This document shows positions 1 to 27,015 of a DNA stretch of 27,015 nucleotides, piece by piece. The stretch is taken from the IMG/VR virus record IMGVR_UViG_3300015371_000143, positions 1 to 27,015 of that record; one strand, 5' to 3'. The translations under genes and the position numbers were made by a program. Origin of the DNA: a virus. The notes under the pieces are model-generated. The model did no database searches. It saw nothing but the letters and a program-made list of their open reading frames with translations, and was not told the DNA's origin. Numbering within the stretch: position 1 is the stretch's first letter; every line of letters starts with the position of its first letter.

Positions 1-123
1 AGCGGAACGTCGTTCGACCAGTAGGCCCGCGTCCCGGCGACCTCGCGAACCTTGATCGTCGTCGGATCGAGGACCGTCCACGTTCGCGGATAGCCCGACT
101 CGTATTTCGTCGTCACCCAGAGG
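1..123. repeat. Terminal direct repeat, copy 1 (circle join)
   Basis: These 123 bases are identical to 26893-27015. The portal reading frame continues through the repeat without interruption in either copy, so the two copies are one locus read twice. This is how a circular or circularly permuted genome appears after assembly. A true 123-bp physical terminal repeat cannot be excluded from the sequence alone. Confidence 0.95.
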
Positions 124-479
124 AACGCTTCGCCGCGAGCGTAGATCGACCAGACGACCACGAACATCGCATCGTGAATCCCGTTCGGATACCACGCGGC
201 GCAGGGGTCGTGGACCCAGAGCGGTTCGTAGCCCTGCGTCGATTCGGTGTGGCGGTAGCGAAGCGGCATCGCCGCGATCTGCTGCGCGTTCAGTTGCAGG
301 CAACGATCGACGGTGCCGACGCTCCGCGACGACGCCCCCCCGGGCAGAGCCTCAAACCAGCCGTTTTCGGGGAAGCGCAGGGCGTGGCCGACGAACTCGC
401 CGATGCTGCCATACGTCGGCGGAACCGCGTTGTCAGCGCCGAAAGGCGGCGGCTGGCGGCGGCGTCGCAGCAGACGCAT
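1..479 (-). CDS. Portal protein, N-terminal part (continues at 26892 on the circle)
   Basis: The ATG at 479-477 opens a frame that runs off base 1 and continues, in the same register, into the minus-strand frame ending at 26130. The joined protein is 413 residues. The start reads MRLLRRRRQPPPFG, followed by GSIGEFVGHALRF and LNAQQIAAMPLRYR. A short basic start followed by an 'aiAacpLRYR'-like stretch is usual for HK97-type portals. A GGAG lies about 12 bases upstream. It is the first gene of the late head-tail operon. The portal forms the dodecameric ring at the capsid vertex that terminase docks on and DNA passes through. The split is caused by where the contig was opened, not by a mutation. 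Confidence 0.85.
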   Translation of the reverse strand, partial: MRLLRRRRQPPPFGADNAVPPTYGSIGEFVGHALRFPENGWFEALPGGASSRSVGTVDRCLQLNAQQIAAMPLRYRHTESTQGYEPLWVHDPCAAWYPNGIHDAMFVVVWSIYARGEAFLWVTTKYESGYPRTWTVLDPTTIKVREVAGTRAYWSNDVP

Positions 480-667
480 GGCGCAAAGATACTCCGAAAA
501 CGGACTATCGCAAGGCGCCGTCGCCCCGGCCGACAACAGGAGGGCAGACGTCCTCGCCCGCGAAAGTGTCCCAGGATTTGCTTATATCGGCATGGCCCGA
601 TCCGCGCGGCTACGGCGCGAATCAGGCGAGCGTCGAGAGAAACCCATCGACCAGAAAGGATCGACGC
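480..667. promoter_or_regulatory. Divergent intergenic region between late operon and terminase unit
   Basis: This 188-bp gap separates the portal start (minus, 479) from the first gene of the terminase unit (plus, 668). It should hold promoters for both directions. I see AT-richer spots (TTGCTTATAT near 569-578 on plus; GATAGT near 506 on minus) but no convincing -35/-10 pair. AGAAAGGA before 668 is a good ribosome-binding site. Confidence 0.45.
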
Positions 668-1108
668 ATGACGAACCCTAACGGCAGGCCCGATTTCGCG
701 ACGATGCTGGCGCCGCTGGAGGAACTTCGCGCCAGCCTCATCGCACGCCGCGACGAACTCAAGACGGAGCTAGACGACGTCCGCGAGCGCGTCGGCGAGA
801 TCGACCGCGTACTCAAGGCGGCAGGCGTGATCGACCGCGAACCACGCAAGCCGCGCGGCAAGTCACCGCAAGCGGAGTCGTCGCCAGCAGCGCAAACGCG
901 CGTCCTTGAGTACGTCGAAACGCAAGACGAGGTTACGGCGCGCGGCGTCTCGGAAGCGCTGGGTATGTCATCGAGTTACGCGAGCAAGGTTCTCGTTGAT
1001 CTCCGCGAGCGCGAGCGCATTCGCCTGCTGAGGGTCGAGGGCGCGCATCCGTCCGGCAAGGGTCGTCGGCCCGTCTACGGGCCGTGGCCGAAGGGAGGTA
1101 GATCGTGA
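668..1108 (+). CDS. Coiled-coil plus winged-helix DNA-binding protein
   Basis: 146 residues from the ATG at 668, chosen because AGAAAGGA sits 7-8 bases upstream; a longer frame from 566 lacks such a site. Residues about 10-55 (EELRASLIARRDELKTELDD and onward) are charged with heptad spacing and should form a coiled coil. Residues about 78-135 look like a winged helix (ARGVSEALGMSSSYASKVL as recognition region) with a basic C-terminal wing. It is the first gene of the unit that ends with terminase. It may regulate the divergent late promoter; a small-terminase role (coiled coil plus DNA binding) is also possible. The family was not recognised. It overlaps the next gene by GTGA. Confidence 0.7.
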   Translation: MTNPNGRPDFATMLAPLEELRASLIARRDELKTELDDVRERVGEIDRVLKAAGVIDREPRKPRGKSPQAESSPAAQTRVLEYVETQDEVTARGVSEALGMSSSYASKVLVDLRERERIRLLRVEGAHPSGKGRRPVYGPWPKGGRS

Positions 1109-1554
1109 GGACGAACGGCGTTCCGCATTTGCGAATCACGGACTGCTCGGATCGCGAGCTGCTGACGCTGCTCGCCGATTTGGAAGCGACCGAGGGCTAC
1201 GTGGACGTTCACGATCTCGCGGCGCAGTTCTGGCCGCGTGCGACGCGCGACGAGGATTCCGCCGAGGCGATCCACTGCCGCGCGTGCGTCACTCGTCGGT
1301 TGTCGTGGATTCGTAGCGAGGCGGGCCTGGTCGAGAAACACGAAACGGAGCGGCGCAAGTGGCGACTGACCGAGCGCGGAGAACAGTTCCTCGCCGCGAA
1401 GCTACGCGCTGCCGAGGAACGCGCCGTCCGCGACGCATCCGACGATGTGCTGGTCGAGCTAACGGCGCGGATCGGCGAGCGCTATCACCGGATCGACTCG
1501 ACGTCGGCGTGGTTGGTGCGTCGCGAGTGGCAATACCGGACGGCGCGACGATGA
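1105..1554 (+). CDS. Winged-helix-like phage protein
   Basis: 149 residues. The GTG at 1105 overlaps the previous stop (GTGA) and is preceded by GGGAGG. The middle (EAIHCRACVTRRLSWIRSEA, then KHETERRKWRLTERGEQFLA) reads like a winged helix in which 'WRLTERGEQFL' is the wing and following helix seen in MarR/PadR-like domains. The C-terminus has a second helical part ending in WLVRREWQYRTARR. It sits between another DNA-binding protein and an XRE regulator, so a regulatory or packaging-accessory role is likely. The exact function is unknown. Confidence 0.65.
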   Translation: MRTNGVPHLRITDCSDRELLTLLADLEATEGYVDVHDLAAQFWPRATRDEDSAEAIHCRACVTRRLSWIRSEAGLVEKHETERRKWRLTERGEQFLAAKLRAAEERAVRDASDDVLVELTARIGERYHRIDSTSAWLVRREWQYRTARR

Positions 1555-1579
1555 TCCACGATCCATAGACCATGAATCA

Positions 1580-1840
1580 TTGATCGTCCACGTTGACACG
1601 TTCGGCCCGACGCTCCGCGACCTGCGCACCGCAGCCGGGTTGTCGCTCGCCGACGTCGCCGCACGAACCGGACTGGAACAGTCGGCCATCGGCCGCATCG
1701 AGCGCGGCGAGCGCTCGCCGACGTTGCGCACACTGGCCGCGCTAACCGTCGCCGTCGGTTTTCGCTTCGCCGTCTACGGTGAGTCGGTCGCGCTGACTCG
1801 CGACGAGGAAGGATTCGCAACGCAGACGCGCAGGCGATGA
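1580..1840 (+). CDS. XRE-family helix-turn-helix regulator
   Basis: 86 residues. LRDLRTAAGLSLADVAARTG followed by EQSAIGRIERGERSPTLRTL is a classic Cro/CI-type five-helix HTH at about residues 10-62. Only a TTG start (1580) is available in frame; the nearby ATG at 1572 reads into a stop. There is no clear ribosome-binding site, so expression may be low or coupled to the gene 25 bases upstream. The stop overlaps the next start (ATGA). Second XRE protein of the genome: with the one at 14487-14762 it could form a CI/Cro-like pair, but the two are far apart. Confidence 0.75.
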   Translation: MIVHVDTFGPTLRDLRTAAGLSLADVAARTGLEQSAIGRIERGERSPTLRTLAALTVAVGFRFAVYGESVALTRDEEGFATQTRRR

Positions 1841-2211
1841 GTCGAACCAGTCCCGACGTTCCGGGTACGTGGGAGCACGGCGACCCGGGGATGCCGCGCC
1901 GCTTACCGCTGCGCGTGCCCGAGGCACCGTGGACGGTGGCCTACACGCTCGGCGGCGGCGCGAACTGCCTGCTCGGTCGCGAGCCTGCTGGCGCTCGCGG
2001 CGAACTGCTCTGGCATTTGTCGGTCAGCCGTCCGAATCGTCATCCGTCCTGGGACGATCTCAAGGGCGCCCGCTACCGGCTGCTGCCGCTCGACCTCGCG
2101 TTCGGAATCCTGCTGCCGCCGCCCGATCTGTACGTGAACGTTCCGTCGCAGGATCACGTCTTTCACATCTGGGAGATCACCGACCCGCGCGCCCCGTGGC
2201 TCGGCGGATAG
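1837..2211 (+). CDS. Conserved phage protein resembling DUF7694
   Basis: 124 residues, ATG overlapping the previous stop by ATGA. The stretches HLSVSRPNRHPSWDDLKGAR, FGILLPPPDLYVN and VFHIWEI match, from memory, the pattern of a small phage family (DUF7694: 'hvSvs...yPtW.ei..aR......ilPpp..YvN...fHlwE'). No catalytic function is known. Its place just before terminase is typical of accessory packaging or regulatory genes. Assignment rests on the motif pattern only. Confidence 0.65.
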   Translation: MSRTSPDVPGTWEHGDPGMPRRLPLRVPEAPWTVAYTLGGGANCLLGREPAGARGELLWHLSVSRPNRHPSWDDLKGARYRLLPLDLAFGILLPPPDLYVNVPSQDHVFHIWEITDPRAPWLGG

Positions 2212-2363
2212 TCCGCAGCCGCACGTTTCGAACCGGTGTGCAGACGTTGACGTGCGAGCACGGCCGCTACTTCATGCACATTCGCAACCGCAGCTACTCG
2301 TCCCGCGTGGAGGTCCCCGCGTCGAACGTCGCGCGCTGGCTGGCGTACTTCGACCAGCGATAG
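2196..2363 (+). CDS. Small conserved-looking protein
   Basis: 55 residues if started at the GTG at 2196, which overlaps the previous gene by 16 bases. A later GTG at 2238 would give 41 residues beginning QTLTCEHGRYFMHIRN. The frame fills the gap before terminase. The C-terminal VEVPASNVARWLAYFDQR looks protein-like, but there are no recognisable motifs. The start is uncertain. Confidence 0.4.
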   Translation: MARRIVRSRTFRTGVQTLTCEHGRYFMHIRNRSYSSRVEVPASNVARWLAYFDQR

Positions 2364-2388
2364 TCCGATTCCGGAGTAACGTGCGTGC

Positions 2389-3846
2389 GTGGCCCGTCCC
2401 GCCCGCGCTGCTCGGCCCGTCCACGGTGCGCTAACCGGCCTCGGTCGCAAGCCGCGCCTGGACGTCATCGATCCGGCGCCCTGGGAACTCTGGCGCTGGA
2501 CGCGCGAAGCGCACCGCGCTATCCGCTGGATCGAATCCGTGGCCCGGGTCCCGACCGGGCACAACGCGGGCGATCTCATGCGGCTGGCGCCGTTCCAGCG
2601 CTCGATCGTCCACGACGTCTACGACAACCTCGCCGCGTTCGAATCGATCGCGACCGCGAACGGCAAGACGACGCTGCTCGGCGCGATCGCGCTGGAGCGG
2701 ATCTCGCGCGGCGACGACTACGCCGAGGTCGATGTGATCGCGACGAAACTCGACCAGGCGAGCGAGGTCGTTCGCGCTGCAGCGCGCATCGCCGAGGCGT
2801 CGCCCGACCTGCGCGCCCGCTGCGCGCTCTACGACGAGGACACCGAACTCCGCTACCGCCCGACCGGGTCGCGGCTTCGCGCGCAGCCCGCGCGACTCAA
2901 GGCGGTGGAGGGTCTGAACTTCAATCTCGGAATCGTGGACGAGGTCGGATTCGCCGACGACGACCTGATCGAGTCGCTGGTCGCGCGTCTCGGCAAACGC
3001 GCGGACGCGCACCTGCTCGGGATGGGCACCCCAGGCTTTACGCCGAACCTGCTCTGGCGCATCCGCCAGCAGTTCCACGCAGGCGATCTGCCAGCGCACG
3101 TCGTCTACCGCGAGTTCGCCGGTCCCGAGGGCTGCGACCTCCACGACCGCGACGCCTGGACGTCCGCGAACCCGGCGATCGCGGCGGGGTTCCTGCGGCC
3201 GCAAGCGCTTGAACTGCAAGTGTCGATGCTGCCCGAGTCGAAGTTTCGCGTCTACCACCTCGGCCAGTGGGTCGATCAAGCGTCGGCGTGGCTACCCGCT
3301 GGCGCCTGGGAGTCGTGCCCGGACGCGGCACCGCCGATCGACGGAACCGACGTCGTGATTGCCGTCGAGGGGACCTATCAGCGCACGGTCGCCGTCTGCG
3401 GCGCGACGCTCGACGGCGCCGTGTTCCACTGCTGGTCGTCCGACCGGGCGACGGACGCGGAACTGCGGACCGTGCTCGACGTCGCCTCGGAACGCTGGAA
3501 CGTGATCGAGGTCAGCCACAATCGGCGCGTGCGGACGCGACTGTTCCGCGACCTGGAGATCGACGGCGCGCCCGTCAATCCCTGGAACGCACGAAACGAC
3601 GTCGAAGCGGAGTCGGCGAACGAGTTGTATCGAGCGATCCTCGACCAGACGATCGTTCACGACCACGACGAGCTGCTGACCGACCACGTCTCGCGGCTGC
3701 GCGCTCGACTGTTCTCGGACGGGTCGCTGCGACTCGTCCGGCCCGAGGGCGAGTCGGTCGATGCAGCGCTGGCGATGCGGAACGCCTGGTGGCGCGCGTC
3801 CGAACTCGCCGAGACGCAGCCCGCAACGCCGATCCGGATTTACTAA
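2389..3846 (+). CDS. terL: Terminase large subunit
   Basis: 485 residues, GTG start with CGGAG about 13 bases upstream. It is the DNA-packaging motor: an N-terminal ATPase plus a C-terminal nuclease. Residues 86-95 (SIATANGKTT) form the variant Walker A, and NLGIVDEVGF (about 179-188) is the Walker B with catalytic acid. GMGTPGF (about 211-217) fits the coupling motif. The nuclease half starts near DVVIAVEGTY (about 321), where an expected Asp seems replaced by Glu, and continues with WNVIEVSHNRR. It is transcribed away from the portal-capsid operon and ends at a strong hairpin. No canonical small subunit is adjacent; one of the upstream HTH proteins may fill that role. Confidence 0.9.
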   Translation: MARPARAARPVHGALTGLGRKPRLDVIDPAPWELWRWTREAHRAIRWIESVARVPTGHNAGDLMRLAPFQRSIVHDVYDNLAAFESIATANGKTTLLGAIALERISRGDDYAEVDVIATKLDQASEVVRAAARIAEASPDLRARCALYDEDTELRYRPTGSRLRAQPARLKAVEGLNFNLGIVDEVGFADDDLIESLVARLGKRADAHLLGMGTPGFTPNLLWRIRQQFHAGDLPAHVVYREFAGPEGCDLHDRDAWTSANPAIAAGFLRPQALELQVSMLPESKFRVYHLGQWVDQASAWLPAGAWESCPDAAPPIDGTDVVIAVEGTYQRTVAVCGATLDGAVFHCWSSDRATDAELRTVLDVASERWNVIEVSHNRRVRTRLFRDLEIDGAPVNPWNARNDVEAESANELYRAILDQTIVHDHDELLTDHVSRLRARLFSDGSLRLVRPEGESVDAALAMRNAWWRASELAETQPATPIRIY

Positions 3847-3851
3847 ACGCC

Positions 3852-3881
3852 GACGCCCCGCAAGGCCGCTTGCGGGGCGTC
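3852..3881. terminator. Strong hairpin terminator after terminase
   Basis: Perfect 13-bp arms (GACGCCCCGCAAG and CTTGCGGGGCGTC) around a 4-base loop, six bases after the terminase stop. No T-run follows, so it would be an I-shaped terminator of the kind common in GC-rich bacteria. Being symmetric, it could also stop the converging early minus-strand operon. Confidence 0.85.
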
Positions 3882-3927
3882 ATTGAACCAGCGGGACGAG
3901 CGTAACCGCGCAGCGCAGTTCGAAACG

Positions 3928-3943
3928 TCACTCGATCGAGTGA
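3928..3943. other. 16-bp perfect palindrome TCACTCGATCGAGTGA
   Basis: A perfect dyad in the 107-bp convergent gap (3882-3988) between the terminase terminator and the end of the early operon. A second short inverted repeat (GGGCGC/GCGCCC, about 3947-3964) follows. The site could be a protein-binding site or part of a minus-strand terminator. The rest of the gap shows nothing recognisable. Confidence 0.5.
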
Positions 3944-3988
3944 TCCGGGCGCACAGGGGCGCCCCTAACGTCACGCGGGCACCGGGCC

Positions 3989-4204
3989 CTAGTGGTTTGT
4001 TGTCCGAACCGGGGGACCGCCAGGGCGACACTCAGAGCCAGCGCACGCAGGCGGCAGCAGGTGCGCGAGCACAACGAGCAGCAGCAGCGAACCGACGACG
4101 AGCACGGCGACGGCGATCGCTCCGCGTCCGTCTCGATCCGGCTGCGACTGGCTGCGCTCGACCTCGTCCGGCGGCATCCGCCGGGATTCTAGGCGCTCGG
4201 CCAC
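3989..4204 (-). CDS. Small single-pass membrane protein
   Basis: 71 residues from a GTG at 4204 with AGGAAC upstream; an internal ATG would give 62. The charged N-terminus (ERLESRRMPPDEVERSQSQ) is followed by a clear membrane segment, AIAVAVLVVGSLLLLVVLAH, and a short polar tail. It is the last gene of the early operon, next to the convergent terminator. Function is unknown: small phage membrane proteins here can be holin-like, anti-holin or superinfection proteins. The hydrophobic stretch could be a frame shadow in GC-rich DNA, so confidence is moderate. Confidence 0.45.
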   Translation of the reverse strand: MAERLESRRMPPDEVERSQSQPDRDGRGAIAVAVLVVGSLLLLVVLAHLLPPACAGSECRPGGPPVRTTNH

Positions 4205-4246
4205 GCGTCGATCGGTTCCTGCTGGTGACGACACGCACTGGGCCGA

Positions 4247-4268
4247 GCGTTTTCCCCCCAAAAAACGC
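4247..4268. other. Hairpin GCGTTTT / AAAACGC
   Basis: 7-bp perfect arms around an 8-base C-rich loop in the 97-base gap between the doubtful ORF ending at 4302 and the membrane protein. It is unusually AT-rich for this genome. It could be a processing or termination signal; no other feature was seen in this gap. Confidence 0.35.
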
Positions 4269-4298
4269 CATATGACACCGATCGCCGAACTCTGCGCT

Positions 4299-4309
4299 TA
4301 CTTATGATC
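4299..4309 (+). other. Repeated 11-mer TACTTATGATC, copy 1
   Basis: One of three identical copies, all within the early operon and all in the same orientation (the others at 4703 and 8710). This copy contains the stop codon of the doubtful 39-residue ORF. On plus it contains TATGAT, which resembles a -10 box, but no -35 is visible. Confidence 0.4.
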
Positions 4310-4421
4310 CGGCCGCGGCCCGCTTGTAATGCAACCACCGACCCGGCATGGCTCGCACGGGGGCATCCGTCGAGATTGCGACCGATCGTCGGCACAGGAA
4401 GCGGCGGCGGGCCGCGCTCAA
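4302..4421 (-). CDS. Possible very small basic protein
   Basis: 39 residues from a TTG that overlaps the previous stop as TTGA, the same coupling style used by the recT-like gene. Arg-rich, with RAMPGRWLHYKRAAAGS at the end. No motif recognised. Kept only because of the overlap; it may not be a gene. A competing frame from a GTG at 4395 (68 residues) covers the same DNA and is no better supported. Confidence 0.2.
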   Translation of the reverse strand: MSAARRRFLCRRSVAISTDAPVRAMPGRWLHYKRAAAGS

Positions 4422-4624
4422 CACTTGCGAGGCCGACCCTTAGCGCCGCCGCTGCGACGTGGTGCGCCCTTCGTGCGCTGCGCCTTTTTCGTGCGGAGAA
4501 TCTTCGTCTTGTTCTGCTGGTAGTGGCGCTTCACCGCGGCGTTGTGCTTCGACCTGTTCTTGCCGACGTACTTCGCTTGCGCCTTGCGGTGCGACGCGGC
4601 GCCAGCACAAGGACCCTTTGCCAC
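4418..4624 (-). CDS. Small highly basic protein
   Basis: 68 residues, GTG start 10 bases after the previous stop, no clear ribosome-binding site. About a third is Lys/Arg (KAQAKYVGKNRSKHNAAVKR, later KILRTKKAQRTKG). This should bind nucleic acid non-specifically. It carries no zinc motif (two isolated Cys only). Small basic proteins at the ends of early operons are common in actinophages; function unknown. Confidence 0.55.
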   Translation of the reverse strand: MAKGPCAGAASHRKAQAKYVGKNRSKHNAAVKRHYQQNKTKILRTKKAQRTKGAPRRSGGAKGRPRKC

Positions 4625-4634
4625 GTCGCCGATG

Positions 4635-4787
4635 CTACGCCGTGGTCGTCGTCTCGGCTAGCTCTGGATCTGGTGGCCCGGGCCGAGGATTCCCCAGACC
4701 CGTACTTATGATCTCGACGGCGTCGGCGATCCGCTCAAGCGCTGCGACGAGATCATCGAACCGCGTCAGCAGTTCGTCAGCTCGCAC
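4635..4787 (-). CDS. Small helical protein
   Basis: 50 residues, GTG start overlapping the end of the upstream gene by 11 bases. The N-terminal half (ADELLTRFDDLVAALERIAD) has clean heptad hydrophobic spacing and should form an amphipathic helix or coiled coil; the tail is Pro- and Thr-rich (PRPGPPDPELAETTTTA). This is the right codon-level texture for a gene but no family was recognised. The codons ATC ATA AGT here lie in the second copy of the 11-mer TACTTATGATC (opposite strand). Confidence 0.5.
   Translation of the reverse strand: MRADELLTRFDDLVAALERIADAVEIISTGLGNPRPGPPDPELAETTTTA
4703..4713 (+). other. Repeated 11-mer TACTTATGATC, copy 2
   Basis: Second of three exact copies, inside the 50-residue ORF where it is read as Ile-Ile-Ser with a rare ATA codon. 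See copies at 4299 and 8710. Confidence 0.4.
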
Positions 4788-4914
4788 CGACCCACTGCCA
4801 CTCGGCGTCGTCGTCCCGCTTCCACTGCTGCCGTCCGCAGACGCGGCACCAGCGCCGCCGACGTGAGGTCGAGTACGACCAGCCGAACGTATGCGGGCAG
4901 AGTCGCTTGAGCAT
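4777..4914 (-). CDS. Very small zinc-finger-like protein
   Basis: 45 residues. The ATG at 4914 overlaps the previous stop (TAATG). MLKRLCPHTFGW, then WCRVCGRQQWKRDDD: C6 plus H8 and the WCRVCGR knuckle suggest one zinc site, and the 'CxxCGRxQ' phrase recurs in many tiny actinophage proteins. Probably nucleic-acid or protein binding; exact role unknown. Confidence 0.6.
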   Translation of the reverse strand: MLKRLCPHTFGWSYSTSRRRRWCRVCGRQQWKRDDDAEWQWVGAS

Positions 4915-5156
4915 TAGCCCTTCGTCGCTCGTTTGCCGACGGCGCGCACCGCCGGATTACTGCTGCGCTTGATCCGCGCGAGGACGTGACGATACGAACC
5001 GCTGGTCGTAGAGCGCGCCGAGTAGGCGAGCGCTGCGCGTGCGCGCTTCGCCGTGTTGATCGGGTACTCGCGCGTTTTCGGGTAGGCGAACTGCGAACTG
5101 CGTAGACGCTTGACGCCTTTCGCGGTCGATGCTTTGCCGGGGCGTGGACGTGGCAT
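4914..5156 (-). CDS. Small basic conserved phage protein resembling DUF6582
   Basis: 80 residues, ATG with GGAGG about 8 bases upstream, directly abutting the HNH stop (TAGATG). The stretch SQFAYPKTREYPINTAKRAR followed by TTSGSYRHVLARI matches, from memory, the pattern 'saFAyp..r.yPI.d..hArnAlar...TSGsy..v...' of a small family (DUF6582) found in phages and also fused to other phage proteins. Function unknown. Confidence 0.65.
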   Translation of the reverse strand: MPRPRPGKASTAKGVKRLRSSQFAYPKTREYPINTAKRARAALAYSARSTTSGSYRHVLARIKRSSNPAVRAVGKRATKG

Positions 5157-5450
5157 CTATCGGTCCTCCAGGTGGATCGCACCGGCCCAGACCTTGCGTG
5201 CGCCGGACTGCTGGCGACGATAGCGCGACCGCTTCGCTGCCAGTCGCCGACCGCGTGCGAGGTTGCAGGGCGCGCAGGCGGCGACAAGGTTCGTTAGCGC
5301 GTCGGTGCCGCCCTCGATCCGTGGGATGACGTGGTCGCAGTGCGTCGCGTAGCCGCCGCACCAGTGGCAGACGTTGCGGTCACGACGGAGCACGAACGCG
5401 CGCAGCAGCCGCCAGCCGTGCGTCGATCCATTCGCCCGCAGCAGGCTCAT
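5157..5450 (-). CDS. HNH endonuclease
   Basis: 97 residues. RDRNVCHWCGGYATHCDHVIPR, GGTDALTNLVAACAPCN gives the full signature: zinc pairs CHWC and CAPC, catalytic DH, and the downstream Asn/His positions of the beta-beta-alpha-metal fold. ATG overlaps the previous stop (ATGA). Small stand-alone HNH proteins in phages nick or cut DNA and, when near terminase, can help packaging. Here it lies in the early operon about 1.3 kb from the terminase gene, on the opposite strand. Confidence 0.9.
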   Translation of the reverse strand: MSLLRANGSTHGWRLLRAFVLRRDRNVCHWCGGYATHCDHVIPRIEGGTDALTNLVAACAPCNLARGRRLAAKRSRYRRQQSGARKVWAGAIHLEDR

Positions 5451-5713
5451 CGCAGGTCCCTGATCGCGAGCACTGCAGCGCGTGGGATCGCGAGCGCGGC
5501 ATCGATCTGAGGATCTTCCGATGCGCCCGCCGACAGTGCGACCACGATCCGGTCGTCGGCCTCATGGAGCAGCAGCCCGACGGTTACGTGCAGCATCGCG
5601 TTCGCGTCGCCCAGCAGCTCGCGCTCGACCTGATCTGGGTCGCGCCAGCCCGACAACGCGACCGAATCCAGCCATTCGACCTCGACGCGCCGTAGGTCGT
5701 CGCGAAGGCTCAT
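5447..5713 (-). CDS. Conserved actinophage hypothetical protein
   Basis: 88 residues; the ATG at 5713 is chosen for the ATGA overlap (a GTG at 5725 is also in frame). WLDSVALSGWRDPDQVER, then VGLLLHEADDRIVVALSAG and AIPRAAVLAIRDL. This pattern (trp-rich start, '.G.LLhe..d.vvla.s', then an 'IPr.aV..I..L' end) is widespread in small phage proteins of unknown function, probably an Sm/SH3-like small beta fold. Confidence 0.65.
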   Translation of the reverse strand: MSLRDDLRRVEVEWLDSVALSGWRDPDQVERELLGDANAMLHVTVGLLLHEADDRIVVALSAGASEDPQIDAALAIPRAAVLAIRDLR

Positions 5714-5940
5714 CGAGCGGGGCACGTAATCCAGTGCGAGGTCCTGAGATCGGCGTCGGCGGCGACGACCTCACCGACGAACGGCCGTCGTGCGAGCAGC
5801 CCGTCTCCGTTCGGAATCACGATCCAGTCGGGTTTCGCTCCAGCGTCCACGCCGCGCGGGTTCAACTGGACGCGCACGCCCTTGACCGTTCGACCCCACT
5901 CGACGGGCGCGAAGCAGTAAACGCAAATGGCGTCGTTCAC
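5710..5940 (-). CDS. Small CxxC protein
   Basis: 76 residues; the GTG at 5940 gives a GTGA overlap, and the longer upstream frame is Arg-rich shadow. It begins VNDAICVYCFAPVEWGRTVK and has a final Cys in SHWITCPAR. The CVYC knuckle with one or more distal Cys/His may bind one zinc ion. WIVIPNGDGLLARR in the middle looks like a beta strand pair. Function unknown. Confidence 0.6.
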   Translation of the reverse strand: MNDAICVYCFAPVEWGRTVKGVRVQLNPRGVDAGAKPDWIVIPNGDGLLARRPFVGEVVAADADLRTSHWITCPAR

Positions 5941-6116
5941 CAGCGCGCCCGATGGTACGCACGCGCGAACTTCGCGTATTGCCGCTGCTGCGCTTCCGTC
6001 ATCCGTCGTTCGCGAACGTCGCTGCGTGCGAGGTCGCGTTCGATTAGCCGAACCTGCGCGCGGACGTCGTCGGCGCCTGCGCACGCCGGGATCAGTCGTT
6101 TACGCCGGAGGTTCAT
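5937..6116 (-). CDS. Small charged helical protein
   Basis: 59 residues, ATG overlapping the HNH stop (ATGA). MNLRRKRLIPACAGADDVRA followed by VRLIERDLARSD and EAQQRQYAKFARAYHRARW. It is predicted to be mostly helix and very basic. No recognised family. The tight overlap on both sides supports it as a gene. Confidence 0.5.
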   Translation of the reverse strand: MNLRRKRLIPACAGADDVRAQVRLIERDLARSDVRERRMTEAQQRQYAKFARAYHRARW

Positions 6117-6397
6117 TCGGCGATCCGTTCCATGAGCGCGACGACGCTGGCGCCGATCGGCTGCGGAAGGTCGATCGTCCGCGTGCGCGTTCGGTTGTGC
6201 TCGCGGTCGTGGCAGTGCGGGCAGAGCAGTTCGACGTCCTCGGGCCGCTCGCGGCCGTAGCGCGCATACGTGCGGTGATGCATTTCCAGCCAGCGCGGTT
6301 CGTCGTCTCCGCAGCGCTCGCAGCGGTAGCCACGGAAGCGGATCAGCGCCGCTTTGCGCGCCGTCCAGAGCGGGTGCCCGGGACCGTAGTCGTTCAC
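6113..6397 (-). CDS. HNH endonuclease (second)
   Basis: 94 residues; the GTG at 6397 overlaps the initiator stop as GTGA. RCERCGDDEPRWLEMHHRTY and ELLCPHCHDREH give zinc pairs CERC and CPHC with catalytic HH, a typical HNH core of about 55 residues. A longer frame from 6457 lies inside the upstream gene and is not needed. Placed immediately after the replication initiator-like gene, it may act in recombination or DNA processing. Confidence 0.85.
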   Translation of the reverse strand: MNDYGPGHPLWTARKAALIRFRGYRCERCGDDEPRWLEMHHRTYARYGRERPEDVELLCPHCHDREHNRTRTRTIDLPQPIGASVVALMERIAE

Positions 6398-6900
6398 GCC
6401 GTGACCTGCGGGCAGTCGGCAGCGTGCAGGCCCGCGCCGACGCCGCATTGTGGACAAACGTTCCGCGCGGGATTTTCTTTCTCTGCGTGCGAGCGCGAGC
6501 CGTTTTCAGTAGCTCGCTCGCTAGCACGCTCTTTAGAGAAGTACGTAGTACTTCTCTCTCTATAGGTGCTAGCAGCCTGATAGCGGTCTGCTAGCGGCGT
6601 GCTAGCAGAAAGTGTCACAAATCCAGCGGTTTCTAGTTCGATTAATGCGCGCGTAGGAACAACGCGTCGAACGTGGAGCGACAACGATTTGACAACAAAC
6701 GGGCGATTCTCTGTCGCTCTGTTGCACCAGACCGTAATCAGCAGCCCACGCGCGGCGAGTGACAGACCGAGGAAATCGGCGTCCTGCAGCAGCCGCGTAT
6801 AGAGTTTTATCCACAGGGGATGCCGGTCTTTGTAGTGCTGGAACTCGTCCCAGCGGGGAACGTCGATCCACGTCTCGGGCGTGATCTCGTCGGCGTTCAC
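6394..6900 (-). CDS. Replication-initiator-like helix-turn-helix protein
   Basis: 168 residues, GTG with GTGA overlap to the recT-like gene. Residues about 20-95 (HPLWIKLYTRLLQDADFLGL, SLAARGLLITVW, HVRRVVPTRALIELETAGFV) resemble the N-terminal winged helix of phage replisome organizers and DnaD/lambda-O-like initiators. The C-terminus ends in CPQCGVGAGLHAADCPQ, a possible zinc knuckle. The linker between them (about residues 98-135) is encoded by unusual AT-rich codons (AGA, AGT, ATA) and holds iterons and an inverted repeat, suggesting the origin lies in the gene. No helicase or polymerase is encoded, so the protein would recruit host replication proteins. Confidence 0.75.
   Translation of the reverse strand: MNADEITPETWIDVPRWDEFQHYKDRHPLWIKLYTRLLQDADFLGLSLAARGLLITVWCNRATENRPFVVKSLSLHVRRVVPTRALIELETAGFVTLSASTPLADRYQAASTYRERSTTYFSKERASERATENGSRSHAEKENPARNVCPQCGVGAGLHAADCPQVTA
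6449..6457 (-). promoter_or_regulatory. DnaA-box-like 9-mer TTGTCCACA
   Basis: Reads TTGTCCACA on minus, the preferred DnaA box of GC-rich actinobacteria. Caveat: it also encodes the CPQC zinc knuckle (TGT CCA CAA TGC), so it could be chance. Confidence 0.45.
6535..6557. repeat. Inverted repeat, 10-bp perfect arms
   Basis: AGAGAAGTAC and GTACTTCTCT separated by GTA. Read as protein this needs AGA, AGT and ACT codons that are rare in this genome, suggesting selection on the DNA itself. It lies 10 bases from the first iteron. Confidence 0.7.
6568..6611 (+). repeat. Four iterons phased at 11 bp
   Basis: GCTAGCAGCCT, GATAGCGGTCT, GCTAGCGGCGT and GCTAGCAGAAA start at 6568, 6579, 6590 and 6601, exactly one helical turn apart; the second copy is degenerate. 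A fifth isolated GCTAGC is at 6520. Same-face spacing is what an initiator oligomer would bind. Confidence 0.7.
6807..6815 (+). promoter_or_regulatory. DnaA-box-like 9-mer TTATCCACA
   Basis: Exact TTATCCACA on plus, inside the initiator gene; on the coding strand it uses a rare ATA codon (Leu-Trp-Ile-Lys). It flanks the iteron region on the side opposite to the box at 6449. Confidence 0.45.
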
Positions 6901-8042
6901 GCGCCCTCGTCAAGCGGTGTCGTCGTCAGCCAGTCGATCATCGAGCGAACCTCGCCAGCGGTCAGCGTCGCCGGGTCCTCGATCGGACGTCCGACCTGTT
7001 GCGTCAGCCAGTCGCACCGTTCCTGGTGCGAGCGTAGGCCGCGATCGAGCATGAGCGCGGACAGGTGCGCGAGATCGCCGAGCGACGGGCCGTTCGTCGG
7101 CCGCGGCGCCGTCTGCAAGCGCTGCTCTAGATCGACCAGGCGCTGAATCAGCCCGTCCGCTTCGCTGCGGTCGAGCGAGTCGCGGAGCGGCGCCCAGTGC
7201 AGCCCGCCCTCGTCATCGCGTCCGTGGACGACGTCGGCGAGTAGGTCGGGTTCGATCGAGCGAACCTCGCCCATCGCCCGGTATAGCTGCTCGGTCGTGA
7301 TGTGCCCGGGCGTCCGCAGTTTGCCGACGAGGACGTTCAGTTTGCGCGCCTGCTGCGGCGTTCGGTACTCGTTCGCGACCTGCGACAGCGTCGCCTCGGG
7401 CGTCTCTGGGACGTCCGCAACTGCCGGCGTCGGCTCCGTCTCGGCTGGCGCCTCCGTGGTCTGTACGGCGCTGAGGGCGCGTCTACGTGGACGCTTTGTC
7501 GGCTGCTCGGATTCGCTGACGATCTGCGCCGTGTCATCGGCGATTTCCTCGGTCGCGGCGAGGCCACCGATGACGTCCGCGAAGATCGCCCGGGCGAGTT
7601 CTGCGGTCGCTCGGGCGATCAGCATTTGCCGCGGATAGGTCCTCCAGTTGTGCTTTCCGACGAGGTTCGCACGCTTCGCGTCATCGATCGTCCAGGTGAC
7701 CCGGGACGTCTGTTCGGAGTCGCGGCGACGTCCGGCGACGACGACGCGCGTCACGGACGCATCCTCGATCCAGAGTTCGTGACCGGCGGCGAGGATCAGT
7801 CCGCGTTGCGCTTCCGCGGCGAGCGACGGACGTCCTTCGATCACGGCGATTTTTGCGAGCGACTGCATCGGCCCGAGGCCGACCTCGTCGCCGTAGAGAA
7901 TCGCCGCGGTGATCGCTGCGGGGTTGCCGCGGAACTGCTGCGGCACGAAATCGGTATTGGCGATCGCTTTCGCGACCTCGGCGGCGCGTGGCAGGACCTC
8001 GATCCAGTCGCGCGGGTGCGGTTCGTAGGTGGCAAGTGTCAA
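6897..8042 (-). CDS. recT: RecT-family single-strand annealing protein
   Basis: 381 residues. Start is TTG overlapping the exonuclease stop (TTGA), with GGAGG 8-9 bases upstream. The N-terminal domain has the RecT pattern: VLPRAAEVAKAIANTDFVPQ, AITAAILYGDEVGLGPMQSL, then AQRGLILAAGH and YPRQMLIARATAELARAIFA, ending VIGGLAATEEI. After about residue 185 comes a basic and Pro/Glu-rich linker, then about 150 helical residues with no recognised domain. It anneals complementary single strands at ends resected by the exonuclease encoded just upstream, so the pair forms a phage recombination system. Confidence 0.85.
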   Translation of the reverse strand: MTLATYEPHPRDWIEVLPRAAEVAKAIANTDFVPQQFRGNPAAITAAILYGDEVGLGPMQSLAKIAVIEGRPSLAAEAQRGLILAAGHELWIEDASVTRVVVAGRRRDSEQTSRVTWTIDDAKRANLVGKHNWRTYPRQMLIARATAELARAIFADVIGGLAATEEIADDTAQIVSESEQPTKRPRRRALSAVQTTEAPAETEPTPAVADVPETPEATLSQVANEYRTPQQARKLNVLVGKLRTPGHITTEQLYRAMGEVRSIEPDLLADVVHGRDDEGGLHWAPLRDSLDRSEADGLIQRLVDLEQRLQTAPRPTNGPSLGDLAHLSALMLDRGLRSHQERCDWLTQQVGRPIEDPATLTAGEVRSMIDWLTTTPLDEGA

Positions 8043-8803
8043 GGCGCGACCTCCTCGCGTCGTAGTGGAGTCAGCGCACTGCCGATCGGGTCCTCGCGTT
8101 CACGCCAGTTCGCGATCTCGATGCAGTCGCCGAAGATTCGGAATGAGCCGGGTCCCGCATCGACCGGCAGCAGTTCGTATGTGCCGTCCGCGCGCAACCA
8201 GACGGCGCCGACCTGATCGACGGCGGGCATCGGCGATTCCTCGCCGTCCACGATCACCGACTCGGCGTAGCGGTAGGCGGCGAGTTGTAGCGCCGTCTCA
8301 TCGAATACGCCCTTTGCCGCCGTCTTGAAATCCAATAGCCAGCGCTGCGCGTCGATGAGATCGGCGACGGCGTCGAGCGTTCCGCAGTAGCGCAACGTGC
8401 GGTTGACCACCATCGCCTCGATCAGCAGCTCGCGGGGTTGCCAGTCGCGCACGAACGCCTCGTAAGCGTCCACGAACGGATCGAGCGGTTCGGGGACCTC
8501 GACCTGCTCGCCCGCGGCGAGACGGTGAACAAGTAGATGGACGTCCGTGCCGCGCTCGCCCGCGGAGTCGCGCTCCAGGAACCGGGCGCGGAATAGCGTC
8601 TCTAGCCGCTGCGCGACCGGCGTTTCGGCGAGTTCGTCCCAGTGATTGACGGCGTAGCGGGCGGTCGCTTCCGCCGACCACTTGAGCAGCGCCGGTTTCG
8701 GGAATCCGTTACTTATGATCGTCGTCGCCCCGGGGCGCTCGATCTCGTCCACGAAATAGCGGTGGCCGCGTCCCGAGTTGACGCGCCGTGTCGGGCTACG
8801 CAT
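8039..8803 (-). CDS. PD-(D/E)XK exonuclease (Cas4/RecB-like)
   Basis: 254 residues, ATG overlapping the upstream gene by 8 bases. Catalytic elements are visible: RGTDVHLLVHRL (conserved His helix), CGTLDAVADL (Asp), WLLDFKTAAKG (D-x-K core) and ETALQLAAYRYAE (QxxxY motif). These are hallmarks of RecB/Cas4-type nucleases used by phages in place of lambda Exo. It likely resects double-strand ends for the RecT-like protein translated from the overlapping next gene. No clustered cysteines for an iron-sulphur site are visible. Confidence 0.85.
   Translation of the reverse strand: MRSPTRRVNSGRGHRYFVDEIERPGATTIISNGFPKPALLKWSAEATARYAVNHWDELAETPVAQRLETLFRARFLERDSAGERGTDVHLLVHRLAAGEQVEVPEPLDPFVDAYEAFVRDWQPRELLIEAMVVNRTLRYCGTLDAVADLIDAQRWLLDFKTAAKGVFDETALQLAAYRYAESVIVDGEESPMPAVDQVGAVWLRADGTYELLPVDAGPGSFRIFGDCIEIANWREREDPIGSALTPLRREEVAP
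8710..8720 (+). other. Repeated 11-mer TACTTATGATC, copy 3
   Basis: Third exact copy, inside the exonuclease gene where it encodes Ile-Ile-Ser with a rare ATA codon. See copies at 4299 and 4703. Confidence 0.4.
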
Positions 8804-9182
8804 CGGCGTTCAGCAGGTAGGCGAGTGCGCGTGCGCGACGCTCGACGCGGGCGAGATCGCCGTATTCCTCCGTTACCGAAAACGTGGCGATTGCCCGGTG
8901 CGCGTCGAGCCGATCGAGCACGGTCGCCTCGTAACCGAGTTTTCGGTTCGACGGAATGCCGTAGCCGGACGTCGTCACGACGTAGAAACGCAGCGAGTCG
9001 CGATAGGCGTCGGCGCGCTCGCGCTCCTGCTGCTGGCGTTCCTCTCGCGCTCGCGCCACTCGCATTCGCTTGAGGTCGTTTTCGCAGGATCGGCAGCGCG
9101 CCTCGTATCCACGACGCGGCGACGCGCGACCGCGGAACAACTCAAGCGGCAGCGTCCGGCGACAGTCCTTGCAGACCTTCAC
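8796..9182 (-). CDS. Zinc-ribbon protein with unknown C-terminal domain
   Basis: 128 residues. GTG at 9182 chosen for the GTGA overlap. VKVCKDCRRTLPLELFRGRA, then YEARCRSCENDLKRMR is the two-CxxC ribbon usually found at the start of endonuclease VII-like phage nucleases. The expected HNH core does not follow: instead there is a long basic helix (REERQQQERERADAYRD) and a C-terminal part RFYVVTTSGYGIPSNRKLGY that I do not recognise. It sits between an Hjc-like nuclease and an exonuclease, so a DNA-processing role is likely. Confidence 0.65.
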   Translation of the reverse strand: MKVCKDCRRTLPLELFRGRASPRRGYEARCRSCENDLKRMRVARAREERQQQERERADAYRDSLRFYVVTTSGYGIPSNRKLGYEATVLDRLDAHRAIATFSVTEEYGDLARVERRARALAYLLNADA

Positions 9183-9496
9183 TCGATCATCCCCGCGAGG
9201 CGGCAGATATCCGCGAGCGTCCACGCGTCCAGTACGGCGATCGGGGTTCGGTCGTTGTGCCCGCCGACGATCAGCAGCCAGTCGCGGCCGTCCGTCTTGC
9301 CGTTTGCTCGCGCCTGGTCGATCCAGCGTCCTTCGGGGACGCGTCGTTTCGACCGCTTGCATTCGATCGCAAAGACGGCCGAGCCGTCATCGTCGCTGCC
9401 GTGCGCCCATCCGCGCGGGCCGACCGACGGCCGTCGTTCGCCGCCGAAGATCCGGCACCAGCGACGTTCGAAATCCTTCCAGGCGGCGTTCGTCAT
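9179..9496 (-). CDS. Holliday-junction resolvase/VRR-NUC-like nuclease
   Basis: 105 residues, ATGA overlap with the methyltransferase. Core PD-(D/E)XK: an early Glu in FERRW/GGERRPS, GSDDDGSAVFAIECKRSKR (Asp ... E-x-K) and QARANGKTDGRDWLLIVGGH. Length and motif order fit archaeal-type Hjc or phage resolvases. It could resolve branched DNA before packaging. Because the gene overlaps a DNA methyltransferase, a restriction-type partner is the alternative, though the protein lacks an obvious target-recognition domain. Confidence 0.75.
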   Translation of the reverse strand: MTNAAWKDFERRWCRIFGGERRPSVGPRGWAHGSDDDGSAVFAIECKRSKRRVPEGRWIDQARANGKTDGRDWLLIVGGHNDRTPIAVLDAWTLADICRLAGMIE

Positions 9497-10944
9497 CGCG
9501 ACCTCGCGAATAGCGATAGCTGCTGCGTCCGCGCGAAGATCATCTGCGCGTAGTCCGGATTCAGCTCGACGCCGATCGCGTGCCGACCGTGCGCACGCGC
9601 GACGAGCGCGGTCGTTCCCGAACCGAGGAACGGATCGAGCCCGATCCCCGGCCGATAGTCGTCGTGGCCGCAGTCAGTCCAGCCGACCGTTCGTCGCTCG
9701 GCGCCCGGGTCGGGCACGGTCGCGGCCTTGCCACGGCGCAGCGGGTCCTTATCCGGCGTCCACGATCCGCGCTGGCGGTCTGACTCCACGATCCGATAGC
9801 GCGGCTTGCCGCACCTGCGGCAGACGTCTGCGGGGCACGACGCGAGCACGCAACGCGTAACCAGCGCTTCGGGAAACGTCGCAAAATGCGCCTCGGCGTA
9901 TGGCTGCGTCGGGATCGACCAGACCGAGCGGAGGTTGCGACCGGACGAGTTCCAGTCGATGCGGCCCGCCCCCTGGCCGCCGCCGTTGACGTCGATCCCC
10001 GGGCGCACCGTCCGACGTTTGCCGTTCTCTGACCATGCCTCGCGGTTCGGCTCCCGAACCGCCTCCTGGTCGAACCAGTAGCGCGCCGAGCGCGTCAGCA
10101 TGAACACGTACTCATGCGCGATCGTCGGGCGGTCCTTCGCCGACTCGGGCATCGGATTCGGTTTCGACCAGATGACGTCGGCGCGCAGATACCAGCCGTC
10201 CGCTTGCAGCGCGAGCGCGACGCGCCAGGGAATGCCGACCTGATCTTTTGCCTTGAGGCCAGGGGGCGCGATCGGTTTCTTGTCGGCGTAGGTCAGCCCG
10301 CGATCGCGAAGCGTCGGCGATACGCGGAACGCGCCGTCCTGCGCGCCCTGTTCGCGTCGTCGCTGAGTCGTCGCAGAGTCGTAGGACGCGCCGCTCGGCC
10401 CGCTGCCCGCATAGCTATCGCCGAGGTTCAGCCAGCAGGTCCCATGCGGTGCGAGCACGCGCCGCACCTGCCAGAAAACATCGACCAGCGTCCGCACGTA
10501 CTCGTCGGGCGTCGGCTCAAGGCCGATCTGGTCATCGACACGGCGTGCACCGCAGAGGCCGCAGACGTCACGGAAAAACGGCATCTGCTGGTTCCCCTGC
10601 GTATCGGTCGAACCGACGAGCGTCGAACTCGCGCGCACCTGCTCGGGCGTATGCCGAACGGCGCGATGGTCGCAGTCGTCGTCGCCGCCCTCCCAGGCGC
10701 CCGTTCCGTAGTCGCGGAGGTTCCAGTACGGCGGCGAGGTCACGACGCAGTCAACGGACGCATCCGGCAGTTCAGCGAGCACGGCGCGCACGTCGCCGAC
10801 GTAGAGACGGAAATCGACGTCCTCAAGGAACGGACGCAGGGGCGCACGGGTACGCAGCGGCCTGCGTTCGTCTCTCGACGTCACCGGGAGGTTGCTTCCG
10901 GCAGTGCCCGTTACGGCGAACTGGCCCACGCCCCCGCGAGTCAT
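9493..10944 (-). CDS. DNA methyltransferase (beta class, N4-C or N6-A)
   Basis: 483 residues from the ATG at 10944 (ATGA overlap); a longer upstream frame is shadow. Motif IV TSPPYWNLRDYG is near residue 70-80 and motif I DPFLGSGTTALVA is close to the C-terminus (about 445), the order of beta-class amino-methyltransferases. The amino acids after motif IV and the catalytic TSPPYW favour N4-cytosine or N6-adenine modification. Two zinc-knuckle-like pairs (CGLCGARR, CRRCGKPRY) lie between. Its target is unknown; it may protect phage DNA from host restriction or alter gene expression. The following nuclease gene overlaps it. Confidence 0.9.
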   Translation of the reverse strand: MTRGGVGQFAVTGTAGSNLPVTSRDERRPLRTRAPLRPFLEDVDFRLYVGDVRAVLAELPDASVDCVVTSPPYWNLRDYGTGAWEGGDDDCDHRAVRHTPEQVRASSTLVGSTDTQGNQQMPFFRDVCGLCGARRVDDQIGLEPTPDEYVRTLVDVFWQVRRVLAPHGTCWLNLGDSYAGSGPSGASYDSATTQRRREQGAQDGAFRVSPTLRDRGLTYADKKPIAPPGLKAKDQVGIPWRVALALQADGWYLRADVIWSKPNPMPESAKDRPTIAHEYVFMLTRSARYWFDQEAVREPNREAWSENGKRRTVRPGIDVNGGGQGAGRIDWNSSGRNLRSVWSIPTQPYAEAHFATFPEALVTRCVLASCPADVCRRCGKPRYRIVESDRQRGSWTPDKDPLRRGKAATVPDPGAERRTVGWTDCGHDDYRPGIGLDPFLGSGTTALVARAHGRHAIGVELNPDYAQMIFARTQQLSLFARSR

Positions 10945-11879
10945 TCGCGTATCGCCGCGTCGTGGTCGGTGGCGAGGATTTTCAGCGCTCGCCGCGCTTT
11001 GTCGTAGGCGCCCCAGGTCGAGAGGTTGTTCGGATCGCGGTTCGGTTTCGATCCGCCCGGGTCGAGCGCGATCAGTCGATCGAACATCGCGTCGATGCCG
11101 TGCTGGGACCCGATCAGCGTTCCGGCGCTCGGCGCTCCACCGTTCGACGGCGGCGGCGTCGGCTCGGGCGGCGTCGGCATCTGCTGCGGTCGAACGATCG
11201 TCGGCAGCATCGTCTCTAGCCACTCCTGGCCCGCTGCGTCCATCGACTGTTCGACGGTGTACGGCGAACCACCGATCCCGAGCTGGAGCGCTTCGAACGC
11301 ATACGTCGTCGGTTCCGGACGCGTCGGATACGACTGCAGCAGTGGCCGAATCTGCTCGATCGGCCAGCCCCACGATTGCGCGCCGAGGACGCAGTTCGTC
11401 AGCGTCGCCGACGGATGCTCGCCCGTGAACGCTTGCGGCATCGTCACCGCGCCCGCCTGAATCCATGCCGTCTGATCGCTGCCGAGGACCGACTGCGTCG
11501 TAATCGCAAGCGGCCCGCTGAACGCGCCCGCCGCGCGGAACGCTTCCAGGTAGCGCCCCGGGTAGTGGTATTTCGGATCGCCCGAGTTCCCGTGCGCGTC
11601 GTAGGGCGCTTCCATGTTCGCGATGAACGCCGCGTAGCCCTGCGCGCGTTGCGCGTGGTAGCGCGCCTCGGCCTCGACGTCGATCCCTTCGCACCACGCC
11701 CACGCGTAGACCTCGAATCCCTGCTGGCGCGCAGCGTTTAGCCAGTCGTCAGACGGTGGGTGGATCGGTAGACGGTCGCCCCATGCGACCTGAACGGCCA
11801 GCCGCTTGATCCATTTCGGAACGAGCGTCAGCGGAACGTCGGGCGGCGTCGCGACGAACGCGAGCGAATCCCAGGTCAT
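10941..11879 (-). CDS. TIM-barrel glycoside-hydrolase-like protein
   Basis: 312 residues, ATG overlapping the upstream stop by ATGA. KWIKRLAVQVAWGDRLPIHP, ARQQGFEVYAWAWCEGID, GYAAFIANMEAPYDAHGNSG and FSGPLAITTQSVLG read like successive beta strands of an (alpha/beta)8 barrel with acidic residues at strand ends (CEG, NMEAPY). A Pro-rich linker (PTPPEPTPPPSNGG) precedes a small helical C-terminus. It follows a secreted transglycosylase gene, so a wall- or capsule-sugar hydrolase is likely. It has no signal peptide. Family not identified. Confidence 0.6.
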   Translation of the reverse strand: MTWDSLAFVATPPDVPLTLVPKWIKRLAVQVAWGDRLPIHPPSDDWLNAARQQGFEVYAWAWCEGIDVEAEARYHAQRAQGYAAFIANMEAPYDAHGNSGDPKYHYPGRYLEAFRAAGAFSGPLAITTQSVLGSDQTAWIQAGAVTMPQAFTGEHPSATLTNCVLGAQSWGWPIEQIRPLLQSYPTRPEPTTYAFEALQLGIGGSPYTVEQSMDAAGQEWLETMLPTIVRPQQMPTPPEPTPPPSNGGAPSAGTLIGSQHGIDAMFDRLIALDPGGSKPNRDPNNLSTWGAYDKARRALKILATDHDAAIRE

Positions 11880-12379
11880 AGCAACCCGCACCTCCTCGCG
11901 GTGGTCGGCCACGGGTGAAAACCGCGCGTGAACCAGGCGCGGATCGCGACCGCGATTTGAACGGACGGGGGCCACTCGTCGGCGGTCCCGAAAACGCGCC
12001 AGTAGTCGCCGCCGTAGGTCTGCATAAATGCGCCGTTCATCTGCAGACCGCCCCAGTAGGGCGCGCCGCGATCCGTCCACGATCCCTCGCCGGTGTGAAT
12101 GCAAAGGAACGCCTGCTCTAGCCAGTGGCCCGGGTCGTAAGCGAAGCGACGCGCGAGCATCCGTCGTTGTCGCCGGATCACCAGCGCTCGCCGACGGGCC
12201 GTCCGGCGCCATTCCGCTAGCTGCGTTCGCAGCGTCTCGACGGACGCCTCGTCGGTAGGATCGTTCCGCGTGATCGACGTCGAGACGGGCTGCGGCGGAT
12301 CGGTCCCGCGGGCGCCACTGACCGCGATCGCGACCGCCGTCAGATACGCGACCAGCGCTGCGGCGCCCGCGATCTTCAC
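11876..12379 (-). CDS. Secreted Rpf-like/lysozyme-like transglycosylase
   Basis: 167 residues, GTG start with AAAGGG upstream. Residues 1-26 (KIAGAAALVAYLTAVAIAVS) form a signal peptide or membrane anchor. Residues about 45-80 are an Arg-rich coiled coil. The catalytic domain follows: LCIHTGEGSWTDRGAPYWGG, LQMNGAFMQTYGGDYW, and QIAVAIRAWFTRGFHPWP; Glu in HTGEGSW is the probable acid. This is the small lysozyme fold of actinobacterial resuscitation-promoting factors and tail transglycosylases. First gene of the early operon, unlike normal phage lysins, which sit in the late cassette. Confidence 0.8.
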   Translation of the reverse strand: MKIAGAAALVAYLTAVAIAVSGARGTDPPQPVSTSITRNDPTDEASVETLRTQLAEWRRTARRRALVIRRQRRMLARRFAYDPGHWLEQAFLCIHTGEGSWTDRGAPYWGGLQMNGAFMQTYGGDYWRVFGTADEWPPSVQIAVAIRAWFTRGFHPWPTTARRCGLL

Positions 12380-12498
12380 GCAAACCCTTTGCTAGAGCGG
12401 AATCCCCTACTTACTTTTTGGGGACGTTGCCTCCGCAAGCGAACATAAAAACAGCTATGCTCCATGCGTTGAATCCAACCCCTGAACAGGAGGAACGC
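12380..12498. promoter_or_regulatory. Divergent region between early operon and integration operon
   Basis: 119 bp separating the GTG at 12379 (minus) from the ATG at 12499 (plus). It is AT-richer than the surroundings and should carry both promoters. On plus, TATGCT (about 12456) could be a -10 box; on minus, TAAGTA within AAAAAGTAAGTAGGGG (12404-12419) is a weak candidate. CCCC/GGGG flank TACTTACTTTTT here, a partial match to the 11-mer found in the early operon. AGGAGG precedes 12499. No confident operator. Confidence 0.5.
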
Positions 12499-12792
12499 AT
12501 GGCCCCTGAGGACGTCATCGAACTGGCGAAACGGATCGCAGACGTCGCCGCAACGGACGGCGACGAGACGCGGATTCTCAACGTGACGATCGGCGAACTC
12601 GCCGACGGATCGCGTCGTCCGTATGCGATCGCTGAGACGTTCGACCCCGTCTCGCAACTGGAGCAGACCTACCGCGTCTGCGCGCCCGCGCCGGACGTCG
12701 CGCCGTTGTGGGCGATCCGCGACTGGTCGATCGAGGTTCGCATCGCGGACACTCGCGGCGAACACGGCTGGCTGCGGCTGGAGGAGGTCTAA
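12499..12792 (+). CDS. Small protein of the integration operon
   Basis: 97 residues from the ATG at 12499, chosen because AGGAGG lies six bases upstream; a frame from 12418 has no such site. An N-terminal helix (PEDVIELAKRIADVAATDG) is followed by strand-like segments (ETRILNVTIGEL, RPYAIAETF, WSIEVRIADT). No recognised family. Three bases from the next gene and in the same unit as the integrase, so a role in integration or its control is possible. Confidence 0.65.
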   Translation: MAPEDVIELAKRIADVAATDGDETRILNVTIGELADGSRRPYAIAETFDPVSQLEQTYRVCAPAPDVAPLWAIRDWSIEVRIADTRGEHGWLRLEEV

Positions 12793-12795
12793 ACG

Positions 12796-13005
12796 ATGAG
12801 CCGCACGAAAGGCCGCGGCCCATTCAAGGACGACAGACGCGGTTCGGTCGTCCTGCTCCGCGACTGGACGGGCGAGTACGTCGCCCGCGTCATCGAGCAG
12901 GACGCGCACGATTTCACGATCGAACTGGACGACGGTCGCAGGATCGACCTCAGTAAGGCGAGGTTCAAAGGCGCGCTCGTTCGCGTACTGGACGGGAACG
13001 CGTAG
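12796..13005 (+). CDS. Small beta-rich protein before the integrase
   Basis: 69 residues, ATG with GGAGG upstream. GSVVLLRDWTGEYVARVIEQ and TIELDDGRRIDLSKARFKGA suggest an SH3-like or KOW-like five-strand barrel of the nucleic-acid-binding kind. It ends directly at the integrase start. Because phage serine integrases need a small directionality protein, often encoded in the same region and very variable in sequence, this gene is a candidate for it. That is inference only. Confidence 0.65.
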   Translation: MSRTKGRGPFKDDRRGSVVLLRDWTGEYVARVIEQDAHDFTIELDDGRRIDLSKARFKGALVRVLDGNA

Positions 13006-14355
13006 ATGACCGCCGCCAAAACTCCCCTCCGCGCGATCGGCCTCGCGCGTCAGTCCCGCCGGGACGATGACTCCCTCTCGATCCCGCACCAGGTCGAGCG
13101 GATCACGACCGCCGCTGCGGATATGGAACTGCTGGACGTCCTGGAGGAACCCGGGACGTCGGGCGGCGCTGACCTCTCGCGTCGTCGTGGTCTGCGTCGC
13201 GCCGTCGAAATGATCGAGGACGGCGACGCCGACGTGATCGTGGCCGCGTACTTCGATCGTTTCTTTCGCGATCTGACCGTCCAGCAGGAGGTCCTTAAGC
13301 GGATCGACGCTGCTGGCGGTCGCGTGCTCGCTGTCGATATCGGCGAGATCAGTAACGGCACCGCGTCGCAGTGGATTTCGGCTACGACGATGGGCATGGT
13401 CGCGGAGTATCACCGTCGGATCACTCGCGAGAAAACGATCGATGCGAGACGCGCTGCGATCGCTCGCGGCGTCCCGACGTTCCCGAACGTGACGCCTGCC
13501 TATCAGCGCCGCGAGGACGGGACGCTGGAACCGCATCCGGTGAACGCGCCACTGGTCGCAGACGCGGTCGCGATGCGCGGCGACGGCGCCTCGTTGAGCG
13601 AGGTTCAGACGTTCCTCGCCGACAACGGGATCGACCTCAAATACTCGGCGATCCGGCGGATGCTGCGCTCGCGGATTCTGCTCGGCGAACTCCATAGCGG
13701 CCCGTTCGTGAACCTCACCGCGCACGAACCGATCGTGGACGAGGCGACGTGGCAGGCCTGCCAGGACGCGAGCGTGTCGCGTGGACGTCGCGCAAAGGTC
13801 GATCGTCTGCTCGCGCGGATGCGGCTGCTGCGCTGCGGCGGCTGCGACGCCGCGATGAGCGTCCGCCATCAGCAGAATGGCGATGGCAAGCGGCACCCCT
13901 ACTACATCTGCGGGAGCACCGACCATCGTCGCGGTCGTGCGCTGATCGCCGCAGAGCCGGTCGAGGACGCGATCCGCGATGCGGTCATCCGCGCGTCGGC
14001 CGGGATCGTCGGTCGTGCCGGGATGGACGACGAGGCCGAGGCCGCACGTCGCGCCGCGGAGCGCGACGAGGACGCACTGCAACGGGCCTTCGTCGCGTTC
14101 GAAGGGATGGAGGACGAGCAGGGCGCCCGCGATCGGCTGCTCGATCTCCGCGCAAAGCGGGACGCGTCTCGCGACCGCTACCACCGTCTACGTGCCGCCA
14201 TGAGCGCGACGCGGACGGTTACGACGGCGGCGGACTGGGACCGCCTCTCGCTCGACGCTCGGCGCGACCTGATCGAAACCTGGATCGCGTCCGCCGTCGT
14301 CGCTCCCGGGCGGGGTCCCGATCGTCTGACGATCGTCCCGCGCGAGATCGTCTAG
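13006..14355 (+). CDS. int: Large serine recombinase (phage integrase)
   Basis: 449 residues, ATG touching the previous stop. The N-terminal resolvase domain has the nucleophile Ser17 in GLARQSRRDDD, then SIPHQVERI, GTSGGADLSRR, VIVAAYFDRFFRD and GRVLAVDIGEISNGTASQW, followed by MGMVAEYHRRITREKT, helix E. The recombinase domain (about 150-260) includes SRILLGELHSGPFV. A zinc ribbon uses C277, C280, C302 and probably H307 (CGGC ... CGSTDH). The C-terminal coiled coil covers about 340-400. It joins attP to attB without host IHF. attP is not identified; flanking gaps 12380-12498 and 14356-14486 are the places to look. Confidence 0.93.
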   Translation: MTAAKTPLRAIGLARQSRRDDDSLSIPHQVERITTAAADMELLDVLEEPGTSGGADLSRRRGLRRAVEMIEDGDADVIVAAYFDRFFRDLTVQQEVLKRIDAAGGRVLAVDIGEISNGTASQWISATTMGMVAEYHRRITREKTIDARRAAIARGVPTFPNVTPAYQRREDGTLEPHPVNAPLVADAVAMRGDGASLSEVQTFLADNGIDLKYSAIRRMLRSRILLGELHSGPFVNLTAHEPIVDEATWQACQDASVSRGRRAKVDRLLARMRLLRCGGCDAAMSVRHQQNGDGKRHPYYICGSTDHRRGRALIAAEPVEDAIRDAVIRASAGIVGRAGMDDEAEAARRAAERDEDALQRAFVAFEGMEDEQGARDRLLDLRAKRDASRDRYHRLRAAMSATRTVTTAADWDRLSLDARRDLIETWIASAVVAPGRGPDRLTIVPREIV

Positions 14356-14422
14356 CAGCAGCCGCCGCGCCTCGCGATCGAGGATCGCCTGCGTCCGTGC
14401 CTCCAGCGTCGAACGGGGCACG

Positions 14423-14453
14423 GGCGCATGGCGGCGCCGTGGCGCCGTGCGCC
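14423..14453. terminator. Hairpin between integrase and repressor
   Basis: 11-bp arms (GGCGCATGGCG and CGCCGTGCGCC, one G-U pair) with a 9-base loop, in the 131-bp convergent gap 14356-14486. Without a T-run it would be an I-shaped terminator serving both the integrase (plus) and repressor (minus) units. The gap could also contain attP; nothing else is recognisable in it. Confidence 0.6.
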
Positions 14454-14486
14454 GGGTCGGACGTGGTAGCCGCTGGATTCTGATTC

Positions 14487-14762
14487 TCATGCGGCCCGCC
14501 GTTTCCGCTCCGCGTAGCGGATCGCGGCTGCGCGGAATCCCAGCAGCTCGTTCGCGTCGAGTTCGAACGCTTGCGCGAAGTGGACGACGTACCGTTCCCG
14601 CGGGATCATTACGCCGCGCTCCCAGCGATCGATCGTGGCGTGCGTCGTGTTCAGCAGGTCGGCGACGTCCTGCTGACTCAAGCCCCGCGCTAGTCGCGTT
14701 CGCTTGAACGTTGCGGCAAGGCGATTCGTGCGGGGCACGGCCTCCCTTAGCAGTGCGGCCAT
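14487..14762 (-). CDS. XRE-family repressor-like protein
   Basis: 91 residues. FKRTRLARGLSQQDVADLLN, then THATIDRWERGVMIPRERYV is a strong HTH at about residues 20-75; ELDANELLGF is the usual end of the XRE domain. The ATG at 14762 is preceded by GGGGAG at good spacing; a GTG nine codons in has AGGGAGG too close. Located between the lysis cassette and the integrase, with a 16-bp palindrome in its promoter, it is the best candidate for the immunity repressor, though it lacks a C-terminal cleavage or dimer domain. Confidence 0.85.
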   Translation of the reverse strand: MAALLREAVPRTNRLAATFKRTRLARGLSQQDVADLLNTTHATIDRWERGVMIPRERYVVHFAQAFELDANELLGFRAAAIRYAERKRRAA

Positions 14763-14807
14763 GTGGCGTCTCTCCCCGGTGCGATGGTGACTGGTTCGGC
14801 GTGCAGT

Positions 14808-14837
14808 GTTCTAGCGCACGGGGGCAATACGTTGCAA
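14808..14837 (-). promoter_or_regulatory. Possible repressor promoter
   Basis: On minus: TTGCAA (14837-14832), an 18-base spacer and TAGAAC (14813-14808), about 45 bases before the repressor ATG. The -35 lies inside the palindrome at 14833-14848, which would allow autoregulation. The -10 is weak. Confidence 0.4.
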
Positions 14838-14848
14838 ATGCATTTGCA
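14833..14848. promoter_or_regulatory. 16-bp palindromic operator candidate TGCAAATGCATTTGCA
   Basis: A perfect dyad, strikingly AT-rich for this genome, 71-86 bases upstream of the repressor start. Palindromes of this size are typical binding sites of dimeric XRE repressors. Confidence 0.65.
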
Positions 14849-14863
14849 GCTCGAACGGGGAGT

Positions 14864-14894
14864 CGGAAAACCGCTGCGCTGGTCTGGTTTTCCG
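14864..14894. terminator. Hairpin CGGAAAACC / GGTTTTCCG
   Basis: 9-bp perfect arms and a 13-base loop downstream (on minus) of the late operon's last gene, so it could end late transcription before the repressor. It could equally be part of the operator cluster. Confidence 0.5.
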
Positions 14895-14897
14895 TTC

Positions 14898-14911
14898 ACG
14901 TCGGCCGACGT
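14898..14911. other. 14-bp palindrome ACGTCGGCCGACGT
   Basis: Perfect dyad in the same 221-bp gap (14763-14983) as the operator candidate and the 9-bp-arm hairpin. The rest of the gap shows no gene. Confidence 0.45.
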
Positions 14912-14983
14912 TTGTTTGACGTCGAGTTTGTCCCCCTGCGCGGGAATCGGCAAACCCGGGCGACGAGCGCCGCGAGGACTACG

Positions 14984-15148
14984 TCATTTGTCGCGGTTCG
15001 TGCGGCCGTTCGTCCGTTCGTAGAGCCTGATCCACTCCTCGATCCGGATTACCTTCTCGCGCGTCCGCCCGAGCAGAATCGCGAGCGCGACGATCGCTGC
15101 CGTCGTGGTCGAGTGGATAGCCACCAGCGCCTCGGTTTCGCGGCTCAT
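14984..15148 (-). CDS. Small one-TM protein (holin-like)
   Basis: 54 residues, ATGA overlap with the endolysin. Polar N-terminus, one membrane segment (about residues 13-27, STTTAAIVALAILLG), then a charged helix (REKVIRIEEWIRLYERTNGR). This size and its place straight after a peptidoglycan hydrolase fit a single-TM holin of the late lysis cassette. Last gene of the late operon. Function inferred from position and topology. Confidence 0.65.
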   Translation of the reverse strand: MSRETEALVAIHSTTTAAIVALAILLGRTREKVIRIEEWIRLYERTNGRTNRDK

Positions 15149-16065
15149 GGCTCCGCGACGCGAACGAACACCGTTGCCTGCTCCGAACGCGAGCGCGAGC
15201 GGCGCATCACCTGCCCGCCGTTCGAATCGTTCGACGTGGACGTGTTCCCCTCGATCGCGGAGAACTGCTGCGCGGCCGTCCACTTTTCGAAGATCCCGAC
15301 GTGGTCGTAGATCGTGTCCCATGCCCAGTCGTAACAGACGAGGTCGCCGGGGATCGGGTCGTCGGTCGTCTTGAGGCCGTATCGACCGGCGCGAGCGTCG
15401 GCGACGATGTAGGGCACATACGAGTACCGCGATCCCTTGACGAACGCGGGCGAGTCGCGGTCGTCGGCGGTTTCGAACGCCCACGTTGCGAAGATCGCGC
15501 ACCACGGCTGCCCGTTGAATGCGCCGTACCACTCTGCATATTTGTTCAGGTTCGATCCGGCCGGGGATTCCTTGTAGCCGAGTTGCGAGATCGCGTGATC
15601 GAGCGCGGCGACGCGGAGCGCACCGCCAGCGTCCGGCGCTGGTTCCGACCCCTTGAACATCGCCCACGCCTTGTTCAGCAGTGACACGGCGTAGGCGTCC
15701 ATCGCTGGTTCGCCCTGGTGCGGCAGGCCTTGCGGAATGCGGATCGATCGCAACGTCTTGAACGTTTTCTCGCCGATCCAGCCCGTAGCGTCTAGGTGCT
15801 GCTGACGCTGGACGCCCGCGATTCCGGTATCGACAACGTCCGGCCCGTTACCGTGCGCGAATCCGTTCGAATACGCCTGATCGAACTCCTGCCACGGCCA
15901 GCGTCCCGCGCGTGAGACGGTTCGTTTGTACGCCTCGACGTCCGGGCCGTCCATACTCGGTCGCTTACCGCAGTCCGACGCATCGGGTGGATAGAGCGGA
16001 CGCGGAAAGCCGTCCACCTTGACCATCGGCCCGCCCGGGTATCCGTGGTCGTAGTCCCACATCAT
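15145..16065 (-). CDS. Endolysin with C-terminal CHAP amidase/peptidase domain
   Basis: 306 residues from the ATG at 16065 (ATGA overlap). The first half (SMDGPDVEAYKRTVSRAGRW, FDQAYSNGFAHG, GIAGVQRQQHLDATGWIGEK, FKTLRSIRI) reads like a peptidoglycan-binding domain with the 'GV..fQ....L..tG.ig..T...L' pattern. The second half is a CHAP/NlpC-like cysteine peptidase: WCAIFATWAFE with the nucleophile Cys, GDLVCYDW, and YDHVGIFEKWTAA with the catalytic His, then SAIEGNTS. It would cleave host peptidoglycan at lysis after the holin opens the membrane, or work from the tail tip at entry. Confidence 0.88.
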   Translation of the reverse strand: MMWDYDHGYPGGPMVKVDGFPRPLYPPDASDCGKRPSMDGPDVEAYKRTVSRAGRWPWQEFDQAYSNGFAHGNGPDVVDTGIAGVQRQQHLDATGWIGEKTFKTLRSIRIPQGLPHQGEPAMDAYAVSLLNKAWAMFKGSEPAPDAGGALRVAALDHAISQLGYKESPAGSNLNKYAEWYGAFNGQPWCAIFATWAFETADDRDSPAFVKGSRYSYVPYIVADARAGRYGLKTTDDPIPGDLVCYDWAWDTIYDHVGIFEKWTAAQQFSAIEGNTSTSNDSNGGQVMRRSRSRSEQATVFVRVAEP

Positions 16066-16835
16066 GCGATCCCGTACAGGGAGAGCCGCGATCCGGCGAC
16101 GAACTGACCAGCCGCGGGAAAGAACGTGATCCGGTTCAGCGCCGCAAGCGATTTCCAGTGACCCTCGACAAACTGAATGATCGGCGCCGTGCCGCCGTGT
16201 CCGGATCGACCACGGAACCCCTTGTAAAACGCGGCAACGGAGTAGTACGGAATCGAGAGATCGAACGTCGAGAAAACGTTCGCCGGGTCGCCCGTATAGG
16301 TCGTCTGCGCGACGTTGACGTAGTCCGCTTCGCCGCTCGTTGACGTCGGTGCGCCCGTGCCGACGAGGACCTCCCATCGGTACTGAATCGCGCCGGAGTC
16401 GTTGTTAAAGCGGCAACGCACGACGCCCGCGGCCGGGTCGTTGCAGCGCAGCATTCCCGTTACGCGCAGCTCGCGGAACGTCGCCGGGATCGCCTGAAAA
16501 TCCATGTTCGCGGCGGCGGCGCCAAGGATCTTTTCCTCGATCAGCGAAATGCCGACGGAAACCACCTGCGGCGCCCATTTGACCTTGTTCGGCTGCGCCG
16601 GATCTGCGGTGAGGACGTCGCCGAGGGTCGCGCTCGCGGCGAGTCGAGCGACGGCGTCGGGACCGCTGCCGACGAGTAGATCGCCGGGTGCGTCGATGAC
16701 GCTAACCATCACCGGATCGGGCAAACCGTCGATGACCTGCTCCGTCTTGAGCGCGAGTTCGTGCATATCGGTCGGAACGTCGGCCGGGTCGGTCGGCTCC
16801 GGATACGGCAATTGATAGGTCGGCGTTGTGCCCAT
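16062..16835 (-). CDS. Tail fibre / receptor-binding protein
   Basis: 257 residues; the ATG at 16835 has AAGGAGG just upstream. It begins GTTPTYQLPYPEPTDPADVP, DMHELALKTEQVI, the usual start of actinophage tail fibres and minor tail proteins ('..yglpyp...d...d...LA..vE..i'). The rest is beta-rich with no catalytic motif (YRWEVLVGTGAPTSTSG, SIPYYSVAAFYKGF). It follows a collagen-like protein and precedes the endolysin, as expected for the host-recognition end of the tail operon. Confidence 0.75.
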   Translation of the reverse strand: MGTTPTYQLPYPEPTDPADVPTDMHELALKTEQVIDGLPDPVMVSVIDAPGDLLVGSGPDAVARLAASATLGDVLTADPAQPNKVKWAPQVVSVGISLIEEKILGAAAANMDFQAIPATFRELRVTGMLRCNDPAAGVVRCRFNNDSGAIQYRWEVLVGTGAPTSTSGEADYVNVAQTTYTGDPANVFSTFDLSIPYYSVAAFYKGFRGRSGHGGTAPIIQFVEGHWKSLAALNRITFFPAAGQFVAGSRLSLYGIA

Positions 16836-16845
16836 TCGTCCCTCC

Positions 16846-17865
16846 TTAGGGTTCGATCGCGTGAAAGTGAAACGTGACGTCCACAAAGTTTCCGGTGCCG
16901 TCCACGACGTAGATCACGCTTGAGCCTGCGGCCTGCGCGCCGAGTTCGACGTGCGACCGTGTCGCGTTGCCCGGTGCGGTCTGACAGACGACGACGGGCG
17001 TCACGGTGAACGCGGGCGAGTACGTGACCGTGTATTGACCGATCCCGTTACGGACGACGGTGAATCCGGTTCCGGCGATGATCGCCCCGTTTGCACCGTT
17101 GACGATGCCGCGCACGACCTTGAGCGCGCTGCCACCGCCGGACGGCGTTTGCCAACCGGTCGCGTAGTCGGCGCCGCTCGTTTTCGTGAGAACTTGCCCG
17201 GTCGCACCACCAGCCGGGACGCCCGGGCCTGCGGGTCCCGTTGCGCCAGCGGGTCCTTGCGCGCCAGTCGTTCCTTGCGGTCCCTGCGCGCCCGCGGGTC
17301 CTTGCGCGCCAGTGTCGCCCTTCGGTCCCTGCGCGCCAGTCGCGCCTTGCGGTCCCTGCGATCCGGTCGCGCCAGCGGGACCTTGCGCACCAGTCGCGCC
17401 AGCGGGTCCTTGCGCGCCGGTCGTTCCGGTCGGGCCTCTCAAGTTGCCGCGCAACGCCCACGCCGTCGCGGTCGTCTGTTCGTAGTAGTCGCCGTTCGCG
17501 GAGTTCAGGTACCAGTCGCCGACGATCGAGTTCCCGACGGGACCTGCCGGAGGGACGCCTGCTCCGGTGAACCAGCGCTCGCCAGGGGTTCCGGGCGGGC
17601 CGGGGGTGCCGCTACTCGCGATGCCGCCGACGTCACCGATCGCGAGCACCTGCGACGGCGCGACGAGGCAGTAACACGGTTTGCCGACGGTCGGCGTATA
17701 CGACGCCAGTCGCGCGATCGTGACTTGACCGGCAGCGCCGAAATCGACGGTGACGTGCGTCGTGTCGGGAATCGCGGTGACGTTGCCGACGAGCATTCCG
17801 AACTCGGGCGTCTGTAGACGCTCGCGCAGGACGTAGGGCAGCGTTCGCGTAAACGGAATGCTCAC
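16846..17865 (-). CDS. Tail protein with collagen-like repeats
   Basis: 339 residues if started at GTG 17865 (GTGA overlap); an ATG at 17883 is also in frame. N-terminal about 90 residues form a beta domain ([18 protein letters not shown]); then [11 protein letters not shown] and an uninterrupted run of 24 Gly-X-Y triplets (for example [18 protein letters not shown]), encoded at about 17214-17434; then a C-terminal beta domain. Such trimeric collagen-like stalks are common in phage fibres. It probably forms the shaft of a side fibre. The repeat is the most repetitive coding DNA in the window and may vary in length between relatives. Confidence 0.85.
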
Positions 17866-19034
17866 GGTGCGACCACCTGCCATTCGGACGACGCGGGAAC
17901 GTAGCGCTGGAACGTCGGCTCAAGGACCGGGATCAGCTCGACTAGCTGCGCGGTCGTCGTCAGTTCCAGCCGACCATCGACGCCGAGGCCGAGTCGCACG
18001 GCGTTGACGGTTTGCAGTTCGCTGCGTCCGTCCGGGTGGACGATCTCGACCACGTCGCCCGGTTCAATCGCCGGGTTCGGAATGCTCGTTAGCGCCAGCG
18101 TCCGCGAGAGGCCGACGCGCTGGTTCAGTCGTGCGCGTGCGGCGCCGTCGGCTTGCGCTTGCGTCTGGACGGACGTCGTCTGCTCGATCTGCGGGATTCG
18201 GCCCATGGGACCGCCCCAGCGAACGGGACTGGTCGGGACGTCGTAGGTTGCGAGTGAGATCGTCGGTGGTAGCGCCGCGTTCGCTTGCCCGCGTAGCAGG
18301 ACGCCGTTTCGAACGCTCGACCGGTCTAGCGTCTCGGTCGCCTCGATCATCGACCCGCGGTCGCCAGCGTCGATCGTCCAGACGGACGCGCCCGCGACGG
18401 TGTCGTGCGGGCGAATGACGAAATCGCCGAGGTGGTCGAAGTACGCCTCGGCTGCGACTGCGGCCGCGAGATCGGCGACGGCGGCTGCGCGGTCCTGCGA
18501 GTAGACGGTGTCGATCAGCGTCGGCTCCGTCGTCGGGTTCGTAAGGACGTGGTACGCGATCGTGTTCCCGAACACCTGATAGACGGCGTCGTGCGCAGCG
18601 TTCGACGGCTTGAGGCCCGTCGGGTCCCAGGGTGCGAGGAACTGTTCGTCCGCGATCTGCGCCATGCGGTCGGCGAGGTTCAGCGACGCTTGCCCCTGGA
18701 GTTCCGCCCAGGAGATCGTCTCGACGCGGAAGCGGCCGAGCGCAACGCGCTCGATCGTCCCATCGGCGTACTGGATGCCGCGCTCGATCGAGCAGTAACC
18801 GCCGAACGGCAGCTCGCGGATGACGTCGCGCGTCTCGTCGTCCTCCAGCGCGAACGTGACGTCAAGCGTTGCCGTGCGCCGCGTGCGTGCGTCGCGGTCG
18901 ATCGTCACCGATCCACCGATCACCGGGACCGCGATCGGCGTCGCGAGGTCGGACGGGCGGTAGACGTAGGCGGCGACCGAGATCGTATGCGTCTCGCGGA
19001 TCGCTTCCAGGAATCGGGCGCTGACAGTCAGCAC
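17862..19034 (-). CDS. Baseplate/hub minor tail protein, resembling DUF5047
   Basis: 390 residues; GTG at 19034 overlaps the previous stop by one base (TAGTG), so the 573-residue open frame is cut back. RFLEAIRETHTISVAAYVYR, PVIGGSVTIDRDARTRRTAT are the pattern of the DUF5047 family seen in actinophage tail operons. Later segments (RPHDTVAGASVWTIDAGD, NPAIEPGDVVEIVHPDGRSE, LGVDGRLELTTTAQL) resemble hub domains of the gp27/gpD type. It probably sits below the distal tail protein at the tail tip. Confidence 0.75.
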   Translation of the reverse strand: MLTVSARFLEAIRETHTISVAAYVYRPSDLATPIAVPVIGGSVTIDRDARTRRTATLDVTFALEDDETRDVIRELPFGGYCSIERGIQYADGTIERVALGRFRVETISWAELQGQASLNLADRMAQIADEQFLAPWDPTGLKPSNAAHDAVYQVFGNTIAYHVLTNPTTEPTLIDTVYSQDRAAAVADLAAAVAAEAYFDHLGDFVIRPHDTVAGASVWTIDAGDRGSMIEATETLDRSSVRNGVLLRGQANAALPPTISLATYDVPTSPVRWGGPMGRIPQIEQTTSVQTQAQADGAARARLNQRVGLSRTLALTSIPNPAIEPGDVVEIVHPDGRSELQTVNAVRLGLGVDGRLELTTTAQLVELIPVLEPTFQRYVPASSEWQVVAP

Positions 19035-19867
19035 TAGACGTCGCTCGGTAGCCAGGGGACGAACGGACCGATAGCGCCGCCCGTATAGGCGAGTTCGTCG
19101 TAGGTGCCGACCGCGGCCTTGAGCGCGGCGTAGGTGGCATACGTCGCCTTTACGTGGTCGTAGGTGTTCGGCGCGAGCGGGACGTAGATCGCCGGATCGG
19201 GCCGTTCCACCTGGACGCAGGCGATGCGGAAGCGACGCTGCGGGTCGTAGCCGTAGCCGGAAATGCGCTCCTCGACAAACGACGTGAGGTCGAGATAGAG
19301 GTTTCCGATCCCGAGGTCGGGCGTCGTCCGCAGTAGGAACGGATAGCCGGACCCGAACAGGGCGCGCATCCGGTCGCGTTCGGTCAACGTCTCGGCGAGG
19401 ACGATCAGTTCCGCCGCGGGCGTCCACGCGGGCAGGCTGGTCACGACGGGCGCGCGTCTGTTCAGGACGCGATGGATCGCGGTCGCGGCGTCGAACGTCA
19501 ACTCGCGCAGCGATTCGATCACCGTCGGCAGCGAGTTCGTCGGGCGTGCGAGATCGACCAGCCATGCCTCGCAGTCGTCCCATACCAGCGTGAACGTTGC
19601 CGTTGCCGTGCCGACGATCGTCGTTCCGTCGTAGACGGTCGCGGTGTAGGTGAGTTGCAGGTCGAACGGCGCCTCGTAATCGCGGACGACGAGCGACGTC
19701 GTATCGGCGGGCACGGGCGTATCGACGGCGCCGCGCACGCCCGCCTCGTTGCCCGAGGGAGCGGTGCGAAAGATCGAGTACGTGTCGGCGGTCGCGGGAA
19801 TGCCGCTGAGGACGATCCGCGCCGCGTAACGGTTCGCGTCCAGCGTGATCGCCAGCCCGAGCGCCAT
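19034..19867 (-). CDS. Minor tail / distal tail-like protein
   Basis: 277 residues, ATG overlapping the tape measure stop (TAATG). Beta-rich N-terminal domain (RYAARIVLSGIPATADTYSI, LTYTATVYDGTTIVGTATAT; fibronectin-III-like spacing) followed by WDDCEAWLVDLARPT and a second domain (LPAWTPAAELIVLAETLTER, PDLGIGNLYLDLTSF). The place right after the tape measure is that of the distal tail protein in siphophages, so this is the likely role. No enzymatic motif. Confidence 0.7.
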   Translation of the reverse strand: MALGLAITLDANRYAARIVLSGIPATADTYSIFRTAPSGNEAGVRGAVDTPVPADTTSLVVRDYEAPFDLQLTYTATVYDGTTIVGTATATFTLVWDDCEAWLVDLARPTNSLPTVIESLRELTFDAATAIHRVLNRRAPVVTSLPAWTPAAELIVLAETLTERDRMRALFGSGYPFLLRTTPDLGIGNLYLDLTSFVEERISGYGYDPQRRFRIACVQVERPDPAIYVPLAPNTYDHVKATYATYAALKAAVGTYDELAYTGGAIGPFVPWLPSDV

Positions 19868-21942
19868 TAGGTCAGCCCCGCGATCAGCGTTTGCGCGAGT
19901 CGGTCGTTTTCGCTAACGACCTCGGAACGGACGATCCCCGTCAGCTCGCGCTCGCCGATGTAAACGCGAACCTGGATCGCGCGTGCGATATCGCCGACGA
20001 TCGAATCACTGGCGCCCGAACCAGCGGACGCGAGCAGCCGCGAGAGACGCGATAGCGGCAGCACTGCCTCGGGACCGCGCTCGCCGACCATCGCCACGGT
20101 CGGCGATCTGACGATGCCGCCAGATGCCAGCCCGGGGATATTTACGTGCGGGATCGACGGTAGGTCGATGTGCGACGGAATGCGTTTGATCGCTTCGATG
20201 AGCGCATCGACGGCGTTCGCTGCGGAGTTGAACGCGCCCGCGATCGCGTTAACGACCGACTCAATGCCGCCGAGCGCCGATTTCGCAGTCGCCGCGGCGG
20301 TTTTCAGCGCGCCGTCGAATACGCCCGCGAGCGCGGACGCTGCGCCTCGCGCGGCGTCGAACACGGCATCGAGCGCGGAGACTGCGCCCTTGACGCCGTC
20401 CGCTGCGGCCTTCGCTGCGCCGGTCGCGGACGCCCAGACCGACGTAAAGAACGTCGCGAGCGCGGACGCTGCGCCCTTCGCTGCGTCGAATGCGGCCTTA
20501 GCTGCGTTGACCGCCGTTTCGATCGCAGTCGATGCGGTCGTTACCGCCGCTTTGATCGCGGCCCACGCGACCTCGATCACCGTCTTGAGCGCGTTCACCG
20601 CCGTCTCTACGGCCGTCTTAATCGCGCTCCACGACGTCTCGATCACCGTCTTGATCGCGTCGGTTACGGTGACGATCGCCGTCTTGATCGCGTTCCACGC
20701 CGTAGTTACCGCCGCCTGGATCGTCGTTAGCGCCGTCGTGACCGCGCCCCGGATCGCGTCCCACGCGGTGACGACCGCGGCGCGTATCGTCTCCATCGCG
20801 GTCGCGATCGCCGCGCGGATCTGGTCCCAATGCTGAATGACCTCGGCGACGAGCAGCCCGAGCGGCCCGAGCAGAATCCCGACGATCAGCGGCCAGTTCG
20901 CGCCGATCCATGCGAGCACCGCTTGAACGCCCGCTTTGATCGCGTCCCAGATGCCCGCGAAAAAGTCAACGATGCCGCCCCAGTGCGAGTAGACGAGATA
21001 CGCGGCGGCGGCGAGCACGGCCACGACCGCGATCACCGCCAGGATGATGACGATGAACGGCGACGACGCGACCGTGAGGGCGAGCATCGCGAAGCTTAGG
21101 ACCGTGAACGCCGCAGCGAGCGCGAACACGACGATTATCAGCGCCTTGAACAACGCCGGATGCTCCTGCAAAAACCTGGTGACGGCCATGAGCGCGGGCG
21201 CCACGGTCCCGACGAGTTCGCCCGCAAGGTTCGAATAGGACTGCTTAAGAATGTTCAACTGCCCGGGCAGCGTCTTGCCCGCGGCCTCGGCCGATCCGCC
21301 GAACTCCTTATTGAGTTCGCGCAGGATCAGTTTTTGCGCGCCCATCGTGTCGCCCGAGGCCTGCATCGCTTTCACCTGCGCGACCTGTTGTTCGGTGAAC
21401 GAGACGCCGACGCGACGCAGCGCGGTCATCCCCTTGACGGGGTCGTTCAGCGCCTTGCCGAGTTGCATCGCCGATTGCGTCGCGTCCTGCCCGAGGGCGA
21501 CGCTCATATCGGTCATGATCCGGGTCGTCTGGTCGAAAATGTCGTTGCCTTTGCCCGCCTGGTTCGAAATGTTCGTGAACGTCAGCAGCAGGTTTTCGCC
21601 GGACTGAATCGCCTCGTCGTCCATGCCGGATTTCTTCATGAGCGACTCGGCAAGCTTCCCGACGTGGTCGGCGCTAACGTTCGCAGCGGCGCCCGTCGAT
21701 TTGATCGCAGCCTCGGTTTGCGCGCCGACTTTCGCCGCCTCGGCGAACTCATCGATGCCCGTCTTGAGGCCCGAGACGAGGATGCCGAGACCGGCGGCTC
21801 CGCCCGCGAGGACCGCCGCCTTGCCCATCTTTTTGGTCGTGCTGCCGAACGATTTCGCCGACCCTTCCGCGTCCTTGAAACCTTTCGATAGCTGCGACGT
21901 GTCGGCCAGGAACTTGACGACGATTTCGGGCGTTCCGGCCAC
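19867..21942 (-). CDS. Tape measure protein
   Basis: 691 residues, GTG start four bases after the second tail-assembly ORF. EIVVKFLADTSQLSKGFKDA is a standard start. Two membrane-like hydrophobic stretches follow at about 270-320 and 345-360 (LFKALIIVVFALAAAFTVLS; WPLIVGILLGPLGLLVAEVI). Then come about ten 11-residue helical repeats (AWDAIRGAVTT, AWNAIKTAIVT, SWSAIKTAVET and so on). C-terminus LASGGIVRSPTVAMVGERGP is the usual end motif. It fixes tail length and enters the cell membrane with the DNA. Confidence 0.92.
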   Translation of the reverse strand: MAGTPEIVVKFLADTSQLSKGFKDAEGSAKSFGSTTKKMGKAAVLAGGAAGLGILVSGLKTGIDEFAEAAKVGAQTEAAIKSTGAAANVSADHVGKLAESLMKKSGMDDEAIQSGENLLLTFTNISNQAGKGNDIFDQTTRIMTDMSVALGQDATQSAMQLGKALNDPVKGMTALRRVGVSFTEQQVAQVKAMQASGDTMGAQKLILRELNKEFGGSAEAAGKTLPGQLNILKQSYSNLAGELVGTVAPALMAVTRFLQEHPALFKALIIVVFALAAAFTVLSFAMLALTVASSPFIVIILAVIAVVAVLAAAAYLVYSHWGGIVDFFAGIWDAIKAGVQAVLAWIGANWPLIVGILLGPLGLLVAEVIQHWDQIRAAIATAMETIRAAVVTAWDAIRGAVTTALTTIQAAVTTAWNAIKTAIVTVTDAIKTVIETSWSAIKTAVETAVNALKTVIEVAWAAIKAAVTTASTAIETAVNAAKAAFDAAKGAASALATFFTSVWASATGAAKAAADGVKGAVSALDAVFDAARGAASALAGVFDGALKTAAATAKSALGGIESVVNAIAGAFNSAANAVDALIEAIKRIPSHIDLPSIPHVNIPGLASGGIVRSPTVAMVGERGPEAVLPLSRLSRLLASAGSGASDSIVGDIARAIQVRVYIGERELTGIVRSEVVSENDRLAQTLIAGLT
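20470..20820 (-). repeat. Degenerate 33-bp (11-residue) repeats in tape measure gene
   Basis: About ten tandem units encode [A/S]-W-x-A-I-K-x-A-V-x-T helices; the DNA shows recurring 'gatcgcgt.ccacgc' units. 11-residue periodicity suits right-handed coiled-coil helices lying along the tail tube. Confidence 0.7.
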
Positions 21943-21945
21943 GGG

Positions 21946-22059
21946 CTAGCGGCGACGCCTCCGCGCCGCACGTTCGGTCGTCTTAATCTCCTGGTTCGCG
22001 TAGCGGACGAATGCGCGGTACTCGGCGGGCGTCATCTGCTCCCCCTCGCGCGGCGTCAT
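21946..22059 (-). CDS. Second tail-assembly ORF (C-terminal frameshift extension or coupled gene)
   Basis: Frame -1 relative to the previous ORF. The ATG at 22059 overlaps the previous stop (ATGA) and would give 37 residues (TPREGEQMTPAEYRAFVRYA, NQEIKTTERAARRRRR). But protein-like sequence continues upstream in this frame (GPYDERAADDLARFCRFW), inside the previous gene, and DLARF-x-RFW-x-M-x-P is part of the usual second chaperone. So a -1 frameshift fusion, like lambda G/GT, is more likely than independent start. I see no canonical slippery heptamer; the shift site is unknown. Confidence 0.6.
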   Translation of the reverse strand: MTPREGEQMTPAEYRAFVRYANQEIKTTERAARRRRR

Positions 22060-22379
22060 CCGCCAGAAACGACAGAATCGGGCGAGGTCGTCGGCTGCGC
22101 GTTCGTCGTAGGGTCCGGCGGCGCCGCGTTGATCCGGATTACGACGTCATCGAGCGCATCGAGGCCGACGTTGTGCCCCTCGCGCCGCAGTTGCAGCCAG
22201 GCAAAGACGGTGAACTTGTCGTCGGTCGTCTCGTCCGCGACGATCTGCGACCACGAACGCCCCAGCGTTTCGCGGATCATCCGCAGCTCGCGCGGCGTAA
22301 AGCCGACGCTTAGTTCACCCGCCTGGACGATGATCTCTGCGGGTAGCGCTCCGTTCCTGGTCAGCGTTTCCGGATTCAC
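22056..22379 (-). CDS. Tail assembly chaperone (G-like)
   Basis: 107 residues, GTG with GTGA overlap. LSVGFTPRELRMIRETLGRS, ADETTDDKFTVFAWLQLRRE, GLDALDDVVIRI: an acidic, helical protein with the 'D..d...a.a.l..rR.G....' pattern of actinophage gp24/gp25-like chaperones. It sits directly before the tape measure gene and has an overlapping -1 ORF, both family hallmarks. It would keep the tape measure soluble until tail assembly starts. Confidence 0.8.
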   Translation of the reverse strand: MNPETLTRNGALPAEIIVQAGELSVGFTPRELRMIRETLGRSWSQIVADETTDDKFTVFAWLQLRREGHNVGLDALDDVVIRINAAPPDPTTNAQPTTSPDSVVSGG

Positions 22380-22744
22380 CAGACCTCCCCGATTTTTTTC
22401 TTGACGACCGATTCGCCCGCTCGGACGAGCGCGGACGTCGCGTCCATCGCTGCGGGCGTCAAGTAGTTGCCTTGCGGGTTGTGCGGGAATCCGCGCCCGC
22501 CGTACTCCACGAACTGCGCGTAGGGAACGCCGCTGCCCATGCCAACGCCCGCGCCGCCCGTGTCGCGGTCGATCTCGACGCTGCCCGCAAGCGCGCCCGT
22601 GCGTCGTGGCAGACGACCGCGCACCTGGTCGGCGACCTGACTGGCGACGTGTTCGAACTCCTTCGGTGCGTCGTCGCTTACGCCGCGCTCGACGCGTTGC
22701 ATTCCGGCGAGGAGTTCGTCCACGCCTTCGAACTCGACACTCAC
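22376..22744 (-). CDS. HK97 gp10-like head-tail/tail completion protein
   Basis: 122 residues, GTG with GTGA overlap. RGRLPRRTGALAGSVEIDRD, VGMGSGVPYAQFVEYGGRGF and NYLTPAAMDATSALVRAGES are the signature of the gp10-like family ('lP..TG.L..S........v....pYA..ve.G.r......fl.pA'). It normally precedes the tail tube gene; here it follows it, a minor order change. Predicted to complete the neck or tail end. Confidence 0.82.
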   Translation of the reverse strand: MSVEFEGVDELLAGMQRVERGVSDDAPKEFEHVASQVADQVRGRLPRRTGALAGSVEIDRDTGGAGVGMGSGVPYAQFVEYGGRGFPHNPQGNYLTPAAMDATSALVRAGESVVKKKIGEVW

Positions 22745-23190
22745 GGACCCGGCGCTACGGCCTTAACAGGTGCGCCGACGAGCGCCCACTCCAGGTCGAT
22801 CTCGGACGCGTCGCCCGCGTCTCCGTTGATCGGCGAGTACGGCTGCGGGATCACCAGTCCCGACCACGCCGGGTTCGTCGGCGAGATCGGCTGCGATTTG
22901 TAGCCGACCACTTCGAACGCGACGGGACCGTCCGATGCGATCGCGGCCGACAGGACCTCCTCCGTCGCGCCCGCGTCGAACGACTGGTAGAGCGTCGCGA
23001 CCAGCGCCCACTTGACAACGCCCGGGTAATCGACCGAGCCGCACATCGTGTCGATCGTCGTCGTGGAGACGTCCGGCGATAGCTCGATGTGATTCGCGAC
23101 GCAGGCGAGTTCCTCCAGGTTCGCCGCCGTGTCGTCCGACGAAATCTTGATCGACGCGTCGTCTAGAACGAGGATTCTCGGGATTGCCAT
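22741..23190 (-). CDS. Major tail (tube) protein
   Basis: 149 residues, ATG with GGAGG six to seven bases upstream. Beta-rich: ILVLDDASIKISSDDTAANL, ANHIELSPDVSTTTIDTMCG (the usual 'v....tae.ve.ttf....' tube strand region), YPGVVKWALVATLYQSFDAG, and VAFEVVGYKSQPIS. The loss of the hydrophilic loops and the position before the assembly chaperones fit a siphophage tail tube subunit. Confidence 0.75.
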   Translation of the reverse strand: MAIPRILVLDDASIKISSDDTAANLEELACVANHIELSPDVSTTTIDTMCGSVDYPGVVKWALVATLYQSFDAGATEEVLSAAIASDGPVAFEVVGYKSQPISPTNPAWSGLVIPQPYSPINGDAGDASEIDLEWALVGAPVKAVAPGP

Positions 23191-23200
23191 TCGTGCCTCC

Positions 23201-23605
23201 TCAGGTCGTCACCGTCACGTCGTAGACCACTTGCGCGCCGAGGTAGGTCACGTTCCCGATCGGGAACTGACGCGGTGCGCGCACGGTCGCGGCGGGCCAG
23301 GTGTAGTCGTCGGCCCGCAGTCGGGCCAGGGTGTACGCGACGAGTTGTTCAAGCTTCACGATCCCGGGCGCGGGGGCGATCCGCGACGCGAGGCAGAGCA
23401 CCATCAGCGACGCCGACCAGAGATCGCGCCCGAACGATTCAGGCTCTAGCCAGGGGTCGTCCCAGAGCAGCATCAGCGCGGGCGGTGACACGGCATCGAC
23501 CACGTCGAACAGCACGTCCGGGTCGTCCGCCTCGACTGGTGCGAGCGCTGCCGCCGCTCGCGCTCGCACGTCGCCGAGCAGGATCGTTCCCGTATCCACG
23601 GTCAC
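23201..23605 (-). CDS. Neck / tail terminator-like protein
   Basis: 134 residues; GTG at 23605 chosen for GTGA overlap (a longer upstream frame is shadow). ARAAAALAPVEADDPDVLFD, SPPALMLLWDDPWLEPESFG, SASLMVLCLASRIAPAPGIV, EQLVAYTLARLRADDYTWPA. A mixed alpha/beta protein in the slot between the connector and the tail tube, where siphophages keep the tail terminator. Similar proteins are common in actinophages. Function inferred from position. Confidence 0.65.
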   Translation of the reverse strand: MTVDTGTILLGDVRARAAAALAPVEADDPDVLFDVVDAVSPPALMLLWDDPWLEPESFGRDLWSASLMVLCLASRIAPAPGIVKLEQLVAYTLARLRADDYTWPAATVRAPRQFPIGNVTYLGAQVVYDVTVTT

Positions 23606-23946
23606 GCGATCCCCCAGCGTTGTTTCAGCGGCGACAGGGTGAACGCGTGACGATTGAATCCGTCGCGGGGCGCTTGCAGCGTCCCGGTCTGGTCGAAACC
23701 GATCACGCCGAACGCTGCGTCGTTCGACTTGTACCACTCGACGCCGCGCAGGACGTTGACGCGGTTCAGCAGCGGGTCGGGCGGTTCGTCGTCGGCGATC
23801 AGTTGTGCCGGGACGGGCGCCCAGTCAATGTCGTGATCGATTTCGTCGGCCGCGGCGTCAAGGCAGGCCTGGAGCGTCGGCGTATTCTCGGCCGTTAGAC
23901 GGATGCGCAACGCCGCGGCCAGTTCCTCGACGGTCGCGTAACTCAC
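23602..23946 (-). CDS. Head-tail connector (gp6-like)
   Basis: 114 residues; GTG overlapping the previous stop by one base (TAGTG). SYATVEELAAALRIRLTAEN, LQACLDAAADEIDHDIDWAP and VLRGVEWYKSNDAAFGVIGF match the all-helical gp6/YqbG-like connector ('yat.edl...l........l...l.aAs..id......' then 'a....a.e.y.r........'). It would form the ring below the portal. Confidence 0.8.
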   Translation of the reverse strand: MSYATVEELAAALRIRLTAENTPTLQACLDAAADEIDHDIDWAPVPAQLIADDEPPDPLLNRVNVLRGVEWYKSNDAAFGVIGFDQTGTLQAPRDGFNRHAFTLSPLKQRWGIA

Positions 23947-24170
23947 TACTGCGACGCCTCCTCGATCGCTTTGCGGAGGTCGTCCTTTGCCGTGCGTGCG
24001 TTGACGTCAAGGCCCATCTGCTGCGCGCGTTCCAGCAGCTCGGGCCGCGTCATCGCGTCGAGTTCAGCGGCCTGCGTCTGCGCTTGCGTCTCCGTCTCCG
24101 CGGCCGCTCGTTGCGCTTCCTGCTGCGGGCGATAGAAGCCCGCTTCGCTGCGGCGGCGATGCTCGGTCAC
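23946..24170 (-). CDS. Small SAP/Rho-N-like protein after capsid gene
   Basis: 74 residues, GTG with GTGA overlap to the capsid. Gln/Ala-rich N-terminus, then a compact helix-extended-helix: MTRPELLERAQQMGLDVNAR, TAKDDLRKAIEEA (about residues 40-72). This 'eLl..A...gl.v...a.k.dL...I' pattern is shared by SAP, HeH and Rho-N domains, common in small proteins after phage capsid genes. Likely structural or DNA-contacting; exact role unknown. Confidence 0.7.
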   Translation of the reverse strand: MTEHRRRSEAGFYRPQQEAQRAAAETETQAQTQAAELDAMTRPELLERAQQMGLDVNARTAKDDLRKAIEEASQ

Positions 24171-25411
24171 GGCAGCGTCAACTCCGCGAACGCGCCGGGA
24201 TCAGTGACGGCGCACGCGAACGCGCCGATGATTCCGACCTCCAGTCCGCCGATCGACGGCTCGACGGCCCGCAGTTCGACCGGCGCCGACGGCGTCTCCG
24301 CGCAGAGCAGCGCCGAGAAATCGCCGACGATCGCGGTCTTTGCGGGGATGCCCGACGAGACGATCAGCCGCAGGCCCGCGATGCTCGGCCAGGTGCCGTT
24401 CGACAGGTCGGCGGTTCCGGTCGCGAGAAACGTCGGATTGACGTTGCCGACGAGCGCGACGAGCGAGTAAGCGTCCGCCGGGTTCATCGCGATTCCGTTC
24501 ACGTAGCGGCCCGTGTTCGCGTAGACCTCGGCCGCTGCCGACGCGATCGCGCCCATGACCTCGGCGAGGTCGAGTGGTGCGATGCCTGCGACGACGGGCG
24601 TCGAGTCGGCTGCAGCGAGGACCGCGCCCGCTGCGGCGTCGGTCTTTTTCGCGTAGTCCGTCGCCGCGAGATCGAACCAGAGCGCGAGCGCGTCCGGGTT
24701 CGACCACTGGATCACCTGCCAGGAGAAGTTCGCCGCGACGAGGTACGTATCAGCGAGCGTCTCCAGCAGGTCAACGGTCATCGATCCGTCGCCCGCCTCG
24801 GTCTTTTCCGTGGCCTGCTTCGCGACCTGCGGCCGCGTCGTGATCTGCGGGAACTGAACCTTGCCGGACGAAAGCGCGACCTGCCGCGACGCGGCGACGA
24901 GCGGCCGTGCGCGGTTAATCGTCTGCATGATCTCGGCGATGTACGTCGGCGAGACGAACGGCCCGACGTCGGCGACGAGCACCGGGGACACCGCCCGCTC
25001 AAGCCGCTGCGCTGCGCGCTGGCGGACGTGCGCCGGGACCTGCGCGCCAATCCGGTCGAAGCGGCAAAGGATCGCGTCGCGGGCGTAGTGCGCGAAGCGG
25101 CGGTACTCGCCGGGTTCGTCACCGTCGCCGCCGTCGTCGTCGTCTCCGTTCCCACCGTCCGGCGGCGTCTCGCGACGTCGCTCCAGCGTTGCGCGTGCGT
25201 CGCGCTGCGCTTCGCGCGATTCCTCCAGGTCGATCAGTTCGCCGATCTGCGGTTCGATCTCCTGCAGCCGGTCGCGGTGGCGCGTAATCAGCTCGCGCTC
25301 CGAATCGGTCGGGTCGCGCTCCTCGTCGTTCGCCGAATCGAGGATGCGGTCGATGTTCTCGTTGATCGACCGACGTTCGTCAACGAGTCGTTGCAAAACA
25401 GGGTTCGGCAC
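24167..25411 (-). CDS. Major capsid protein (HK97 fold) with N-terminal scaffold domain
   Basis: 414 residues, GTG start with GGGAGG three to four bases upstream. Residues 1-100 are charged coiled coil (LVDERRSINENIDRILDSAN ... IEPQIGELIDLEESREAQRD) ending in an acidic Gly/Asp-rich linker (NGDDDDGGDGDEPGE): the delta scaffold normally removed by the prohead protease. The mature part has SPTYIAEIMQTINRARPLVA, GKVQFPQITTRPQVAKQATE and AIVGDFSALLCAETPSAPVE, typical HK97-fold strands. A 134-base leader with repeats precedes it. Confidence 0.9.
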   Translation of the reverse strand: MPNPVLQRLVDERRSINENIDRILDSANDEERDPTDSERELITRHRDRLQEIEPQIGELIDLEESREAQRDARATLERRRETPPDGGNGDDDDGGDGDEPGEYRRFAHYARDAILCRFDRIGAQVPAHVRQRAAQRLERAVSPVLVADVGPFVSPTYIAEIMQTINRARPLVAASRQVALSSGKVQFPQITTRPQVAKQATEKTEAGDGSMTVDLLETLADTYLVAANFSWQVIQWSNPDALALWFDLAATDYAKKTDAAAGAVLAAADSTPVVAGIAPLDLAEVMGAIASAAAEVYANTGRYVNGIAMNPADAYSLVALVGNVNPTFLATGTADLSNGTWPSIAGLRLIVSSGIPAKTAIVGDFSALLCAETPSAPVELRAVEPSIGGLEVGIIGAFACAVTDPGAFAELTLP

Positions 25412-25439
25412 GGGACCTCCCAGACGTTGAAGTTCGACC

Positions 25440-25531
25440 GGGTGTCGCCTTGTGCGGAACTACGTTCGGTGTGCGGGGTGTCGCCCTACTGCGCGGGGTG
25501 TCGCGGTACCGATCCGCCTAGCGGGGTGCGG
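25440..25531 (-). repeat. Short direct repeats in the capsid leader
   Basis: In the 134-bp gap between protease and capsid (25412-25545), GCGGGGTGTCGC occurs at 25473 and 25493 (plus reading; 20 bp apart), CGGGTGTCGC at 25439-25448, and GCGGGGTG again at 25521. This is the only sizeable gap in the late head operon, immediately before the most abundant protein's gene. It could set transcription, RNA processing or translation; no function is proven. Confidence 0.6.
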
Positions 25532-25545
25532 TTCTGCGCGCGATG

Positions 25546-26133
25546 TTAAACCGTGACGCCGAGCGCCCGCAAGCGCTCGACCTGCGCATCGTCAACGATC
25601 GGCATTTCGAACTCGCGCAGCATTTCCGCACGCGAGCGCGTCGCGGTGACGACCGCGCCGACGTAGGCGGGCGATCGCGTTAGCGACACGTTCTCCAGGT
25701 GGCAGTTCGTCCGGATGACCGTTCCCTCGTTCGTGCGCTTCCACTGCCGGAAGCGGTCAACGAATCCGATCGAGAATCCGGGCAGGATGCCTTCGCGGAC
25801 GAGTTCCAGCGCTTGATCGCCGAACGCTCCGCGGTGGATCGAAAACGTCCCGAACAGGCCCGTTGCCTCCTCGTGGAGTTCGCGACAGACGCCGATCGAG
25901 TCGGCGAGCGACGTCCGGTGTTCGTAGAGCAGTTCGATGCGCTGCGCTGCGCGGAGTTGCCGCCGAAAGCATCCGGGTTCGAACGTTTCGTAGTACGGCA
26001 CGAACTCGGGCGGGTCGGCGACGCGCGACGCTTCGCCGTAGGGAACGCAGCAGCCCTCCACGATCCGCCCCTCGCGATGCTCTAGCTGCGTCTGGAACGA
26101 CCGTGTCAGCACGGGCCGGTCGTCGTCGTTCAT
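25546..26133 (-). CDS. Prohead protease (U35 family)
   Basis: 195 residues, ATG overlapping the portal stop (ATGA). It begins with a beta strand region (EHREGRIVEGCCVPYGEASR). Catalytic His is in LLYEHRTSLADSIGV and Ser in ILPGFSIGFVDRF, the two conserved stations of the HK97/U35 serine protease, then NCHLENVSLTRSPAYVGAVV, the conserved end. It cleaves the capsid scaffold domain during maturation. It lies between portal and capsid as in most HK97-like phages. Confidence 0.92.
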   Translation of the reverse strand: MNDDDRPVLTRSFQTQLEHREGRIVEGCCVPYGEASRVADPPEFVPYYETFEPGCFRRQLRAAQRIELLYEHRTSLADSIGVCRELHEEATGLFGTFSIHRGAFGDQALELVREGILPGFSIGFVDRFRQWKRTNEGTVIRTNCHLENVSLTRSPAYVGAVVTATRSRAEMLREFEMPIVDDAQVERLRALGVTV

Positions 26134-27015
26134 GCGTTCATCGCCTCCTCGAAAACTGCGTCTGACAGTCGCGGGTCAGCGTCCGTCGCGCCGTGCGTTC
26201 CAGCCTCCTCGTAATACGCCGCCGCTTGATCCGCTTCGCCCTCGCGGAGCGGCGGCAGGTCGAAAACGAGCGCTCGCGCTTCGTCCACGGTCAGCAGTTC
26301 GGCGCCCACCGCCTGAATGACGAGCGTCGTCAGCGTGGCCATATCGGGACGCAGGACCTGCCACGGATCGAACTCGACCCACGATCCGCGCGGTAGCCAA
26401 CGCGACAACGCCTCGGCGATCTTCGCTGCGCACGGCATTAGCTCCGTGCGCCACCAGAGGCCGAACAACTGCTCGGGATTCTGGTACGTCAGTCCGCCGC
26501 TAACCGACGTGTTAAGCAGGATCGCCGGGACGCCGAACGCTGCTGCGATCTGCCGCACGTCCCAGTCGCGCGAGTCGAGCAGCATCATGTCCTTCGGTGA
26601 AACCGAGATCGCTTCCAGCAGCTCCAGGTCCGGCGGCAGGATCGCGGGCGCGCCGAAACGCTTCGCGGCGGCTGCGACCCAGTCGGCTTGAATCTGCTGC
26701 GCTTGCGCCTGGTCGAGTCGTCGCTGCGATTTGAGCGCGACGCGGCTGGCGCCCGTCGAGTAGTAGACGTCCGCGGCGTAGTTCTCGGCTGCTGACGCTG
26801 AGGCGACGTTCGACGCGTAGGCCTCCAGCGCGGACGTTCCGCGTAGCGCTCCGTTCGGGTTGCGCATGATCTGCAAGACGTCGCGCGGGTCAAGCGGAAC
26901 GTCGTTCGACCAGTAGGCCCGCGTCCCGGCGACCTCGCGAACCTTGATCGTCGTCGGATCGAGGACCGTCCACGTTCGCGGATAGCCCGACTCGTATTTC
27001 GTCGTCACCCAGAGG
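26130..27015 (-). CDS. Portal protein, C-terminal part
   Basis: The frame is open up to the window end and continues at 123 downwards on the circle to the true ATG at 479 (413 residues in all); the ATG at 27008 is internal. SNDVPLDPRDVLQIMRNPNG, ALRGTSALEAYASNVASASA, YFYSTG-like DVYYSTGASRVALKS, MLLDSRDWDVRQIAAAFGVP, and ALSRWLPRGSWVEFDPWQVL are standard HK97 portal motifs (core wing/stem/clip). It overlaps the prohead protease start (ATGA). Confidence 0.9.
   Translation of the reverse strand, partial: LWVTTKYESGYPRTWTVLDPTTIKVREVAGTRAYWSNDVPLDPRDVLQIMRNPNGALRGTSALEAYASNVASASAAENYAADVYYSTGASRVALKSQRRLDQAQAQQIQADWVAAAAKRFGAPAILPPDLELLEAISVSPKDMMLLDSRDWDVRQIAAAFGVPAILLNTSVSGGLTYQNPEQLFGLWWRTELMPCAAKIAEALSRWLPRGSWVEFDPWQVLRPDMATLTTLVIQAVGAELLTVDEARALVFDLPPLREGEADQAAAYYEEAGTHGATDADPRLSDAVFEEAMNA
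26893..27015. repeat. Terminal direct repeat, copy 2 (circle join)
   Basis: Identical to 1-123; see the first copy. It lies entirely inside the portal gene. Confidence 0.95.

Follow-up and report, generated by a model that had tools for sequence, protein, structure and literature searches.

Known phage regulators and integrase partners

The phage repressor BPs gp33 acts on short palindromes (12-bp palindromic half-site), one of which lies near its own gene, and it binds several operators across its own genome and controls the early promoter (PMC4557955). Together with other autoregulated XRE/HTH_3 regulators, such as those of the 434 type, it resembles the locus described here in combining a small DNA-binding regulator with a palindrome near the regulator's own promoter. 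In contrast to the BPs system, our window, by which we mean the whole 27,015-nt stretch of viral DNA that was analyzed, holds a single copy of the putative operator and no divergent early promoter. A comparison can also be drawn with the divergent CI/Cro switch, represented by two phages (G007 and G017) that carry XRE-family proteins and the same structural genes. The window, however, lacks a divergent partner and repeated operators, and its integrase is of a different type.

A further point of comparison is provided by serine integrases. Recombination directionality factors, phiC31 gp3 among them, are described as partners of these enzymes (PMC5814800, PMC5311408, PMC11530663). They are small phage proteins, and in the window a conserved small ORF and its HTH partner take up a position at which a gene of this kind could lie. 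The small ORF nevertheless has no significant match in Pfam, PHROGs, NCBIfam or phage records, and similarity of its sequence to a described family was not found there.

A two-gene cassette converges on a large serine integrase

Since the window ends in an exact 123-bp direct terminal repeat (1-123 and 26893-27015) and the portal gene reads through the junction of this repeat, the virus record very probably represents a whole circular genome, with a length of 26,892 bp. The phage DNA has a GC content of 66-67%. Structural and lysis genes occupy the minus strand, running from the portal gene through an endolysin with a CHAP domain (15145-16377), which is kept in relatives, to a putative 54-aa holin-like ORF (14984-15148). 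The latter is taken for the last gene of the lysis cassette from its sequence and its position after the endolysin, and has no Pfam match. Beyond it lie the intergenic region of interest (14763-14983) and, on the same strand, the gene of a 91-aa XRE-family HTH protein (14762-14487; Pfam HTH_31 1e-11, HTH_3 7e-10; PHROG transcriptional regulators). This gene is preceded by a GGGGAG ribosome-binding site rated good (14772-14777) and has a coding-like GC3 of 0.79. The structure of its product, predicted from the single sequence, reached a pLDDT of 66, which is too low for a fold search. The small ORF follows on the minus strand (14188-14490), its start overlapping the XRE stop as ATGA. Facing both genes from the plus strand is the large serine integrase (13006-14355; Pfam Resolvase, Recombinase and Zn_ribbon_recom).

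We favor a reading, to which we give a probability of about 0.42, in which the gap would supply the promoter and a possible autoregulatory operator of an integrase-linked cassette formed by the XRE gene and the small ORF, and would not be a master lysogeny switch. According to this proposal, the region 14763-14983 would carry the promoter of a two-gene cassette, XRE gene first and small ORF second, which lies in the slot separating the lysis genes from the serine integrase and runs toward the 3' end of the latter. An XRE dimer would most likely bind the AT-rich 16-bp palindrome in the gap as a single operator, limiting its own synthesis, while the remaining two are in all likelihood incidental. 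The cassette would probably tune integrase or excision activity and not the lysogeny of the whole phage, by affecting either how the integrase is expressed or which way recombination runs, and late transcription reading through it would be antisense to the integrase. It is the position of the cassette that suggests such a link with integrase control.

Two other sets of small ORFs were observed on the plus strand. Immediately 5' of the integrase, positions 12457-13005 hold two ORFs of unknown family that probably share the integrase operon; relatives have other small ORFs in their place. Upstream of the terminase gene and divergent from the portal gene are ORFs 566-1108 and 1105-1554, with winged-helix-like matches (MarR_2 below the cut-off and a weak Mrr_N); these are possible regulators of the phage.

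Three dyads and their chance expectation

An earlier note on this DNA, made from the letters alone, had called the gap palindrome-dense and placed three dyads within 80 bp. All three are present at exactly the positions it gave: the perfect AT-rich 16-bp palindrome TGCAAATGCATTTGCA (14833-14848; 8-bp arms, loop of 0), the inverted repeat CGGAAAACC-N13-GGTTTTCCG (14864-14894; 9-bp arms), to which we assign no role, and the perfect 14-bp palindrome ACGTCGGCCGACGT (14898-14911). While the dyads are real, the claim of density fared less well. Against dinucleotide shuffles, the whole window contains 7 perfect palindromes of at least 14 bp where 9.0 are expected, 4 of at least 16 bp where about 2.3 are expected, and no excess of hairpins with 9-bp arms. 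Two palindromes of at least 14 bp fall inside 80 bp in 22% of shuffled genomes; the same pair joined by a 9-bp-arm hairpin within 80 bp was seen in 2/100, in a test made post hoc. Shuffling of the gap only gave a 16-bp palindrome in 11/2000 cases and two palindromes of at least 14 bp in 0/2000, but this procedure makes palindromes look rarer, and the 221-bp gap was picked after being seen. A 16-bp palindrome with at least 10 A/T appeared in only 1.7% of shuffled genomes. The A/T-richness of TGCAAATGCATTTGCA is the sole property that is still unusual genome-wide, and here the earlier description of the first dyad as very AT-rich for its genome is borne out.

The strongest rival explanation, which we consider a genuine if doubtful possibility, is that the palindromes are chance features of the gap, with the XRE protein acting elsewhere or on another sequence and the region being simply a promoter. 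It draws on the low total of palindromes, on the ease with which a close pair arises in shuffles, and on the lack of both a second half-site and conservation. It accounts poorly for the A/T-richness of the first palindrome and its position at the 5' end of the XRE gene, and for the failure of gap-only shuffles to produce two 14-bp palindromes. Other searches of the gap gave no signal: its whole RNA fold (14763-14983) was no better than that of shuffles (z -0.47), Rfam returned no match, and the inverted repeat at 14864-14894 was found in none of the other fetched loci.

Returning to the integrase-linked cassette, TGCAAATGCATTTGCA lies 71 bp upstream of the XRE gene and is a plausible candidate for a single operator of the 91-aa protein, an AT-rich 16-bp dyad being possibly of the right size and kind for autoregulation by an XRE dimer. 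The same dyad had been said to overlap a plausible -35 element. A weak promoter-like pair on the minus strand, TTGCAA (14832-14837) and TAGAAC (14808-14813) separated by 18 nt (14808-14837 overall), keeps this as a weak possibility with 8/12 consensus positions. It falls below the threshold of our promoter scan (9 of 12), which found no promoter in the gap, and the promoter position proposed here is to be read as a prediction.

A conserved small ORF is locked to the integrase 3' end

The operator region itself appears ordinary and local in scope. The main interest of the locus lies in what came to light when its dyads were checked, namely a conserved small ORF tied to the 3' end in a family of large serine integrases. 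Directionality and control factors of such enzymes are difficult to recognize from sequence, and there is demand for them in phage biology as well as for use as genetic tools.

In the window, the small ORF overlaps the integrase 3' end and encodes a motif of approximately EARxxxILDREARRLLxxxLARD at about 14332-14403. In 10/10 loci (the window and L105-L113), the minus strand beyond the integrase stop holds a short ORF whose motif resembles AxxxLxxxARRLLxxxL; this set of loci contains near-duplicates (L107 with L108, L105 being close) and amounts to about eight independent sequence types. Leave-one-out HMMs, from which the sequence in question and any near-identical partner had been withheld, were applied to nine loci, and the place of the small ORF ranked first of 106-526 stop-to-stop segments in 9/9. 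The window's own ORF was the best of 526 segments (21.9 bits, E 2.8e-6; runner-up 5.6 bits), and the weakest case was L106 (11.1 bits versus 3.2). The motif is mostly outside the integrase reading frame and is therefore not an echo of integrase conservation. Applied to serine-integrase loci of more remote relationship and to four named phages, the small-ORF model gave no significant match, and a second integrase-profile scan yielded no new loci.

The gene that precedes the small ORF varies among loci and does not always encode a DNA-binding protein. As in the window, where the overlap is ATGA, the small ORF can be read as overlapping its upstream neighbor by ATGA or GTGA in five further loci (L105, L107, L108, L110 and L113). 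Besides the XRE gene of the window, the partners comprise an XRE-like HTH protein without overlap in L109 (HTH_31, E 8.7e-5), an HTH_17 excisionase-type protein in L113 (E 1.6e-10) and a possible zinc finger in L110 (weak match), those of the remaining loci being small acidic proteins.

These patterns invite a broader reading, which we regard as unlikely, in which the region would drive a serine-integrase companion cassette where a conserved micro-protein (ARRLLxxxLxxD) is translationally coupled to an interchangeable partner; it would represent a new family of integrase directionality or regulatory factors. The micro-protein in question is convergent with the integrase, overlaps its 3' end and is accompanied by a strong hairpin at the junction, and its partner is sometimes DNA-binding, as the XRE protein is here.

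Operator copies and the integrase-lysis slot of related phages

The earlier note had seen in the region a lysogeny switch. The corresponding explanation, in which the XRE protein is the immunity repressor and one or more dyads control both its own gene and lytic genes, is improbable. An XRE-family HTH repressor gene of the kind expected for a CI/Cro-type switch is indeed present (Pfam HTH_31 and HTH_3), the phage genome is small and carries an integrase, and immunity repressors are often variable between relatives. The distribution of the operator nevertheless argues against it. Besides the dyad itself, the half-site TGCAAATG, further copies of which the earlier note had in mind, occurs nowhere in the very probably complete circular phage genome. 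TGCAAATGCATTTGCA is single-copy, and the next-best 16-mer matches it at only 11/16 positions. Because TGCAAATG has no second copy, the dyad by itself cannot serve as a lysogeny switch for the genome as a whole. Through TGCAAATGCATTTGCA, a lysogeny repressor could control only its own gene, and a single-copy site points to a local role only. Moreover, there is no convincing divergent cro gene or early promoter, the neighbors being lysis genes on the same strand. An operator common to the XRE gap and the DNA 5' of the integrase was also considered and rejected, the best match being 12/16 and driven by GC.

The TGCAAATGCATTTGCA 16-mer recurs exactly in 72 IMG/VR contigs. Every one of these has a lower GC content, and most of the sites lie within long reading frames, in one of which the site encodes Ala-Asn-Ala-Phe-Ala. 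None of the 72 adjoins a significant relative of the XRE protein or the integrase. Given their lower GC, their location mostly in reading frames and the lack of an XRE relative alongside, we rejected these matches as conservation of the dyad.

Four of the capsid-protein relatives also share the integrase (G008, G010, G011 and G015; 42-47% integrase identity) and have a recognizable endolysin and an arrangement like that of the window. In their integrase-lysis slot there is no XRE relative and, in the stretches read, neither TGCAAATG nor even TGCAAAT. Relatives with the same integrase thus have neither the XRE gene nor the dyad of the window, which speaks further against a lysogeny switch. As for conservation of the dyad, a lack of which the earlier note would have counted against its own reading, the four integrase relatives do lack it, along with the XRE gene; this outcome extends only to relatives without the window's XRE, the searches having given none that carries it. 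The orientation of late genes toward the repressor, which the earlier note had rightly observed and considered unusual, is common to all four: late genes run toward the integrase in 4/4, so that this is the normal architecture of the group and not an oddity.

By sequence, the window's XRE has no close relatives in viral or genome contigs, matching at only about 31% in G007 and G017 and at 38% over 40 residues in G003. A capsid-profile scan of genome contigs for the host genome gave no match. G007 and G017, which are structural relatives, carry XRE-type genes in divergent arrangement; in G017, a 142-aa repressor-like gene and a 69-aa cro-like gene precede an HTH ORF, beyond which lies a probable tyrosine integrase. 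This divergent layout is the classical switch of the group, and the window is without it. Since relatives with the same structural genes have, in L094 (1327-2299) and at both ends of L080, a divergent pair of repressor- and cro-like genes ahead of a probable tyrosine integrase, the lysogeny module has been swapped whole within this phage group.

Terminators, attachment sites and the junction hairpin

The hairpin and the GC-rich palindrome had also been suspected of ending late transcription before the XRE gene, an explanation that we find very improbable. Like intrinsic terminators, both dyads are inverted repeats in an intergenic gap, here between the holin-like ORF and the XRE gene, and 14898-14911 gives a weak terminator-like match, although on the plus strand only and at chance level. 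In the direction of the late genes, on the minus strand, neither 14864-14894 nor 14898-14911 is followed by a T-run, and their stability is ordinary: the 14864-14894 hairpin has an MFE of -12.1 kcal/mol, which is average for the genome, 41% of whose 40-nt windows fold better. The number of terminators in the genome equals that in shuffles.

The attP of a serine integrase is an imperfect dyad of roughly 50 bp that often lies close to int, and an odd dyad centre or a palindromic central dinucleotide is atypical of such sites. That part of 14763-14983 is the attP is barely credible, with the odd centre of the 14864-14894 dyad, the palindromic central dinucleotide of the 16-mer, and a far stronger dyad beside the integrase stop that makes a better candidate.

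This stronger dyad, a very stable hairpin at 14413-14456 between the convergent integrase and XRE cassette, lies directly 3' of the integrase stop codon and within the small ORF, and few 44-nt windows of the genome match its stability (fraction 0.0001). A hairpin is present near the corresponding place in 8/10 integrase loci (not in L111 and L113), at about the top 0.3% of its own locus, and the equivalent in L105 has 14-bp perfect arms. It is possibly a two-way terminator for the convergent genes, and it may also be the attP.

Finally, a further observation concerns a minus-strand protein encoded at 10941-12383. Its C-terminal ~50 residues are found again 5' of the endolysin in L003 and G008 (59-63% identity), and represent a shared domain moved between tail and lysis genes.
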